Assembly (NCBI RefSeq): GCF_017833255.1
Contig: NZ_JAFIBU010000001.1
Location: forward strand, 3,714,501 to 3,778,500
Length of the DNA stretch: 64,000 nucleotides
Source: Paenibacillus sp. PvR098
Lineage (GTDB): Bacteria; Bacillota; Bacilli; Paenibacillales; NBRC-103111
Direction of reading: 5' to 3'
Every line of letters starts with the position of its first letter. Position 1 is the stretch's first letter. Under the pieces are notes generated by a model. That model was given only the letters and a program-made list of their open reading frames with translations, was not told the origin of the DNA and made no database searches. Below are positions 1 to 64,000 of the stretch, piece after piece. The position numbers were made by a program, and so were the translations under genes.

Positions 1-1
1 G

Positions 2-1180
2 AGAAGTAACGAGTATAGTCCTTTTTTTGCCGTAAAAAATGTGAGTTTGGATATTAAAAAAGGTGAGACAATCGGATTAATTGGTCATAACGGATGCGGG
101 AAAAGTACAATGTTGAAACTCATTACTAAAATACTATATCCGGATAGCGGAGAAATCAATGTCAATGGAAGAATATCCAGTCTCATTGAATTAGGAGCTG
201 GGTTTCATCCTGATTTTACGGGTCGAGAAAATATATATATTAACGCCTCTATTTTCGGTCTTTCTAAAAAAGAGGTGGATGAGAAAATAGACGAAATTAT
301 TCGGTTTTCTGAACTCGGTGAATTTATTGAAAATCCGGTCAGAACATATTCTTCAGGAATGTATATGCGTCTTGCTTTTTCGGTGGCGATTAATGTCAAC
401 CCTGAAATCCTACTAATCGATGAAATCTTATCTGTTGGTGACGCTAATTTTCAGAAAAAGTGCTATGATAAAATTGAAGGGTTTAAACTTAACGGAGCTA
501 CTATTGTTATAGTTGCCCATGATTTGGGAACTATTGAGAAAATTTGTGATAGAGTTATATGGATGGACAAAGGCGAAATTATTGAACAAGGTGAAGCGGA
601 TCGAGTCGTAAATTTATATACTCAGCATATGAATAAACGATTTGTAGAACAAAAGCAGCAAGAATACAGTAATGAACATCCTAATGTAGACAAGTTGAAA
701 AACGATGTCCAAGTTGAAGAATTAGAAGTTCAAAGTTCGCTAGATTTTCCTGATGATATAAGATGGGGTTCGAAAGAAGTGGAAATAACAGAGGCAAGAA
801 TAGTTAATTCAAAAGGCGAGACTACGAACGTATTATCCGCCGGTGAGTCGGTTGTAATTGAGATAAATTATAAAGTAAACAGCCCACAAAAAGAATATAT
901 ATTTGGCATGGGATTTTATACATCCGATAAAGTCCTTGTATATGGTAATAATACACAAATTGGGAAATTAAAACTTAAAAATCTAAGTCATGTAGGTACG
1001 GTTAAGTTTAAAATCAATGATTGCAATCTGTTGTCAGGTAATTATAAACTGAACGTTGCAGTTGTTGACGGAGACCATAGAGCTTTGGATTTCATCAAAT
1101 TTTATATGGATTTTACAGTCATATCTAATGATAAAGCAGTAGGAGTATTTTCATTAAAACATAATTGGGAAATAGTTTAG
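2..1180 (+). CDS. Wzt-like polysaccharide ABC exporter ATP-binding protein, 5' partial
   Basis: Frame is open from base 2 through a GTG at 41, so the true start lies left of the window. The visible part carries Walker A (GHNGCGKST), a signature-like YSSGM, Walker B (EILLIDEIL) and the H-loop AHD, in the order of ABC ATPases. After about residue 250 there is a beta-rich tail resembling the Wzt C-terminal carbohydrate-binding domain. This combination is typical of ABC-2 O-antigen, teichoic acid or S-layer glycan exporters, in which the tail recognises the finished glycan. The permease gene should lie just upstream, outside the window. Glycosyltransferases follow directly, which supports the role. 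Family call is strong; the exported glycan is unknown. Confidence 0.9.
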   Translation, partial: RSNEYSPFFAVKNVSLDIKKGETIGLIGHNGCGKSTMLKLITKILYPDSGEINVNGRISSLIELGAGFHPDFTGRENIYINASIFGLSKKEVDEKIDEIIRFSELGEFIENPVRTYSSGMYMRLAFSVAINVNPEILLIDEILSVGDANFQKKCYDKIEGFKLNGATIVIVAHDLGTIEKICDRVIWMDKGEIIEQGEADRVVNLYTQHMNKRFVEQKQQEYSNEHPNVDKLKNDVQVEELEVQSSLDFPDDIRWGSKEVEITEARIVNSKGETTNVLSAGESVVIEINYKVNSPQKEYIFGMGFYTSDKVLVYGNNTQIGKLKLKNLSHVGTVKFKINDCNLLSGNYKLNVAVVDGDHRALDFIKFYMDFTVISNDKAVGVFSLKHNWEIV

Positions 1181-1232
1181 CTAAGCAGATGGTTTAAAAA
1201 TATGTTTTTTGAAAGGAGGAACGAGATATTTT

Positions 1233-2546
1233 ATGAAGTTTAAAGATGAGGAAAGTTTGTATTATAAAGGTGAGCCAATACCTAAACAAACTACATCAAA
1301 TGATCCGAATACGTATTTAGGTGAAATTGAGAAATATCTCAATGTGATGATTCGAACACAAGAGAATGATGCTTATCGATATTTAAGTTCAGGTAAGAAA
1401 ATAATTGGCCCATTAATCATTTTAGTTAAAAAGGTCATTAGAAAACTTCTTAAGTGGTATATTGAACCTATCACATCTCAACAAACACAATTTAATAATG
1501 CGGTTACACCTGCTATTGGAAGAACGACAGAATTGATAATTGGGCTACTTAATAAAACTAGTGAAATGGAAAAAATGCAAACTCAATATAGTATCCTAGA
1601 GACACAACTTCAAGGAATACTAAATAAAACCAGTGAAATGGAAGAAATGCAAATACAATATAGTATTCTAGAGACACGACTTCAAGAAATGCTATATAAA
1701 ATCGGCGAAATGGAAAAAATGCAAACGCAATACAGTAACCTGGAGAAACGATTTCAAGAAATGGAAGGCCGAATGAATATTTATGCTGAAAGAATTCAGG
1801 CTGCTTCTACCAGGTTAGAAAAAATTGATGAAATTGATGTTTTTAAAGAAAGTAATTTTAATCTTTTCAATAAAACAACATATTCACAATCTGGTGAAGA
1901 TAGTATTTTGGCTTATGTAGTCTATGTTTTGGGGATCCCTTTCGAATCAGTCGATTATATTGATTTGGGAGCAAACCATGCTAAAGAGATGAGTAATACT
2001 TATTTCTTCTACAGCAAGGGGGCTAAAGGGATTTTGGTTGAAGCGAATCCAGAACTGATACCAGAACTAAAGTTTTATCGCCATAGAGACATTATATTAA
2101 ATAATTGTGTGGATGTTGAAGCGGGTAAACAAGTGGATTTTTATATTCTTAGCGGCGATGGCTTGAGTACCCCTGACATTGATGCAGCTAAAGAATTTTG
2201 TGAAATAAACCCCGATCTTGAAATAATTGATAAAAGAGTCGTTAGTACCATTTCTTATAAAACCATTGTAGAGAATTACTTGGGCAAAGCACCTACACTC
2301 TTATCGATTGATATAGAAGGCAAAGATATTGAGATTCTTCGATCGATTGATTACGAGAAGTATAGACCTTTGTTAATCGTTACTGAGGTGATAAGTTATG
2401 ATACGACCCTAAATTATAATACTAAAAATGATGAAGTAAAGAATTTTTTGGACAGTAAGGATTATGATGAATATGCTTTTACTGGAATAAATTCGATATT
2501 TTTGGACAGAAAATATTTGAGGAAAATGAAAGAAGGACAAGAATAA
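1233..2546 (+). CDS. FkbM-family methyltransferase with coiled-coil repeat region
   Basis: 437 aa from ATG 1233, chosen because AAAGGAGG lies at 1212-1219; an in-frame TTG at 1209 precedes that site and is unlikely. Residues about 217-400 form a FkbM-type SAM-dependent methyltransferase: YSQSGEDS entry motif, DLGAN SAM-binding loop near residue 244 and SIDIEGKD near 358. The N-terminal half is different: a basic amphipathic stretch VKKVIRKLLKWYIEP near residue 65, then three near-identical 24-residue heptad-like repeats at 106-177. These probably form a coiled coil that tethers the enzyme to a complex or the membrane (inference). Substrate is unknown but likely a sugar of the glycan made by this cluster. 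Confidence 0.85.
   Translation: MKFKDEESLYYKGEPIPKQTTSNDPNTYLGEIEKYLNVMIRTQENDAYRYLSSGKKIIGPLIILVKKVIRKLLKWYIEPITSQQTQFNNAVTPAIGRTTELIIGLLNKTSEMEKMQTQYSILETQLQGILNKTSEMEEMQIQYSILETRLQEMLYKIGEMEKMQTQYSNLEKRFQEMEGRMNIYAERIQAASTRLEKIDEIDVFKESNFNLFNKTTYSQSGEDSILAYVVYVLGIPFESVDYIDLGANHAKEMSNTYFFYSKGAKGILVEANPELIPELKFYRHRDIILNNCVDVEAGKQVDFYILSGDGLSTPDIDAAKEFCEINPDLEIIDKRVVSTISYKTIVENYLGKAPTLLSIDIEGKDIEILRSIDYEKYRPLLIVTEVISYDTTLNYNTKNDEVKNFLDSKDYDEYAFTGINSIFLDRKYLRKMKEGQE
1548..1763 (+). repeat. three tandem 72-bp in-frame repeats inside the FkbM gene
   Basis: Units at 1548-1619, 1620-1691 and 1692-1763 each encode 24 residues with the shared core SEMEKMQTQYS followed by LE-rich positions. The third unit is the most diverged. 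The period keeps a heptad-like hydrophobic pattern, so copy number changes would lengthen or shorten a predicted coiled coil without breaking the frame. Confidence 0.85.
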
Positions 2547-2822
2547 TCATAAAAATCGAATTCAATATTAAATATGGGAGCTGCACACAATCAGTATAAC
2601 CTATTATATTAATGATCAATTAACATAATACGCAATGGATACAATGCTGAATAATTTGGCTTGCAAATTAGGATACGTGTGGGAAAAGAAATATTTAATC
2701 AGTACCCAATTAGCAGATGAAATTTGAGTGTTTGTAAGAATAGACATTTATCATTTATTTCCATTTCTGAATGTAAATTAGTAACTATCATGGAATCACA
2801 TTTTGAAATCAAAGGTGAGAGA
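2547..2822. other. AT-rich intergenic stretch, no gene supported
   Basis: 276 bp between the FkbM gene and the next small gene. A short frame (ATG near 2634 to a stop near 2727) has no ribosome-binding site and no recognisable motif. The in-frame extension of the following ORF back to 2724 also lacks a ribosome-binding site. It may be debris from rearrangement of the glycan island. Confidence 0.4.
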
Positions 2823-3329
2823 ATGAATATTATTTATGATAACAATAACGAACTAGATGTAGAAAAAATTATGGGAGAAATAAGAGATAATATTAAGAAA
2901 AGGTATCCTAATTATAAAGAAATTTATAAGGAACTGGACACTTCTACGTTTGAGAAATTTAGTAATTTAGAATCTCAAAATCATCGTAGTTTTTCCATTC
3001 TTTATGAAAATATACAATATAATAATGAAAATTGGAGAACTTTTTCTGAGGCTTTTTTAAGTAATAAATTTATTAAAATAAAAGATTTTGTCAAAAGAGT
3101 TATTCGTAAAAATATTAGATGGTATATTTCCCCTGCTTTGCATAACCAAAATGAATTAAATGGTTCGTTTACAAGATCGCTTAATGAAATAACGACAATT
3201 ATTCACTCTCAGGCGCAGCAGATTCAAGATTTAGAATACAAAATCAACAAAATGAATCGTCAGTTTAATACTACTATCGGTCAGGACAATTTTGTGAGCA
3301 AAAATGGTGGTGACTCGAATGAGAGTTGA
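2823..3329 (+). CDS. hypothetical protein sharing the N-terminal module of the FkbM protein
   Basis: 168 aa from ATG 2823, preceded by AAAGGTGAG. I do not recognise a named family. The segment near residue 90, VKRVIRKNIRWYISP, matches the basic amphipathic stretch of the upstream FkbM protein, and both are followed by a QN-rich segment and a helical tail. Here the tail (QAQQIQDLEYKINKMNRQF) looks like a short coiled coil, and no catalytic domain follows. It reads as a stand-alone version of an anchoring module, perhaps a scaffold for the glycan enzymes. The 3' end overlaps the start of the next gene, which suggests translational coupling. Low GC like its neighbours. Confidence 0.65.
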   Translation: MNIIYDNNNELDVEKIMGEIRDNIKKRYPNYKEIYKELDTSTFEKFSNLESQNHRSFSILYENIQYNNENWRTFSEAFLSNKFIKIKDFVKRVIRKNIRWYISPALHNQNELNGSFTRSLNEITTIIHSQAQQIQDLEYKINKMNRQFNTTIGQDNFVSKNGGDSNES

Positions 3330-5502
3330 TCAGTTCCATCCTTCTTTTAATTATGGGGATGCTATTGGTGAAAATCTTATTAATTTAAAAAAATGTTTAG
3401 TAGATATGGGATACCAATCCGATATATTTGCATTAAATATTGACAAAAGATTTAATGAGCAAGGTAAAAACTACAAAGATTTAAATAAAATTTCGACTAG
3501 TGAAGACATTTTATTAGTTCACTACTCTATTTGGAATGAAGTTTATACAGAAGTACTACAATTACCCTGTAAAAAAGTTTTAATCTATCATAATATTACT
3601 CCTCCTAATTTTTTTACGGGTTACAATAGTGTTCTTGAAGAATTCGCTAAAACGGGTTTAGAAAAACTAGTAGAGATTAAAGATGAATTTATTTTTGCCT
3701 TAGCTGATTCTGAATTTAACAAAGAAGACTTGTTGAATTTAGGTTACCAAGGTGTGGAAGTTTTACCCATAACAAAAGACTTCACCTTATACTCAGATGA
3801 CAATGTTAAAATTAATGAAAATTATATTGATGGTAAGATCAATATATTATTTGTAGGTAGAATTGCACCGAATAAAAAGCAGGAAGACATTATTAAAAGT
3901 TTTTTCTATTACCATAAGATTAATCCTAATTCTAGATTAATTCTTACTGGCTTATGGAATGGTTTCGAGCTTTACAAAAAGAAGCTTGATGCATTAATCA
4001 ATCACTTAGATTTGGTAGAAAACGTTATTTTTACAGGCCATATTAGAACAGAAGAATTATTAGGCTTGTATCGAACTTCTCAAGTATTTCTATGTATGAG
4101 TGAACATGAGGGATTCTGTGTACCTTTGCTTGAAGCTATGTATTTTGAAGTACCTATTATTGCGTACAAATCATCCGCAATACCGTACACTTTAGGCGAT
4201 TCTGGATTAGTTATTGACACGAAAGACTACGCATCAATTGCAGAGTTGATTAACTTAGTGGTTTCTAATGAATCAATTTCCGAAAAGTTAATTGACAAAC
4301 AGAATGAGAGATATAAGTTTTTCTCAAATGAAAATTTAGCTTCTTATCTTACTCCTTATATTGAAAAAGCAAGAACGATAATAGTTGAACCTAAACCAAA
4401 AGTAATAAAAGAGAGTCTTGCTATTGTAACAAGTGATGCAATGTGTGGAATACATGAGTATTCAAAAAATTTATTAGAGGGCTTTATACAAAATGGTTAT
4501 GATGCTTCTTTAGTTGGTGTCAAAAATCGAAATAAGAATGATTTAATGCAAAAAATTAGTTTATTGAGGGATTATAAGTATGTCATTTTTGAACATGAAG
4601 AAGCAATATTTGATGCAAAACACCTAGTGAAAGCAATTTCGTTTCTTAAAAAACATGGGGTTAAAATAATTTTATCACCTCATGAATTGGAAATAAGCAA
4701 GTTTTCAGATTATCGTAAGATAAATAATATTTTTAATATCCAACATAGTAAGTCAGCTCTGAGAAACTTTCTTAGGTATATCAAAAGGGTTATCAAAATA
4801 CTTTATTATTTTACAAGATTGTGGAGAAATCTAGATTACTTAGGACGTTTACCGGATAAAATTGTTATACACAGTAAGAAACAAGAAGAACATATTAATA
4901 TAATAAATTATATTAATGCTGATAAAATTCAGTTGGTTCCACTTCCAGCCATGAATTTGGAGGGGAACAGAAATCAATTGCGTAATAAATTAGGGCTACC
5001 TCTAGATAAGTTTATTTTTATTATCCCGGGATTTATATTTAGAAGAAAACGTATTATTGAAGTAATTAGAAATCTTCCGCATAACTCTTTATTGGTAATA
5101 TCAGGAACAGAATCTGAGTTTGATCCAGGGTATCTTCAAGAGATAAATAAATATATTCAGAACAATAAAATTGTGAATGTGGTTATTAATACTGATTATG
5201 ATTTGCTTGAGTTATATGTAAAGGCATCTGATTCTGTGGTTCTCTATTATCAAGATATTTTTCAAAGCGCCGCGGCAACATTGGCTATAGGTGCAGAAAA
5301 GCCATGTATATTCAGTGATATTCCAGGGTTTCAAACTTTTGAAGGTGCCGGTATTTTTGTAAATAATGAAAATGAATTAAAACAGGGGATGCTGCAAATT
5401 TTAGATAAATCTACTTATGCTTTACTGCTTAATAATGTATTAAGATTAAAAGAGCAATTGCAACCTTCCAATATTGCAATATCTTATCTGGAAAATATAT
5501 AG
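3319..5502 (+). CDS. tandem GT-B glycosyltransferase (GT4-like, two halves)
   Basis: About 727 aa from ATG 3319; ATG 3304 is the alternative start. The N-terminal half has the GT4 C-lobe pattern: LFVGRIAPNKKQ, then EHEGFCVPLLEAM with the two glutamates that bind the nucleotide-sugar phosphate. The C-terminal half starts near residue 370 (LAIVTSDAMCGIHEYS) and repeats the GT-B layout, but its equivalent loop (YQDIFQSAAATLA) lacks the E-x7-E motif, so it may be regulatory, acceptor-binding or use a different donor. Overlaps the upstream gene by 11 bp. Likely adds sugars to the lipid-linked glycan on the inner membrane face. Confidence 0.85.
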   Translation: MRVDQFHPSFNYGDAIGENLINLKKCLVDMGYQSDIFALNIDKRFNEQGKNYKDLNKISTSEDILLVHYSIWNEVYTEVLQLPCKKVLIYHNITPPNFFTGYNSVLEEFAKTGLEKLVEIKDEFIFALADSEFNKEDLLNLGYQGVEVLPITKDFTLYSDDNVKINENYIDGKINILFVGRIAPNKKQEDIIKSFFYYHKINPNSRLILTGLWNGFELYKKKLDALINHLDLVENVIFTGHIRTEELLGLYRTSQVFLCMSEHEGFCVPLLEAMYFEVPIIAYKSSAIPYTLGDSGLVIDTKDYASIAELINLVVSNESISEKLIDKQNERYKFFSNENLASYLTPYIEKARTIIVEPKPKVIKESLAIVTSDAMCGIHEYSKNLLEGFIQNGYDASLVGVKNRNKNDLMQKISLLRDYKYVIFEHEEAIFDAKHLVKAISFLKKHGVKIILSPHELEISKFSDYRKINNIFNIQHSKSALRNFLRYIKRVIKILYYFTRLWRNLDYLGRLPDKIVIHSKKQEEHINIINYINADKIQLVPLPAMNLEGNRNQLRNKLGLPLDKFIFIIPGFIFRRKRIIEVIRNLPHNSLLVISGTESEFDPGYLQEINKYIQNNKIVNVVINTDYDLLELYVKASDSVVLYYQDIFQSAAATLAIGAEKPCIFSDIPGFQTFEGAGIFVNNENELKQGMLQILDKSTYALLLNNVLRLKEQLQPSNIAISYLENI

Positions 5503-5521
5503 ATCTATGCGGGGGTGCGTT

Positions 5522-6703
5522 ATGCGATTAGCTTTTATTATCCAAAGGTATGGTGAAGATATAGTAGGTGGTTCGGAAACTTACTGCAGGGAAGTAGCTG
5601 AGAGGCTGGCTAAACACCATGAGGTGGAAGTTATTACAACATGTTCTAAAAGTTATGTGACATGGGAAAATGAATATAAAGCAGGAACAGAAACTATTAA
5701 TAATGTGGTAGTGAGAAGATTCAAAACGGAAAAAAATAGATATAAAAATTTCAATAAATACTATGCTGAAACATTACAGAAAACAAATCGAACCACAGTC
5801 GATGAATTATTGTGGATGGAATATCAGGGACCCTATTCTCTTAACCTATTAGATTATTTATGTAAAAATCAGGAAAATTATGATTTGTTATTATTTGTGA
5901 CATATATCTATTTTAATACTTATCACGGTTTACAGATAGCCCCTTATAAGTCCATCTTAATATCAACAGCTCATGATGAACCGCCAATTTATTTTTCAAT
6001 ATTTAATACGGTTTTTTACCTTCCTAGGGCCATCATTTACTTAACTGAAGAAGAAAAGAAATTTGTAAATCACCGGTTTCCTAATTTAAGTAGCCTGCAA
6101 AAAGTTATAGGAATGGGCTTAGATGTAACGAACGATACGGATTTGTCAATTCTGCAAACAATTGACAAACCATATATTCTTTATATTGGACGAATAGATG
6201 AATCTAAGAGTGTAGATATTCTTTTCAATTACTTTATAGAATACAAGCAACAATATAAGGATGATATAATTTTAGTTCTCGCAGGAAAAAAGGATATGAA
6301 TATCCCCAACAGAGAGGATATTAAATACTTGGGATTTATTAATGACTCTGAAAAAGAGGCATTAATAAAAAATGCGATATTGTTTGTTTTACCTTCTAAA
6401 TATGAAAGTTTTTCCATTGCAACTCTTGAATCTATGTTTCATGGAATTCCAGTACTAGTAAATGGTGAATGTAATGTATTGTATGGTCATGTGAAAAGAA
6501 GCGGGGCTGGACTTTATTATCGAAATAAATTTGAGTTTATTGAAGGAGTAAATTATTTACTTGAAAATGATGAACTCAGATTGAAAATGTCGACAAATGG
6601 AAAAGCGTATGTGATGAAAAATTATAACTGGGAAAAAATTGAGCAAGAGTATTTGGATTTTATACAAACAGTAGTTGACCAGCAAAAAAGTCGTCTTACA
6701 TAA
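5522..6703 (+). CDS. GT4-family glycosyltransferase
   Basis: 393 aa from ATG 5522, preceded by GGGGGTG at 5511-5517; an in-frame start at 5474 would overlap the previous gene and lacks a site. The N-terminus (RLAFIIQRYGEDIVGGSE) is the typical GT-B acceptor lobe with a GGSE loop. The C-lobe has ILYIGRIDESKSVD and VLPSKYESFSIATLESM, which contains the conserved E-x7-E donor-binding pair. Length is normal for GT4. It sits directly behind the tandem glycosyltransferase and is probably in the same transcript. Donor and acceptor cannot be told from sequence. Confidence 0.88.
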   Translation: MRLAFIIQRYGEDIVGGSETYCREVAERLAKHHEVEVITTCSKSYVTWENEYKAGTETINNVVVRRFKTEKNRYKNFNKYYAETLQKTNRTTVDELLWMEYQGPYSLNLLDYLCKNQENYDLLLFVTYIYFNTYHGLQIAPYKSILISTAHDEPPIYFSIFNTVFYLPRAIIYLTEEEKKFVNHRFPNLSSLQKVIGMGLDVTNDTDLSILQTIDKPYILYIGRIDESKSVDILFNYFIEYKQQYKDDIILVLAGKKDMNIPNREDIKYLGFINDSEKEALIKNAILFVLPSKYESFSIATLESMFHGIPVLVNGECNVLYGHVKRSGAGLYYRNKFEFIEGVNYLLENDELRLKMSTNGKAYVMKNYNWEKIEQEYLDFIQTVVDQQKSRLT

Positions 6704-6799
6704 TTTGTGACTAGCTTGTATCTCATATTAACTATGAGAAAATGCAAGAAAATCTGGCTAATAATAGACAATTAGATAATTGAAAGGTATGTGTAATTC

Positions 6800-8791
6800 T
6801 TGGGTAGAATTAAGCTGAGTTATATAGTTTTGGCGTTTATTTTTTTAAATATCAGCATTAAAATTATTTATATGTTTACCGCACAGTCGACCATTAATGG
6901 TGAAGAAGCTAATATAGGAACTCTCGCAATGCACTATATTCATAATTGGAACATCGATCTTGATTATAGCCAAACCAGACTATACTCAATATCCCGATAT
7001 TTTACGGCATTGCTCTTTTTCTTTTTTGGTATAAGTATACCCGTTTTGAAAAGTTCATCTTTAATATTTTCAATATTATACATTGGCGCTTTTTATTTAT
7101 TAATTAGAGAAATTTATCGTGATCTTCCGATAACACGCAAGAACCAACTCTTTTTTGTTGTAACTTTTGGATACGTATGTATTTCACCTTCACTTTTAAA
7201 TATATGGAGTTTAAAAAATAGAGGTGGATTCATAGAATCTTTATTTATTGGTACTTTAATAATATATTTAACAATTAAATATATTAGGAGTCAGCATATT
7301 AACAAGACCCAGTTTTTAATAATGGGTTACCTATGGGGTCTTGCACTATGGGTCCATCCCATCACTATAAGTTACATTGTAGTCTCCTTTTTTTTCCTCA
7401 TGCTACATTTAATAATAAACAGAAATAAAATCTTTAAGAATATGTTTATTTCCCTAGTGGGAGCCCTAATAGGTATTTTGCCTTTATTGATACTCAATTT
7501 CTATTATAAATTTAACACTTTTCAATTTTTTAAAAATACTGAACCGGATGGACCATATAGAACACTATCCCAAAAGACGCTACATTTATTAACAGACGCA
7601 TTCCCAATGATTTTCGGTTTTAAACATGAATTGACTAATGATTATATTTTTCCTAGCTTGATATCGATATTATTAATTATATTATTTTTTTCTTTAATAT
7701 TAATAGCATTTTATAAAGTTATATTTGATTTATTAAATAGAAAAATAGAAGTTAAATATAGAATAAAACCAATTGAAGTTATTTTAGCGCTATTTATTTT
7801 AAACTGTCTTCTAATTGTTATTTCTTCCTGGGGTAGTTTTCTAATTGAACCAAGACGGGCCCTTACTTTGTATACAACAGTGCCTATAATTATTTTGTAT
7901 GGAATTTCTCATCTAAATAAAAAAACATCAACTATCCTATTACTTTTATTGATGTTCATTAACTTATACAGTAACTATTCTTATATAAAAAAATACCCAA
8001 ATGGGTACGATGATTTTTCTTACAAACATTATACTGATGCGACAAATTATCTTTTGGAAAACTCTATCGATCATATTTTTACTAATTCTTGGTACGGGTA
8101 TAAGATTACATTCGAGTCAAAAGAAAAAATAACATGGTCAAAAACAAATTTCTTAACTGCCAGCTATGGGTATGCTCATAATGGTAATGTTACAAAAAAT
8201 ACTGCATTTGTTTTCTCTTATTTAGATGAAGAATATATGAAAGATTTTGAGGATAAAATAATCAATAATCATATAACTTTTTCTAAAGTAGAAAAAAATA
8301 ACCTTTTTATTTATCACAATTTTTCAGAAGAGTTTAATGCTAACGAGTTATATATGGGAGTCATAAATAAAATTACTAGTGAATTTAATGCAAATGAGAT
8401 TGTGTTTTTGTGGAAACCTAGTAATAACATCTTTTATTCTGAAGTAGGGGAGAAAAATGAAAGGGGTAATATAACTTCAAAGGGAGAGGAAGGCTATCTT
8501 TTGTATGGACCCTATATATCTCTTGAAAAAGGAGAGTATAGATTGGAAATAAGCGGTACTCCTGCGAGGTTGGAAGATGCTGATAATGTTTTTTTTGATG
8601 TTATAGCTGATTCAGGTAAGCAAACTATAATTCCAAAATCATCATTTAAATTAATTGGTAATCAACTAATTGGTTCAAATTATTTTACTCTCCATGAAAA
8701 CGTTGGCACAATTGAATTTCGTGTCTATGTAAATAAGAATTCTTTTTTAGAATTAACTTCAGTTCGACTCATTCAAATAAATAAAGAATAA
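6800..8791 (+). CDS. GT-C-like integral membrane glycosyltransferase
   Basis: 663 aa from TTG 6800, with GAAAGG at 6782-6787. The first about 400 residues hold roughly ten hydrophobic helices. An early loop after the first helix contains NGEEANIGTLAMHY, where acidic residues are expected to be catalytic in GT-C enzymes of the PMT/ArnT type. The last about 240 residues are soluble and beta-rich (for example YLLYGPYISLEKGEYRLEISG), resembling an extracytoplasmic carbohydrate-binding fold. The likely role is transfer of a sugar from a polyprenyl-phosphate donor outside the membrane, matching the DPM1-like and flippase-like genes downstream. Very AT-rich. Confidence 0.7.
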   Translation: MGRIKLSYIVLAFIFLNISIKIIYMFTAQSTINGEEANIGTLAMHYIHNWNIDLDYSQTRLYSISRYFTALLFFFFGISIPVLKSSSLIFSILYIGAFYLLIREIYRDLPITRKNQLFFVVTFGYVCISPSLLNIWSLKNRGGFIESLFIGTLIIYLTIKYIRSQHINKTQFLIMGYLWGLALWVHPITISYIVVSFFFLMLHLIINRNKIFKNMFISLVGALIGILPLLILNFYYKFNTFQFFKNTEPDGPYRTLSQKTLHLLTDAFPMIFGFKHELTNDYIFPSLISILLIILFFSLILIAFYKVIFDLLNRKIEVKYRIKPIEVILALFILNCLLIVISSWGSFLIEPRRALTLYTTVPIIILYGISHLNKKTSTILLLLLMFINLYSNYSYIKKYPNGYDDFSYKHYTDATNYLLENSIDHIFTNSWYGYKITFESKEKITWSKTNFLTASYGYAHNGNVTKNTAFVFSYLDEEYMKDFEDKIINNHITFSKVEKNNLFIYHNFSEEFNANELYMGVINKITSEFNANEIVFLWKPSNNIFYSEVGEKNERGNITSKGEEGYLLYGPYISLEKGEYRLEISGTPARLEDADNVFFDVIADSGKQTIIPKSSFKLIGNQLIGSNYFTLHENVGTIEFRVYVNKNSFLELTSVRLIQINKE

Positions 8792-9114
8792 ATAATACAA
8801 TGAAATTTACAACAAAAAGATAAGCCGATAATAGCGTGGAAATTATTGCTTGCATGTGGTAGACAATTAATTGAATGAGGATACTGTTTTTTTGTTAACA
8901 TGAGAGGTTTATTATTTGGGATACGTTTTTCTTTGAATAGACAATTAAGTGTAATTGCTTGTTGCAAATTTTATTCATTTTATATGTATAACAATCAATA
9001 AGAAAAGACCAGTATTTTAGCAAAATATAATAAATGGATAATAGGCCCACGAAGAAATAATGAAATTAGTTAGGTTAATTGGAGATAACAATAAAATAGT
9101 GAAGGTTGGTAATA
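8792..9114. other. AT-rich intergenic stretch with short direct repeats, no gene
   Basis: About 320 bp without a supported gene on either strand. The decamer TAGACAATTA occurs at 8860-8869 and 8938-8947, and also at 6765-6774 before the preceding gene. No terminator or promoter is convincing. It may be remnant sequence. Confidence 0.4.
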
Positions 9115-9717
9115 ATGAACGAAAATGTTCCTGGCAATTATTACGATAAGTACCATACTAAAAATCCAATTGCTCGATATTTAATGAATGGTTTCTTATC
9201 TAGCTTAGATAATTGTTTAGATATGATTGATGTATCTTCTGTTTTGGATGCAGGCTGCGGTGAAGGGGAAATAACTAATTTTGTAAACAATAAGTTCAAT
9301 AATCTTAGATCCTTGAAAGGAATCGAACTTGAACCTGTTACAGTTGATGAGGCTAATAAAAGATTTCCGCATCTTGATATTACCCAAGGTTCGATTTATG
9401 AGCTGCCATTTGAAGATAACGCATTTGATTTAGTAATTGCTTGTGAAGTACTTGAGCATCTTGAAAATCCCCAAAGAGCTTTAGATGAAATAATTAGAGT
9501 GAGCAATAAGTATATTTTAGTTAGTGTACCGCGTGAACCCATTTGGAGGATATGCAACATGCTAAGAGGTAAGTATATTACTGATTTGGGTAATACCCCG
9601 GGTCATATACAACATTGGTCTAAAAAACAATTTATCTCGTTGATCCAATCAAATTCAGATATATTAAAAAGGAATAGTCCATTTCCATGGACAATGATCC
9701 TTGCTCAAATTAAGTAA
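9115..9717 (+). CDS. class I SAM-dependent methyltransferase
   Basis: 200 aa. ATG 9115 is preferred over an in-frame TTG at 9106, because a GAAGGTTGG stretch lies just before it. Motif I is clear (VLDAGCGEGEI), followed by an acidic residue after the second strand (GIELEP) and LVIACEVLEHLENP, the usual motif of Methyltransf_11/25 enzymes. No membrane segment. In a glycan cluster such proteins often methylate a terminal sugar, which can stop chain growth and mark the chain for a Wzt-type exporter; that role is inference. Confidence 0.85.
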   Translation: MNENVPGNYYDKYHTKNPIARYLMNGFLSSLDNCLDMIDVSSVLDAGCGEGEITNFVNNKFNNLRSLKGIELEPVTVDEANKRFPHLDITQGSIYELPFEDNAFDLVIACEVLEHLENPQRALDEIIRVSNKYILVSVPREPIWRICNMLRGKYITDLGNTPGHIQHWSKKQFISLIQSNSDILKRNSPFPWTMILAQIK

Positions 9718-9731
9718 TTGGGGGCTATCTT

Positions 9732-10676
9732 CTGAATAAGAAAGTAAAAGTGTTCCTTTCATTGTGTATTACTCTAGTTTTCTTATGTTATATTATATTA
9801 AAGGTAAATTGGTCTGTATTTTACTCTTTAATTTTGGATATTAATATTTCCTTTCTGGTTTTGGGTGTAATGGTTTATATTGGAAATTATATTTTGCGTG
9901 CAGTAAGATTAAAGGTTTTGTTACAAAACAAAAATATAAAAGTGATTAATTTATTAGGGATAAACTTCATTCACAATTTCTACAATAGAATATTACCAGC
10001 TAGATTAGGCGATTTTACATTAATTTATCTATTAAAGAAGTATTCAAAAGAGAGTATAAATTCAAGTGTTAACATTTTTATATTAATAAAAATTTATGAC
10101 TTATTAATCTCCATGTTCTTGCTGGCTATATCATATACCGTTTTGTATAAAATCAATATAATCGGTTGGGGTATATGGTTATTAACACTTTTAATCTTAG
10201 TACTATCTCTAAAACCATCTTCAATATTAAGTTTAATACAAATAGTAATCAGCAAGTATACGGAGTGGAATTATATAGATCGATTTAATAGCAAACTAGT
10301 TTCATTAATTCATGATGCAAAACAGCTAGAAATTAATAAAATTCGACTTTATTTATTCCTTACTTCACTCGGAATTTGGTTTTTGATTGCAGTTTTATTC
10401 TATATTTTACTATTATCTATTAATCAAAATTTTGGAATCTGGGATACTCTATTTGCTACAACATTAGCAAACTTCTCATGGGTTCTACCGATTAATGGTA
10501 TAGGTGGATTTGGCACGATGGAAGTTAGCATGGCTTATGCTTTTTCTATGAGGGGTCATCTATTCAATGAAGTATTAGTTTCTGCTTTATATATCAATGT
10601 AATTGTGTTTATATTATCGACATTATTTGTTGTTATTCCATACTATATGCTATTAAAAAGGAGGACATTAACTTGA
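9732..10676 (+). CDS. LPG_synthase_TM (UPF0104) family membrane protein
   Basis: About 314 aa. GTG 9750 is a possible start, but its distance from GGGGG (9720-9724) is too long; an in-frame CTG at 9732 has ideal 7-nt spacing and adds a basic N-terminus (NKKVKV), so CTG is proposed. The protein has about eight hydrophobic helices with the family pattern NYILRAVRLKVLL, NRILPARLGD and a late GIGGFGTMEVSMAY. The family includes the membrane half of MprF and many glycan-cluster proteins suspected of moving lipid-linked sugars. It overlaps the next gene by 4 bp, a common pairing of UPF0104 with a DPM1-like transferase. Confidence 0.8.
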   Translation: MNKKVKVFLSLCITLVFLCYIILKVNWSVFYSLILDINISFLVLGVMVYIGNYILRAVRLKVLLQNKNIKVINLLGINFIHNFYNRILPARLGDFTLIYLLKKYSKESINSSVNIFILIKIYDLLISMFLLAISYTVLYKINIIGWGIWLLTLLILVLSLKPSSILSLIQIVISKYTEWNYIDRFNSKLVSLIHDAKQLEINKIRLYLFLTSLGIWFLIAVLFYILLLSINQNFGIWDTLFATTLANFSWVLPINGIGGFGTMEVSMAYAFSMRGHLFNEVLVSALYINVIVFILSTLFVVIPYYMLLKRRTLT

Positions 10677-11674
10677 AACTAATCATTCAAATCCCATGTC
10701 TGAATGAAGAAAAAACTCTGCCTATTACCATAAAAGATATACCGAGAAAAATAGAAGGAATAAGTAAAGTTGAGATATTAATTATTGATGACGGCAGTTC
10801 AGACAGAACCATTGAAGTGGCCAAGAAGTTGGGTGTGGACCATGTTGTCCGCTTCCCTAAAAACAAGGGTTTGGCGGAGGCGTTTAAAGCTGGACTTGAT
10901 GCTTCGTTAAAGCTAGGTGCAGATATCATTGTAAATACGGATGCGGATAACCAGTATAAAGGCAGTGATATTCCCAAATTAATTAAGCCTATACTAGAAA
11001 AGAAGTTTGAAATGGTAATAGGAGATCGGAAAACAGATACTATTGCTCATTTCTCGCCAATTAAAAAGTTTTTTCAAAGATTTGGAAGTAGGGTTGTAAG
11101 AATCTTATCCCAAACCGATGTGCCTGATTCGACAAGTGGATTTAGAGCCTATTCTCGTGATGCAGCTCTTCGTATCAATGTCGTCTCCGAATTTACGTAC
11201 ACTCTAGAAACCATTATCCAAGCTGGTCATAAGAAAATTTCCGTTGGCCACGTTGAAATTGGAACAAATGGGAAACTTAGAGAATCCAGGTTATTTAAAA
11301 GTATATACGGTTATATGAAACGATCGGCCAAAACGATCATTCGCATATATACAATGTATCGCCCAATGAAGGTTTTTATGACTAGTGGTTTCATTCTATT
11401 TATGCTGGGTGTTGGGCTGGGAGTCAGGTTTCTAATCTATTATTTCCTTGGTGATGGCAATGGGCATATCCAATCGCTTATTTTGTCTGCCGCGATGATG
11501 ATTATTGGCTTTCAGTTAGGGATGCTTGGCTTGGTCGCCGATTTAATTTCGAATAATCGGAAATTAATGGAGGAAACTTTGTATCGGATAAGAAAAATCG
11601 AACTACAACAATCTTCGCAATTAGATGAAGGCTTAAGGCAACCAGTTTTAGCAAGCACCAAACAAATATCATAA
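10673..11674 (+). CDS. GT2 family polyprenyl-phosphate glycosyltransferase (DPM1-like)
   Basis: 333 aa from TTG 10673, with AAAAGGAGG ending at 10664. The N-terminal GT-A domain has IPCLNEEKTLP, the DDGSSD donor-binding motif and NTDADNQY in place of the canonical DxD metal site. Two hydrophobic helices near residues 235-290 anchor it in the membrane. This is the layout of dolichyl/undecaprenyl-phosphate sugar transferases, which make a lipid-phosphate sugar donor. The donor could feed the GT-C enzyme encoded at 6800-8791. GC content rises from here, marking the edge of the most AT-rich part of the island. Confidence 0.85.
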   Translation: MKLIIQIPCLNEEKTLPITIKDIPRKIEGISKVEILIIDDGSSDRTIEVAKKLGVDHVVRFPKNKGLAEAFKAGLDASLKLGADIIVNTDADNQYKGSDIPKLIKPILEKKFEMVIGDRKTDTIAHFSPIKKFFQRFGSRVVRILSQTDVPDSTSGFRAYSRDAALRINVVSEFTYTLETIIQAGHKKISVGHVEIGTNGKLRESRLFKSIYGYMKRSAKTIIRIYTMYRPMKVFMTSGFILFMLGVGLGVRFLIYYFLGDGNGHIQSLILSAAMMIIGFQLGMLGLVADLISNNRKLMEETLYRIRKIELQQSSQLDEGLRQPVLASTKQIS

Positions 11675-11744
11675 GATGCACTGAAAAATTGAAAATAACC
11701 ATTGTAGACCCTCTGGTTAAGTAGAGAATTGGAGGAAGAATATA

Positions 11745-12488
11745 ATGAAAGGTGTTATTCTAGCAGGTGGAACCGGCTCTCGACTTTATCCTTTGACTAA
11801 AGTTACCAACAAACATCTTCTTCCTGTAGGAAAGTACCCAATGATTTTCCATGCTGTTTATAAGTTAAAGGAAGCTGGAATTCATGATTTCCTTGTAGTA
11901 ACAGGAATTGAACATATGGGGGATGTTGTAAGCTTATTGGGAAGCGGTCGCAGCATGGGGATAAACTTTACGTTTAAAGTACAGGATGAAGCGGGTGGAA
12001 TCGCACAGGCTCTAGGGCTCGCGGAACAATTTATCGGAGATGACCAAATGGTCGTTATTCTTGGAGATAATGTATTTTCTGATGAAATTACTGCTTATGT
12101 AGAGGATTTTAAAGAGCAGCAGAAGGGTGCCAAGATTTTATTAAAAGAAGTACATGATCCACAAAGATACGGTGTCCCAGAATTAGAGAATAACCGAATT
12201 GTTTCCATAGAAGAAAAACCCAATTCCCCCAAAAGCAGCTATGCAGTGACAGGGATATATATGTACGATAGCACTGTATTTGAGATTATAAAAACACTTA
12301 AACCATCTAGGCGTGGTGAACTCGAAATTAGCGACGTTAATAATGTCTATATAGAAAGAAATCAATTGACATATGACATCCTAAAAGGATGGTGGACGGA
12401 TGCGGGCACTCACGCTTCCTTATCTATTGCTAATGAATTAGCAAAAGAAATTAAGCTCCATGATGAATTTGGTAAAATAAAGCAGTAA
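11745..12488 (+). CDS. rmlA: glucose-1-phosphate thymidylyltransferase, short form
   Basis: 247 aa with ATG at 11745 behind GGAGGAA. It has the nucleotidyltransferase signature LAGGTGSRLYPLT, the substrate residues KHLLPVGKYPM and ILGDNVF. It makes dTDP-glucose from dTTP and glucose 1-phosphate, the first step to dTDP-L-rhamnose. At 247 aa it is shorter than the about 290-aa enterobacterial RmlA and matches the short form known from Bacillus spsI, which lacks the C-terminal regulatory part. First of four consecutive rhamnose genes. Confidence 0.92.
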   Translation: MKGVILAGGTGSRLYPLTKVTNKHLLPVGKYPMIFHAVYKLKEAGIHDFLVVTGIEHMGDVVSLLGSGRSMGINFTFKVQDEAGGIAQALGLAEQFIGDDQMVVILGDNVFSDEITAYVEDFKEQQKGAKILLKEVHDPQRYGVPELENNRIVSIEEKPNSPKSSYAVTGIYMYDSTVFEIIKTLKPSRRGELEISDVNNVYIERNQLTYDILKGWWTDAGTHASLSIANELAKEIKLHDEFGKIKQ

Positions 12489-12500
12489 GAGGGCGAACCA

Positions 12501-13049
12501 GTGAAGGTTATCGAAACGAAGTTATCCGGTGTCTTTATTATAGAACCCAAGGTTCATGGCGATCACAGAGGTTACTTTATGGAAAGCTACAATATTCAAA
12601 CCTTTGAACCTTATCATTTGAATTATTCGTTTGTTCAAGATAATGAATCTCTTTCACAAGAGGCTGGGACCATTCGAGGGTTTCACTATCAACTGAATCC
12701 TAAGGCCCAAACTAAATTAGTGAGGGTTATTTCCGGGGCTATCTACGATGTTGTTATTGATTTACGTAAATCATCCACGACCTATGGAAATTGGTTAGGG
12801 TTTATTCTAAGTGATTCGAATAAACGTCAACTTTTGGTTCCAAAGGGTTTTGCTCATGGATTTTGTACATTAGTTCCAAATACCAGGGTTTTTTATAAAG
12901 TGGATGATTATTATTCTCGGGAGTTTGACAGAGGTATTTTGTGGAACGATCCCTCACTAGGCATCGATTGGCCCACATCCAAGCCTATTCTTTCGGAGAA
13001 AGATCAAGGACTTCCTCTTCTGAAGGATGCAGATCTTAACTTTGTGTAA
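12501..13049 (+). CDS. rmlC: dTDP-4-dehydrorhamnose 3,5-epimerase
   Basis: 182 aa from GTG 12501. The cupin fold enzyme is shown by HGDHRGYFMESYN, GTIRGFHYQ with the catalytic His, and VPKGFAHGFCTL. It epimerises dTDP-4-keto-6-deoxyglucose at C3 and C5 on the way to dTDP-L-rhamnose. It starts 12 bp after rmlA and is followed by rmlB after 13 bp, so the four genes form one operon. The ribosome-binding site (GAGGGCG) is weak, which fits translation coupled to rmlA. Confidence 0.92.
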   Translation: MKVIETKLSGVFIIEPKVHGDHRGYFMESYNIQTFEPYHLNYSFVQDNESLSQEAGTIRGFHYQLNPKAQTKLVRVISGAIYDVVIDLRKSSTTYGNWLGFILSDSNKRQLLVPKGFAHGFCTLVPNTRVFYKVDDYYSREFDRGILWNDPSLGIDWPTSKPILSEKDQGLPLLKDADLNFV

Positions 13050-13062
13050 CGGAGGCATAATA

Positions 13063-14046
13063 TTGAAGCTTTTAGTCACAGGTGGAGCTGGTTTCATCGG
13101 GAGCAATTTCATCAGCTACATGTTGGACAAACATACGGAGTATGAGATCATCAATCTAGATGTGTTGACCTATGCCGGAAATTTAGAGAATCTTCATTTT
13201 TTAAAAGATCATCCTCGATATATGTTTATTAAAGGTGATATTTCTGACTCAGAGCTAGTAACGGATGTTTTCGGCAAAGGGATAGATGTGGTTGTAAATT
13301 TTGCCGCTGAATCTCACGTGGATCGAAGTATTTTAGATCCAAGTCTATTTGTCAAAACGAATGTAATGGGTACACAAATTTTGTTGGAAGCTGCAAAAAA
13401 ATTTAAAGTAACGAAATTTGTACAGGTTTCGACGGACGAGGTTTATGGTTCTCTTGGGCCGACAGGACTTTTTACCGAAGAAACTCCGCTGTCACCCAAC
13501 AGCCCATATTCGGCAAGTAAAGCTGGAGGGGATTTGTTGGTGCGGGCATATCATGAAACGTTCGGGCTGCCTATCAATATCACTCGATGTTCCAATAACT
13601 ATGGACCGTATCAATTTCCTGAGAAACTTATACCTTTGATCATTACCAATGCATTGAATGATATCCCCCTTCCTGTTTATGGGGACGGGTTAAATATTCG
13701 GGATTGGCTGTATGTGGAAGATCATTGTAGTGCTATTGATTTAGTAATTCATAAAGGCGTTAATGGAGAGGTTTATAACATAGGAGGAAATAACGAGCGG
13801 ACTAATCTTGAAATTGTAAAGACCATTCTAGAGGAAATAGGTAAGCCGAAATCTTTAATTACTTATGTGGAAGACAGACCTGGGCACGACCGCCGGTACG
13901 GCATTGATGCTACAAAAATTTCTAGAGATTTAGGCTGGGTACCAAACCATTTCTTTGAAAAAGGAATTAAGAAGACGATCCAATGGTATTTAGACCATCA
14001 AGAATGGTGGGAGAGAATTAGGTCAGGCGAGTATCGGACTTATTAA
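13063..14046 (+). CDS. rmlB: dTDP-glucose 4,6-dehydratase
   Basis: 327 aa from TTG 13063, chosen because GGAGG lies at 13051-13055; the longer frame from 13027 would overlap rmlC. It is an extended SDR: TGGAGFIGSNF binds NAD, the active site has VSTDEVYG with YSASKAGGD (the YxxxK pair), and RCSNNYGPYQFPEKLIP is a strong RmlB signature. It converts dTDP-glucose to dTDP-4-keto-6-deoxyglucose. Full length for the family. Confidence 0.93.
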   Translation: MKLLVTGGAGFIGSNFISYMLDKHTEYEIINLDVLTYAGNLENLHFLKDHPRYMFIKGDISDSELVTDVFGKGIDVVVNFAAESHVDRSILDPSLFVKTNVMGTQILLEAAKKFKVTKFVQVSTDEVYGSLGPTGLFTEETPLSPNSPYSASKAGGDLLVRAYHETFGLPINITRCSNNYGPYQFPEKLIPLIITNALNDIPLPVYGDGLNIRDWLYVEDHCSAIDLVIHKGVNGEVYNIGGNNERTNLEIVKTILEEIGKPKSLITYVEDRPGHDRRYGIDATKISRDLGWVPNHFFEKGIKKTIQWYLDHQEWWERIRSGEYRTY

Positions 14047-14088
14047 GACATACAATATGGATCCCGAATAAAAGGGGAATGACACAGC

Positions 14089-14931
14089 ATGCGAATTCTC
14101 GTTACTGGAGCCAATGGGCAATTGGGAAAGGATTTAGTAAAAATCTTAGGAGACATCCATGAGGTTTATGGATATGATCGTCTTGCTTTGGACATCACAA
14201 GCCCTGTTCAATGCAAGAGTGTTATAGGTAAGGTTCATCCGGATGTTGTGATTCATGCAGCGGCTTACACTGCTGTTGATTTAGCAGAAACAGAAGAAGA
14301 CGAAGCTTATAAGATCAATGCCTTTGGTACAAGAAATTTAACTGCCGCGGCGGAAGAATTGGGGGCTAAGTTCTGTTATATCAGTACGGATTATGTATTT
14401 GATGGAACAACCTCCACGCCGTACAAAGAATTTGATCAAACCAATCCTCAAAGTGTTTATGGGAGGTCCAAAAGAGCGGGAGAACTACTGGTGCAATCGT
14501 TATCTTCCAAATATTTTATTGTAAGGACCTCTTGGGTGTATGGGATTCATGGCACTAATTTTGTAAAAACGATGCTGAACCTATCTAAAGAGCGAGATAC
14601 ACTAAAAGTAGTCAATGACCAAATCGGCTCTCCAACGTATACTGTTGATTTATCTCGGTTTATCGCCCAACTGGTTGAAACCGAATGTTATGGTATATAC
14701 CATGCATCCAATTCAGGTGCTTGCTCTTGGTATGACTTTGCTTGCGCCATTTTTGAGGAAAGTGGGATTTCTATGATTTTACAACCTTGCTCAACGGAAG
14801 AGTTTCCGCGGCCTGCTCCAAGGCCTAAGTATTCAGTCATGGATCACTTGTCTATAAGAACCAATGGATTTAAAGACTTTCGGAATTGGCGCGAAGCATT
14901 GCGTAACTTTTTGAAAGAATTGAAGGGATAA
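14089..14931 (+). CDS. rmlD: dTDP-4-dehydrorhamnose reductase
   Basis: 280 aa from ATG 14089 behind AAAGGGGAA. The N-terminus VTGANGQLGKDL is the dinucleotide-binding loop, and YISTDYVFDG plus YGRSKRAGE supplies the Thr/Tyr/Lys active site. It reduces the 4-keto group with NAD(P)H to give dTDP-L-rhamnose. The last of the four rhamnose genes, it ends 4 bp before the next glycosyltransferase, which suggests that enzyme uses the product. Confidence 0.92.
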   Translation: MRILVTGANGQLGKDLVKILGDIHEVYGYDRLALDITSPVQCKSVIGKVHPDVVIHAAAYTAVDLAETEEDEAYKINAFGTRNLTAAAEELGAKFCYISTDYVFDGTTSTPYKEFDQTNPQSVYGRSKRAGELLVQSLSSKYFIVRTSWVYGIHGTNFVKTMLNLSKERDTLKVVNDQIGSPTYTVDLSRFIAQLVETECYGIYHASNSGACSWYDFACAIFEESGISMILQPCSTEEFPRPAPRPKYSVMDHLSIRTNGFKDFRNWREALRNFLKELKG

Positions 14932-14935
14932 TCCA

Positions 14936-15889
14936 ATGGAAACGGTAAGCGTTCATATTGTCACATTTAATAGCGAAATCTACATTCACAGTTGTCTTGA
15001 ATCCATCTTCCAACAAACGTATCCGATTCGCAATGTGATTGTTGTAGATAATCATTCTACGGATCGGACAAGGGAGATCTTAGCGAATTACCAGGATCGC
15101 ATTGAAATCATACTTAACTCCTCGAACAAAGGGTTTGCCCCCGCACATAATCAGGCAATTCAATGTTCTTCATGTGATTATTACCTCGTCCTCAACCCGG
15201 ATATCCGACTTGATCAAGACTATGTTTCTCATTTGGTAGAAGCATTGAATACACAACCTGAAGCGGGAAGCTCCACGGGTAAACTACTGAGTCAGAACGA
15301 ATTAGGGAAACTCGACAGTACAGGCTTAACCATAAACCGTGCACGTCGTGCATTTGACCGGGGGCAAAATGAACCGGCAAACCAATGGAGCAAGCCTTCC
15401 GAAGTCTTTGGTGTTTCGGGTGCCGCGGGGCTATATTCGAAGAAAATGGTTGAGGATATCAGTATCGATGGCGAGTTTTTTGATGAGGATTTTTTTGCAT
15501 ATAAAGAAGATGTAGATGTATCTTGGCGTGCCCAACTTATGGGATGGAAGGCATATTATGAACCAAAAGCATTAGCCTCTCATGAACGTGGCTGGAAATC
15601 AGGGAAACGTATGGATCAGCCCCTCTTTGTACGCAGACTCTCTTACATTAATCGATACAAAATGATACTGAAGAATGATCGTTTCGGATACGTTTGTTTG
15701 CATCTTTTCCCCTTGTTATTCTTTGAAGCACTTAGCTTTGGCTATACATTGCTGAAAGAACCCGGGCTGCTTCCTATATGGGGCGATTTCTTCAAGAAGC
15801 TTCCCCACCTATTGAATAAAAGAAAGCAGATCCAAGCTAAACGAAGGGTGCGCTTGGAACAGGTCTATCAATGGTTTGTTAAAACATGA
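14936..15889 (+). CDS. GT2 family glycosyltransferase, probable rhamnosyltransferase
   Basis: 317 aa from ATG 14936. GT-A fold motifs are VSVHIVTFNSE, VVDNHSTDRTRE and LNPDIRLDQDY, and the metal or acceptor region EDFFAYKEDVDVSWR is typical of the WbbL/RfbF-type rhamnosyltransferase group. It lies 4 bp after rmlD, so co-translation is likely. A rhamnose donor is therefore a reasonable inference but is not proven by a motif. A bidirectional terminator follows it. Confidence 0.83.
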   Translation: METVSVHIVTFNSEIYIHSCLESIFQQTYPIRNVIVVDNHSTDRTREILANYQDRIEIILNSSNKGFAPAHNQAIQCSSCDYYLVLNPDIRLDQDYVSHLVEALNTQPEAGSSTGKLLSQNELGKLDSTGLTINRARRAFDRGQNEPANQWSKPSEVFGVSGAAGLYSKKMVEDISIDGEFFDEDFFAYKEDVDVSWRAQLMGWKAYYEPKALASHERGWKSGKRMDQPLFVRRLSYINRYKMILKNDRFGYVCLHLFPLLFFEALSFGYTLLKEPGLLPIWGDFFKKLPHLLNKRKQIQAKRRVRLEQVYQWFVKT

Positions 15890-15933
15890 TGTACGATCAT
15901 GCCCCCATAGATGGAGATACGGCGTTAACACAA

Positions 15934-15969
15934 AAAGCACTTAAAGACCATTTTGGCCTTAAGTGCTTT
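15934..15969. terminator. bidirectional terminator between convergent genes
   Basis: An 11-bp perfect stem, AAAGCACTTAA (15934-15944) against TTAAGTGCTTT (15959-15969), with A and T runs on both sides. It lies between the plus-strand glycosyltransferase and the minus-strand ugd, so it can serve both transcripts. Confidence 0.8.
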
Positions 15970-15972
15970 ATG

Positions 15973-17298
15973 CTAAACAATTTGAGTTTTTCTCCCCATA
16001 ATTGGAATGCGCCCTATTGAATAATACTCATATTCCAATTCAGCCATTCTCTGCAAATCGAAGCAATTCCGTCCGTCAAAGATGATGGGCTGTTTGACTC
16101 GATTTCTAATTTCTGAAAGGTTCATGTTCTTGATATCGAACCATTCGGTTAATATAAATAAGGCGTCTGCATTATGAGCCGCTTCTTGGATAGAAGCCGC
16201 GTATCGAACTTCCTTCCTTAGCCATTTCCTCGCATTGTCAATAGCTATTGGGTCGTAGGCTACGACTTGGGCGCCAGCTTCGATTAGCTGATCCGTTACC
16301 GCTATGGAGGCGGCCTCCCGCATATCATCCGTATCAGGCTTAAAGGCTAGTCCCAGCACCGCAACGTTCAGTCCTTTCAATGAACCAAAACGCTCTTTGG
16401 CCTTTCGTACAAGCAGTTCCTGCTGTTTGTTATTCACATCTATAACTGCCTTTAATAAATCAAATTCGTGCTCGACGTTTCCTGCTATTTGTATGAGTGC
16501 TTTCGTATCCTTTGGGAAACAAGAACCTCCATAACCGATACCGGCTTTGAGAAATTGGCTGCCAATACGCCGATCCATCCCCATACCTCTCGCAACATCC
16601 TCCACGTTCGCATTAAGCTTTTCGCAGAGACTTGAAATTTCATTGATAAAACTGATTTTGGTAGCCAAGAATGCGTTGGAAGCATATTTAATCATTTCGG
16701 CGCTGCAGGTGTCAGTTTTAAAGATCGGAATTCCGAAAGGACGATTGATTTCTTCAAGGATAGCTGCAGCTGCGTCATTATCCGATCCAATAACGATCCG
16801 GTCCCCGTGGAATGCGTCATAAACCGCACTGCCTTCACGCAAAAATTCAGGATTGGATACTACATCAAATGGGACTTCATTCTCTCTGTACTCCAAAATC
16901 ATTCTGCGGATCCGGTCGTTCGTTCCGACAGGTACAGTACTTTTGGTTACCACTACCACAAATTCACGCAATTGCCTGGCGATATTAATGGAAACTTCAT
17001 CTACATATTGCAGATTGGCAGTACCGTCAGCTTTTGGAGGGGTTCCAACGGCAATGTAAATAGCTTTCGCATCACGGAAGCCTTGCTTGTGATCTACCGT
17101 GAAGGATAACCTTCCGTTTTGAATATTTTTGAGCATTAACTCTTCTAAGCTAGGCTCATATATAGGGGATTGACCTGCGCGCATCATTTCAATTTTTTGC
17201 GAATCGATGTCAATACAAGTGACCTCGTGTCCGATTTCGGAAAGACATACTCCGGTCACCAAGCCTACATAACCAGTCCCTACTACGGCGATTTTCAT
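15973..17298 (-). CDS. ugd: UDP-glucose 6-dehydrogenase
   Basis: 441 aa on the minus strand. KIAVVGTGYVGLVTGVCL binds NAD, FLREGSAVYDAFHGDRIVIG and GYGGSCFPKDTKAL carry the catalytic Cys, and GLAFKPDTDDMREAAS is the C-terminal UDP-binding signature. It oxidises UDP-glucose to UDP-glucuronate. It lies 15 bp downstream of galU, which makes UDP-glucose, so the two form a precursor operon opposite to the rml operon. Bacillus homologues are TuaD, YwqF and YtcA; which orthologue this is cannot be told here. Confidence 0.93.
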   Translation of the reverse strand: MKIAVVGTGYVGLVTGVCLSEIGHEVTCIDIDSQKIEMMRAGQSPIYEPSLEELMLKNIQNGRLSFTVDHKQGFRDAKAIYIAVGTPPKADGTANLQYVDEVSINIARQLREFVVVVTKSTVPVGTNDRIRRMILEYRENEVPFDVVSNPEFLREGSAVYDAFHGDRIVIGSDNDAAAAILEEINRPFGIPIFKTDTCSAEMIKYASNAFLATKISFINEISSLCEKLNANVEDVARGMGMDRRIGSQFLKAGIGYGGSCFPKDTKALIQIAGNVEHEFDLLKAVIDVNNKQQELLVRKAKERFGSLKGLNVAVLGLAFKPDTDDMREAASIAVTDQLIEAGAQVVAYDPIAIDNARKWLRKEVRYAASIQEAAHNADALFILTEWFDIKNMNLSEIRNRVKQPIIFDGRNCFDLQRMAELEYEYYSIGRIPIMGRKTQIV

Positions 17299-17313
17299 TT
17301 GAACCTCCAGTTA

Positions 17314-18207
17314 TTAATGTGTGACCTTGTTATTAGCAAGAATTTCGGTCAAGTATTTCAATACTTCCTCCCTTAAATCTTCTCGTCTAAGGGAAAAATC
17401 TACCGTAGCTTTGATAAAACCAACCTTATCCCCTACATCGTAACGGATACCTTCAAAATGATATGCCAGAACCGCTTGGCATTCGTTAAGACGATTTATG
17501 GCATCCGTCAATTGGATTTCACCATCGGCTCCGGGGTTCTGATTCTCCAAGATGTCAAAAATTTCAGGACGAAGCACATAACGTCCCATAATGGCGTAAC
17601 GAGAAGGTGCAGCGTTTCTTTTAGGTTTCTCTACTAGGGATTCGACATGAAGTAGACCAGTTTCTACAGGGCTTCCTTTCGGAGCAATAATACCATATTT
17701 CGAAACGTCTTCAACCGACACCTCTTGAACTCCTACAACAGAGGAATTATAACGTTCGAAGACGTCGATAAGCTGTTTAAGGCAAGGCTTTTCGGCTTCT
17801 ACAATATCGTCGCCGAGCAGTACGGCAAAAGGCTCGTCACCGATAAATGAACGGGCGCATGAAATGGCGTGGCCAAGCCCGCGAGGCTCCTTCTGGCGGA
17901 TATAATGGATGTTAGCCATTTCCGCAATGGAGCGGATTTCGCGGAGTTTTACTGTTTTGCCCTTGCGCTCCAATACATGTTCAAGTTCATAGGATTTATC
18001 AAAATGATCCTCAATAGCCCGTTTCCCACGCCCACTGATAATCATGATGTCCTCTATTCCGGAGGCCACTGCTTCTTCAATGATATATTGAATTGTTGGC
18101 TTATCTACGATAGGAAGCATTTCCTTAGGTTGAGCCTTAGTTGCAGGTAAAAAGCGTGTACCCAACCCGGCTGCAGGGATAATAGCTTTTCTGACTTTTT
18201 TCAACAA
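17314..18207 (-). CDS. galU: UTP-glucose-1-phosphate uridylyltransferase
   Basis: 297 aa on the minus strand with AGGAGG before the start. [27 protein letters not shown] contains the nucleotide-binding loop and is the family hallmark; [16 protein letters not shown] and LGDDIV follow. It makes UDP-glucose for ugd, the priming transferase and cell-wall glycans. Orthologous enzymes in Bacillus are named GtaB. A TATAAT hexamer lies on the minus strand at 18242-18237, 30 bp upstream, without a good -35 box. Confidence 0.93.
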
Positions 18208-18419
18208 AGGTTCCTCCTACTTTTGTTATATGATTTATTATACATTTTTCCCAGATGAAAAAAATAAAAAATTCTCACATCATGTCGAAACAATAAAATC
18301 TTTTCAAAGCGACATAAAAATTATTTTTATATAATTAAGGAAAAAATAGAAATTTTTATTTAAATTATACTATTTTCAAGTCGGTTTAAGTTTTAGGACG
18401 TACCTTTAAATAGTTTTCA

Positions 18420-18428
18420 TGTTATAAT
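18420..18428 (+). promoter_or_regulatory. extended -10 promoter element (TGTTATAAT)
   Basis: TG-N-TATAAT at 18420-18428 in the AT-rich divergent region between galU and the next plus-strand gene. The start codon at 18460 would lie about 25 nt after the expected transcription start. No clear -35 hexamer is present, which is normal for extended -10 promoters. Confidence 0.5.
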
Positions 18429-18459
18429 AATGGCTATCAACTATTCACTGGAGTATTTT

Positions 18460-19326
18460 ATGGACTTAAGTATTATTATTGTTAATTATAATACATGTGA
18501 GCTAACATTGAATTGTTTAAAGTCTGTTTACGAATCTCAAACGAGCTATCGTTTCGAAGTGTTATTAATCGATAACCATTCTCAGGATGCCTCTGTTAGT
18601 GAAATAAAGAAACATTATCCTGAGGTCAGGTTGTTTTGTAATAATGAAAATGTAGGCTTTTCCAGAGCTAATAATCAGGGTATACGTGTTGCAAAAGGAA
18701 CGTATGTACTTCTGTTGAACTCCGATACCGTAGTTCAAACAGATACATTTCAAAACATGATCGATTTTATGGAACAGCACCCGCGTGTTGGCGCAGCAGG
18801 CTGTAAAGTCGTGCTGCCCGACGGTTCTTTAGACAAAGCGTGCCGCCGCGGGTTCCCTACACCCTCGGCATCCTTTTATTATGCCTTTGGGATATCAAAA
18901 TGGTTTCCTAACAACCCGAAGTTCAATCAATACCAGCTGAGCCATTTAGACCCGGATAAAGATTATCCTGTGGATTGCTTAGTTGGTGCTTTTATGATGG
19001 TACGCAAAGAGACCATTGATCAGGTGGGCATGCTGGATGAGGATTTTTTTATGTATGGCGAAGACATCGACTGGTGTTATAGAATAAAAGAGGCTGGCTG
19101 GGAAATCCATTACTATCCTTATACTCAAATCGTTCATTATAAAGGGGCGAGCAGCCGCCGGAAGCCCTTTAAGATTATATATGAGTTCCATCGTGCGATG
19201 TACTTATTTCACAGGAAACATTACCGTCGCAAGTATTCGTTATTTATTAATAGTATGGTGTACATTGGTATAGGATTGAAATTGTTGATATCGATCATAT
19301 TAAATCGTTTTGGATCTGTGAGGTGA
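18460..19326 (+). CDS. GT2 family glycosyltransferase
   Basis: 288 aa from ATG 18460 with TGGAG 7 nt upstream; a longer frame from 18430 overlaps the promoter. It has DLSIIIVNYNT, LLIDNHSQDAS and LLNSDTVV (GT-A donor motifs), DEDFFMYGEDIDWCYRIK and a C-terminal hydrophobic helix. This subfamily often includes rhamnosyltransferases in exopolysaccharide clusters. It starts a two-gene transcript with the priming transferase downstream. Confidence 0.83.
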   Translation: MDLSIIIVNYNTCELTLNCLKSVYESQTSYRFEVLLIDNHSQDASVSEIKKHYPEVRLFCNNENVGFSRANNQGIRVAKGTYVLLLNSDTVVQTDTFQNMIDFMEQHPRVGAAGCKVVLPDGSLDKACRRGFPTPSASFYYAFGISKWFPNNPKFNQYQLSHLDPDKDYPVDCLVGAFMMVRKETIDQVGMLDEDFFMYGEDIDWCYRIKEAGWEIHYYPYTQIVHYKGASSRRKPFKIIYEFHRAMYLFHRKHYRRKYSLFINSMVYIGIGLKLLISIILNRFGSVR

Positions 19327-19333
19327 GTAAGGA

Positions 19334-20740
19334 ATGATCAGGCGAAGCCAAGGTTTTTTGTCTCAAATTTATTCGCTGGCCGATTTTGTATGTATACAGC
19401 TCATGTTCTTATTTTCATGGTGGCTAAAATTTGAGAGCGGCTGGATCCCTTACGAGAACCCGCTGCCTATTCAAACCTATGCTCTTTGGAGTCTGGTCTA
19501 TGGTGGTGTGGCCATATTCCTCAGCTACTTTGTGAATTTCTACACGCCGAAGCGTAAGAAAAGATTCTCTTACGAGTTATTTACGATCATTCAAGTATAT
19601 ACGATCAGCTTATTAATCTTATTAAGCTTTCTGTTTATTTTTAAGGAGCTGGATATTTCCCGTTCCTACTTACTGCTTTTCTTGGTCAATACGATTTTGG
19701 CCATCAGCTTTTATCGTTATGTACTGAAGTTTTCCTTGAAGCACTTCAGGGAAAAGGGCTTTAACCGTCAGTTCGTCCTGATCTTGGGTGCTGGTTCGAT
19801 CGGAAAGAAGTTTTACAAAAATCTGCTGCAGTATCCTGAGCTTGGCTATGAAGTGGTTGGTTTTCTCGATGATTACCATGAGCTGCATGAGCCTGCGTAT
19901 AAGCATTACAAGCCCATTCTAGGGCGAGTAGATGAACTTGAACCAATGTTAAGTACTGTAACCATCGATGAAGTGATTATTGCTCTCCCCTTGGACGCTC
20001 ATCACAAGTACGGTAAGATCATTAATGTTTGTGAAAAAGCGGGAGTCAAAACACTGATTATTCCCGATTATTTTGATTATTTACCGTCACGACCTTATTT
20101 TGATAACTTTGCCGGAATGCCGCTCATTAATGTTCGTGACATTCCTTTGGATGAATTTCGCAACCGTTTCTTAAAACGCACCTTTGATATTGTTTTTTCA
20201 TTAATCGCTATAATGCTTACATTACCTTTATTGATTGTAATTACGGTTGGTATTAAATTAACTTCGCCTGGCCCGATTATTTTCAAACAAGAACGGGTAG
20301 GCTTCAACCGAAGAAACTTCATGATGTATAAATTTAGATCGATGAAAATTCAGACGGAGAAATCATCGGATACCGAATGGACGGTGGAAAATGATCCGCG
20401 AAAAACGAAGTTTGGGTCATTCTTACGTAAAACCAGCTTGGACGAGTTACCGCAATTTTTTAATGTGTTATTTGGGCATATGAGCGTTGTTGGCCCAAGA
20501 CCTGAAAGACCCTACTTTGTAGAGCAGTTCAAAGAAGAAATCCCTAAATATATGGTGAAGCACCATATCCGTCCAGGAATCACTGGCTGGGCGCAGTCCA
20601 ACGGGCTGCGCGGTGACACATCCATAGAAGATCGCATTAAGCACGACATTTTTTATATTGAGAATTGGACATTCTTGTTTGATATCAAGATCATTCTCAA
20701 AACGATTATCAACGGCTTCATTAATAAGAATGCTTACTGA
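19334..20740 (+). CDS. undecaprenyl-phosphate sugar phosphotransferase (WbaP/WcaJ type)
   Basis: 468 aa from ATG 19334. Four to five N-terminal membrane helices, a central CoA_binding_3-like Rossmann region (FVLILGAGSIGKKFY), one further helix, and the bacterial sugar transferase catalytic domain: FKQERVGFNRRNFMMYKFRSM, SLDELPQFFNVLFG and MSVVGPRPERP. It transfers sugar 1-phosphate (commonly glucose or galactose) from UDP-sugar to undecaprenyl phosphate, the priming step of glycan assembly. A strong terminator ends the unit 50 bp downstream. Confidence 0.9.
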   Translation: MIRRSQGFLSQIYSLADFVCIQLMFLFSWWLKFESGWIPYENPLPIQTYALWSLVYGGVAIFLSYFVNFYTPKRKKRFSYELFTIIQVYTISLLILLSFLFIFKELDISRSYLLLFLVNTILAISFYRYVLKFSLKHFREKGFNRQFVLILGAGSIGKKFYKNLLQYPELGYEVVGFLDDYHELHEPAYKHYKPILGRVDELEPMLSTVTIDEVIIALPLDAHHKYGKIINVCEKAGVKTLIIPDYFDYLPSRPYFDNFAGMPLINVRDIPLDEFRNRFLKRTFDIVFSLIAIMLTLPLLIVITVGIKLTSPGPIIFKQERVGFNRRNFMMYKFRSMKIQTEKSSDTEWTVENDPRKTKFGSFLRKTSLDELPQFFNVLFGHMSVVGPRPERPYFVEQFKEEIPKYMVKHHIRPGITGWAQSNGLRGDTSIEDRIKHDIFYIENWTFLFDIKIILKTIINGFINKNAY

Positions 20741-20792
20741 CCTCATAAATTAATTTAAATCCAAATCCTATAATCGACCCTTTATAGAAGTC

Positions 20793-20824
20793 AGCCTGTT
20801 GGTAAAAATCAACAGGCTACTTTT
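20793..20824 (+). terminator. intrinsic terminator after the priming transferase
   Basis: AGCCTGTTG (20793-20801) pairs with CAACAGGCT (20810-20818), followed by ACTTTT. The loop is A-rich. Confidence 0.8.
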
Positions 20825-20895
20825 ATGTCTAATATTTTTTTCCGTGTTAATAAACTTAGGTGGTGATGTTATGCTGTGGGCTACGTCCCTCTTTA

Positions 20896-21849
20896 TTATT
20901 TTACAAACAAGCTTTGAAAAACCTCATCTTTTTTGAAGCGTTCCTTTAACTCAGGACAATTGTTTTCTTTAAACTCAATGGTCCAACCCGCTACTTTAGT
21001 TCCACAGATCACCGCTTCGCTAAGCTTTAATCCTCTAGCCAACCCCATGACGGTACCGGAAAAGAATGCATCTCCTGCGCCCGTGGAATCTACTAATTTC
21101 ACTGGGAATACAGGCTGATATCCAGATTCGTTACTCTTGGAATCGTAATAGATCGATCCTTCTTCACCCAATGTGACTACCATGGATGCCAACTTATGGA
21201 TATCCACGTATTCCCTAAGTTTTTGTATCTTACCTTCTACGTCTAAATCGTTAAACGAGTCGCTAATGATTTTTTCTGCCTCAATGTTGTTGCAAATAAA
21301 ACAATCCAGTCTTTGGAGAATAGTTGGATTTTTCATAATAACATCCAGATTGCCGGGAATTCCATATACGGGACGATTTACTTGGTCCGCCAGTCTTAAT
21401 ACATTAAGAGTTAAGGTTTCGTTTAGATCGAGTTCCAAAACGATGTGAGTAGAGCGTTTAATGATTTCTTCACCATTTTTTAGAAAAAGATTCTCTAAGG
21501 TAGCTAAGTTAGGCATTTGAGAAACGGATCCGGCTAAATCTCCATGTTCATCTAAAATAGCCAACCACATTCCCATGCCTTCACTAGGTGTTGATTTTAA
21601 ATATTCCGTATTGATTCCCGCTACTACTAGTCTTTTTTTGATTTCCTCACCTAAGCCTGTATCATCTACTGTTGAGACAAAGGCAACGGGAAGTTCTAAA
21701 TTCACCATGTTTTCGGCAACATTTCTTCCCACGCCTCCATGGACAAATCCAATGGTTCCAAGGTTTCTGCCGGTGGGGTTATAGTTTTGCTGGGCAAAGC
21801 CTTTGCAATCAACAAATATCGTTCCTATTACAGACACGAAGGATGTCAT
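20896..21849 (-). CDS. PfkB-family carbohydrate kinase
   Basis: 317 aa on the minus strand. ATG 21849 has AAAGGAG nine nt upstream; a TTG one codon earlier is less likely. GFVHGGVGRNVAENM is the N-terminal PfkB signature and VKLVDSTGAGDAFFSG the C-terminal one, with the catalytic Asp. It phosphorylates a sugar or nucleoside using ATP. The substrate is uncertain: the pattern is compatible with pseudouridine kinase, ribokinase-like or other family members. It stands alone between the glycan island and the sporulation genes. Confidence 0.82.
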   Translation of the reverse strand: MTSFVSVIGTIFVDCKGFAQQNYNPTGRNLGTIGFVHGGVGRNVAENMVNLELPVAFVSTVDDTGLGEEIKKRLVVAGINTEYLKSTPSEGMGMWLAILDEHGDLAGSVSQMPNLATLENLFLKNGEEIIKRSTHIVLELDLNETLTLNVLRLADQVNRPVYGIPGNLDVIMKNPTILQRLDCFICNNIEAEKIISDSFNDLDVEGKIQKLREYVDIHKLASMVVTLGEEGSIYYDSKSNESGYQPVFPVKLVDSTGAGDAFFSGTVMGLARGLKLSEAVICGTKVAGWTIEFKENNCPELKERFKKDEVFQSLFVK

Positions 21850-21963
21850 CAATTAAATCTCCTTTTAAGAAAAGTAAAAATATATCAACTGTAATTATAC
21901 AAGATATTAAGGAAATATAAATCTATAAGTGAAGTATTTCCGTGAACAAGCCTAACCTTGTCT

Positions 21964-21993
21964 GCATAATCGTCCAAGTCCCCACATAGACAT
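21964..21993 (+). promoter_or_regulatory. candidate sigma-E promoter before the ydcC-like gene
   Basis: GCATAAT (21964-21970), 14 bp, then CATAGACAT (21985-21993) resembles the sporulation mother-cell sigma-E pattern (-35 ATA-rich, -10 CATA...T) with mismatches. The start codon follows at 22037. Function is inferred from the downstream gene's relationship to B. subtilis ydcC. Confidence 0.3.
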
Positions 21994-22036
21994 GTTATCA
22001 AGTTGAGTTTGATTATGTCGTGGAGGGGATGGAGCT

Positions 22037-23158
22037 ATGCGTCGGTTCACGTGGGTGGTGGCCCTTGTGATGATTTGCTTGAGCGTGGTGGTCAGCGGTT
22101 GCGGCCTGGTTGGGAAGAAGGATGCGGGTTCGGTTGTCAAGGATTTGGATGGCGTGAGGAGCAAGCTGCAGAGCTATCACGGTAAAGGCAAGATGACGCT
22201 GAATACGGGGCAGGAGCCGCAGGAGTATGATGTAGAGGTTTGCTACATGGAGCCTTCCTACTATCGGATTGTGCTGACGAATGCGAAGAAAGATATTACC
22301 CAGATTGTGCTTCGCAATGATGATGGGGTGTTCGTTCTTACGCCTCATTTGAACAAGAGCTTCCGCTTCCAGAGCGATTGGCCGGAAAATCAGGGACAAG
22401 TGTACTTGTACCAGTCGCTTGTGGACAGTATTCTGATGGATAATGAACGCCAATTTACGTCCGATGAGCAGTCATATGTCTTCGATGTGGTAGCGAACTA
22501 TCAGAACGGATCGCTCGCACGGCAGAAGGTGTGGCTCGATAAGAAAAATTATGCGCCGCAGCACGTCGAGGTGTCGGATGCGAATGCGAATGTCATGGTG
22601 ATGGTGAAGTTTGATGTGTTTGAATTCGGAACGAAGTTTGAAAAGGATCATTTTGACATGCAGCGCAACATGACGAGCTGGAACCTGATGACACAGCCGA
22701 CGATGGCGCATCACGGTGAAACAAAAGATGGAGCGGCGGATGAGAGTCAAGGCGCTTCGACGAATGGAAGCGGAGCAAAAGGTACAACTTCAGGTACGAG
22801 TAAGGATGCGGCCAAGCAGCAGTCGTTCGGTATTATTCAGCCGAACTATATGCCGAGCGGAGTGAAAAAGCAGGACGTGACGGAGCTGATGCTGGGTGAA
22901 GATAAGGCAGTGATGCTGCGTTACTCAGGGGCCTACAATTACACATTGGTGGAATCGCGTCCTGTAACGAAGACAGTGACCAATCTGCAGGGAGACATTT
23001 TGGACCTCGGATTTACGCTCGGCGTGATGACGGGGGATGCCCAAAAGACGCTGACCTGGACGTATGACGGAGTGGAGTTCCGTTTGTCGACTGCAGATTT
23101 GCCGGAAACGGAGATGATTAAGGTCGCACAGGCTGTTCAAGGGGAAATGGGGAAATAA
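22037..23158 (+). CDS. outer-membrane-lipoprotein-sorting-like lipoprotein, sporulation-associated (YdcC family)
   Basis: 373 aa from ATG 22037 behind GAGGGGATGGAG. The N-terminus has a basic start, a hydrophobic core and a lipobox (VVSGC), so it is a lipoprotein. The next about 200 residues match the LolA/LolB-like fold of YdcC (SYHGKGKMTLN, YRIVLTNAKKD, VWLDKKNYAPQ), then a Ser/Gly/Thr linker and a C-terminal DUF4367-like domain. Position directly before alr is the same as B. subtilis ydcC. The molecular role is unknown. A 13-bp terminator stem follows. Confidence 0.82.
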   Translation: MRRFTWVVALVMICLSVVVSGCGLVGKKDAGSVVKDLDGVRSKLQSYHGKGKMTLNTGQEPQEYDVEVCYMEPSYYRIVLTNAKKDITQIVLRNDDGVFVLTPHLNKSFRFQSDWPENQGQVYLYQSLVDSILMDNERQFTSDEQSYVFDVVANYQNGSLARQKVWLDKKNYAPQHVEVSDANANVMVMVKFDVFEFGTKFEKDHFDMQRNMTSWNLMTQPTMAHHGETKDGAADESQGASTNGSGAKGTTSGTSKDAAKQQSFGIIQPNYMPSGVKKQDVTELMLGEDKAVMLRYSGAYNYTLVESRPVTKTVTNLQGDILDLGFTLGVMTGDAQKTLTWTYDGVEFRLSTADLPETEMIKVAQAVQGEMGK

Positions 23159-23171
23159 ATGGATACGGACT

Positions 23172-23210
23172 AAAGTACGCCCTGTAGGAGAACCCTGCAG
23201 GGCGTACTTT
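23172..23210 (+). terminator. stem-loop after the ydcC-like gene
   Basis: 13-bp perfect stem: AAAGTACGCCCTG (23172-23184) with CAGGGCGTACTTT (23198-23210). The T run is short, so termination may be partial. Confidence 0.7.
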
Positions 23211-23254
23211 GCTGAAATCATATTTGCCTATTCTGTTAAAAATCCGTGATATCG

Positions 23255-23284
23255 TTGACAGGACGAGGCCAAACGGATTAACAT
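23255..23284 (+). promoter_or_regulatory. sigma-A promoter for alr
   Basis: A perfect -35 TTGACA (23255-23260), 18-bp spacer and -10 TAACAT (23279-23284). The alr start is about 80 nt further on, and a CCCCGATTGGGG palindrome lies in the leader. Confidence 0.6.
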
Positions 23285-23367
23285 AGTTCTATTCAGTATA
23301 GGGAAGCTCTTCCCCGATTGGGGTGGCTTCCCTTGCCTTTGTCAGACTTAAGAAGAAGGTGGACCTT

Positions 23368-24555
23368 GTGGATTCGTTTTACCGGCCGACGCGGGTAGAA
23401 ATTTCGCTTGATGCACTGCGTCACAACCTGGAGGAGTTTCGTAGAGTACTTCCTGAGCATGTAAGCATGATGGCCGTCGTCAAAGCGGATGCGTACGGAC
23501 ACGGCGCCGTGGAGGTTTGCCGGGAGGCGCTGAGCAGCGGCGTGGAATATATTGCTGTAGCTTTTTTGGACGAGGGCCTGGAGCTGCGGCAAGCGGGGAT
23601 TACGGCGCCAATTCTGGTGTTGGGCTATACGCCGCCTGAAGGGCTTCAGACGGCCTGGGAGAACGACATTACATTAAACATATACACGCACGAATTGTTG
23701 GATGCCTGGGAGCGTATAGGGCCCAAGGAACGTCCGCTGAACATTCATATTAAGATCGATTCGGGCATGAACCGGCTCGGATTAACCGAAGAGCATGAAG
23801 CGATCGGATTGATCAAACGCGCGATGCAGGTTCCAGGCTTGAGGGTAGAAGGGTTGTTCACCCATTATGCTTGCGCAGATGAGACGGACAAGAGCTGTAC
23901 GTTGGAGCAGCATGGCCGTTTTGAACGGGTCGTGGAGCATTTCGGGCGTCAAGGGATCCGATTTCCATGGGTGCATGCGGGCAACAGCGCCGCGGCAATC
24001 GATACGCCGAATTTAACGTTTAACATGGTGCGGCTCGGTATCAGTATGTACGGCTTGTACCCATCGGAGGAAGTCAATCATCAACGTGTGCAGCTGCAGC
24101 CGGTGTTGAGCATCAAATCAGGCGTGGTCATGGTTAAAAAGGTGCCATCGGGCGAAGGCGTCAGTTATGGTGCGATTTATCGGACGGAAGGCGAAGAGAC
24201 GATTGCGACGCTGCCGATTGGATATGCGGACGGATTCTCGCGGATGCTTACAGGTAAAGCTGAGGTGCTCATCAAAGGAAAGCGCGTGCCGATTGTAGGA
24301 AGAATTTGTATGGATCAATGTATGATGAATGTGACGGGGCTTACCGATATATCCATAGAGGAAGAAGTCGTCATTCTGGGAAGCCAAGGGGATGAGCGAA
24401 TCACGGCTGAGGAGCATGCGAGCTGGCTAGGAACAATCAACTATGAAATTATCTGCATGATTTCGCACCGCGTTCCAAGAGTATATATCAAGGATGGGCG
24501 CGTAGCGCATGCGGTCAATCCGCTGCTCCGGCATGTGTGGGAGCGATCGGAGTGA
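23368..24555 (+). CDS. alr: alanine racemase
   Basis: 395 aa from GTG 23368, chosen because AAGGTGG precedes it at 23355-23361; the frame remains open further upstream to 23323. AVVKADAYGHGA carries the PLP lysine, VSYGAIYRT the second catalytic base (Tyr), and GRICMDQCMMNVT and HAGNSAA are family motifs. It converts L-alanine to D-alanine for peptidoglycan. Order ydcC-alr-ndoAI-ndoA is the same as in B. subtilis. Confidence 0.94.
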   Translation: MDSFYRPTRVEISLDALRHNLEEFRRVLPEHVSMMAVVKADAYGHGAVEVCREALSSGVEYIAVAFLDEGLELRQAGITAPILVLGYTPPEGLQTAWENDITLNIYTHELLDAWERIGPKERPLNIHIKIDSGMNRLGLTEEHEAIGLIKRAMQVPGLRVEGLFTHYACADETDKSCTLEQHGRFERVVEHFGRQGIRFPWVHAGNSAAAIDTPNLTFNMVRLGISMYGLYPSEEVNHQRVQLQPVLSIKSGVVMVKKVPSGEGVSYGAIYRTEGEETIATLPIGYADGFSRMLTGKAEVLIKGKRVPIVGRICMDQCMMNVTGLTDISIEEEVVILGSQGDERITAEEHASWLGTINYEIICMISHRVPRVYIKDGRVAHAVNPLLRHVWERSE

Positions 24556-24759
24556 CGGGTGCATTTTCCAGTTGAATTTTTCAACAGGTTGAGAGGATTT
24601 TCATGTTTTTCCGCGAATATGTATAGTTAATACTCTGTGGACGCCAATGGGTATAACATATTTGCTATACCTCGCGCATATATTGATTTTGTATATTTTA
24701 ACTGGGATTTTGCCATAATGGAAATAGGTTTTTGTATGTTTTTGGGGGTGCATATTCAG

Positions 24760-25041
24760 GTGGCAGGTGCGCATAACACGAAGCGAATCATGATCAGTTT
24801 GCCGGATCACTTGCTGCAGGAAGTGGATTTTCTGGTGGAGAAGGAGAATTCCAACCGCAGCGAGTTTATCCGTCAGGCAATGAAGCTGTATTTGATGGAG
24901 CGAAAGAAGAGGCATTTGCGAGATTCGATGCAGCGCGGCTATATGGAAATGGCTAAGATCAACCTACACATGGCCTCGGAAGCATTTCAGGCGGAGGAAG
25001 AAGCGGATGACACGCTCGACCGTCTTGTAAGCGGGGTGTAA
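24760..25041 (+). CDS. ndoAI: EndoAI antitoxin (MazE-type, ribbon-helix-helix)
   Basis: 93 aa from GTG 24760, the same length as B. subtilis NdoAI; GGGGG at 24744-24748 precedes it, while the long frame from 24637 would include an unlikely hydrophobic extension. TKRIMISLPDHLLQEVDFL is a ribbon-helix-helix DNA-binding start, and the C-terminal RRGYMEMAKINL-type segment (here QRGYMEMAKINLHMASEA) binds the toxin. It neutralises EndoA, encoded 3 bp downstream, and likely autoregulates the pair. Confidence 0.92.
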   Translation: MAGAHNTKRIMISLPDHLLQEVDFLVEKENSNRSEFIRQAMKLYLMERKKRHLRDSMQRGYMEMAKINLHMASEAFQAEEEADDTLDRLVSGV

Positions 25042-25044
25042 CGA

Positions 25045-25395
25045 TTGATTGTCAAACGTGGCGATGTTTTTTTCGCGGATCTATCACCGGTCGTGGGTTC
25101 TGAGCAGGGCGGTATTCGGCCTGTTCTGATTATTCAGAATGATATCGGCAATCGCTTCAGTCCCACGGTGATCGTGGCAGCGATTACAGCACAGATTCAG
25201 AAGGCCAAGCTGCCGACGCACGTGGAGATTGACGCGGAAGCGCACGGTTTTGACAGGGATTCGGTCATTCTGCTCGAACAGATCCGTACGATCGATAAGC
25301 AGCGATTAACGGATAAAATCACGCACTTGGATGAAGAAACCATGCGCAAGGTCGATGAAGCTTTGCAAATCAGCGTTGGACTGATTGAGTTTTAA
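25045..25395 (+). CDS. ndoA: EndoA toxin, MazF-type mRNA interferase
   Basis: 116 aa from TTG 25045. [22 protein letters not shown] and RPVLIIQND are strong MazF/PemK motifs, and the Arg in GGIRP and the Thr in AAITAQ match catalytic positions. B. subtilis EndoA cleaves RNA at UACAU; the sequence specificity here is assumed, not shown. Starts 3 bp after the antitoxin, so antitoxin translation should lead. Confidence 0.94.
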
Positions 25396-25467
25396 AAGTG
25401 CTGACGAGACGGGGGTGCGTATGCCCTCGTTTTTTCGTTTGTTGGACATGGAGAGGAGAGACAGTGG

Positions 25468-27693
25468 ATGGTAAAAGAGCAAGCGGTGCAAGTAGGGGAA
25501 GAAAAAACCAAGGTAGAGCTGACCATGGAGATGAAGGCGGCGATTCAGGAGCGGATTCTAAAGCAGATCGCTTCCGAGCTTCAGATATCGGCAAGCCGCG
25601 TCAAGACGACTGTCGGACTTCTGGACGAGGGGAACACGATTCCTTTTATTGCCCGATACCGTAAAGAAATGACGGGGGAGCTGGATGAGAATCAGCTTCG
25701 CGATATAGAGGAGCGCTTGACATATCTGCGCAATCTGGAGGATCGGAAGCTGGAGGTTGTTCGTTTGATCGACGAACAGGGGAAGCTGACGGACGAGCTT
25801 CGGGCAGCTATTGAGCAGTCAGCGAAGCTTCAGGAGGTTGAGGACCTTTACCGGCCGTACAGGCAAAAGCGCAAGACGCGGGCAAGCGTGGCCAAGGAGA
25901 AGGGGCTTGAACCGTTGGCGGAGTGGATTATGGCTCAGCCGAAGCAGGGCGATTTACTGGTTGAAGCTTCAGCGTATATTAGCGAGGAGAAGGGTGTCCA
26001 GACGGCTCAGGAAGCCGTGCAGGGAGCAATGGATATTATCGCTGAGCAAGTCGCGGACGAAGCGAAAATCCGGGCTTGGGTGCGCCGATACACGTTCGAT
26101 CAGGGCGTGCTTCGCACGGAAGCGAAGGATGCGCAGCAGGAGTCCGTCTACGAAATGTACTATAGCTACCAGGAGCCGGTTCGCAAGCTGCCGCCTCACC
26201 GCATTCTGGCGGTTAACCGCGGGGAGCGGGAGGATGTGCTGAAGGTGACGCTGGACGTGCCTGTCGAGCGTATTCATGAATACATAGCGAAGCAAATAAT
26301 CAAAGGGCCGTCGGTGGTCCGGGATACGCTGCTGGCTGTCATAGAGGATGCGTATAAAAGGCTATTGTCCTCATCGATTGAGCGGGAAGTGCGCAACGAG
26401 ATGACGGAGAAGGCGGAGGAAAAAGCGATCGAGGTGTTCGCGGAGAACCTGCGCAATCTGCTGCTGCAGCCGCCGATTAAAGGCAAGGTGGTACTTGGCG
26501 TGGATCCGGCCTTCCGGACAGGCTGTAAGCTCGCGGTGGTGGATGACACGGGCAAAATGCTGGAGATCGCCGTCACCTACCCAACCCCTCCGAACAATAA
26601 GGTTGCCGAAGCGAAGGTAATCTTCGGGCGTCTGATTGACAAGTACGGCGTGCAGTTGATTGTCATCGGTAACGGGACGGCTTCCCGTGAAACGGAGCAG
26701 TTCGTAGCGGATCTGATCAGTGAGCTGAAAGGGCGGAAGCTGGAATATTTGATCGTGAATGAGGCCGGAGCGAGCGTGTACTCGGCCTCGAAGCTGGCGC
26801 AGTCTGAGTTCCCAGAGCTGGATGTGGCGGAGCGCAGCGCAATCTCAATTGCCCGGAGGCTTCAGGATCCGCTGGCGGAGCTCGTAAAGATCGAGCCGAA
26901 AGCGATCGGCGTAGGGCAGTACCAGCACGATGTGACGCAAAAAAGGCTCGATGAAAGCCTGACCTTTGTTGTCGAATCTGCTGTGAACCATGTCGGCGTG
27001 GACGTGAACACAGCGTCTCCGTCACTGTTGTCCTATGTGTCGGGTGTGAACAGCACGCTGGCCAAAAACATTGTGAAATACCGGGATGAGAACGGGAAAT
27101 TCGAAAGCCGGAAGCAGCTGCAGAAGGTGCCGCGGCTTGGAGCGAAGGCGTTCGAGCAGTGCGTAGGCTTCCTGCGTATACCGGAAGGAGACAATCCGCT
27201 CGACAATACACCCATCCATCCGGAGTCATATGACGTGGTGGATAAGCTGTTCCGTGAGCTGAAGCTGGAGTTGTCTCAGCTTGGCAGCGCTGAGCTGAAA
27301 GAGATGCTCAGCAGGTTGGATCCGCAAGAGCTGGCCTCGAAGCTGGATGTTGGTGTGCCGACCATGCGTGATATTCTCGATTCGCTGCAGCGTCCTGGCC
27401 GTGACCCGCGTGAGGAGCTGCCTGCGCTGATTTTCCGGACGGATGTGCTGCAGATAGAGGATTTGGCACCAGGGATGGAGCTGAAGGGAACGGTACGCAA
27501 CGTCATCGATTTCGGTGCGTTCGTCGATATCGGAATCAAAAACGATGGGCTTGTCCATATTTCACAGATGAGCGATTCTTTCGTGAAGCACCCGATGGAT
27601 GTCGTATCCGTGGGTGATGTGGTGACCGTATGGGTACTCAACGTGGATGTGAAGAAAGGCCGCGTCGGTTTGACGATGAAAAAGCCTTCTTAA
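25468..27693 (+). CDS. tex: Tex-family S1 RNA-binding protein
   Basis: 741 aa from ATG 25468 behind GGAGAGGAGA. The Tex order is visible: N-terminal helical domain (GNTIPFIARYRKEMTGELDE), a YqgF-like RNase H-fold domain (VLGVDPAFRTGCKLAVVD), helix-hairpin-helix (VDVNTASPSLLSYVSG) and a C-terminal S1 domain (GTVRNVIDFGAFVDIGIKNDGLVH). Binds nucleic acid and is involved in transcription or translation accuracy in other bacteria. About 70 bp separate it from ndoA. Confidence 0.94.
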   Translation: MVKEQAVQVGEEKTKVELTMEMKAAIQERILKQIASELQISASRVKTTVGLLDEGNTIPFIARYRKEMTGELDENQLRDIEERLTYLRNLEDRKLEVVRLIDEQGKLTDELRAAIEQSAKLQEVEDLYRPYRQKRKTRASVAKEKGLEPLAEWIMAQPKQGDLLVEASAYISEEKGVQTAQEAVQGAMDIIAEQVADEAKIRAWVRRYTFDQGVLRTEAKDAQQESVYEMYYSYQEPVRKLPPHRILAVNRGEREDVLKVTLDVPVERIHEYIAKQIIKGPSVVRDTLLAVIEDAYKRLLSSSIEREVRNEMTEKAEEKAIEVFAENLRNLLLQPPIKGKVVLGVDPAFRTGCKLAVVDDTGKMLEIAVTYPTPPNNKVAEAKVIFGRLIDKYGVQLIVIGNGTASRETEQFVADLISELKGRKLEYLIVNEAGASVYSASKLAQSEFPELDVAERSAISIARRLQDPLAELVKIEPKAIGVGQYQHDVTQKRLDESLTFVVESAVNHVGVDVNTASPSLLSYVSGVNSTLAKNIVKYRDENGKFESRKQLQKVPRLGAKAFEQCVGFLRIPEGDNPLDNTPIHPESYDVVDKLFRELKLELSQLGSAELKEMLSRLDPQELASKLDVGVPTMRDILDSLQRPGRDPREELPALIFRTDVLQIEDLAPGMELKGTVRNVIDFGAFVDIGIKNDGLVHISQMSDSFVKHPMDVVSVGDVVTVWVLNVDVKKGRVGLTMKKPS

Positions 27694-27699
27694 GAAAAT

Positions 27700-27781
27700 A
27701 ATAGAGCATAGGCCGGAGGCAAGGGATTTCGCTTGATGAATATGGCGAAGCGAGACCCTTTCGACTGGCATATGCTCTATT
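27700..27781. terminator. long imperfect hairpin between tex and cmpA
   Basis: AATAGAGCATAGGCC (27700-27714) pairs with GGCATATGCTCTATT (27767-27781) with one mismatch, and an inner pair AAGGGATTTCGCTT/AAGCGAGACCCTT extends it. On the minus strand the hairpin is followed by TTTTCTT, so it fits best as the cmpA terminator and also separates it from tex. Confidence 0.7.
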
Positions 27782-27800
27782 CACTTTATTATGGAGATAT

Positions 27801-27941
27801 TCAATGAAGCTGGGATTCCGTGGAGTGCGCATCAGGTTTACGCGTCCGGTAAAAGAACCAGCAATCGTTAAGCAAACGGATTTGCCGGTGGTTTTTGTTG
27901 TAAAAAGCGCGCATCAGTTGGTTGCATAGCCACTGTGGCAA
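27801..27941 (-). CDS. cmpA: cortex morphogenetic protein CmpA
   Basis: 46 aa on the minus strand from TTG 27941, with AAGGGG nine nt upstream. The sequence PQWLCNQLMRAFYNKNHRQ followed by IRLLNDCWFFYRTRK closely matches my memory of the 37-residue B. subtilis CmpA, but with a nine-residue extension at the C-terminus. In B. subtilis CmpA takes part in mother-cell quality control of the spore envelope through SpoIVA degradation by ClpXP. Easily missed because of its size and TTG start. The position between tex and sprT also matches the arrangement I recall from Bacillus. Confidence 0.85.
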   Translation of the reverse strand: MPQWLCNQLMRAFYNKNHRQIRLLNDCWFFYRTRKPDAHSTESQLH

Positions 27942-27948
27942 GCCGATC

Positions 27949-28000
27949 AGCCCCTTCCCGTCATGCTGCTGTACATCTTTAGCATATGGTGGAAGGGGCT
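27949..28000 (-). promoter_or_regulatory. hairpin enclosing the cmpA ribosome-binding site
   Basis: AGCCCCTTCC and GGAAGGGGCT form a perfect 10-bp inverted repeat (27949-27958 and 27991-28000) with a 32-nt loop. Read on the minus strand, the 3' arm contains the AAGGGG that acts as the cmpA Shine-Dalgarno. The fold would hide it. No T run follows, so it is not a simple terminator. Confidence 0.5.
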
Positions 28001-28022
28001 GAGGGGTGCAGGTCCTCATGAA

Positions 28023-28385
28023 TTAAGCAAGGTCTTCTTCCTCTTCGTACCACTGCTCAAGCTGAGCTTGAAGCGCACGAATTTCCGTAAGGAGGGAAAT
28101 CAGAGGGTACTCCTTTTCCTGCTCCTGAAGGGCAGAGAAGGTTTTCTCGAGTCTGTTGATGTAATCCAGGCCATGCTGCAGCTTATGTGCTGGATGGACG
28201 ATCTCAAGCTGCTCGAATTCCGCAATAAATACCGGTAACGCCGGTTTGGACGGGATGGTTAGCTTGTCAAGCTCTTTATGCAGCCTTTGATTGAGTGCGG
28301 CCAATTGGTACATATGAGTTGTTGGCATTTCGACGAATTCCAATTGGTCGTTATGTTGAAGCAATGCATGTTTCATTTTGGGCAT
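28023..28385 (-). CDS. hypothetical protein, 120 aa
   Basis: Minus strand, ATG 28385 with AGAGGAG at suitable distance; the frame is open to 28472 but lacks another site. No signal peptide or membrane helix. The sequence MPKMKHALLQHNDQLEFVEM opens it, the middle is rich in Leu and Glu, and the end is very acidic (EEEEDLA). Likely helical and cytoplasmic. I do not recognise the family. It lies 81 bp upstream of cmpA on the same strand, so the two may share a transcript. Confidence 0.65.
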   Translation of the reverse strand: MPKMKHALLQHNDQLEFVEMPTTHMYQLAALNQRLHKELDKLTIPSKPALPVFIAEFEQLEIVHPAHKLQHGLDYINRLEKTFSALQEQEKEYPLISLLTEIRALQAQLEQWYEEEEDLA

Positions 28386-28561
28386 AGGAAGGCAATCTCC
28401 TCTCATAAAATAAGACGCTGGACGTTGTAAGGTCGTATGCTGCGTCGGGTGTGCCCTGAGTATACGATTCATGATTCCTACTTGACAGTGTAGCCTAACC
28501 TGAGGTTACAATTCAAGTGAGAAACGAAAGAGAGACAGAGAATAAAGGATGGGAAAAATCG

Positions 28562-29038
28562 ATGGATGACCGGCAGCTCCAGCTGTGGGTGGAGCAAATA
28601 TCGCTGTCGTCGTTTGGGCTTCCTTTTCAACACCGTGCTCGGTTTAACCGGCGGCTGCGTTCTACAGGTGGGAGATATTTTACCCGAACGCATGATATTG
28701 AGATCAGTTGGCTTCAGTACGAGCAGTTCGGCGAACAAGACGTGGAGAAGATCATCAAGCATGAGCTGTGCCACTACCATTTGCATCTGCGGGGAAGGGG
28801 CTATCAGCATCGGGACATGGACTTTAAACAGCTGCTTGCCAAAGTGGGCGGAACGCGCTACTGCAGGTCGCTGCCCCAGACGCTGCAGCGCAAGGAGCCG
28901 TATCGGTACAAGCTTGTATGTGTGAGCTGCAAGGCAGAGTATCTGCGCAAAAGAAAGGCCGATCCGAAAAAATACGTGTGTGGACATTGCAAGGGCAAAT
29001 TGAGACTGCTCGCACTTGACTTGGAACACCATTCATGA
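28562..29038 (+). CDS. sprT: SprT-family protein
   Basis: 158 aa from ATG 28562 with AAGGATGG upstream; an earlier in-frame GTG at 28517 is less supported. IIKHELCHYHLHLRG contains the HExxH-like zinc motif (HELCH) of SprT/YdcK proteins, and the C-terminal CVSCKAEYLRKRKAD with CGHCKGKL is a zinc ribbon. Spartan-like proteins in eukaryotes remove DNA-protein crosslinks; the bacterial role is not settled. The stop lies in the promoter of the following tRNA genes. Confidence 0.9.
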   Translation: MDDRQLQLWVEQISLSSFGLPFQHRARFNRRLRSTGGRYFTRTHDIEISWLQYEQFGEQDVEKIIKHELCHYHLHLRGRGYQHRDMDFKQLLAKVGGTRYCRSLPQTLQRKEPYRYKLVCVSCKAEYLRKRKADPKKYVCGHCKGKLRLLALDLEHHS

Positions 29039-29044
29039 TAAATT
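29016..29044 (+). promoter_or_regulatory. promoter for tRNA-Asn and tRNA-Ser
   Basis: TTGACT (29016-29021), 17-bp spacer, TAAATT (29039-29044) with TG one base before it (extended -10). It overlaps the end of sprT and stands 12 bp before tRNA-Asn. Confidence 0.5.
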
Positions 29045-29056
29045 AAAAATTGTCGT

Positions 29057-29132
29057 TCCCTGATAGCTCAGTTGGTAGAGCACTCGACTGTTAATCGAGT
29101 TGTCACAGGTTCGAGTCCTGTTCGGGGAGCCA
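29057..29132 (+). tRNA. tRNA-Asn (GTT)
   Basis: Cloverleaf with acceptor TCCCTGA/TCGGGGA, D arm with AGCTCAGTTGGTAGAGC, anticodon loop CTGTTAA and T arm CAGGTTCGAGTCCTG. The CCA end is encoded (29130-29132). Confidence 0.97.
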
Positions 29133-29143
29133 TACTTCATTTT

Positions 29144-29231
29144 GGAGAGATACCCAAGTGGCTCAAGGGGACCCTCTGCTAAGGGGTTAGACTGCGTAAG
29201 TGGTGCGAGGGTTCGAATCCCTCTCTCTCCG
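29144..29231 (+). tRNA. tRNA-Ser (GCT)
   Basis: Class II tRNA with acceptor GGAGAGA/TCTCTCC, anticodon loop CTGCTAA, a long variable arm and GAGGGTTCGAATCCCTC as T arm. CCA is not encoded. Confidence 0.95.
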
Positions 29232-29249
29232 TATATGATACACAAAAGA

Positions 29250-29271
29250 AACCGCCGAAAGGCGGTTTTTT
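29250..29271 (+). terminator. terminator of the Asn-Ser tRNA unit
   Basis: AACCGCC-GAAA-GGCGGTT followed by a T run; GAAA tetraloop. Confidence 0.93.
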
Positions 29272-29614
29272 GTATTATACGGAAATTGGAGAGAATTCGA
29301 TCCCGAGAAAAGATTCGCCGCGGAGTCTCGCGTGAACAAGGCAAGAAAACTATGTTTCCATACAACACCTGCTTTCCGACCCTAATCCCCAGTTTTCACC
29401 CTAATCCGCCCATTAATTCGACAGACTCCCACCATATGCCTGCTCAGCCTACGAACCTTGGTTAGACCAATTGTCTTGCTTGTCGCGGTCTGTATACCGC
29501 AGTATAGAAAAAGTTGTTTCATTTTTCTCTCTAACGGTTAATTGATATATTGGATTCCAGTTTATAAGGAGGGGAATATGTAACCTACAATTACACATTA
29601 GAGGGGAGGTTTTA
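29272..29614. other. intergenic stretch with a start-stop element
   Basis: No supported gene in about 340 bp. A small GCGGT/ACCGC dyad lies at 29485-29500. An SD-like AGGAGGGG (29567-29574) is followed by ATGTAA (29578-29583), a start codon directly joined to a stop. The plus-strand small ORF begins about 40 nt later. Confidence 0.4.
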
Positions 29615-29620
29615 TTGTTA

Positions 29621-29782
29621 ATGAAGCGAAATGTTACTGAAGAGTATTACTGCTTTAAATGTAAAAGAATTGAAAAGGTCAAAGATGCCTCCATAGTTTT
29701 TAAAACAGGATTCAAAAGATTAGAGTTTCAAGATTATCGAGCAGGTTATTGCGCTTTAAGTCCAAACAACCAGCATGATTGA
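29621..29782 (+). CDS. small CxxC protein, hypothetical
   Basis: 53 aa from ATG 29621 with GAGGGGAGG at 29601-29609; an in-frame TTG at 29615 is an alternative. YYCFKCKRIEKVKD has a CxxC pair and a third Cys occurs near residue 44, so it may bind zinc. Basic in the N-terminal half. I do not recognise a family. The ribosome-binding site is strong, which supports translation. It sits in a gene-poor zone between two tRNA clusters, a location often used by inserted or decaying elements. Confidence 0.55.
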   Translation: MKRNVTEEYYCFKCKRIEKVKDASIVFKTGFKRLEFQDYRAGYCALSPNNQHD

Positions 29783-29929
29783 AGAACCTTCGACTCGATA
29801 AATCCGATCCGACTATAGCTTACATTTCTTAAGATAAGGAGGCTTATATTTAAGCTCTCTTCTCTAAGATTCAAATTAGTCCAATTTAGTTAATTAATTC
29901 TATCCCTAAACAGAAGGAAGGAAAATTAT

Positions 29930-30076
29930 ATTTCTTATTCTGAGAATGGACTAGATAAGTTGAGTAATGAGGATCTAATTGTCGTTTATTTAGATGCAAA
30001 GAATCTCACGCTTGATGTTGATTTTATCAACCTGCTGTTAGTTGAAATTAAAAAACGACATCTAGTACCCGTTTAA
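29930..30076 (+). CDS. sda: Sda-like sporulation checkpoint protein, ATT start proposed
   Basis: 48 aa. The body, KLSNEDLIVVYLDAKNLTLD and then DFINLLLVEIKKRHL, aligns well with my memory of B. subtilis Sda (KLSDELLIESY..., DFIELIENEIKRRSL), a helical hairpin that inhibits sporulation kinases such as KinA after DNA damage or replication arrest. No ATG, GTG or TTG lies at a suitable place; the only codon with correct spacing after AAGGAAGG (29914-29921) is ATT 29930. Either a rare ATT start is used, or a start codon was lost and the gene is dying. Confidence 0.7.
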   Translation: MSYSENGLDKLSNEDLIVVYLDAKNLTLDVDFINLLLVEIKKRHLVPV

Positions 30077-30100
30077 AAAAGAGGGCCTAATAAGGTCCTC
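30075..30100 (-). terminator. small stem-loop with minus-strand T run
   Basis: GAGGGCCT (30081-30088) and AGGTCCTC (30093-30100) pair with one wobble around AATA. The A run before it becomes a T run on the minus strand. No gene on that strand is clear, so it may also stabilise the 3' end of the sda-like transcript. Confidence 0.45.
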
Positions 30101-30798
30101 ATCCCGGATCTCGAACTCCTGAATTATTTCCCTTACGATCTATCCAGCGCTTGAATCTGCCCCTGCATTACCGGCTTCATGTCCGCCAGCCCCGGCAGCT
30201 CGAACAAGAGCATGTTTTCTCCAAATCAAGCGCTGGATGTACTCCTGCCCGCGACATATTATCCGCTAATTCCGATCTTACGAACGTATTCAAAGCCATT
30301 TTCACCATGTTTAAACTCATCACACATTCGCGAGACCAATCTCCGATCATCCCATACGCCAAAACACCCGAATTTCCAAGCCATTTCGTGTATTATTTTT
30401 TGAAGTTCATGGCCGCAATCCGACAGACAGCGGCGGAAGATGTAGGGTATGATTGTGAAGGGTTCTGATCATTTCGATCATCTTGTCGATATCGTGCACA
30501 TTTGCAGTTCTAGAAGGACTGAGAGCATATCTCTATAGATGTCGGTAAGTCGATTGCCCGGGAAATATGATCGCAGATGTCGATAATCAAAAAGTTGCTT
30601 CTTTTTGTTGATATCAAGAATAAGCATGACTTTTTGTCGTCTTGCCCCAAGGCTATGAATCAGGATCAGCGAGGCTTGCATCTTATTATTTATTTCGCCA
30701 ACTTTTTATTGCAGCTTACAAGGATTTGAGTCCCCAAGAACCTCCTCTTCCGAAAAAAAGTGCCGAAAAAAGTGCGGAACAAATGTTGAAAAAATATC
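30101..30798. other. gene-poor stretch with an inverted repeat
   Basis: About 700 bp with no supported gene. ATCCAGCGCTTGA (30142-30154) and TCAAGCGCTGGAT (30226-30238) form a perfect 13-bp inverted repeat. On the minus strand between them a GGAG-preceded 26-codon frame begins MLLFELPGLADMKPVMQG, which resembles a coding remnant. The longer frame 30151-30468 has no ribosome-binding site and no motif. Confidence 0.4.
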
Positions 30799-30827
30799 TT
30801 GTCAACCTCTTGGAATTCGGCTATAAT
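30799..30827 (+). promoter_or_regulatory. sigma-A promoter for tRNA-Glu and tRNA-Leu
   Basis: TTGTCA (30799-30804), 17-bp spacer, perfect TATAAT (30822-30827), 42 bp before tRNA-Glu. Confidence 0.85.
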
Positions 30828-30869
30828 AACAATTGTCGCTTAAAAAGGCGGCGGAATTCAATGCAGCAT

Positions 30870-30941
30870 GGCCCGTTGGTCAAGGGGTTAAGACACCTCC
30901 CTTTCACGGAGGTAACAGGGGTTCGAATCCCCTACGGGTCA
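30870..30941 (+). tRNA. tRNA-Glu (TTC)
   Basis: Acceptor GGCCCGT/ACGGGTC, anticodon loop CTTTCAC with TTC, T arm AGGGGTTCGAATCCCCT. CCA is not encoded. Confidence 0.95.
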
Positions 30942-30957
30942 TCCTTTAAACAAACCT

Positions 30958-31040
30958 GCGGTTGTGGTGGAATGGCAGACACGCTATCTTGAGGGGGTAG
31001 TGGGCGTACGCTCGTGGAGGTTCGAGTCCTCTCAACCGCA
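30958..31040 (+). tRNA. tRNA-Leu (GAG), copy 1
   Basis: Class II tRNA, acceptor GCGGTTG/CAACCGC. Anticodon stem CTATC/GGTAG with loop TTGAGGG gives anticodon GAG. It follows tRNA-Glu by 16 bp. Confidence 0.94.
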
Positions 31041-31052
31041 TACCTACCAACC

Positions 31053-31094
31053 AATAAGCCTGGTGGTCCCAACGGATCATCAGGCTTATTTTTT
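31053..31094 (+). terminator. terminator after tRNA-Leu copy 1
   Basis: AATAAGCCTG (31053-31062) pairs with CAGGCTTATT (31081-31090); wobble pairs extend the stem inward, and a T run follows. Confidence 0.92.
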
Positions 31095-31262
31095 GTATTT
31101 AGCACGTTTTTTAAATCGGGGAAGGATTTTTGGAGGCTGGGGCTCAGATATATTATTCTTATCGAATGGACGTAGGGGCTGATGTATTTCCGCCGCCACT
31201 GACCCTGATGCGCTTGGAAACCACGAGAGCCGGTACGGTCAATCGTTCGTTGGCGTTATTGC

Positions 31263-31553
31263 TCATCCAGGTGTATAGCCTCGGCCTATTATATACAAGA
31301 TAATTCCTGCAATGATCGTTGGAGTTAGAGTAAACATGATCGAAAATATCGGCGGCGGACCACCGAAAGAGCCTCTAAACGGATCACCAAAAGAGATCAT
31401 CCCAACCCACTCCCCATGTTGAAATCGTCTATACGGTTTAAAATCGTTTCGCTGGCGGGGTGTTTTATGTTTTAAATATTTTAGAGCGTAAAAGAGAATG
31501 TGGGTAAGATCATATCCGAGCTGTATGAAAATCGAGAATGGATCGTTGTCCAT
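31263..31553 (-). CDS. hypothetical small membrane protein, 96 aa
   Basis: Minus strand from ATG 31553; the frame is open upstream through the tRNA-Leu gene and that part is not coding. The start MDNDPFSIFIQLGYDLTHIL is amphipathic, the middle is basic (KHKTPRQRNDFKPYRRFQ) and a clear C-terminal membrane helix (FSIMFTLTPTIIAGIILYII) ends near the C-terminus. A GTGGGG stretch precedes the ATG closely and AGGAG a little further. No family recognised. The start lies next to the tRNA-Leu promoter on the other strand. Confidence 0.42.
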   Translation of the reverse strand: MDNDPFSIFIQLGYDLTHILFYALKYLKHKTPRQRNDFKPYRRFQHGEWVGMISFGDPFRGSFGGPPPIFSIMFTLTPTIIAGIILYIIGRGYTPG

Positions 31554-31562
31554 TGTCCCCAC

Positions 31563-31591
31563 TTTACTCCTGCTTGAGAAGGAGATATAAT
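31563..31591 (+). promoter_or_regulatory. sigma-A promoter for tRNA-Leu copy 2
   Basis: TTTACT (31563-31568), 17-bp spacer, TATAAT (31586-31591), 13 bp before the tRNA. Confidence 0.75.
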
Positions 31592-31604
31592 GGAACTCAT
31601 ATTC

Positions 31605-31687
31605 GCGGTTGTGGTGGAATGGCAGACACGCTATTTTGAGGGGGTAGTGGGCGTACGCCCGTGGAGGTTCGAGTCCTCTCAACCGCA
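31605..31687 (+). tRNA. tRNA-Leu (GAG), copy 2
   Basis: 83 nt, the same length as copy 1 and differing at two positions: one in the anticodon stem (C to T) and one in the variable arm (T to C). It has its own promoter and terminator. Confidence 0.94.
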
Positions 31688-31703
31688 TATTACATGAACT
31701 TCG

Positions 31704-31735
31704 AGAACCCTGGGGAGCCAAGGGTTCTTTTTTTT
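31704..31735 (+). terminator. terminator after tRNA-Leu copy 2
   Basis: AGAACCCT (31704-31711) pairs with AGGGTTCT (31721-31728), followed by a run of eight or nine T. Confidence 0.93.
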
Positions 31736-31797
31736 AGAGCACATTATTAACTGGTTCAGCATATAAATCAGACATGCCTTGATGGGAGCTGGTTTGT

Positions 31798-32373
31798 TTG
31801 CTGTACCATAAAATCGCCGCACTCATTGCGGGAAGTTTATTGATCGCGGTCGGTGTGAATTGTTTTCTGATGCCATTTAAGGTGTTGGACGGAGGAATCA
31901 TCGGAATTGCTCTCATCATGAACTATTTATTCAAGGTTCAAGTGGGACTTGTTATTATTTTATGCAGTATTCCCATCTTTACATTGGCTTGGTTTTATTG
32001 TCGTGAACTGGTTTACAACAGTTTGCATGGGATGCTGCTGTCCTCTTATTTGATCGACTTGCTGGAACCATTCCATTATTATTTCATCTATTATGTGAAA
32101 TTGAGCCCATGGAGCAGTGCTGTCCTTGGGGGCCTGATTGTTGGCGTAGGTATCGGAATCATGCTGAGATACGACACCAGCACAGGGGGGACGGATTTGT
32201 TTGCTCAATTTCTTTCTCGCTACGTCCCTTTTAATGTGGGAGTCATCATCTTAATGTTGGATACCGTGATCGTTAGCTTTGGAGGACTTCTCTTATCGGC
32301 AGAGACCTTTGTTCTATCCATTATTACGATATCTGTTGGAGGGATGGCCACAACCCTTTGTACGCTCAAATAA
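31798..32373 (+). CDS. YczE/YyaS/YitT-family membrane protein
   Basis: 191 aa from TTG 31798 with GGGAG at 31784-31788. Five to six hydrophobic helices and the family motifs GVNCFLMPFKVLDGGIIGIAL and YDTSTGGTDLFAQ. YitT-type proteins of about 280 aa have a soluble DUF2179 domain after the helices; this protein ends without one, like the shorter YyaS group, so it appears complete. Function in these families is not established; transport is often assumed. Confidence 0.85.
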   Translation: MLYHKIAALIAGSLLIAVGVNCFLMPFKVLDGGIIGIALIMNYLFKVQVGLVIILCSIPIFTLAWFYCRELVYNSLHGMLLSSYLIDLLEPFHYYFIYYVKLSPWSSAVLGGLIVGVGIGIMLRYDTSTGGTDLFAQFLSRYVPFNVGVIILMLDTVIVSFGGLLLSAETFVLSIITISVGGMATTLCTLK

Positions 32374-32438
32374 AACGTACAGCTGGCTTGGGTTGACAGA
32401 CACTCCCCCATGTCAGGGAGAGCTCTGTGTGGAGAAAG

Positions 32439-32711
32439 CTATAAACGCAGCAAGGCTTGCCGCTCGGCCTGCGGTCTGCAGGATTTGCATACACCGATCA
32501 CTCTGCCTCGGCCTGAATAAAAGGACAGCTCCTTAGAGGGAACCTTCTTTTTGCAGTAAGAGCAGCTTTGCTTGGACAAGGGCAGTTTGCTATGGCCGGG
32601 ACGAATGTGCGGCGGTCGGCTGCGTTTCATTCTGAAGGCGAACCAGGCGGCAGCAGCAGCGATCACAAGGATGAGCGCATACAGAAGGTTTTTCTCTTGA
32701 TCACCGAACAT
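32439..32711 (-). CDS. small membrane protein with C-terminal zinc ribbon, hypothetical
   Basis: 90 aa on the minus strand with GGGGAGGA eight nt before the ATG. One N-terminal membrane helix (LLYALILVIAAAAAWFAF) is followed by a basic linker and a four-Cys pattern CSYCKKK ... CKSC, which suggests a zinc ribbon on the cytoplasmic side. No named family recognised. It is convergent with the YitT-family gene; 65 bp separate them. Confidence 0.75.
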   Translation of the reverse strand: MFGDQEKNLLYALILVIAAAAAWFAFRMKRSRPPHIRPGHSKLPLSKQSCSYCKKKVPSKELSFYSGRGRVIGVCKSCRPQAERQALLRL

Positions 32712-32803
32712 GTTGTCCTCCCCTCATTGTTGGACCGTTGATGGACATGACTTCCCAACCCACTATTTCGCTAAACGGGGCTGATTCCCTTTTTTCGGGT
32801 GTG

Positions 32804-32832
32804 TTGTCTGCTCTTCGGTTTTCTAGTATACT
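32804..32832 (+). promoter_or_regulatory. sigma-A promoter for the YjfB-like gene
   Basis: TTGTCT (32804-32809), 17-bp spacer, TATACT (32827-32832), 37 bp before the proposed start. Confidence 0.7.
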
Positions 32833-32869
32833 GAACCCATCTTACATTATGAATGAAGGGGATGCGAAT

Positions 32870-33049
32870 ATGCAGCTGAATGGGGCATTGAATGCGATCT
32901 CGAGCGGTGACGCTTTGAAGCAAGCGGTCGGGATTACGCTGCTCAGCAAAATGAAGGATACGCAAACCGAGCAGATGGCAGTGATGCTGCAGGATTTCGC
33001 TGCTGCGCAGCATTCGTATTTAGGCAAGAGCCTGGATATTCGAGTATAA
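32870..33049 (+). CDS. YjfB-like small protein
   Basis: 59 aa from ATG 32870 with GAAGGGGA eight nt upstream and a promoter at 32804. The longer in-frame extension runs through the promoter and is rejected. LKQAVGITLLSKMKDTQTEQMAVMLQDF resembles the YjfB family (PF14070), annotated as putative motility proteins: a helix with repeated QxxQ/M pattern. It is acid-balanced and soluble. Function is unknown. Monocistronic, with no gene close downstream. Confidence 0.72.
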   Translation: MQLNGALNAISSGDALKQAVGITLLSKMKDTQTEQMAVMLQDFAAAQHSYLGKSLDIRV

Positions 33050-33393
33050 CATAGAACGTACATAAGATGTTGGAAACCAGAGGATCGATACATAAGGTGA
33101 AGAGTTGGTTTAAAGCCGCGTGCCTTGACTTCGTTTGCGTCACATAGTCAAGACAAAAGCCTGTCAGATGGTTTGGCGGGCGGCATCTGGCTAGAGGCGC
33201 TGAACGGAGGTCAAGAAGCCTGCGGTTTTTTCGCGTTCTGATCCGGAGTAAGATAGGGAAGGCTTACAGTAAACGATTGAAGGCAGAAGTCTACAAGGAA
33301 TGCCGACGATCCAAGGCGGCTGAAAGGTTTAGTGTAACAAAATATGCCTCATCAACCGATAAAAAAGGAAAGAGATAGGAGGTTTCACGATTC
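33050..33393 (+). promoter_or_regulatory. structured leader region before the SLH gene
   Basis: No gene in about 340 bp. CCGC (33116-33119) and GCGG (33221-33224), CTTGAC (33124-33129) and GTCAAG (33210-33215) form a basal stem, closed by a T run at 33225-33231. CTTGACT can instead pair with AGTCAAG (33146-33152). GTCAGATG/CATCTGGC (33163-33170 and 33184-33191) is a third stem. This looks like a terminator with a competing fold. It matches no riboswitch class I could recall. Confidence 0.45.
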
Positions 33394-34815
33394 ATGAGAA
33401 AAACTAGCAGCCCTGTGTGGCGCAAGCTCGTGCTTCTGGTTTCATTCACTCTTTTGCTGTCGTTACTGCCGGCGCCTGCTTTAAGTGCGGACAGCGGCTT
33501 CAGGGATGTAGATCCACAGCGTTACGCTTGGGCGATAAGCTCCATTCGTCAGATGACGGACAAGCAGGTGTTGACCGGATATCCCGATGGTCTGTTTAGG
33601 CCCGGCCAAACGATCAGCAAAGCAGAGTGGACGGTGATGATCCACCGTTTGTTTAATAAGTACCGCCCCAATCAGTATGCCGTGGGAATGGAGAAAATCA
33701 GCTATTTTACGGACGTGCCAACGCTGCACTGGGCACATCGGCCCATTACCGATATCTATGATGCTTCCTTTCGGATCGGCGGTTACGGTGTAAGCCGAAC
33801 GGGGGATCTGGCCTTCCGGCCCGATCAAGCAATGAGCCGATTGCAGCTTGCGCAGATGCTCTATTCCTTCTTTAATTCGCGGTTGATGGACCGCCGGCTG
33901 AGTGAAAACGATGTGTGCGCTGTATTGATGGAATTTAAAGATGTCCCTGTGAGGCTGTTTACGGACGCGGCAGAATATGATTCCGCTCAAGCCGATGGAC
34001 GATACGAAGCGGGAGGCTTGATGGACATCGAAAGCACCAATGTATATCCGTCCCTCTTTCTAGGCAATCATGCCAGCAACTGTAAGTTCGGAGACGACTT
34101 GCTCTCGAATGTGCAATCTACGGCGCTGATCAGTCTAAAGGCTAACGGCATCATGACACCGAACGACGATGGATACTTCCGGCCGAAGGACCGGGTAACC
34201 CGTGCGGAGGCGGTGACGATTCTTGAACGGATTTACAACTATCTTAATAATAATGGCTTACTCTCGGATTATACGTCGGTTGATCTCAAGGCTTCTGGTT
34301 CAAGTGGCGGTTTAAGCGGAACGGGCGGGGGATCGCCCACATCAGGAGGCGGCTCCTTCAACAACAATCCGAGCAGCAATGTCATCGTTCCGCCGAACCC
34401 TGGCGGGGGAGCTGGAAGCGCGGGCAGCTCAGGCGGCGTGAATAACCCAAACCCGGAGTGGTCGGATAAATCGGTGATCCGTGTAACGGATTATTTTAAT
34501 GATCAGGGGATTATCGTGAAGAACGTGAAGCTGTCCGGGGAAATTGAGACGGCGGTTCAGCCTAACGGGAAAAACTACTTGACCATCGATCTGAAGTCGC
34601 AGGAGAAGGTTGATCTGTACATTGTTTTGGACGGGCGCGTGGGCTTCGTCAAGCAAGAGGAGCTGCCGCTTACTTTGCCTTTGAACGGCATTGGGATTGT
34701 GGGTATCCGTTCGCAAAAGCGGGATATGAATTCGCCGCGGACAACCGAGTACAACGCCACTTTGAGTGTGGGCTTGTACGACGAGGATCCGGGAACCGGA
34801 AAAAAACGGAAGTAG
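33394..34815 (+). CDS. secreted S-layer-homology (SLH) domain protein
   Basis: 473 aa. ATG 33394 with AGGAGG about 13 nt upstream. A signal peptide with a basic start and long hydrophobic core ends near residue 32 (APALSADS). SLH-like units follow at about 36-85 (GFRDVDPQRYAWAISSIRQM), 105-155 (YFTDVPTLHWAHRPITDIYD) and 210-275 (DGYFRPKDRVTRAEAVTIL). A Gly/Ser-rich linker (about 297-355) leads to a beta-rich C-terminal domain of about 115 residues. SLH units bind pyruvylated secondary wall polymer, so it is likely surface-anchored. The C-terminal function is unknown. Confidence 0.88.
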   Translation: MRKTSSPVWRKLVLLVSFTLLLSLLPAPALSADSGFRDVDPQRYAWAISSIRQMTDKQVLTGYPDGLFRPGQTISKAEWTVMIHRLFNKYRPNQYAVGMEKISYFTDVPTLHWAHRPITDIYDASFRIGGYGVSRTGDLAFRPDQAMSRLQLAQMLYSFFNSRLMDRRLSENDVCAVLMEFKDVPVRLFTDAAEYDSAQADGRYEAGGLMDIESTNVYPSLFLGNHASNCKFGDDLLSNVQSTALISLKANGIMTPNDDGYFRPKDRVTRAEAVTILERIYNYLNNNGLLSDYTSVDLKASGSSGGLSGTGGGSPTSGGGSFNNNPSSNVIVPPNPGGGAGSAGSSGGVNNPNPEWSDKSVIRVTDYFNDQGIIVKNVKLSGEIETAVQPNGKNYLTIDLKSQEKVDLYIVLDGRVGFVKQEELPLTLPLNGIGIVGIRSQKRDMNSPRTTEYNATLSVGLYDEDPGTGKKRK

Positions 34816-34820
34816 TCTGG

Positions 34821-34857
34821 GAAGGCTTCCTTACCCTTGGGGGAATGGAGGCCTTTT
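34821..34857 (+). terminator. terminator after the SLH gene
   Basis: AAGGCTTCC (34821-34829) pairs with GGAGGCCTT (34846-34854) with one wobble, followed by TTT. Confidence 0.85.
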
Positions 34858-34885
34858 TGCCGAGTACTAGGCCCACACAACAAAA

Positions 34886-34911
34886 ATCCCTCTCAGGCAG
34901 CGGAGAGGGAT
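34886..34911 (-). terminator. terminator of the DUF2621-like gene
   Basis: ATCCCTCTC (34886-34894) and GAGAGGGAT (34903-34911) form a perfect 9-bp stem; on the minus strand TTTTTG follows it. Confidence 0.9.
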
Positions 34912-34923
34912 GGCAAGGACGTT

Positions 34924-35373
34924 TTACTGAAGCAGATGCTTGTAGGCGGTGTAGTCGATTTGTTTTTTGTCGAGGAAGGAAGTCAGGCTCTTGTAATCGC
35001 GTTTCGGCGTTGCGAGAATGTAACCCTTGATGCAGTGATCCTGCGTGACTTCAGTAGCCTTATCCTCCAGGGCCACTTGTCCGATTTGGGCGGCGATGGA
35101 GTGCCTGGCGATGTCGCGGAACGGCGTGGGAACCGGTTCAACGAGTATTTCGAGGAAGGCTTTGGATTCCTCGGTCCATAGATGGCGGGATGACTCGACA
35201 TAGTGATTTTGCCAGTCGAGCTTGGATTTGCCGTCATTTCCCATTGGAAGCACCTTCAAAAATTTACGGAACATAAAATAGCCGCCGACCGACATGAAGA
35301 ACAGCAGCACAAACACCCAAAACATAATAAACCACATAAACCCCGAAGGCGGGGCGGAACTGGATAAGAACAT
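34924..35373 (-). CDS. DUF2621-family membrane protein
   Basis: 149 aa on the minus strand from ATG 35373 with GAGGTG nine nt upstream; a longer frame to 35406 is less likely. One N-terminal membrane helix (FMWFIMFWVFVLLFFMSVGG) is followed by a cytoplasmic helical region with DWQNHYVESSRHLWTEE and two late conserved-looking blocks (PFRDIARHSIAAQIG and CIKGYILATPKRDYKSL). I recall this as the DUF2621 group (YneK-like) of spore formers. Function unknown. Confidence 0.75.
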   Translation of the reverse strand: MFLSSSAPPSGFMWFIMFWVFVLLFFMSVGGYFMFRKFLKVLPMGNDGKSKLDWQNHYVESSRHLWTEESKAFLEILVEPVPTPFRDIARHSIAAQIGQVALEDKATEVTQDHCIKGYILATPKRDYKSLTSFLDKKQIDYTAYKHLLQ

Positions 35374-35542
35374 CGTACATTTCACCTCGCTTCCATTATA
35401 CCTCAAACTTGGGCTGCAGGAAAACGGCTGCCGAGGACGGTTAGGGGGCTTTTTTGCAAGAGAAACATTTCCTATCCTAGATTTCCGGAAGCAATCCTAG
35501 TAAAATAGAGAGATGTGATATGAAAAGGAGTGAATCCCGGTC

Positions 35543-36670
35543 ATGGTCAAAATCGGATCGCACGTATCATTTTCAGATAAAGGACTGTTAAATGCTGCGA
35601 AAGAAGCTGCTTCATACGGGGCCGGCACGTTTATGATTTATACGGGAGCGCCGCAGAATACGCGCCGCAAGCCGATCGAATCGCAATTTATTGAAGAAGG
35701 CAAAGCCCTGATGGACAAGCACGGGATTGGCGAAATTATCGTGCATGCTCCCTATATTATAAACTTAGGGTCGTATAAAGAGGACACATTCGAGCTGGGA
35801 GTTCGTTTTCTTCAGGAAGAAATTCGCCGAACGGACTATATAGGCGTGAAGCAGATTGTGCTGCACCCTGGCGCTTACACGGACAAGGATGCTGAATTTG
35901 GTATTGCGCGTATCGCTCAAGGGTTGAATGAAGTGCTGGCAGGCGTGAAGGACACGGGTGTGAATATCGCGCTGGAGACGATGGCTGGCAAAGGGACGGA
36001 AATCGGCCGCAGCTTCGAGGAGCTGGCGCAGATAATCGAGAAGGTGGAGGACAATAGCCGCCTGACGGTGTGCCTCGATACATGCCACGTGAATGATGCG
36101 GGCTACGATATCGTGAACGACCTCGACGGCGTGCTGGAGAAGTTCGACAACGTGATCGGCCTGGACCGTATTGCGGTTGTTCATCTGAACGACAGCAAAA
36201 ATCCGGTAGGAGCGGGTAAGGACCGCCATGCCCCTGTAGGCGCAGGTTGGATCGGATTCAACGCGATGAACGGCGTGGTTCATCATGAGAAGCTGAAGCA
36301 CCTGCCTTTTATACTGGAGACTCCTTGGATCGGCAAGCTGGATAGCTCTCAACGCCCGATGTATGAGGCGGAGATCGCCCTGCTTGGCGGAACCGTGAAA
36401 GAACGGTTCGGAGATGTGTTTCTCTCGGATGTGGAGAGATTGGCGCACTTTTTCTCGAAGCAGGAGCTGGATCCGAGATCGTACGTGCTCCAGACTTGGG
36501 GAGTGCTGAAGACAGATGCCAAAGCCAAGAAAGCGGATGGCCGCGAGCCGATGGAGCGTCTCTATGACATGGTTGTTGCAGAAGGCTTATTCCCTGAGTT
36601 AACCGAAGAGCAGATTAATCACCGCTTGACCGCGTGGTTTGCCGGCGAGCTATTGTTTGCCGCCGTGTAA
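35543..36670 (+). CDS. nfo: endonuclease IV with C-terminal extension
   Basis: 375 aa from ATG 35543. The AP endonuclease fold is shown by the zinc ligand region [47 protein letters not shown] and [16 protein letters not shown]. It cuts DNA at abasic sites in base excision repair. Typical Nfo is about 280-300 aa; here about 85 residues follow the barrel, including [20 protein letters not shown] and a helical tail. The extension has no motif I know and may be a lineage-specific addition. Confidence 0.9.
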
Positions 36671-36704
36671 TACGGGTCAGTCATATGAAGGAGTAGAAAA
36701 AGTA

Positions 36705-37598
36705 ATGGTTCCCAAAATCAGCCCTAAATCAAAAAACGCAGATTTGCAGAATCGCGCACGCATGCTGGTGTCCTGTCCAGACAGGCCGGGTATCGTGGCT
36801 GCCGTTTCGCGGTTTTTGTACGAACATGGCGCCAATATCGTTCAATCCGACCAATATACGATGGATCCGGAGGGGGGTCTGTTCTTTATTCGGATCGAAT
36901 TCGATCTGGACCGTTTGGACGAACGCCGTGAACAGCTCAAAGTCGAATTCGCCAAGGTAGCAGAAGAATTCGAGATGAAATGGAGCATCACACGAGCAAG
37001 CCGCAAGAAGCGCCTGGCGATCTTTGTTTCCAAGGAGGACCATTGTCTGCTGGAGCTGCTCTGGCACTGGCAGTCGGGCGATCTTGATGCGGATATTGCG
37101 ATGGTCATCAGCAATCATAACGACATGCGGGAGCTTGTGGAGTCGCTCGGCATACCGTATCATCATATTCCCGTGACGCCGGACACCAAAGCCGAGGCGG
37201 AGAAGCGTCAGCTTGAGCTGGTGGCCGGTCAGGTGGATGTGGTCATACTGGCCCGCTACATGCAGATTATCTCTCCGAAGTTCATCGAGTATTTTCCGAA
37301 TCGTATCATTAATATTCACCATTCGTTCCTCCCGGCCTTCATCGGCGGTAAACCGTATGCCCAGGCCTATAACCGCGGCGTAAAAATCATTGGTGCTACG
37401 GCCCACTATGTCACTGAGGAGCTAGATGGCGGACCGATTATTGAACAGGACGTGCAGAGGGTAAGCCACCGCGATAACGTGGATGACTTGAAGCGTATCG
37501 GACGTCATATCGAAAGAACCGTGCTGGCGCGGGCCGTGGATTGGCACGTAGAGGATCGCGTCATTGTACATCAAAATAAAACAGTAGTGTTCAGCTAG
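36705..37598 (+). CDS. purU: formyltetrahydrofolate deformylase
   Basis: 297 aa from ATG 36705 with AAGGAG upstream. An N-terminal ACT domain (MLVSCPDRPGIVAAVSRFL) precedes a formyltransferase-like domain: LARYMQIISPKFIE, NIHHSFLPAFIG and GATAHYVTEELDGGPII, with the Asn-His-Asp type active site. It hydrolyses 10-formyl-THF to formate and THF, balancing one-carbon pools. It begins 35 bp after nfo, and a terminator follows. Confidence 0.93.
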   Translation: MVPKISPKSKNADLQNRARMLVSCPDRPGIVAAVSRFLYEHGANIVQSDQYTMDPEGGLFFIRIEFDLDRLDERREQLKVEFAKVAEEFEMKWSITRASRKKRLAIFVSKEDHCLLELLWHWQSGDLDADIAMVISNHNDMRELVESLGIPYHHIPVTPDTKAEAEKRQLELVAGQVDVVILARYMQIISPKFIEYFPNRIINIHHSFLPAFIGGKPYAQAYNRGVKIIGATAHYVTEELDGGPIIEQDVQRVSHRDNVDDLKRIGRHIERTVLARAVDWHVEDRVIVHQNKTVVFS

Positions 37599-37643
37599 AA
37601 TCGATTGCTTGAAGGGCTCGAATGCCTGAATGCAGCGTAAGTG

Positions 37644-37695
37644 AAGGTCGACACGTCTTCTTTGGAAAAAGAGGACGGTCGGTCTTCTTTTTTTT
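37644..37695 (+). terminator. terminator after purU
   Basis: A long imperfect hairpin (GTCGACACGTCTTC against GAGGACGGTCGGTC) with GGAA loop is followed by a run of about eight T. Confidence 0.88.
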
Positions 37696-37961
37696 GGACT
37701 TATGGCCTGACAACGACGATGCGTAGATTGGACGGGATAGTACAACAGAACAAATGTTAAATAAACTAACATAATAATAAAAATAAATTAGCAAAAAGCG
37801 TGATAAAAATAATTTAGAATCGTGTAAAAACGAACATTTATCATTTTTTTTAAAATATTGTTCGTAAATTTTAAAAAAAATATCCCAAAAAACAAGTTAT
37901 TATAGAATAAACTATTGTATAATACGGATTTATCGTGTATATTGGTTTTACATAAAAACAA

Positions 37962-37978
37962 TGTTATATAACATTACA
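37962..37978 (+). promoter_or_regulatory. TnrA/GlnR-like box before nirB
   Basis: TGTTATATAACATTACA matches the TGTNA-N7-TNACA nitrogen-control consensus, with one mismatch to the fuller AT-rich-centre form. A weaker copy lies at 37936-37952. The surrounding 300 bp is very AT-rich and holds TATAAT at 37918-37923 and TACAAT at 38018-38023. ATTACACAA (37973-37981) and TTGTGTAAT (38032-38040) form a wider dyad. Confidence 0.55.
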
Positions 37979-38066
37979 CAAAATAGTGAAAACGAATCAT
38001 AAAGGATGGAATATTCATACAATATAACATATTGTGTAATATAATTTGGATGAGGAGTGGAGAGGC

Positions 38067-40502
38067 ATGAAACGTAAGCTGGTGCTTGTAGGCAACGGGA
38101 TGGCGGGCGTATGGTGTGTGGAGCATATACTAAAGCTGGCTCCCCAGCAGTTCGATATTACGATTTTCGGGGCGGAGCCGCATCCGAATTACAATCGTAT
38201 TCTACTTTCGTCGGTGCTCGCAGGGGATTCCAGTATGAAGGACATTGTCCTGAATGACTGGGACTGGTATCGGGATAACAACATTGCGTTCCATGCAGGG
38301 CAAGCCGTGACGAAGCTAGATACGGCGAACAAGCAGGTCGTTTCCGATAAGGGCATCACTGTGGCTTATGACGAGCTGATCCTTGCAACGGGCTCGCTGC
38401 CGTTCATGCTTCCGATTCCAGGGGCGGACAAGGAAGGGGTTATCGCGTTCAGGGATATCAAGGACTGCGAAACGATGATGGAAACGGCCAAGCAGTATAA
38501 AAAAGCGGTCGTCATCGGCGGTGGCTTGCTCGGACTGGAAGCGGCGCGGGGCTTACTCAATTTGAACATGGAAGTATCGGTTGTGCACATTAATAATTAT
38601 TTAATGGAACGCCAGTTGGATGAGACAGCTTCGAGAATGCTGCAGGTCGAGCTGGAGAGGCAGGGAATGAAATTCCTGCTGGAGAAGCAGACGGAACAAA
38701 TCGTGGGCAAGAAGAGGGTAACCGGAGTCAAGTTTAAGGACGGCAGCTTGGCGGAGGCAGACCTCGTCGTGATGGCGGTTGGGATACGGCCGAACGTCGC
38801 GCTGGCGAAAGAAAGCGGCATAGAACTGAATCGTGGAATCGTAGTTAACGATTATCTGCAGACCAATGTTCCGAACGTATATGCGGTCGGGGAATGCGCT
38901 GAGCATCGCGGAGTTGCCTACGGGCTCGTGGCCCCGTTGTATGAGCAGGGGGATGTGCTTGCCAAGAAGCTGTGCGGTCTTGAATGCGAAGGTTACCAAG
39001 GCTCAGTTACCTCCACCAAGCTCAAGGTATCCGGTGTGGATGTCTTCTCTGGCGGTCAATATAACGATGAGCCGGGAACCCGCGCCATCAAGATTCAAGA
39101 TGAATTTGAGGGCATCTATAAAAAGGTTTTGGTCCGGGAAGGTAAGGTCGTCGGTGCCGTGATGTTCGGCGATACGAGCGACAGCTCCCGCATCTTCAAG
39201 TTGATTCGAACGGGGGAAGATATCAGCGGTCGGGAGAAGGAAATCGTGCTTGGCGAAGGCTTCGGCGGCAAAAGCGGCAGCGGCGGTGCGGGGGTAGAGT
39301 CGATGAGCGACGACGAGATCGTCTGCGGCTGTAACGGAGTGACCAAGGGAGCCATTGTCAAGGCGATTCAGGAGAAGGGACTAACCTCTGTTGAGGAGAT
39401 CAAGGCTTGCACGAATGCCTCGCGTTCCTGTGGCGGATGCAAACCCCTCGTCGCCGGGGTGCTGAATTGCACGCTGGGAGAGGATGCCGTCACCGCGGCA
39501 AAAGAAGGGGTTTGCGGATGTACAACGTTGGATCGGGACGAGGTGGTAGCGGCTATTCGCTCGATGCATTTGACAACAAGTAAAGAAGTCATGCATGTGC
39601 TTGAATGGAATAATCCGGAAGGCTGCTCCAAGTGTCGTCCTGCGCTAAACTATTACCTCGGCATGGCTTGGCCGGTAGAGCACGCGGAAGAGCGGGAATC
39701 TCGTTTCGTCAACGAGCGGAACCACGCGAACATACAGAAGGACGGTACCTACTCCGTCATACCGAGAATTTACGGCGGTGTGACATCACCTCAGGAATTG
39801 AAAAAAATTGCCGAAGTAGCGGAAAAATATGACGTGCCGATGGTCAAATTTACAGGCGGTCAGCGGATTGATCTCCTCGGTGTGAAGAAAGAAGATCTGC
39901 CGCGGATGTGGGAAGATCTCGATATGCCGTCCGGTTATGGTTACGGCAAGGCGCTTCGTACCGTCAAAACGTGTGTCGGTTCAACTTTCTGCCGGTTCGG
40001 GACGCAGGATTCGATCTCAATGGGAATCGAGCTGGAGAAGCGCTTCGAGCGGTTGAACACGCCGGCGAAGGTGAAGATGGCTGTATCCGGTTGCCCACGG
40101 AATTGTGCTGAAGCGACGATTAAGGACTTTGGCGTTGTGGCCATCGACGGCGGCTGGGAGCTATACATCGGGGGCAACGGCGGCGTCAGGGTCAGAGCAT
40201 CCGACCTGATGTGGAAGGTCAAGACCGAAGAGGAAGTGTTCGAATATTCAGCTGCCTTCATGCAGTATTACCGGGAGAGCGCCAAATGGAACGAACGGAC
40301 GAGCGAATGGGTGCAGCGCGTTGGCCTAGACATCATCCGGGAAGCTCTCGATACGGAAGAGAAGCGAAAGGCGCTTGTGGCCCGCATTGATGAGGCGCTG
40401 AATCTGATGAAGGACCCGTGGAAGGAGATCATCGAGACGCCTGAGCTGCGTTCGATGTTCGAAGCACTTCCGGAGAAGGAGGCTGCCGCGGCGGCGGAAT
40501 AA
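38067..40502 (+). CDS. nirB: assimilatory NAD(P)H-nitrite reductase, large subunit
   Basis: 811 aa from ATG 38067, chosen over an open frame to 38046. Domain order: FAD/NAD(P)H-binding pyridine-nucleotide oxidoreductase (LVGNGMAGVWCVEHI, VVIGGGLLGLEAARGL), two BFD-like [2Fe-2S] units (CGCNGVTKGAIV near residue 419; CGCTTLDRDEVV later), then sulfite/nitrite reductase domains with the siroheme-4Fe4S Cys set (CVGSTFCRFG near 635 and GCPRNCAEA near 675). It reduces nitrite to ammonium. Bacillus names are NasD/NirB. nirD follows. Confidence 0.94.
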   Translation: MKRKLVLVGNGMAGVWCVEHILKLAPQQFDITIFGAEPHPNYNRILLSSVLAGDSSMKDIVLNDWDWYRDNNIAFHAGQAVTKLDTANKQVVSDKGITVAYDELILATGSLPFMLPIPGADKEGVIAFRDIKDCETMMETAKQYKKAVVIGGGLLGLEAARGLLNLNMEVSVVHINNYLMERQLDETASRMLQVELERQGMKFLLEKQTEQIVGKKRVTGVKFKDGSLAEADLVVMAVGIRPNVALAKESGIELNRGIVVNDYLQTNVPNVYAVGECAEHRGVAYGLVAPLYEQGDVLAKKLCGLECEGYQGSVTSTKLKVSGVDVFSGGQYNDEPGTRAIKIQDEFEGIYKKVLVREGKVVGAVMFGDTSDSSRIFKLIRTGEDISGREKEIVLGEGFGGKSGSGGAGVESMSDDEIVCGCNGVTKGAIVKAIQEKGLTSVEEIKACTNASRSCGGCKPLVAGVLNCTLGEDAVTAAKEGVCGCTTLDRDEVVAAIRSMHLTTSKEVMHVLEWNNPEGCSKCRPALNYYLGMAWPVEHAEERESRFVNERNHANIQKDGTYSVIPRIYGGVTSPQELKKIAEVAEKYDVPMVKFTGGQRIDLLGVKKEDLPRMWEDLDMPSGYGYGKALRTVKTCVGSTFCRFGTQDSISMGIELEKRFERLNTPAKVKMAVSGCPRNCAEATIKDFGVVAIDGGWELYIGGNGGVRVRASDLMWKVKTEEEVFEYSAAFMQYYRESAKWNERTSEWVQRVGLDIIREALDTEEKRKALVARIDEALNLMKDPWKEIIETPELRSMFEALPEKEAAAAAE

Positions 40503-40559
40503 GTTGAACCGGCTGGAGGCCGGCTTCGATCATCATTATATTGAACGAGGTGAGCGGGA

Positions 40560-40889
40560 ATGGAACGTATTATGGTAGCTCGGGCGTCGGAAATTCCGGC
40601 GCTGCGATCCAGAACGGTGACGGTAGGCGGAATGGAGATCGCCATTTTCAAACTTTCGAGCGGGGAGCTTCGCGCCATCGAGAACCGATGCCCACACAAG
40701 AACGGCAAGCTGTCGGAGGGAATTGTTTGCGATCATCACGTATTTTGTCCACTTCACGACTGGAAGATCAATATGAAGGATGGTTTGGTTCAAGCCCCGG
40801 ATGAAGGCTGTGTGACTACGTTTTCGGTGGAGGTGGATGAGGAAGGGAAAGTGTATCTGCTTTGGGAGAAAGGAAGTCTGTCCGCGTAG
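40560..40889 (+). CDS. nirD: nitrite reductase small subunit, Rieske-type
   Basis: 109 aa from ATG 40560. The Rieske [2Fe-2S] ligands are visible as CPHKNGKLSEG and CPLHDW. It pairs with NirB (B. subtilis NasE). The 57-bp gap and shared direction suggest one operon, and a strong terminator follows within 25 bp. Confidence 0.93.
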   Translation: MERIMVARASEIPALRSRTVTVGGMEIAIFKLSSGELRAIENRCPHKNGKLSEGIVCDHHVFCPLHDWKINMKDGLVQAPDEGCVTTFSVEVDEEGKVYLLWEKGSLSA

Positions 40890-40910
40890 CAGAGGACGAG
40901 TCAAAGGAAG

Positions 40911-40952
40911 AGACGGCAGCAGATCAGATATGGATCAGCGCCGTCTTTTTTT
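40911..40952 (+). terminator. terminator of nirBD
   Basis: AGACGGC (40911-40917) pairs with GCCGTCT (40940-40946), followed by a T run. Confidence 0.88.
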
Positions 40953-41276
40953 GCTCCCCTGCTTCAGTTGCGTATATCCATATGCCTGCAGCAGGCGAGC
41001 AGCGTATACAGTACCCCGATCATAGCCGAGACAGCCAAATGCAAAGAAAGTTCGAGCCATTCCGGCAGGGAATTGAGAATAGACTCCCTCATGTTATGGA
41101 AAACTGTTGCAGAGAATGGTACAATAGGGCAAGTACATGATGCTGCCGGACAATAATGCACACGTGAACATTTCGCGAGCATAAGGGAAGCCCGCTGCTG
41201 GTGACCGAAGGCGAATCACAGCTTTAACACGCTGATGCGACAAAAAGACTAAACGAGTAGAAGTGGGAGGATAACA
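40953..41276 (+). promoter_or_regulatory. tkt upstream region with extended -10 promoter
   Basis: About 320 bp without a supported gene. TGGTACAAT (41116-41124) is an extended -10 with a weak TTATGG (41094-41099) before it. The start codon of tkt lies about 150 nt downstream, so the mRNA leader is long. No known leader element was recognised. Confidence 0.45.
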
Positions 41277-43277
41277 ATGACGGTAACAAACAAATCGATT
41301 GAGCAACTTTCCGTGGACACAATCCGCACCCTTTCCATCGATGCGGTGGAGAAAGCGAAGTCCGGGCATCCCGGCATGCCTATGGGATCCGCCCCAATGG
41401 GGTACGAGCTGTTCGCCAAGCTGATGAAGCATTATCCGGAACAGCCGAATTGGATTAACCGCGACCGGTTTGTGCTGTCGGCTGGACACGGTTCCATGCT
41501 GCTGTACAGCTTACTGCACCTCAGCGGATACGATCTATCGATGGAAGAGCTGAAAAACTTCCGGCAGTGGGGCAGCAAGACTCCGGGTCACCCGGAGGTG
41601 GGGCACACGCCTGGTGTTGATGCGACGACAGGACCGCTTGGACAAGGCTTCGGTATGGCAGTAGGTATGGCCATGGCGGAGGCGCACCTAGCTGCAGTAT
41701 ATAACCGCGATTCTTATCGCTTGATCGACCATTATACTTATGCGATTTGCGGTGACGGTGATCTAATGGAAGGGATTTCTTCGGAGTCCGCATCGCTCGC
41801 AGGTCATCTGAAGCTTGGCAAATTGATCGTACTGTACGATTCAAATGATATCTCGCTAGACGGTGAGCTCAATCTATCCTTCTCCGAGAATGTGGCTCAG
41901 CGCTTCGAGGGTTACGGCTGGCAGGTGCTTCGCGTGGAGGATGGCAATGATCTTCAGGCGATTCACAAGGCGGTTCTGGAAGCTCAGGCGGATTATCGTC
42001 CAACATTGATCGAGGTGAAAACCGTTATCGGTTACGGCAGCCCGAACAAAGCGGGCAAAGGCGGACATGTCGGACCGCACGGCTCTCCGCTGGGTACGGA
42101 CGAAGTGGCACTGACCAAAAAGGCGTATGGCTGGGACGATGCGCAGCATTTTCACGTACCGGATGAAGTGCGTAAGCACTTTGAAGACGTGAAAAGGCGC
42201 AACGGAGATGTCTACGAAGGCTGGAATGCCATGTTTGCGGAATACGCTAAGGCGTATCCTGAGCTTGCGAAGCAGTTCGAAATCGCAGTGAAGGGAGACC
42301 TTCCTGAGGGCTGGGATAAAGACATTTCGGAGGCTCCTCCGGCAGAGAAAGGAACCCGGACGGCTTCGGGCATTGTGCTGAACGAGATCGCCAAGCATGT
42401 GCCGTATCTTGTCGGCGGATCTGCGGACCTCGAATCGTCTACGATGACGCATATGAAAGACCTCGGCGTGATGACAGCCAAGGACTACAGCGGTCAGAAC
42501 ATTTACTACGGCGTGCGCGAGTTTGGTATGGGCGCGGCGGTGAACGGGATGCTGCTGCACGGCGGCTTGAAAGTATTCGGCGGAACGTTCTTCGTTTTCT
42601 CGGATTACCTGCGTCCGGCGATTCGTCTTGCTTCGATCATGAACGTGCCGGCGATCTACGTATTTACGCATGACAGCATCGGTGTCGGCGAAGACGGCCC
42701 GACCCATGAACCGATCGAGCAGTTGGCGGCGCTTCGCGTCATTCCGGGTGTGACCGTCATTCGTCCGGCGGACGGCAGCGAAACCGCGGCAGCATGGCGT
42801 TATGCGGTAGAGAACAAGAGCGGTCCTGTTGCGCTGATCTTCTCCCGCCAAGCGGCGCAGAAGCTGGAAGGCTCGGAGAAAGGCGCAGTCGATCGCGGGG
42901 CATATGTACTCGCCGATGCACCAGGCGGCAAGCCGCAAGCGCAAATCATCGCGACAGGCACGGAAGTGCAGCTGGCTGTTGCGGCTCAGAAGCAGCTCGC
43001 CGAAGAAGGCGTCGCTGTACGGGTCATCAGCATGCCTAGCTGGGAGCTGTTCGATAAGCAAACGCAGGAGTACAAGGATTCGGTGATCCTGCCGGATGTG
43101 AAGGCTCGTTTGGCTGTGGAAATGGGTCATTCGTTCGGCTGGGAGCGTTACGTCGGCGATCAGGGCGACGTGCTCGGCATCAATAAGTTCGGAGCATCGG
43201 CACCGGGTCCGATCGTCATCCGCGAGTACGGATTCACGGTAGAGAACGTAGTTGCCCGCGTAAAGCAGCTTTTGTAA
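41277..43277 (+). CDS. tkt: transketolase
   Basis: 666 aa from ATG 41277 with GGGAGGA upstream. TPP-binding [14 protein letters not shown], substrate and catalytic His motifs ([42 protein letters not shown]) and the C-terminal domain are all present. It moves two-carbon units between sugar phosphates in the pentose phosphate pathway. Full length. ppnP follows 29 bp later. Confidence 0.95.
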
Positions 43278-43306
43278 TCAATTCATGGTAGAGGGGAACG
43301 TTGTAG

Positions 43307-43624
43307 ATGTCACAGTTTGAGAATGTAACAATCGTAAAGAAAGCAAACGTCTATTTTGACGGGAAGGTTACGAGTCGCGCGGTTCTGTTCGCAGACGGCA
43401 CGAAGAAGACGCTCGGCATCATGCTGCCCGGCGAGTATGAATTCGGCACCGACGTCAAAGAAATCATGGAAATACAAGCCGGCGAGCTGAGGGTACTGCT
43501 CCCGGGATCTACCGAATGGTTAGAAATCAACGGTACAGGAGAATTCACCGTACCGGCTAACGCTAAGTTCAAGCTTGAAGTCCGTACGGTGACGGATTAC
43601 TGCTGCTCTTACATTAGCGAGTAA
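43307..43624 (+). CDS. ppnP: pyrimidine/purine nucleoside phosphorylase (UPF0345)
   Basis: 105 aa from ATG 43307. Single cupin domain with [32 protein letters not shown] and the C-terminal TDYCCSYI ending, typical of the DUF1255/UPF0345 family. E. coli PpnP phosphorolyses several nucleosides to base and (deoxy)ribose 1-phosphate, which would feed the pentose phosphate pathway served by tkt just upstream. Activity here is inferred from family. Confidence 0.9.
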
Positions 43625-43634
43625 ACAACCAGAA

Positions 43635-43690
43635 AACCCCGCTTTGTCCTATCCATTGTGTACATCACATTGGCGGATGCGGGGTTGTTT
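43635..43690 (+). terminator. terminator after ppnP
   Basis: AACCCCGC (43635-43642) and GCGGGGTT (43679-43686) pair, and GTTTTCTTTT follows. Confidence 0.88.
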
Positions 43691-43877
43691 TCTTTTGTTG
43701 GGATGAGTATCGTGATTTTCAATTCGTTACCTCTGCATTGATTTTAGTATTTCATGGGCAGACTGTGAATGTTCTCTTGCGTTATGGACGGAAAGTAAAG
43801 TATTCTATTTTTATAGGGATTTACGACTTAGTCTACATAAAGAGAACCCAAAGATTGGATAGGAGGACATGTTTTCC

Positions 43878-45227
43878 ATGTGTGCAAAGCTTCGTTTTGA
43901 TTACAGTAAGGCACTGGACTTCATTGGACAGCATGAAGTCGATTATTTGGCGGGGGCAGTAGCCTCGGCGCATGAACAATTGCACAATAAAACCGGTGCA
44001 GGTAATGATTATCTCGGCTGGATAGACCTCCCTGTCAATTACGATAAAGACGAATTCGCCCGCATTCAGAAGGCGGCTCAGCAAATTCAGTCCGATTCCG
44101 ATGCGCTTGTGGTGATCGGTATCGGAGGCTCTTATCTGGGAGCGAGAGCGGCGATTGAGATGCTGTCCCACAGCTTCTATAACCTGCTGCCGAAGGGCAA
44201 ACGCAAGACGCCTGAAATCTATTTTGTCGGCCAAAACATCAGCTCCACTTACGTTACTCATTTGCTGCAGCTTCTCGAAGGAAAGGATATTTCCGTGAAC
44301 GTCATCTCCAAATCGGGCACGACGACCGAGCCGGCAGTTGCTTTCCGCATTTTCCGTGAGCTGCTTGAAAAGAAGTACGGGAAGGAAGCGGCACGGGGGC
44401 GTATTTATGCGACAACCGACCAAGCCAAAGGAGCACTGAAGAAGCTGGCTACGGAAGAAGGCTACGAAACGTTTGTCATCCCGGATGATGTAGGCGGACG
44501 GTACTCTGTGCTGACTGCGGTAGGGCTGCTGCCGATCGCAACGGCTGGCGTAGATATCGAGGCGATGATGCGCGGCGCGGCGGATGCGCGAGAAGCCTAT
44601 TCTAACCCGAATCTGCAGGAGAACGAAGCTTACCAATATGCGGCGGTACGTAATGCGCTCTACCGCAAAGGCAAGACAACGGAAATTCTCGTCAACTACG
44701 AGCCTTCGCTGCACTATGTATCAGAATGGTGGAAGCAGCTGTACGGCGAGAGTGAAGGAAAGGACAACAAAGGAATTTACCCGTCTTCAGTCGATTTTTC
44801 TACCGATCTTCATTCTATGGGACAGTTCATCCAAGAAGGCTCGCGTAATTTGTTTGAGACTGTGATTCAAGTAGAAGAGGTCACCGAGAAAATCACGATC
44901 GGTAACGATCCGCAGGATCTGGACGGGCTCAACTTCCTCAGCGGCCAGACGATGGATTTCGTCAACAAGAAAGCGTTCGAAGGTACGATGCTCGCGCATA
45001 CGGACGGTGGCGTGCCGAATCTCATCGTCACTTTGCCAGATATGAGCCCGTACACATTCGGGTACATGGTTTACTTCTTCGAAAAAGCTTGCGGAATCAG
45101 CGGATACTTGCTTGGGGTTAATCCGTTCGATCAGCCGGGCGTCGAAGCATATAAGAAAAACATGTTCGCGCTGCTTGGAAAGCCGGGATACGAGAAAGAA
45201 AAAGCTGAGCTCGAAGCCAGACTGTAA
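43878..45227 (+). CDS. pgi: glucose-6-phosphate isomerase
   Basis: 449 aa. ATG 43878 gives 11-nt spacing to AGGAGG (43861-43866); ATG 43869 would be only two nt away. [31 protein letters not shown], the catalytic Glu region and the C-terminal Lys motif ([16 protein letters not shown]) mark Pgi. It interconverts glucose 6-phosphate and fructose 6-phosphate. Monocistronic with its own terminator. Confidence 0.95.
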
Positions 45228-45259
45228 AAGTAAGGCGGACGGGACGTCAGCACACGCGA

Positions 45260-45294
45260 AAAAGCGGCTCATCCCTCCGGAGAGCCGCTTTTTT
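45260..45294 (+). terminator. terminator after pgi
   Basis: AAAGCGGCTC and GAGCCGCTTT flank an 11-nt loop, followed by TTTT. Confidence 0.93.
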
Positions 45295-45369
45295 CATACA
45301 GACCTGCGCTTCGCTACAAAGTAGGTCAATTAGAGGTCCCTTGGATATAAAAGGAGGCACCGGAAGACC

Positions 45370-46008
45370 ATGCTCATGCAGTACAGAACGGTAAAGCGTT
45401 TCGGTTCGGCGGAGATCGTTATCAAAAAATCGCGTTTTATCGGCTATGCGAAGCCGGTGGAGTCGGAAGACGAAGCGATCGCTTTTATCGAAAGCATCAA
45501 GAAGGAGCATTGGAATGCTACGCATAACTGCTCGGCTTATATGATCGGAGAGCGGGATGAAATCCAGAGAGCGTCGGATGACGGAGAACCGAGCGGAACG
45601 GCCGGAAAGCCAATTCTGGAAGTCATCAAGAATCAGGGTATGAAGAATGTCGCCGTCGTTGTCACCCGCTATTTTGGCGGTATCCTGCTTGGAGCGGGCG
45701 GCTTGGTACGCGCTTATACCGACGGAGCAGTGGTCGGACTGGCCGCAGCGGAGCCGGTGTATAAGGTACTGCACAGTGAAGTAATGGTGGAGATCGATTA
45801 CACCTGGCACGGCAAAGTAGAGAACGAGCTGAGGAACCGTGGGACGCTGATGGGTGAAACGTCGTTCACCGATAAGGTAACATTGACCTGTTTGCCGCTG
45901 GCCGAGGAGGCGGAGCGCTTCATCCTTTGGATGACGGATATCACTCAGGGACAGGCTGCGATCGTTGAAGGGGAATCGCGTTTCGTAGATCATGCTGAGC
46001 TCCCGTAA
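45370..46008 (+). CDS. IMPACT/YigZ-family protein (YvyE-like)
   Basis: 212 aa from ATG 45370 with AAAGGAGG upstream. KKSRFIGYAKPVESEDEA, HNCSAYMIG and VVTRYFGGILLGAGGLVRAY are family signatures, followed by the C-terminal ferredoxin-like DUF1949 domain. The eukaryotic homologue regulates Gcn2; the bacterial function is unclear. No close functional neighbour. Confidence 0.92.
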   Translation: MLMQYRTVKRFGSAEIVIKKSRFIGYAKPVESEDEAIAFIESIKKEHWNATHNCSAYMIGERDEIQRASDDGEPSGTAGKPILEVIKNQGMKNVAVVVTRYFGGILLGAGGLVRAYTDGAVVGLAAAEPVYKVLHSEVMVEIDYTWHGKVENELRNRGTLMGETSFTDKVTLTCLPLAEEAERFILWMTDITQGQAAIVEGESRFVDHAELP

Positions 46009-46072
46009 GCTTGGGGATCGGCAGATTTTCAATACATCATGATAACAATAAAACAGGGGGAGCTGGTGATTT

Positions 46073-46660
46073 TTGGCCAGGAAAGCGGTTGCACAGGAGC
46101 TAAGCCGTGAGCGAATCTTGGAGGAGGCGAGACAGCTTTTTGTCGAGCACGGGTATCATGCATTAACAATGCGGAGTATCGCAAAGACAATGGGGTATAG
46201 TCATGGGGCATTATACTATCATTTTAGCGAGAAGGCGGAGCTGTTCTACGCATTGGTTACCGACGATTTCCATATGCTGCTGGAGCGGCAGAAAGACATG
46301 CTTAGGCGCACCCGCTTGGGTGATCTGGGGCAGCTTGAGAAGCTGATGTTCGAATTTATCCGCTTCGGGCTGGAGAATCCGAACCATTACGAAATTATGT
46401 TTATGATCAAGGATCCTGAGCTGCAGCGTTATTCCCGCACGGAACAGGCGGAGTGTCTGGATCTGTTCGCAACGGTTGTACGCTCGGTCGTTTCCAAGCA
46501 GCCGGAAAGTGATAAGAAGATGTACAGCTTGCCATGGAGCTTGTTCATGTCAATGCACGGATTCATTTCTTATAATATTCGTTATAATCAATCGTTTGAA
46601 GATGTCAAAAAGTTGGCGGAACAGCATGTCAAATATTTGTGCGAGGGGCTGCAAGGATAA
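46073..46660 (+). CDS. TetR-family transcriptional regulator
   Basis: 195 aa from TTG 46073 with GGGGGAG upstream. The N-terminal helix-turn-helix is clear (ILEEARQLFVEHGYHALTMRSIAKTMGYSHGALYYHF). The ligand domain resembles TetR_C groups with a conserved-looking LMFEFIRFGLENPNHYEIMF block. No efflux or target gene lies next to it, so its ligand and targets are unknown. Confidence 0.9.
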   Translation: MARKAVAQELSRERILEEARQLFVEHGYHALTMRSIAKTMGYSHGALYYHFSEKAELFYALVTDDFHMLLERQKDMLRRTRLGDLGQLEKLMFEFIRFGLENPNHYEIMFMIKDPELQRYSRTEQAECLDLFATVVRSVVSKQPESDKKMYSLPWSLFMSMHGFISYNIRYNQSFEDVKKLAEQHVKYLCEGLQG

Positions 46661-46695
46661 CGTAATCTCAGCATCCGGAGATTCTTTGCAGCCCC
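46645..46695. terminator. stem-loop overlapping the tetR stop codon
   Basis: GGGGCTGCAA (46645-46654, inside the end of the gene) pairs perfectly with TTGCAGCCCC (46686-46695); the stop codon is in the loop. It separates tetR from the convergent yjbQ-like gene. Confidence 0.7.
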
Positions 46696-46732
46696 TTACT
46701 TCATTGCATTAAAGCTTCAATGACTTGTGTGT

Positions 46733-47134
46733 TTACCCGCGGCTAAACTTGACTAAGCAGGTGCGCTGGCGCGGACCATCGAATTCGCAAAAGTAAATAC
46801 CCTGCCAACGGCCTAATACCAGGCGCGAGCCGGCGATGAGCACGGTTTGCGACGAACCGGTGGTCATCGCCTTTAAATGGGACGCTGTATTTCCTTCGGC
46901 ATGCTTGTATTTCGGATGCTCCCAAGGAAAGACCTCAGAAAGCCTCATCAGGACATCATGCTTCACATCGGGGTCGGCGTTCTCCTGAATGGTGATTCCA
47001 GCCGTGGTGTGCGGACAATAAATAACGGCGGTGCCATCCTCCAGTCCTTCCTGCTTTAATAGATCGTGCACAAGGCGGGTAATTTCAATCATCTCGTCCC
47101 GTTCCTTCGTTTGCAGATGCAGCGTATGGATCAT
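46733..47134 (-). CDS. YjbQ/UPF0047 family protein
   Basis: 133 aa on the minus strand with GGAGGAT before the ATG. YCPHTTAGITIQENADPDVKHD, HAEGNTASHLKAM and LGRWQGIYFCEFDGPR are the UPF0047 signature, including a conserved His set. E. coli YjbQ has thiamine-phosphate synthase side activity; the true role is unknown. It is convergent with tetR and divergent from the next gene. Confidence 0.92.
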   Translation of the reverse strand: MIHTLHLQTKERDEMIEITRLVHDLLKQEGLEDGTAVIYCPHTTAGITIQENADPDVKHDVLMRLSEVFPWEHPKYKHAEGNTASHLKAMTTGSSQTVLIAGSRLVLGRWQGIYFCEFDGPRQRTCLVKFSRG

Positions 47135-47265
47135 GGAAGATCCTCCTTCAATTCGGGGTTGGATGCTTCATTTCGTCATCATTATATTACACGAGGTGTC
47201 TGCTCACAAAACATGGTACAATAAGTACATATTCTAACAGCAACGTAATCGAAAGGGTGAAGACG

Positions 47266-47490
47266 GTGAACTTGACGGCCAACACAATGGAAAATACGGA
47301 ATTTATGATAGAAGAAATTAAGAGGAAGCTGCGGATGGCGAGCGGCGCCGCGCTCAAAGCGTCTAAGCTAAACGATGAACAGTATGATGATCTGCGTGAT
47401 ATTTATGAGATGGTGGCTGGTAAAAACCAGTTCAGTATCAGCGAGATTGAAGCGATCACGATGGAGCTCGGGAGGCTGCGTAAGGCTTAA
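47266..47490 (+). CDS. DUF1128 family small protein
   Basis: 74 aa from GTG 47266 with GAAAGGG eight nt upstream; in-frame GTG 47257 overlaps that site. EFMIEEIKRKLRMASGAALKASKL and YDDLRDIYEMVAGKNQFSISEI match DUF1128 (YfkK). Helical and soluble, function unknown. Confidence 0.85.
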   Translation: MNLTANTMENTEFMIEEIKRKLRMASGAALKASKLNDEQYDDLRDIYEMVAGKNQFSISEIEAITMELGRLRKA

Positions 47491-47641
47491 AGCACTTCGG
47501 AGTCTTTGGACATCTGCACATCTTGCCTGAACCAAGGACAGGGATACAAGCAGACAGGGCATGCACCTCGTACTATATAGCGTTAACACTAATGATGGAG
47601 GGCTTCTTGGCCCAACGCTAACTATATGGAGGTGCACGACT

Positions 47642-47953
47642 ATGCACAAAGCAGTCCGCAAGCAAGATGCTGCTAAGCTGATCGGCAAACCGATTTATGC
47701 GGTGAAGAAAGATGGCACGGTTGTTCATGGCAAGCTGGTGCGCATCAGCGGCGGAAAGCTGCTTGTCGCTCCCCGCAAAGGCAAGCAGGTCCGAACGTCG
47801 GCGATTATACCGCTCGTCCTGTTTGATTTGCTCGCCATTGGAACTGCCCCGTACGCCTACGGCGGCGGTTATGGCGGAGGGTACGGTTACGGAGGATACG
47901 GTGGTTACGGCGGCGGCTATCCGTATGGAGGAGGCGGCGGCTTCATCTGGTAA
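47642..47953 (+). CDS. hypothetical protein with Gly/Tyr-rich tail
   Basis: 103 aa from ATG 47642 with GGAGGT upstream. The first about 55 residues are basic and beta-like (KKDGTVVHGKLVRISGGKLL), followed by a short hydrophobic stretch (IIPLVLFDLLAIG) and a Gly/Tyr-rich tail of YGGG-type repeats ending in FIW. It has no Cys, so it is not a second TOMM substrate. Such tails are common in spore-coat or surface proteins; assignment is a guess. It is separated from the TOMM precursor by a strong terminator. Confidence 0.72.
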   Translation: MHKAVRKQDAAKLIGKPIYAVKKDGTVVHGKLVRISGGKLLVAPRKGKQVRTSAIIPLVLFDLLAIGTAPYAYGGGYGGGYGYGGYGGYGGGYPYGGGGGFIW

Positions 47954-47984
47954 TGAACCTCAGCATCCTGTCGTTCATATGAGC

Positions 47985-48028
47985 AATCCCACGTTTTGCG
48001 GCGCTCTCGCGGAACGTGGGATTTTTAT
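47985..48028 (+). terminator. terminator before the TOMM cluster
   Basis: AATCCCACGTT (47985-47995) pairs with AACGTGGGATT (48013-48023), followed by TTTATTT. It insulates the TOMM cluster from upstream transcription. Confidence 0.92.
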
Positions 48029-48137
48029 TTGTGTATGTGGGATAGTTAGGTTTCCTTGAGAGGGATAAGCCGCTCTTTTTTGGACAAATAGCAGAAGAAA
48101 TGACGGTCTTGCCGCAAGGATGAATGCGGACAAAGGC

Positions 48138-48187
48138 CGTTATTTGCGTTGTTACAAATAGGCATTTGAATTAGTAACAATAGCGGA
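48138..48187 (+). promoter_or_regulatory. dyad upstream of the TOMM precursor gene
   Basis: TTGTTAC (48149-48155) and GTAACAA (48174-48180) form a perfect inverted repeat, and the flanks CCGTTATT/AATAGCGG extend it imperfectly. It lies about 110-160 bp before the precursor start, in a promoter-sized region, so it may be an operator. No clear sigma-A promoter was found; TATAAT at 48273-48278 lies too close to the ribosome-binding site. Confidence 0.4.
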
Positions 48188-48296
48188 TGATCTAACATAA
48201 ATTATTTTGTCAAGGGAGAACGGCCTAAGGTTTGGCGGATGTTCCCAACCAGGTAGTTGTTTCCCTTATGAATATAATTTAACGGAGGTTGTAAAC

Positions 48297-48578
48297 ATGG
48301 ATGAGTTTAAAAAAGATATTCAAAATTTGCAGGTTGCTGAATTCAACGCGGGTCAGGTAACGCCCTGGGACAACCAGGCACAGTACGAGAGTGCCCGATT
48401 GTGTATTGGTTTCGGCGGATTTTGTGGTGGATTTGGCCGGTGCGGTGGATTTTGTGGTGGATTTGGCCGATGTGGCGGATTTTGTGGTGGATTTGGTGGT
48501 GGATTTTGCGGTGGTTTCCGCTGCGGAGGATTTGGTGGCGGCTGTGCTCGCTGCGGTGGTTGCGCCCGCTGCTTCTAG
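48297..48578 (+). CDS. TOMM (linear azole peptide) precursor, heterocycloanthracin/sonorensin-like
   Basis: 93 aa from ATG 48297 with CGGAGG (48283-48288); the frame is open upstream to 48207 but no other site exists. Residues 1-34 are a leader with MDEFKKDIQNLQVAEFNAGQ and VTPWD. Residues 36-93 form the core: 27 Gly, 12 Cys, 11 Phe, 5 Arg, 2 Ala and 1 Ile, no Ser or Thr, so only thiazol(in)es can form. Core repeats follow GGFCGGFGRC. Leader style and CGG-type core match the heterocycloanthracin family as I recall it. Three TOMM enzyme genes follow on the same strand. Confidence 0.9.
   Translation: MDEFKKDIQNLQVAEFNAGQVTPWDNQAQYESARLCIGFGGFCGGFGRCGGFCGGFGRCGGFCGGFGGGFCGGFRCGGFGGGCARCGGCARCF
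48414..48500 (+). repeat. 30-bp tandem repeats in the precursor core
   Basis: Two near-perfect 30-bp units (48414-48443, 48444-48473) encode GGFCGGFGRC, and a third partial unit starts at 48474. Codons are nearly identical between units, suggesting recent duplication. Confidence 0.85.
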
Positions 48579-48615
48579 TTTCCTCACGGAAGCTGTCGCT
48601 GTTTAAGGAGAAGAG

Positions 48616-48645
48616 AAAGCCTCTGCCCTGCTGGGCAGGGGCTTT
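48616..48645 (+). terminator. stem-loop between TOMM precursor and enzyme genes
   Basis: A 13-bp stem with one wobble: AAAGCCTCTGCCC (48616-48628), loop TGCT, GGGCAGGGGCTTT (48633-48645), then TTCTC. Likely a partial terminator that makes precursor mRNA more abundant than enzyme mRNA. Confidence 0.85.
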
Positions 48646-48740
48646 TCTCGACAAAATCAGGCATGAGGGACAAATAGCCATACATAGAATGAAAAAGAAA
48701 GTGACGGCTTTAAAAGAAGTTCGCGGTAAGGAGGAGTGAA

Positions 48741-50702
48741 ATGACAAAGCTGAATCCCTCTATGCGTCTGAAGGTAAAAGGGGATACGTTTTTTCTCCCC
48801 GATTCGAACGGAGGCGTGTATTTTCGTAATAACTCAGGCTCGTTCCGTATGGAAGGCCGTGGGATTGATCAGTGGGTTGCCAAGCTGATCCCCGTATTAG
48901 ACGGAAAGTACTCCTTGGACGATTTGACGGACGGATTGCCGGACGAATACCGGAACCGGGTAGTCGAAATTGTAAACATGCTGTACCAAAACGGCTTTGT
49001 GCAGATAGTAGCAGACCGCTCGCATCAATTGCCGGATCCGATTCTCCAAAAGTACGCCTCTCAAATTGAGTTTTTGAACAGCTTTGGCGGCTCGGGCGCG
49101 TACCGCTTCCAGTCCTACCGTCAGACTAAAGTGTTGGCGGTCGGCTCAGGCTCTTGGTTGGTCTCGATGGCAGCAGCGTTGTTTGAATCCGGGTTGTCCA
49201 GGTTTCATGTACTGATAACGGATTCGCATCCAACCCATCGTCAGCGCTTGGCGGAGCTTACGGCGCACGCCCGCACAACGGACCCTGAGGCGGCGCTGGA
49301 GGAAATGACTCTTCCGAAGGCAGGCTTGAACTCTTGGCGGGAGGCCGTGAAGATGTTTGATGCGATATTGTATGTGTCGCAGGAAGGCGAGCTTGAGGAG
49401 CTGAGGGTGCTTCATGCGGCTTGCAGAGAGGAGAAGAAGGTCTTTCTCCCCGTTATTTGTCTGCAGGGGGCGGGTCTGGCAGGTCCGCTGGTGCATCCGG
49501 ATTCTGAAGCATGCTGGGAGTCGGCATGGCGCCGCATCCATAGATCCGTGTTGAAAGAAGACCTGAAGCTGCATACGGTCTCTTCAACAGCAGGAGCGAT
49601 GCTTACGAATGTGATCGTGTTTGAATGGTTCAAAATGGCTGCGGGAGCGGTTGAACAGGGAAGAAACCATAAATTCTACCTGCTCGATCTGGAGACGTTG
49701 GAAGGCAGTTGGCATTCGTTCATGCCCCATCCGCTGGTGACCGGCCGTGCTGAAGTCCAGCGGATTCGCGATCTTGAGCTGTTGCAGAAGGAGAGCTCAG
49801 ACGAAGGTGATCTGACGGAGTGGCTTACTTATTTCGACTTGTTGACATCAGCAGAATCGGGAGTTTTTCATCTTTGGCAGGAGGGAGAACTGAAGCAGCT
49901 CCCGCTCGCGCAGTGTCGGGTTCAAGCCGCCGACCCGCTGTCGGAAGGACCGGCAGAGTTGCTGCCGGAGCGGATATGTACAGGTCTGACGCACGAAGAG
50001 GCACGGCGGGAAGCGGGGTTGGCCGGGATTGAAGCGTATGTTTCGCGGATGGTTGGTTTACTTGCTTCGGAGCCATCCTCAGATCGGGAAGCAAAGGGAA
50101 ATGGGATAAACCCGCAGGAATGTGTTGGAGTCGGAGCGGGGACAACGGCCTCAGAGGGTATATGCCGCGCGCTGCATCACTGTTTGTCTGAGGAGCTAAA
50201 CAGGCGTCAGGGAGTTCAGCAGCCTCTTCTCCATCGGGTGGAGCTGACGGCGGTAGAAGATCAACGCTGCCAATATGATTTGCAGGCACTGACCACGATG
50301 CAAGGTTCGCCCGTGATCGGCTTGGGGGAGGACATAGCCGGTTTCCCTGTGGTTTGGGTCGGTACAAGCGGCTGCTGGTATGGCAGTGTAGGCTTGAATG
50401 TGACTCTGGCGCTCAGGAAGGCACTTCAACAGGCGCTGCTGAAAGCCCAAAATCCGATGGCTAATATGACAGCGCAGGAGCTGGTAGCTTCGTCTGTGAT
50501 TTGGGAGGAGGCATTGCCGCAAAGTCTGGCGATCCCTGCGTTCGAGGATACTGCACAGCGGGAGCTGCTGCAAACGACCCTGCGGGTTTTGAACCGGAGC
50601 CGCAAGCAGCCAGTGGTCTTTGATCTCGCGGTGGAGCCGTTTATGAGAGAAAAACTGGCAGGGGTGTTCTGTGTGTCGTTGCGAGAGGAGGAATCCCGAT
50701 GA
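48741..50702 (+). CDS. ThiF-like TOMM maturation protein with RRE-like N-terminus
   Basis: 653 aa from ATG 48741 behind AAGGAGGAG. It resembles the putative thiazole-containing bacteriocin maturation protein family (TIGR03693 as I recall). Residues 1-90 look like a PqqD/RRE winged helix (YFRNNSGSFRMEGRGIDQWV), which would bind the precursor leader. Residues about 130-330 have a ThiF/E1-like nucleotide loop (VLAVGSGSWLVSMAAALFE) without a visible catalytic Cys pair. The C-terminal part has stretches (LTHEEARREAGLAGIEAY; VGAGTTASEGICRALHHCL) that resemble degenerate YcaO ATP-site motifs. Overlaps the next gene at ATGA, so translation is coupled. Confidence 0.85.
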   Translation: MTKLNPSMRLKVKGDTFFLPDSNGGVYFRNNSGSFRMEGRGIDQWVAKLIPVLDGKYSLDDLTDGLPDEYRNRVVEIVNMLYQNGFVQIVADRSHQLPDPILQKYASQIEFLNSFGGSGAYRFQSYRQTKVLAVGSGSWLVSMAAALFESGLSRFHVLITDSHPTHRQRLAELTAHARTTDPEAALEEMTLPKAGLNSWREAVKMFDAILYVSQEGELEELRVLHAACREEKKVFLPVICLQGAGLAGPLVHPDSEACWESAWRRIHRSVLKEDLKLHTVSSTAGAMLTNVIVFEWFKMAAGAVEQGRNHKFYLLDLETLEGSWHSFMPHPLVTGRAEVQRIRDLELLQKESSDEGDLTEWLTYFDLLTSAESGVFHLWQEGELKQLPLAQCRVQAADPLSEGPAELLPERICTGLTHEEARREAGLAGIEAYVSRMVGLLASEPSSDREAKGNGINPQECVGVGAGTTASEGICRALHHCLSEELNRRQGVQQPLLHRVELTAVEDQRCQYDLQALTTMQGSPVIGLGEDIAGFPVVWVGTSGCWYGSVGLNVTLALRKALQQALLKAQNPMANMTAQELVASSVIWEEALPQSLAIPAFEDTAQRELLQTTLRVLNRSRKQPVVFDLAVEPFMREKLAGVFCVSLREEESR

Positions 50703-52645
50703 GCGGCGCTGTTGTATTGATTGTCGGAGAGGGGCAGCTGGCGGAATTCGCAACCTCCGAACTGTCCGTTCAATACGAGATCTTTCGCCAGAAAGATTTC
50801 AAGACAAGGATACCGAAAGGGGTCGATTTGGCACTAGTGCTGGACGATGGTTGGCATCCCTTCGCTCATCAGGAAGCCGAAGCGGTGCTGCAATCAGCGG
50901 GGATTCCTTGGGTGCGAGGCTTCGTTTCCTTTGGCGAGGCTATGATCGGGCCGCTGGTTCGTCCGGGTACTCCGGGGTGCTCTCAATGTGCGGATTTGAG
51001 GCATCTGATGGGAGGGCGCGATCGCAAGGAGATGTGGGGGCTGCGGCGAATGCTGTCCGAGCACGGAGGCCTGCCGCGTGACGTGTGGGCTTCACGCTTG
51101 GGACTTTTACAAGCGGCGCATCTGCTAGCAGCGGAGGTGCGGAGAATCCTGCGAGGCAATCAAGCGGAGATAGAAGGACGAGTGTTTTTGATTAACCTTC
51201 AAACGCTCAAGAGCTCGCGTCACTTCTTTTTGCCCGACCCGCAGTGTGCGGTGTGTGGTCGTTTGCCCGACGACTCACCGGAAGCAGCTCAGATTGCTTT
51301 GCGGCCAAGTCCGAAAATCAACGCCAAGAGCTACCGCTGCCGTCCGATGGATGACTTGAAGGAATTTTTGGCCAAAGATTATTTGGATTACCGGACCGGC
51401 TTGTTGAATGGGAAGATGCATGATTTTGTGTCGCCGTTTGCCGATGTGAGCGTGAATCTGCCGTTGTTCACGCAGGACGAGGCCTGCGGAGGCCGGACTC
51501 ATTCCTATGCGGAGAGTGAGCTGACGGGCATCATGGAGGGCCTGGAGCGATACTGCGGTGTGGCGCCCCGCGGCAAACGGACGGTGATCCATGACAGCTT
51601 CCGTCGTCTCGAGGATCAAGCGCTGGATCCTGTCAAGGTAGGAGTACATGATAAGGAGCAGTATGCGCGGCCCGGCTTCCCGTTCAAACTGTTTGATCCT
51701 GACCGTCCCATCGATTGGGTATGGGGCTATTCGTTTAAGCAAGAACGACCGATTCTGGTTCCCGAGCTGCTTGCTTATTACAGCTTGGGGTGCGGGGATA
51801 AATTTGTCCATGAAACGTCCAACGGATGCGCATTAGGAGGAAGCTTGGAGGAAGCTATTTTCTACGGCATTATGGAAGTGGTGGAGCGCGATTCGTTTTT
51901 GTTGACTTGGTATGCGCAGCTGCCTATTCCGCGGCTTGATCTGTCTACCGCTGACGACCGAGAATTGCAATTGATGATCGAACGTTTGCGGACGGTGGCG
52001 GGATTTGATGTGGTTGTATGTAACGCTACGTTGGAGAATGGGATTCCAAGCGTATGGGCGCTCGCGAAGAACAGGAAACCAAGGGGAGTGAATCTGATCT
52101 GTGCAGCCGGGGCTCATCCGGACCCGATACGCGCGGTGAAAAGCGCGATTCACGAGCTGTCGGGCATGATGATGACGCTGGACGAGAAATTTGAAGCGAA
52201 TCGGCAGGACATTGAGCGAATGTTCCGCGATCCGTTTCGGGTGCGTCACATGGAGGACCATTCCATGTTGTACAGCTTGCCCCAAGCGGAAGAGCGCCTG
52301 CGATTTTTGCTGGATGAGGATCGTCCGGTGCGGACCTTTGACGAGGAGTTCAAGCCGAAGGCGAGGCATACGGATTTGACCGATGATTTGAAGGACATTC
52401 TTCAGGTGTTTCGTGGCTTAAATCTTGATGTGATCGTGGTGGACCAGACTACACCGGAGTTGCGTCAAAACGGATTGTACTGTGTGAAAGTACTGATTCC
52501 AGGGATGCTCCCTATGACTTTCGGTCATCATCTTTCCCGTTTGACGGGACTGGAACGGGTATTCACCGTACCGGTGGACCTCGGATATGCAAAGCAACCG
52601 CTTACGCCGGAACAGCTCAATCCGCATCCGCATCCGTTTCCATAA
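50699..52645 (+). CDS. fused TOMM cyclodehydratase and YcaO protein
   Basis: 648 aa. The N-terminal about 220 residues are E1-like with a four-Cys zinc site (CSQC near 94, CAVC near 183), matching TIGR03882-type cyclodehydratase partner domains. The rest is a YcaO domain: TGIMEGLERYCG near 278 and FYGIMEVVERDSFLLTWYA near 391 carry the ATP/Mg Glu residues. The last residues are PHPHPFP, the Pro-rich C-terminus characteristic of TOMM YcaO enzymes and needed for activity in studied members. With the ThiF-like partner it would convert precursor Cys to thiazoline using ATP. Starts at ATG 50699 overlapping the previous stop. Confidence 0.92.
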   Translation: MSGAVVLIVGEGQLAEFATSELSVQYEIFRQKDFKTRIPKGVDLALVLDDGWHPFAHQEAEAVLQSAGIPWVRGFVSFGEAMIGPLVRPGTPGCSQCADLRHLMGGRDRKEMWGLRRMLSEHGGLPRDVWASRLGLLQAAHLLAAEVRRILRGNQAEIEGRVFLINLQTLKSSRHFFLPDPQCAVCGRLPDDSPEAAQIALRPSPKINAKSYRCRPMDDLKEFLAKDYLDYRTGLLNGKMHDFVSPFADVSVNLPLFTQDEACGGRTHSYAESELTGIMEGLERYCGVAPRGKRTVIHDSFRRLEDQALDPVKVGVHDKEQYARPGFPFKLFDPDRPIDWVWGYSFKQERPILVPELLAYYSLGCGDKFVHETSNGCALGGSLEEAIFYGIMEVVERDSFLLTWYAQLPIPRLDLSTADDRELQLMIERLRTVAGFDVVVCNATLENGIPSVWALAKNRKPRGVNLICAAGAHPDPIRAVKSAIHELSGMMMTLDEKFEANRQDIERMFRDPFRVRHMEDHSMLYSLPQAEERLRFLLDEDRPVRTFDEEFKPKARHTDLTDDLKDILQVFRGLNLDVIVVDQTTPELRQNGLYCVKVLIPGMLPMTFGHHLSRLTGLERVFTVPVDLGYAKQPLTPEQLNPHPHPFP

Positions 52646-52667
52646 CCCGTGACAAGGAGTGAGGAGG

Positions 52668-54254
52668 ATGAGTCTGGATGCCTTTATACATTATTTGCAT
52701 TATGACACGGATAAGGCCAGGCCCCCGGATTGGGAGGTAGATTGGGAAGATGCGCCGCTTCCGTATAAGCTCTACCGCGGTTTGCCAGTGGTTTCTTTAT
52801 GTCCGGAAGTGCCGCTGACGTTAGAAGGAGGGCGAGGGTGGGGGAAGCCCGATATCCGCAGAATCGCTCATTTTTTATGGTACGTATTCGGACTCACGCA
52901 GGTGTGTCAGTCCGTCATTCCTTTGGATTCCACGGAACATGCCGTGGGCTCCATGCCGTTTAAGCGCCGGTTTGTTCCCTCAGGGGGTGGGCTGTATCCC
53001 AACGAATTATACGTTTATTTGAAGCTGGAAGACTTGCCTCAAGGGGTTTACCACTATGATGTGGCTCATCATCAGTTGATACTGCTGCGCGAAGGTGATT
53101 TCGATTCCTATCTGGCTAGGGCGCTGGGCAGCCGCTGTGACGTATCGGCTTGTTTTGGCGCGGTATTTGTTTCGACCCTATTTTGGAAAAACTTTTTTAA
53201 ATACCACAACTTTGGCTACAGGCTGCAGGGTCTGGATGCCGGCGTGCTGATCGGACAACTGCTGGAAGTGGCCAAACGGTTTGGTATTTCCTCGGGAGTG
53301 TATTTCCAGTTTCTTGATCTGGCCGTCAATCATCTGCTGGGGATAACCGAACAGGAGGAGAGTGTGTATGCGGTGATTCCTCTGTCGGCTGCCCCTGAGA
53401 TCACATGGTTTGCAAACCGCAGAGACGATGATGCCATGGTCTCTGCCGCTGAATTGTGCCGGGAGCTGCCGGTTGTTCAGCATCAGCACTATGTCCGGTC
53501 ACAGAGGGTCAGGGAGTATCCGATGCTGATCCGGATGAATGAAGTGTCCTTGCTGGACTCGCCTCACTCGTTTCGGCGGATCGTGGGGGAGAAGAAAGCT
53601 GCCGAAGCAGGCCCAGTCCAGGCGGTGATTCTACCTTCAGTCAACCGGCTCTCGTATGATCTGGCACCGGTCTGTAGAAAGCGCTATTCACCGGAAATGG
53701 ATTTCGTGATGGGCCGGATAAGTGAGCCGAACTTGGCCGCGCTGCTGCAGGAGGCGGCGAAATCCTTTCTGTATCGCAACGATTTGGATGGAGCCTGTGA
53801 GAACCCTGTGCCCCGCGTCCGGCTGTATTGCTGCCTGCGTGGGGTCGAAGGAATTCCGGACGGCGCATACCGCTATGACAGTACTCATCATTTGCTCAGG
53901 CAGGTACGTCCCGGGGACCATCGGCTCAGGCTGCAGCAGGGGATGTCCCTGGACAATGTGAATCTGTACCAAGTTCCGCTCAGCCTGCATGTGGCGGGGG
54001 ATAAGGACCATCTTCTTACGTTACTAGGGTACAGAGGCTATCGTATTCAACAAATGGAAGCGGGTATGCTCGTCCAGCGTCTGCTGCTGGCGGCATTCGC
54101 CATGGGGATGGGGGGGCATCCGCTTCTCGGATATGATGTGAACTTGTGTGATGAGATCTACCATATGGCCCGGCATGGACAAACGAGCCTGATTCAAGTC
54201 CCGGTCGGTCCTTATCGTGATCGCCCCCGATTGTCGGGAGGATTGCATGGTTAA
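52668..54254 (+). CDS. SagB-type dehydrogenase with two nitroreductase-fold domains
   Basis: 528 aa from ATG 52668 (AAGGAG eight nt upstream; GTG 52659 overlaps it). The first domain has the FMN-site pattern RRFVPSGGGLYPNELYVY near residue 101 and a following YNFG-like segment (YHNFGYRLQGLDAGVLIGQL). The second, from about residue 330, repeats the fold with NRLSYDLAP and GYRGYRIQQMEAGMLVQRL. SagB/McbC enzymes oxidise azolines to azoles with FMN. The duplication matches the TIGR03605 family architecture in heterocycloanthracin clusters. Last gene of the unit. Confidence 0.9.
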   Translation: MSLDAFIHYLHYDTDKARPPDWEVDWEDAPLPYKLYRGLPVVSLCPEVPLTLEGGRGWGKPDIRRIAHFLWYVFGLTQVCQSVIPLDSTEHAVGSMPFKRRFVPSGGGLYPNELYVYLKLEDLPQGVYHYDVAHHQLILLREGDFDSYLARALGSRCDVSACFGAVFVSTLFWKNFFKYHNFGYRLQGLDAGVLIGQLLEVAKRFGISSGVYFQFLDLAVNHLLGITEQEESVYAVIPLSAAPEITWFANRRDDDAMVSAAELCRELPVVQHQHYVRSQRVREYPMLIRMNEVSLLDSPHSFRRIVGEKKAAEAGPVQAVILPSVNRLSYDLAPVCRKRYSPEMDFVMGRISEPNLAALLQEAAKSFLYRNDLDGACENPVPRVRLYCCLRGVEGIPDGAYRYDSTHHLLRQVRPGDHRLRLQQGMSLDNVNLYQVPLSLHVAGDKDHLLTLLGYRGYRIQQMEAGMLVQRLLLAAFAMGMGGHPLLGYDVNLCDEIYHMARHGQTSLIQVPVGPYRDRPRLSGGLHG

Positions 54255-54269
54255 GGTCGGCAAGAAAGC

Positions 54270-54310
54270 AAAGAGCGGCCCGAATGTGGACTACATTCGA
54301 GCTGCTCTTT
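54270..54310. terminator. bidirectional terminator between TOMM unit and His-rich gene
   Basis: AAAGAGC... (54270-54287) pairs with ...GCTCTTT (54293-54310) over 18 positions with one wobble and one mismatch. It lies between convergent genes. Confidence 0.8.
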
Positions 54311-54336
54311 GTGTACCGATTTTTTTCTACACCCTA

Positions 54337-54630
54337 TTAATAATGAACCGGATAAGGGTAATGGTGGTGATGCGGCCATGGATGGTGATAGAACCAGGGA
54401 TCATAGTGACCGTGGTGGTGGTGCCATGGATTGTACCAGGCAGGATGGAAGCCATCACAATAGTCTTGATGATAATGGACATGATGATAGTAGTCATGGT
54501 GAGGGTCATCGTGATGATGGTAGTCATGATGAGGGGTATAAGTATACGTATGAGTCTGAAACTGCTGCGCGGGTCGGTCAAACTCGGCTGCATCCGCCGG
54601 CTCTTGTATGAATGGGTTTTCCTGAATCAT
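54337..54630 (-). CDS. His/Tyr-rich small protein
   Basis: 97 aa on the minus strand from ATG 54630 with AAAGGAGG seven nt upstream, a near-ideal site. The N-terminus is ordinary (MIQENPFIQEPADAAEFDRP); the rest has 25 His and 13 Tyr, in HH, HHH and HHHH groups mixed with Asp and Pro. It could bind metal, or be a spore coat protein of the CotD-like type; neither is proven. It is convergent with the TOMM dehydrogenase gene and may be unrelated to it. Confidence 0.75.
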   Translation of the reverse strand: MIQENPFIQEPADAAEFDRPAQQFQTHTYTYTPHHDYHHHDDPHHDYYHHVHYHQDYCDGFHPAWYNPWHHHHGHYDPWFYHHPWPHHHHYPYPVHY

Positions 54631-54671
54631 ATTGTGTCCTCCTTTGTGAACATACTCTACAATATGCTGAA

Positions 54672-54995
54672 ATGAAAAAAAGGGCACTCGTCTACATCAA
54701 TTGGGCTTGCCCAAAGTCGGTTTTTTCTAAACTGGGGTGCATTCAAGTCGTCGAAGCGCAAAGCTTGAACCCGATATTTTTCTACCCTGTTCCTGATGAT
54801 TCTCCCCTTACTGAATATGGATCAGGTTATTCTGAATCCGCAAGTAGCTTGGTATTCGGAAGAATCGGAGCGGAATTAAAGGGGAAGGTTGCCCAGAACA
54901 TCGTTGATGTTCTCCCCGGGTTTTATCCTGCCTACCTTGCCAATCCTGATGCAAAAGGGTTAGTTGACCTTAGAAACAAACTGTTAATTCCATAA
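54672..54995 (+). CDS. hypothetical ORF of about 107 aa, possible remnant
   Basis: From ATG 54672 without a convincing ribosome-binding site. It reads MKKRALVYINWACPKSVFSK and later LVFGRIGAELKGKVAQNIVD. No family recognised, and codon use is mixed. It starts close to the divergent His-rich gene and ends before a strong terminator. It may be a decayed gene fragment rather than a working gene. Confidence 0.3.
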   Translation: MKKRALVYINWACPKSVFSKLGCIQVVEAQSLNPIFFYPVPDDSPLTEYGSGYSESASSLVFGRIGAELKGKVAQNIVDVLPGFYPAYLANPDAKGLVDLRNKLLIP

Positions 54996-55016
54996 CCGGC
55001 TGCCGTTACATGTAAT

Positions 55017-55055
55017 AAACAAACAGACCTTCCCCGTTGGAAGGTCTGTTTGTTT
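55017..55055. terminator. strong bidirectional terminator
   Basis: A 17-bp perfect stem (AAACAAACAGACCTTCC at 55017-55033 with its complement at 55039-55055), CCGTT loop, A and T runs on both sides. It can end the minus-strand acetamidase transcript. Confidence 0.92.
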
Positions 55056-55101
55056 TGTTCCATCTTGAAATCATACAATGTTTCAGCATGACGGCTATGG
55101 T

Positions 55102-56667
55102 TTATTTATTATGAAGTGCAATAGCTGCGTTTAATTGCGTACCGGAGGTCGTCCAATTGACATAGGCCCCGATGATCTCTCTGACCGCTTTTACTGGAAC
55201 CATGGTTTTTTCATTAATAATCAGTGGCATGCCCTCGTGATATACTGCTTTTCCGTCAATGGTATAAATGGTGGAGTCGTTCTTTACCGTTATGCTTTTG
55301 CCTTGTAGAGTGGCGATAGCTGATCTTGTTGTGCTGTCCCACTCTATCATTCCGCCTAAACCTTCGACAATGTCGCGAAGGGGCACATAGAACTTGTCGT
55401 TAATTACAGAAGGCGAAATGTGCGTTCCATTGACATTCACATGGACTTTGAGCGATTCCAGGAAATCGATTTTACGAATGAGGCCGTGTACTCCCTTGGT
55501 TCGATCCACGACCTGAGATACTTCATAATCTGTTGCGGCGCTGAGATAAGCATAAGCCACTGCGCGGTTCATTCCCAGTTTGTCTGATAAGAAAGTGATA
55601 GATTCACGAACCGCTTCTTTCATCGCTTCATCCAGATCGGGATCCAGACCGATCGGAATCCAGTAATCTTCCGTTTCGGCAAAAGGTTGTGTAAACTCGC
55701 CGTTACGAGGAATGGATGGATCGCCATTTTTGAGTACGGTTAAACGTAAGGTTCCACGCAGCGATGCTTCCAATGCGGTTAAAGCGACCTCGCCGTCGCC
55801 TTGTGCAAAGTGCGGGTCTCCGGTATAGAAAAGAGCTCCGCTGATTTTAACAGGAAGATAAAGCGTTGATCCTACCCCTAATTCATTAATATCGATATTA
55901 CCTCCGGTTTCGGTTGGAGGAACCGAATGTATTCTTTCGCTCGAATCTGGTGCTACTCCCATAACACCGAGGAATGGATGGATCGGAAATCTTACCTTCT
56001 GATTGTTCTCCGTGGGAAGAATACCGTACCATTTTCCATTGATTTCCTCAATAGGGGTGAAGACGGATACGTTATTATATAATTCGGGATGTTCAGCACT
56101 GGCGCCTTCTTGAGGCCCCTTATTTTCCGGGAATTCCCCGGGTAATGCTCCTTTATAGTGTCGGTTCGAAATAACGCCATAAGGCACCCTTGTTTGCAAC
56201 GACAGAACCTCAACCTTTAATACATCGCCTGGCTCCGCGCCTTCGATCGCAACGGGTCCTGTAACGACGTGAGGACCGTCTTTGTCAAAATCATGCGCGA
56301 TGGGAGAGGCGGCAATCGCTTTGGCATCCTCCAACACTTGATCTGCTGGAATACCGTGAGATCCAAAATATTGAACCGGATTCCGTCCCTGGTCTTCGAC
56401 AATACCTTCATGAGAGACCGTGTCGAAGGTTACAGCACTTCCGGAAGGAACGGTCAGTACAGCTTTGCTGTCTCGATTGGGCAGGTGTCCCCAACGAATA
56501 TTTTCTATGGTTGATGGAACATAATATTGTCCTTCGACTTTTTCCAGTGTAGTGGGTTGAAGCGGCATACTGTTCGCGCTGGCAAAACCAAATGATGGTA
56601 CGATAAGAATTGTTACCACACCTAACATCATACCTATCCTTGAAGCCTTGTTCACTCTGTTCTTCAC
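55102..56667 (-). CDS. secreted acetamidase/formamidase with C-terminal copper-amine-oxidase-N-like domain
   Basis: 521 aa on the minus strand. GTG 56667 is chosen because GGAGGG lies six nt before it; the frame runs on to 56706. A signal peptide (MMLGVVTILIVPSFGFASA) opens it. Residues about 40-380 match FmdA/AmdA (LPNRDSKAVLTVPSGSAVTFDT, EGAEPGDVLKVEVL, GDPHFAQGDGEVALTALE). The last about 115 residues have the PF07833 pattern (VNVNGTHISPSVINDKFYVPLRDIVEGLGG and MVPVKAVREIIGAYVNW), common in Paenibacillus wall proteins. Known FmdA enzymes act inside the cell, so export and this fusion are unusual. Confidence 0.87.
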   Translation of the reverse strand: MKNRVNKASRIGMMLGVVTILIVPSFGFASANSMPLQPTTLEKVEGQYYVPSTIENIRWGHLPNRDSKAVLTVPSGSAVTFDTVSHEGIVEDQGRNPVQYFGSHGIPADQVLEDAKAIAASPIAHDFDKDGPHVVTGPVAIEGAEPGDVLKVEVLSLQTRVPYGVISNRHYKGALPGEFPENKGPQEGASAEHPELYNNVSVFTPIEEINGKWYGILPTENNQKVRFPIHPFLGVMGVAPDSSERIHSVPPTETGGNIDINELGVGSTLYLPVKISGALFYTGDPHFAQGDGEVALTALEASLRGTLRLTVLKNGDPSIPRNGEFTQPFAETEDYWIPIGLDPDLDEAMKEAVRESITFLSDKLGMNRAVAYAYLSAATDYEVSQVVDRTKGVHGLIRKIDFLESLKVHVNVNGTHISPSVINDKFYVPLRDIVEGLGGMIEWDSTTRSAIATLQGKSITVKNDSTIYTIDGKAVYHEGMPLIINEKTMVPVKAVREIIGAYVNWTTSGTQLNAAIALHNK

Positions 56668-56841
56668 ACTTTTCCCTCCATTTATGTAATTATTTCTAAC
56701 ACTCATGAAAGGATTATATCGGACAACCTCAAAAATAACAATAAATATTTTAATTCATGTAATAAAACATGACATTTTGATAGAGGGGTATGCTAGGGCG
56801 GTAGCATAATCAAATCTTTAATGAATAAATCTACTTAAATG

Positions 56842-56864
56842 TTGTCAACAGTAATCATGACGAA
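56842..56864 (+). promoter_or_regulatory. MtlR-operator-like dyad
   Basis: TTGTCA (56842-56847) and TGACGAA (56858-56864) are facing half-sites similar to, but spaced wider than, the Bacillus MtlR box TTGNCACAN4TGTGNCAA. It lies upstream of the mtl promoter, where an activator would bind. Confidence 0.4.
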
Positions 56865-56881
56865 ACGAACTTTTCCTTTGA

Positions 56882-56910
56882 TTGAACATTCAGGCAGCCT
56901 GCTTTACGAT
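56882..56910 (+). promoter_or_regulatory. sigma-A promoter of the mtl operon
   Basis: TTGAAC (56882-56887), 17-bp spacer, TACGAT (56905-56910). A CTGCC/GGCAG stem lies in the leader (56925-56929 with 56942-56946). Confidence 0.55.
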
Positions 56911-56977
56911 AAAATCATAAACCCCTGCCCGTATATGTGTAGGCAGAGGCAATTATAAATCAAAGGGGGAAATCCTA

Positions 56978-58408
56978 GTGAATACAGAGGCAGCGCAGCA
57001 GCCTTCTTCCGGAGGTATTCGGGTGGCCGTACAACGCTTCGGTCGATTCCTGAGCGGTATGGTGATGCCGAATATCGGCGCTTTCATCGCATGGGGATTG
57101 ATCACGGCTTTATTTATTCCAACGGGTTGGATTCCAAACGAATATTTGGCTAAGCTGGTAGGCCCTATGATCACTTATTTGCTTCCCGTTCTTATAGGGT
57201 ATACCGGGGGACAAATGATTCACGGTTCCCGCGGTGGAGTGATCGGTGCTGTAGTAACCATGGGAGTCGTGGTAGGTGCGACGATCCCAATGTTTCTGGG
57301 GGCTATGATCGTCGGACCGGCTTCGGCGTGGGTTTTGAAGCAGTTTGACAAAGCAGTGGAAGGCAAGATCCGTTCCGGCTTTGAAATGCTCGTCAATAAC
57401 TTTTCGGCTGGTATTATCGGGGCCGGGTTGGCTCTGGTAGCGTATACGGGAGTGGGCCCGGTCGTTCAAGTCATCAGTAATATCTTGGCAGCGGGTGTTC
57501 AATTCTTGGTCAATGCGGGACTGCTTCCGCTGGCGAACGTCCTGATCGAGCCGGGTAAAATTCTTTTCTTGAACAACGCGATCAATCATGGTGTGTTGGG
57601 TCCCATTGCTTTGGATCAAGCGGCCAAAACAGGACAATCGATTATTTTCATGCTGGAATCGAATCCCGGACCAGGACTGGGTATCCTGCTGGCTTACTGG
57701 TTGGTAGGTCGCGGTACGGCGAAGCAATCCGCTCCCGGCGCAGCGATCATCCACTTCTTTGGCGGAATCCACGAGATTTACTTCCCTTACATTTTGATGA
57801 ATCCGCGGTTGATTTTGGCTGCAATTACAGGTGGTGTAGTCGGAACGTTCACCTTCGCTTTATTTAATGCAGGTCTGGTCGCCACAGCATCGCCGGGGAG
57901 TATTTTCGCTTACATCGCTATGGCGCCAAGAGGCGGTTTGTTCCCTGTACTGGCCGGCGTGGTGACGGCAACGGTTGCTTCGTTCCTGGTAGCTGCTCTT
58001 CTGCTCAAAACGAGCCGTAAAGATGAGCAGGAAGAAGATTTGGAGCAAGCGGCTGAAAAAATGAAGCAAATGAAAAATGCAGGCAAAGCCGAAGCTGCAG
58101 TTGCCGAAGCTCCAGTTGTTGAGAACAAGAAGTCTGAAGTGAACAAAATTGTATTTTCTTGTGATGCCGGGATGGGTTCCAGCGCAATGGGGGCTTCCAT
58201 TTTGAGAAAGAAAATGAAAGCAGCCGACGTAGATGTAACCGTCATTAATACGGCGATCAGTGAGATTCCACAGGATGCGGATATCGTGATCACGCATAAA
58301 ACCCTGACGGATCGCGCCAAAGGGCAAGCGCCGAATGCTGAGCATATATCGATCGACAATTTCCTGAAAAGCCCGGAATACGATGAACTCGTCAAACGGT
58401 TGAGCTAA
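56978..58408 (+). CDS. mtlA: mannitol PTS permease, EIICB component
   Basis: 476 aa from GTG 56978 with AAAGGGGGAA upstream. The membrane IIC domain has GRFLSGMVMPNIGAFIAWG and FGGIHEIYFPYILMNPRL; the C-terminal IIB domain carries the phosphorylated Cys in IVFSCDAGMGSSAMGASIL. There is no IIA part, which is encoded by mtlF. It imports mannitol and releases mannitol 1-phosphate. First gene of a tight operon. Confidence 0.95.
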   Translation: MNTEAAQQPSSGGIRVAVQRFGRFLSGMVMPNIGAFIAWGLITALFIPTGWIPNEYLAKLVGPMITYLLPVLIGYTGGQMIHGSRGGVIGAVVTMGVVVGATIPMFLGAMIVGPASAWVLKQFDKAVEGKIRSGFEMLVNNFSAGIIGAGLALVAYTGVGPVVQVISNILAAGVQFLVNAGLLPLANVLIEPGKILFLNNAINHGVLGPIALDQAAKTGQSIIFMLESNPGPGLGILLAYWLVGRGTAKQSAPGAAIIHFFGGIHEIYFPYILMNPRLILAAITGGVVGTFTFALFNAGLVATASPGSIFAYIAMAPRGGLFPVLAGVVTATVASFLVAALLLKTSRKDEQEEDLEQAAEKMKQMKNAGKAEAAVAEAPVVENKKSEVNKIVFSCDAGMGSSAMGASILRKKMKAADVDVTVINTAISEIPQDADIVITHKTLTDRAKGQAPNAEHISIDNFLKSPEYDELVKRLS

Positions 58409-58482
58409 TTAAAGCGAAGTATTGTAACGCTGGCATTCTGCCGGCGTTATCTCCATTTTGTTAAATAGGGGAGCTGTCCGTG

Positions 58483-60555
58483 ATGAACGTTTCCAACAGA
58501 CAACGACAAATCCTGGAGCTGCTGCTGAACCGGAAGGATGAAATCACGGCTGGAGAAATTGCCGCTGATATCAAGGTCAGCACGCGGACGGTTCACAGAG
58601 AGCTGCTGGAGTTGGAGAACGTTCTGGCGGCCTATGATGTTTCCCTGCACAAAAAATCCGGTATCGGCATCCAAATTCAAGCAGAGTCGGAACAGCTGGA
58701 TGCGCTCAAACGGAGTCTCTCCAATATGAATACAGTGGAATATTCGGCAGATGAACGAAAAGCGCTGATGCTTTGTACGCTTTTAGAAGCCGATGAACCG
58801 GTGAAGCTGTTTTCCTTGGCGCACAATCTGCAAGTTACCGTACCGACGATCAGCAGTGATTTGGACGACCTTGAAGAATGGATTCAGAAAAGCGGCTTGA
58901 CGTTGGTTCGGCGAAGAGGGTATGGCGTACAGCTAAACGGTCCTGAAGCCAATAAGAGAAATGCCATATGCCTGCTGGCACGAAAGCATCTGGATGATTC
59001 CGACTTGTTCGGGAAAATCGCTATCGGACCGCATCATCCGCTGACCGGACGGCTCCTTGCTATGGTAGGTAAAGACCATTGGATGAATGTGGAGCATGCG
59101 CTGTGGCAGCTGGAAGAAAAATGGCCCATCGAGCTTTCGGAGGGGGCTTATACTGACCTCTTGATCCGATTGTCTGTAGCGATCACAAGAATCCGGCAGG
59201 GCAAGGAGATCGAACCGGCTTGGGAGCTGCATTCCGGCCAAGAGACGGCAGTCGATAGCATGACGGCCAAGGCTCCAATGGTCTTGCAATTATCCGAAGC
59301 GCTGCATCTTTCTTTGCCTCCGGAGGAAGCCTCTTATATAGCAGAATTATTGGATTGGGATGGAGAGGTCCATCCCAACCGACTGCTCCCGCAAGATGAT
59401 ATAAGCTTGATGGAGACGGTTCAACGACTCATACGCTACATAGAGAATCAAGTCGGCGTACCGCTAAGTGAAGATCGTTCCTTGAGGGAAGGGCTGCTCA
59501 AGCACATTGAGCCGGCCTTCCAGCGGATTAGGGGAGGCGCACACATTCGTAATCCGCTCCTCTCCCAAATTAAAAAGGATTATGAGCTTCTATTTGGCTT
59601 TATCCGGCAAGGGGCAGATGAAATCATCACTGGATTCGTTGTCCCTGATGAAGAAATCGGATTTCTCGTCTTGCATTTCGGCGCATCCATGGAACGTCTG
59701 AAGCAGTTTTCCCGTAACGTCAAGGCGATTGTGGTATGCACCAGCGGTATTGGGTCCTCGAAGCTGTTGGCCATCCGATTGGAGAAGGAGCTGCCTCAAA
59801 TCGAGATTGTCGGGAATGTGTCTTGGTACGAAGCTGCCAGAACTCCAGAACAGGCATATGATTTAATCATTTCCACCGTGGACCTTCCTTTGGAGCCGGG
59901 GAAATACTTCAAGCTAAGCCCTCTGCTCACGAAAGAAGAGACGGAAAAACTGCGTCAATATGTTCAAACCATCACCTTAAAGCGGGCTCCCGTGGACCTT
60001 CCCGGGCCTAGGCAGGGGACTCCGTCATTAGAGCGTTTACGCGGTCTTAAAGCCTATTTAGACGAAATGGTATCCCTGATGGACGATTTTAAGGTGTTTC
60101 ACTTGGCGAACCATTCGGACCTGCAGTCAACGCTACAGCAGGCTTGTGATGCGGTTAGCAGGGATGGGGCTTGGGAGAGAACCGAACCGATCGTCGAGCA
60201 GCTGCTGGAGAGAGAACGATACGGGACTCAGGTGATCCCGGAAACCGGGTTGGCTCTGTTTCATACAAGAAGTGAGCTTGTCCGAAGACCGATGCTGTCT
60301 TTGTTTCGGCTAACCGAAGCATTGACCTTGGACTCTGAGCATCCCACGCAGGTCCGCGAGCTGCTGCTCATGCTTGGGCCGCGGGAGCTTTCCAAGGAAG
60401 GTCTGGAAGTCCTAAGTGAGATCAGCGCTTTGCTGCTCCGGCCGGATATGATCCGGATGCTAGAGAGCGGGACCACGGAGCAGATTAAGCAATTTATATC
60501 GAATGAGCTGGCAGTTTTTTTTGAAAATAAAACCGAAATGGGGAGAGTTACCTAA
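58483..60555 (+). CDS. mtlR: mannitol operon activator with PRDs
   Basis: 690 aa from ATG 58483 (AGGGGAG nine nt upstream; GTG one codon earlier is possible). An N-terminal helix-turn-helix (EITAGEIAADIKVSTRTVHRELLEL), a second winged helix, two PTS regulation domains with conserved His (for example around HIRNPLLSQIKKDYELLFGF), an EIIB(Gat)-like domain (VVCTSGIGSSKLLAIRLEKEL) and an EIIA-like C-terminus (GLALFHTRSELVRRP). This is the Bacillus/Geobacillus MtlR layout, controlled by PTS phosphorylation. Confidence 0.93.
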   Translation: MNVSNRQRQILELLLNRKDEITAGEIAADIKVSTRTVHRELLELENVLAAYDVSLHKKSGIGIQIQAESEQLDALKRSLSNMNTVEYSADERKALMLCTLLEADEPVKLFSLAHNLQVTVPTISSDLDDLEEWIQKSGLTLVRRRGYGVQLNGPEANKRNAICLLARKHLDDSDLFGKIAIGPHHPLTGRLLAMVGKDHWMNVEHALWQLEEKWPIELSEGAYTDLLIRLSVAITRIRQGKEIEPAWELHSGQETAVDSMTAKAPMVLQLSEALHLSLPPEEASYIAELLDWDGEVHPNRLLPQDDISLMETVQRLIRYIENQVGVPLSEDRSLREGLLKHIEPAFQRIRGGAHIRNPLLSQIKKDYELLFGFIRQGADEIITGFVVPDEEIGFLVLHFGASMERLKQFSRNVKAIVVCTSGIGSSKLLAIRLEKELPQIEIVGNVSWYEAARTPEQAYDLIISTVDLPLEPGKYFKLSPLLTKEETEKLRQYVQTITLKRAPVDLPGPRQGTPSLERLRGLKAYLDEMVSLMDDFKVFHLANHSDLQSTLQQACDAVSRDGAWERTEPIVEQLLERERYGTQVIPETGLALFHTRSELVRRPMLSLFRLTEALTLDSEHPTQVRELLLMLGPRELSKEGLEVLSEISALLLRPDMIRMLESGTTEQIKQFISNELAVFFENKTEMGRVT

Positions 60556-60993
60556 ATGAGTATCTTATCGAAGGACAAAGTGAAACTGAATGCCAAAGCC
60601 CAGGACAAATTTGAAGCGATTCGCATGGCCGGACAGCTTCTCGTCGATGCGGGCCACGCTTCTGCCGGATATATTGACTTAATGATTGAAAGAGAGCAAA
60701 CCCTGTCTACCTATATGGGTGGAGGGCTGGCTATTCCTCACGGCACCAAGGATTCCAAAGAACTCATACGTTCCACGGGGCTGTCGATCATACAATTTCC
60801 CGAAGGTGTCGATTTCGGTGATGGAGAGAAGGCTCATTTGGTAGTGGGTATTGCCGCGGCAGGAGACGATCATTTGGAAATTTTGACGAATGTGGCGATG
60901 ATTTGCTCGGATGACGATAACCTGGAGCGCATCCTTAAAGCATCTTCGGCTGAAGAGATGATCGGTATTTTCGAAAGCGGGATGGAATCATGA
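60556..60993 (+). CDS. mtlF: mannitol PTS EIIA component
   Basis: 145 aa, ATG directly after the mtlR stop. The phospho-His lies in GGGLAIPHGTKDSKE. It takes phosphate from HPr and gives it to the IIB Cys of MtlA. Overlaps mtlD by 4 bp. Confidence 0.95.
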   Translation: MSILSKDKVKLNAKAQDKFEAIRMAGQLLVDAGHASAGYIDLMIEREQTLSTYMGGGLAIPHGTKDSKELIRSTGLSIIQFPEGVDFGDGEKAHLVVGIAAAGDDHLEILTNVAMICSDDDNLERILKASSAEEMIGIFESGMES

Positions 60994-62147
60994 AGGCCGT
61001 TCATTTCGGAGCGGGTAATATCGGCAGAGGCTTTATCGGACTGCTGCTATCGAGGTCAGGCTATGAAGTTTGCTTTATAGACGTCAATGACACGCTGGTC
61101 TCCCAATTGCAGCAAAGAGGCGAATATACAGTGACCTTGGCCAACGAAGCCCATGACTCTGCGGTAGTGAGCGGTGTTACGGCGATCAATGGAAAAGACC
61201 TGGATCAAGTAGCAGAAGCTGTTGCAAATGCGGACCTTGTCACTACGGCTGTCGGAGTGACGATACTAAAGCACATTGCCGGAGGGATTGCCAAAGGCAT
61301 TGAACAACGGCTTTCGCGCTCCAGCGCCCCTCTGCATGTTATTGCATGTGAGAATGCGATCGGCGGAAGCTCGCAGCTGAAAGAGCATGTCTATTCCCAA
61401 TTGAGCGAAGAAATCCGCGGTAAAGTGGATCAATACGTAGCGTTCCCGGATGCTGCGGTGGATCGGATCGTTCCTATCCAGCATCACGAGGATCCGCTTA
61501 AAGTAACGGTGGAGCCATTCTATGAATGGGTGGTTGACCGTTCAAGAATGATTGAGGGTTTTAACGAAGTCAAAGGAATTCACTATGTGGATGAATTGAC
61601 GCCTTATATTGAACGGAAGCTCTTTACCGTCAATACGGGGCACAGCACTGCTGCTTATCTTGGATACCTGCACGGCTTCTCCACGATTCAGGAATCGATG
61701 GCGGATGTGGGGATTACATCGCGGGTCCAGCAGGTGATGGAAGAAACTGGCGAAATGCTTGTAAAAAAGTACGGTTTTGATCCGGAAGAGCATATGGGGT
61801 ATATCCATAAAATTTTGGACCGCTTCCGCAATCCTTATTTGACGGACGAGGTCGAACGCGTGGGACGTTCTCCTATTCGTAAGCTATCTCCGAACGACAG
61901 GTTAGTTCGTCCGGCTCTCCAAGCGTTTGAGCTAGGGATACAGCCGAATCATTTGGCGCTGGCTATGGCGGCTGCCCTGTTGTTCGATAACGCAGAAGAT
62001 CCGGAAGCCGTTGAACTGCAGTCGGCTATTCAAGCCTTAGGGATAAACCAGGCTGTGACTCAATATACAAGCATCCCGGAAGAGCATCCAGTACATGCGC
62101 TGATCCTGAATCATGTTCATCAATTGAAGCAAAAAGCTCATTCGTAG
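60990..62147 (+). CDS. mtlD: mannitol-1-phosphate 5-dehydrogenase
   Basis: 385 aa from ATG 60990 (ATGA overlap with mtlF). KAVHFGAGNIGRGFIGLLLS binds NAD, and NTGHSTAAYLGYLHG and RDSRS-like later parts fit the family. It oxidises mannitol 1-phosphate to fructose 6-phosphate. Full length. Confidence 0.95.
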   Translation: MKAVHFGAGNIGRGFIGLLLSRSGYEVCFIDVNDTLVSQLQQRGEYTVTLANEAHDSAVVSGVTAINGKDLDQVAEAVANADLVTTAVGVTILKHIAGGIAKGIEQRLSRSSAPLHVIACENAIGGSSQLKEHVYSQLSEEIRGKVDQYVAFPDAAVDRIVPIQHHEDPLKVTVEPFYEWVVDRSRMIEGFNEVKGIHYVDELTPYIERKLFTVNTGHSTAAYLGYLHGFSTIQESMADVGITSRVQQVMEETGEMLVKKYGFDPEEHMGYIHKILDRFRNPYLTDEVERVGRSPIRKLSPNDRLVRPALQAFELGIQPNHLALAMAAALLFDNAEDPEAVELQSAIQALGINQAVTQYTSIPEEHPVHALILNHVHQLKQKAHS

Positions 62148-62164
62148 GGAAAGGACTGTTCACC

Positions 62165-63892
62165 ATGTCGAATTTGTTAACGGGTATTGCTGCTTCTCCC
62201 GGCTTCGCTATTGCCAAAGCTTACCGGCTGAAGGCCTCGACTTATGTTCCTGTCCGAAGCGAAGTGACAGATACCAAGCAGGAAGCACAACGCTTTCGGG
62301 AAGCCGTCGAGCAGGCTAAACAGGAATTGGAATCGATTCGAGAGCTGACGGAAGCGAGACTCGGTTCCCAGAAGGCTGAAATTTTTGAATCGCATTTACT
62401 TTCGCTCGAGGATCCGGATTTCATAGATGTCATTCTTGATAACATCGTGCAGGAAGCAATCAATGCAGAGTACGCGCTTCATGAGGTTTCACAAGCTTTT
62501 ATTGAGGCGCTGCTGGCGATGGATAATGAGCTGTTAAGAGAACGCGCCGCCGATGTACGCGATGTATCCGGGCGCTTAATGAGCGGATTGCGCGGGGAGA
62601 AGTATACCACCGTCTCGGATATTGCAGAGGAGTCTATTATTATAGCCGAGGATCTCTCCCCCTCGGATACGGCACAGCTCAATTTGGATGTGGTGCGGGG
62701 TTTTATTACGGAAATCGGAAGCCGTACGTCCCACTCCGCGATCATGGCCCGTTCGTTGGGTATCCCGGCCATCGTCGGTGTCGGAGCGAGCGCAGGAGAG
62801 ATTACAGCGGGTGTCACCGTCATTATGGATGCCGTAGAAGGCCGTATGGTGGTTGATCCGAGCGAAGAGGAATTGGAAGCTTACCGTCAGAAGAAGGAAC
62901 AATACGAAATCCGTCAGGCCGAGCTGAGCAAGCTCAAGGATCAGCCCACGATTTCCAAAGACGGCCGACAGGTAGAGCTCGCAGCCAATATCGGCAGTGT
63001 GGAGGACATGCAGAAGGTGCTCGATAACGGCGCTGAAGGCATCGGATTGTTCCGGACGGAATTTTTATATATGGGACGGAGTTCATTTCCTACGGAAGAG
63101 GAGCAATTCAAGGTCTATAAGTATGTGCTTGAAAAAATGGAGGGCAAGCCGGTCGTTATCCGTACACTGGATATCGGTGGCGACAAGGAGCTTCCATATC
63201 TGGAGCTTCCTAAAGAGAGCAATCCTTTTCTTGGCCTGCGTGCCGTTCGTCTTTGCCTCGATCGGCAGGATTTATTCCGCACGCAGCTGCGCGCACTTCT
63301 ACGGGCAAGCCGTCACGGCCAACTGAAGATCATGTTCCCGATGATTGCTGTTCTCGAAGAGCTTTTGGAAGCCAAGCGTCTGCTTCAAGAAGAGAGAGAC
63401 AAGCTTGTCCAAGAAGGCCAAGCGGTAGCTGACCACATCGAAGTAGGAATGATGATCGAAGTGCCTGCAGCGGCGCTTGCGGCAGATAGCTTTGCCCAAG
63501 AGGTCGATTTCTTCAGTATCGGGACGAACGATCTGATTCAATATACAATGGCTGCAGACCGGATGAACGAAACCGTATCGTACCTGTATCAACCGTGTCA
63601 TCCTTCCATTCTCAGACTCATTCAAATGGTTATTCGCGCGGCTGAGCGAGAGGGCAAGTGGGTCGGCATGTGCGGGGAGATGGCCGGCGATGAAACGGCG
63701 ATTCCTCTGCTGCTGGGACTAGGGCTGCATGAGTTTAGTATGAGCGCCAGTTCCATTCTACCTGCCAGAGCGCTGATTCGTGAGCTTGTTCAAGAAGAAT
63801 GGGTCGCTCACGCTGATCGTGCGCTCGCGATGAGAAGCCAGAATGAAATCAAAGAGTATGTTCATATGCTGACAAGGAGTGATTCTAAGTGA
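62165..63892 (+). CDS. ptsI: PTS enzyme I
   Basis: 575 aa from ATG 62165, 17 bp after mtlD. The active His is in GSRTSHSAIMARSLGIPAIVG, the PEP/Mg region in GLFRTEFLYMGR and VIRTLDIGGDKELPYL, and the C-terminal active site in GMCGEMAGDETAIPLLLGLG. It passes phosphate from PEP to HPr. Its place inside a sugar operon and before ptsH is unusual: the general Bacillus operon is ptsH-ptsI. This may be a dedicated paralogue or the only copy; the window cannot say. Confidence 0.95.
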   Translation: MSNLLTGIAASPGFAIAKAYRLKASTYVPVRSEVTDTKQEAQRFREAVEQAKQELESIRELTEARLGSQKAEIFESHLLSLEDPDFIDVILDNIVQEAINAEYALHEVSQAFIEALLAMDNELLRERAADVRDVSGRLMSGLRGEKYTTVSDIAEESIIIAEDLSPSDTAQLNLDVVRGFITEIGSRTSHSAIMARSLGIPAIVGVGASAGEITAGVTVIMDAVEGRMVVDPSEEELEAYRQKKEQYEIRQAELSKLKDQPTISKDGRQVELAANIGSVEDMQKVLDNGAEGIGLFRTEFLYMGRSSFPTEEEQFKVYKYVLEKMEGKPVVIRTLDIGGDKELPYLELPKESNPFLGLRAVRLCLDRQDLFRTQLRALLRASRHGQLKIMFPMIAVLEELLEAKRLLQEERDKLVQEGQAVADHIEVGMMIEVPAAALAADSFAQEVDFFSIGTNDLIQYTMAADRMNETVSYLYQPCHPSILRLIQMVIRAAEREGKWVGMCGEMAGDETAIPLLLGLGLHEFSMSASSILPARALIRELVQEEWVAHADRALAMRSQNEIKEYVHMLTRSDSK

Positions 63893-64000
63893 CATCCCAA
63901 ACCTTTACTGTGCTCAATCCTTCCGGATTTCATGCACGCCCTACGAAAATGTTCGTTCAGACCGCCAGCACGTTCCCGTGTAAAGTGAATGTGATTAAAA
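63889..64000 (+). CDS. ptsH: phosphocarrier protein HPr, 3' partial
   Basis: Starts at GTG 63889, overlapping the ptsI stop (GTGA), with AAGGAG at 63874-63879. The visible 37 residues include NPSGFHARPTKMFVQ, in which the His is the phosphorylation site. The Ser-46 region lies beyond the window, so HPr versus a Crh-like form with altered residues is decided by the His present here. Continues past the right edge. Confidence 0.9.
   Translation, partial: MTSQTFTVLNPSGFHARPTKMFVQTASTFPCKVNVIK

Follow-up and report, generated by a model that had tools for sequence, protein, structure and literature searches.

A putative polythiazol(in)e peptide of the heterocycloanthracin family with a sigma-K-type promoter in Paenibacillus sp. 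PvR098

When, and in which cell, is a heterocycloanthracin-type peptide made? The family was described and named as bacteriocins in 2009 (Haft 2009, PMC2674419) and has carried that label since, yet in the literature examined its products have no final structure, and no role has been proven for them. The locus considered here lies in a stretch of 64,000 nucleotides of Paenibacillus sp. PvR098 DNA (the window, meaning the whole stretch that was analyzed), and comparison of its control region with those of relatives suggests a switch of late spore formation that is widely shared in the family. A sigma-K-type promoter would provide a testable answer to the question of timing and cell type, and its conservation changes the likely biology, suggesting a peptide that belongs to spore formation and less to routine competition between bacteria.

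The precursor peptide and its family

The locus contains a short ORF that the initial annotation had read as a TOMM precursor:

48284-48288 (+): ribosome-binding site GGAGG, read from the sequence
48297-48578 (+): precursor ORF, 93 aa, translated without an internal stop
48297..48401 (+): leader peptide, residues 1-35, with similar leaders in relatives and within the TIGR03601 match that spans residues 1-93; the leader/core boundary is putative
48402..48575 (+): core, residues 36-93, with 12 Cys, neither Ser nor Thr, and GGFC/GRC repeats

Translation bears out the earlier description of the core. Residues 36-93 comprise 27 glycines, 12 cysteines (at positions 36, 43, 49, 53, 59, 63, 71, 76, 83, 86, 89 and 92), 11 phenylalanines, 5 arginines, 2 alanines and 1 isoleucine, with serine and threonine absent. 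The GGFC and GRC pattern is also as described, and FRC and ARC occur in addition. Successive cysteines are separated by intervals of 7, 6, 4, 6, 4, 8, 5, 7, 3, 3 and 3, and Cys-Xaa-Xaa spacing is confined to the last three of these eleven, at the C-terminal end; the cores fetched from other genomes vary widely.

A resemblance to heterocycloanthracin and sonorensin had been proposed, and database searching agrees with it. The precursor matches the NCBIfam model TIGR03601 (heterocycloanthracin/sonorensin family bacteriocin) over residues 1-93 with 50.6 bits against a cut-off of 35, and the neighboring F, C/D and SagB genes match their own models over cut-off. Because precursor and enzymes all match in this way, the peptide is, as judged by its sequence, a new member of the known family.

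Codon comparison with G071, the closest relative found, indicates that the precursor ORF is under protein-level constraint. In the core (58 aligned codons) we find 21 differences that are synonymous only, 3 that change the amino acid and one two-codon in-frame indel, and in the leader (35 codons) there are 6 synonymous-only and 5 amino-acid-changing differences. Given this pattern and the over-cut-off TIGR03601 match, the ORF is not a chance one. The same data bear on the possibility that it encodes an unmodified Gly/Phe/Cys-rich structural protein, for example of the coat, or is a spurious product of repeats, as its low-complexity composition and the presence of a Gly/Tyr-rich ORF just upstream (47561-47953) might suggest. 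However, the TIGR03601 match includes the leader, F, C/D and B adjoin the precursor in dozens of relatives, and the codons show constraint relative to G071, so that we regard this explanation as highly improbable. A 102-aa ORF on the reverse strand (48279-48587) was also considered, and was read as a by-product of the repeats.

TIGR03601 matches at E up to 1e-3 occur in 59 of 104 genomes searched in the host's family, 47 of them over cut-off, and the F-protein model TIGR03693 is matched at E up to 1e-10 in 80 of the 104, with 67 over cut-off. In a class-wide sample of 398 genomes, 68, one of them the host's, match TIGR03601 at E up to 1e-5. Precursors were compared in a set of 64, of which 63 were obtained by pattern extraction from 72 host-family places (that of the window included) and one came from an Alteribacillus contig. 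Of the 64 cores, 24 contain two or more GGFC units, 21 lack Ser and Thr, and 11, that of the window among them, combine both features. Since 11 precursors share both features and the core of G071 is nearly identical, the core alone is neither unusual nor new, and the suggestion that its Phe-Cys-Gly-Gly repeat with Arg spacers may be something novel is not supported. Four precursors (L171, L172, L032 and L048) have cores composed almost entirely of Cys-His-His or Cys-His-Asn repeats, and look metal-binding.

The enzyme genes and the conserved unit

The precursor adjoins its presumed enzymes, as the initial annotation had noted, with the first enzyme gene starting at 48741, 162 nt downstream:

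48741..50702 (+): TOMM F protein (ocin-ThiF-like) with an N-terminal leader-binding (RRE) region; TIGR03693, 726.9 bits, cut-off 561.9
50699..52645 (+): fused C/D cyclodehydratase (YcaO); TIGR03604 with 426.9 bits and TIGR03882 with 167.1, each above its cut-off
52659..54254 (+): SagB-type dehydrogenase (B protein); TIGR03605, 199.7 bits in two stretches, cut-off 78.4

Over residues 12-90, F matches 8t19_A, the PbtF chain (E 2.8e-10), and PMC7470986 places a leader-binding RRE in ocin-ThiF-like proteins. A fused C/D enzyme whose N-terminal C domain is shortened characterizes the family. Here the fusion is seen in a single 648-aa ORF, in which TIGR03882 covers residues 69-236 and TIGR03604 residues 265-648, and this protein matches chains of TruD, LynD and MusD. 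Many genomes of the host's family contain a second F-like protein (for example at G092:C102:51752-53275 and G069:C23:90491-92050) that matches TIGR03693 only from approximately position 125 and below cut-off; these proteins may form a group of paralogs that lack the customary leader-binding region at the N terminus. By the count of the search tool, no record in a plasmid collection covers 80% of F in one place, the best matches being 41% over residues 131-652 and 63% over residues 1-288. The latter identity is found in the Paenibacillus larvae plasmid record NZ_CP019653.1 (21.6 kb), in which nothing is annotated at that place and which perhaps holds a partial copy of the cassette.

When ORFs at least 110 aa long were clustered across 53 loci, the broadly recurring genes were F (45 loci), C/D (45 loci) and B (44 loci). 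The next cluster, at 19 loci, consists of precursors in extended frames, followed by mixed two-component/AraC-type regulators (18 loci) and mixed ABC ATPases (10 loci), both at scattered places. Among ORFs of this length, the 53 loci share no one gene for export, proteolysis or immunity. In Cox et al. (Cox 2015, PMC4603692), C/D, F and B are likewise given as the only proteins found in all clusters of the family, and the C/D enzyme together with F is reported to install thiazolines in vitro.

This gene content is relevant to the conventional picture of a secreted bacteriocin, according to which stationary or competing cells express the cluster, a housekeeping transporter exports the product and related bacteria are killed. 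The naming of the family as bacteriocins (PMC2674419) favors such a picture, as does the account, in PMC4544038, that sonorensin, assigned to the family by prediction, kills both Gram-positive and Gram-negative cells with an increase in membrane permeability. However, among ORFs of 110 aa or more the 53 loci have no single recurrent gene of any of these kinds (exporter, protease, immunity), the gene set common to all clusters in Cox et al. is confined to C/D, F and B, and the precursor promoter is of mother-cell type, as described below. We therefore consider secretion as a conventional bacteriocin unlikely.

In a search for a conserved accessory gene among the loci compared, three ORFs of the window (Gly/Tyr-rich, His-rich and FmdA-like) had matches in G071 and in no other locus; the Gly/Tyr-rich ORF also matches the host itself, and the window neighbors gave one weak TetR match, in L072. 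The Gly/Tyr-rich ORF (130 aa, 47561-47953, +), located just upstream of the precursor, has no Pfam or NCBIfam match over cut-off. A His/Tyr/Pro-rich ORF of 116 aa (54337-54687, -) directly follows the enzyme operon on the opposite strand; it has a 62% identical copy in G071 and no family match in Pfam or NCBIfam. Anti-phage models found no match in the four ORFs scanned.

Control regions of the precursor and the enzyme operon

Two control regions can be distinguished, one in front of the precursor and one between the precursor and the enzyme operon:

48156..48167 (+): putative GerE-like box AAATAGGCATTT, whose TAGGC ends 12 nt before the -35 AAC
48174..48204 (+): predicted sigma-K-type promoter, with -35 AAC at 48176-48178, 17 nt, and -10 CATAAATTA at 48196-48204
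48174-48187 (+): conserved element GTAACANNNGCGGA inside the sigma-K-type promoter, from comparison of upstream regions
48613..48649 (+): hairpin resembling an intrinsic terminator, which separates the precursor from the enzyme operon; -29.7 kcal/mol, z -4.21, none of 200 shuffles as low
48661..48690 (+): GAGGGACAAATAG...TACATAGAAT, an element conserved across loci that resembles a promoter for the enzyme operon

Side-by-side comparison of the upstream regions reveals a conserved block of approximately 60 nt, in which column identity, averaged over 58 aligned regions, reaches 0.87 in the center and drops to the background level of 0.37-0.38 at both edges. Anchored logos of the block read AAATaGGC, then CAGTAACAAg-N-GCGGA, then CATAaaTTG. 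The element GTAACANNNGCGGA is exact in 53 of the 64 upstream regions and has one mismatch in 5 more, and its only exact copy in the 4.7-Mb host genome lies 123 nt before the precursor start codon. AAC-N17-CATA occupies 48176-48199 in the window, and the spacing between AC and CATA is 17 nt in 53 cases and 16 nt in 11. In other families of Bacilli the A-rich box is kept, as are AAC and CATA with AC and CATA 16-18 nt apart, and GCGGA fades. GTAACANNNGCGGA is also exact at five of the six precursors for which the fetched stretch (14.6-17 kb) has no F match (L040, L065, L066, L071 and L073), but not at L038. A conserved RNA structure was considered and rejected, as an alignment fold of 24 non-redundant sequences finds none and Rfam yields two matches, both far below gathering scores.

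The block resembles sigma-K promoters. According to PMC3789822, sigma-E and sigma-K promoters have very similar -10 elements and differ at -35 (ATA versus AC), sigma-K elements have a classical spacing of 16-18 bp with a CATA-type -10, and dpaA is listed in the C. difficile sigma-K regulon; the spacing given for B. subtilis in PMC517825 is compatible with 16-18 bp. The arrangement [AC]AC-N16-18-CATA within 230 nt before the start is present at 62 of 63 host-family precursors, at 44 of 65 precursors from other Bacilli (and absent from 21), and at 44 of 771 control ORFs from 52 host-family loci; many of these ORFs may not be genes. A composite rule, fixed after the sequences had been viewed, that places a T[AG]GG[CT] (TRGGY) box 8-16 nt before AAC-N16-18-CATA, identifies 44 of the 63 host-family precursors, 24 of the 65 from other Bacilli and none of the 771 controls. 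Eight further precursors, which the first extraction pattern had missed, all show the simple arrangement, and five show the composite. In non-redundant sets, AAC-N16-18-CATA is found in 54 of 54 regions of the family set, which includes one Alteribacillus (dinucleotide shuffle mean 2.7, reverse strand 5), and in 36 of 60 from other Bacilli (dinucleotide shuffle mean 2.7, reverse strand 3), counts that come from homologous promoters and are therefore non-independent observations.

As a positive control, the layout was sought at dpaA. Of the 30 best-scoring loci fetched, one was misframed, and the layout was present at all of the other 29. In the host itself, both dpaA and the gerE candidate (a stand-alone GerE-like gene in a 95-aa frame) have AC-N17-CATA. 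The full B. subtilis -10, CATANNNTA, yields no clear signal. It is found in 8 of the 64 upstream regions, where shuffles average 4.3 and the reverse strand gives 7, and with AC in front in 5 of 64 (0.9 in shuffles, 4 on the reverse strand). The -10 of the precursor promoter, CATAAATTA, conforms to the full CATANNNTA, and the form general to the family is CATAnnTTG.

Upstream of the -35, AAATAGGCATTT fits RWWTRGGYNNYY, which we take to be the GerE consensus; a literature search for this consensus turned up these letters for a cyanobacterial regulator alone, PedR, as its motif. The TRGGY box is a putative GerE site, and the promoter comparison as a whole suggests that the precursor depends on sigma-K and GerE.

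Since the host genome has no second copy of GTAACANNNGCGGA, a dedicated regulator may act on part of the block. Taken further, the entire block could be the operator of such a regulator, working with another sigma factor, and the likeness of AC and CATA to a sigma-K promoter would be coincidental. Both the single occurrence of GTAACANNNGCGGA in the host genome and the GCGGA part, strong in the host's family and weak elsewhere, are in line with this. However, it is the AC and CATA at 16-18 nt that persist across other families of Bacilli, the host dpaA and gerE candidate share the same layout, and the regulator ORFs near 18 of the 53 loci are of mixed kinds and in mixed places. An operator of this type is, in our estimation, improbable, and sigma-K remains the favored assignment.

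The enzyme operon appears to have its own promoter behind the hairpin. The element there has the general form GaCATGagGGACAAAtag...TACATAagAT and one exact match in the host genome; a loose pattern of it is found at 57 of the 64 precursor loci (shuffle mean 1.7, maximum 6) and a tight pattern at 50 of 64 (shuffle mean 0.02). Its -10 CATA is of the sigma-E/sigma-K type, like the -10 of dpaA. Neither rule describes its -35, that for sigma-K agreeing with 1 of 49 spacers and that for sigma-E with 5 of 49. The sequence GGACAA within this promoter may be a SpoIIID-like box.

A proposed pathway and its relation to known systems

Several observations touch on sporulation more generally. All 68 genomes of the class with a precursor contain spoIVA, which is present in 266 of the 398 sampled, although this co-occurrence (hypergeometric 4.6e-14) is confounded by phylogeny. 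The sigK gene of the host is split (L224, G000:C1:29500-45500, outside the window), with an N-terminal part at 30246-30467 and a C-terminal part at 44108-44605; a serine-recombinase-like ORF lies just before the second part, and the intervening skin-like element is approximately 13.6 kb. In at least five loci of the host's genus (L047, L050, L051, L058 and L061), ORFs near the cassette look like spore-germination receptor genes. A B. cereus ATCC 14579 study (PMC6962202) reports that a putative heterocycloanthracin-family gene and BC1248-50, presumably the enzyme operon, are up in biofilm cells, that sporulation genes are up too, and that the latter fall again at 72 h. The excerpts of that study, PMC9586298 and PMC10745906, a non-exhaustive selection, contain no statement of sigma-K control or of a sporulation promoter for the family.

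We consider it likely that the locus encodes a polythiazol(in)e RiPP of the heterocycloanthracin family that is transcribed by sigma-K, probably with GerE, and made in the sporulating mother cell. On the basis of the promoter comparison, sigma-K RNA polymerase would transcribe the precursor late in sporulation, probably with GerE assisting, and F, C/D and SagB would be made in the same cell from their own mother-cell-type promoter behind the terminator. F would bind the leader and present the precursor to the C/D enzyme, which, going by published work on the family, would cyclize core cysteines to thiazolines. SagB may then oxidize some or all of these to thiazoles, giving at most 12 rings and a mass change of up to about -240 Da. 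Ring formation in the host strain, and the location and function of its peptide, we infer from these relationships. The missing export genes suggest one of two fates for the product, assembly onto the surface of the forespore or release through lysis of the mother cell, and neither would call for a dedicated exporter, protease or immunity gene. Within the mother-cell reading, we give about half of the weight to placement in the spore envelope and about a third to a lysis-released antimicrobial.

A broader proposal, that throughout the family the mother cell alone makes these polythiazole peptides, under sigma-K and GerE, and deposits them in the spore envelope, is tentative, and we lean against it in this general form. 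If true, the family would be azole-modified spore-surface components, and its missing exporter and immunity genes would be explained. If the sporulation promoter is right, the function of the family becomes directly testable, and spores and mother-cell lysates would be worth examining beyond vegetative supernatants.

The closest parallels are the other TIGR03601 precursors of the heterocycloanthracin/sonorensin family, with which the window shares the leader, the repetitive Cys/Gly-rich core and the set of F, C/D and SagB. The precursor is next to its enzymes, as in B. licheniformis and unlike the B. anthracis and B. cereus strains of PMC2674419, and its core has GGFC-type spacing, whereas the family has been described as mainly Cys-Xaa-Xaa. 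Thiopeptide F-protein systems (PbtF, 8t19) have an F-type leader-binding protein in common with this locus, but their lantibiotic-type dehydratase and pyridine-forming enzyme are matched by none of the 10 window proteins scanned. The sigma-K regulon gene dpaA and the gerE-like gene share the layout of AC, 17 nt and CATA with the precursor promoter, but lack GTAACANNNGCGGA and have other functions. The ortholog in G071 (L027/L208) differs by 8 amino acids and by a core two residues longer, in a precursor of 95 aa, and otherwise has nearly the same core, the same neighbors and the same promoter layout, including GTAACANNNGCGGA with one mismatch.
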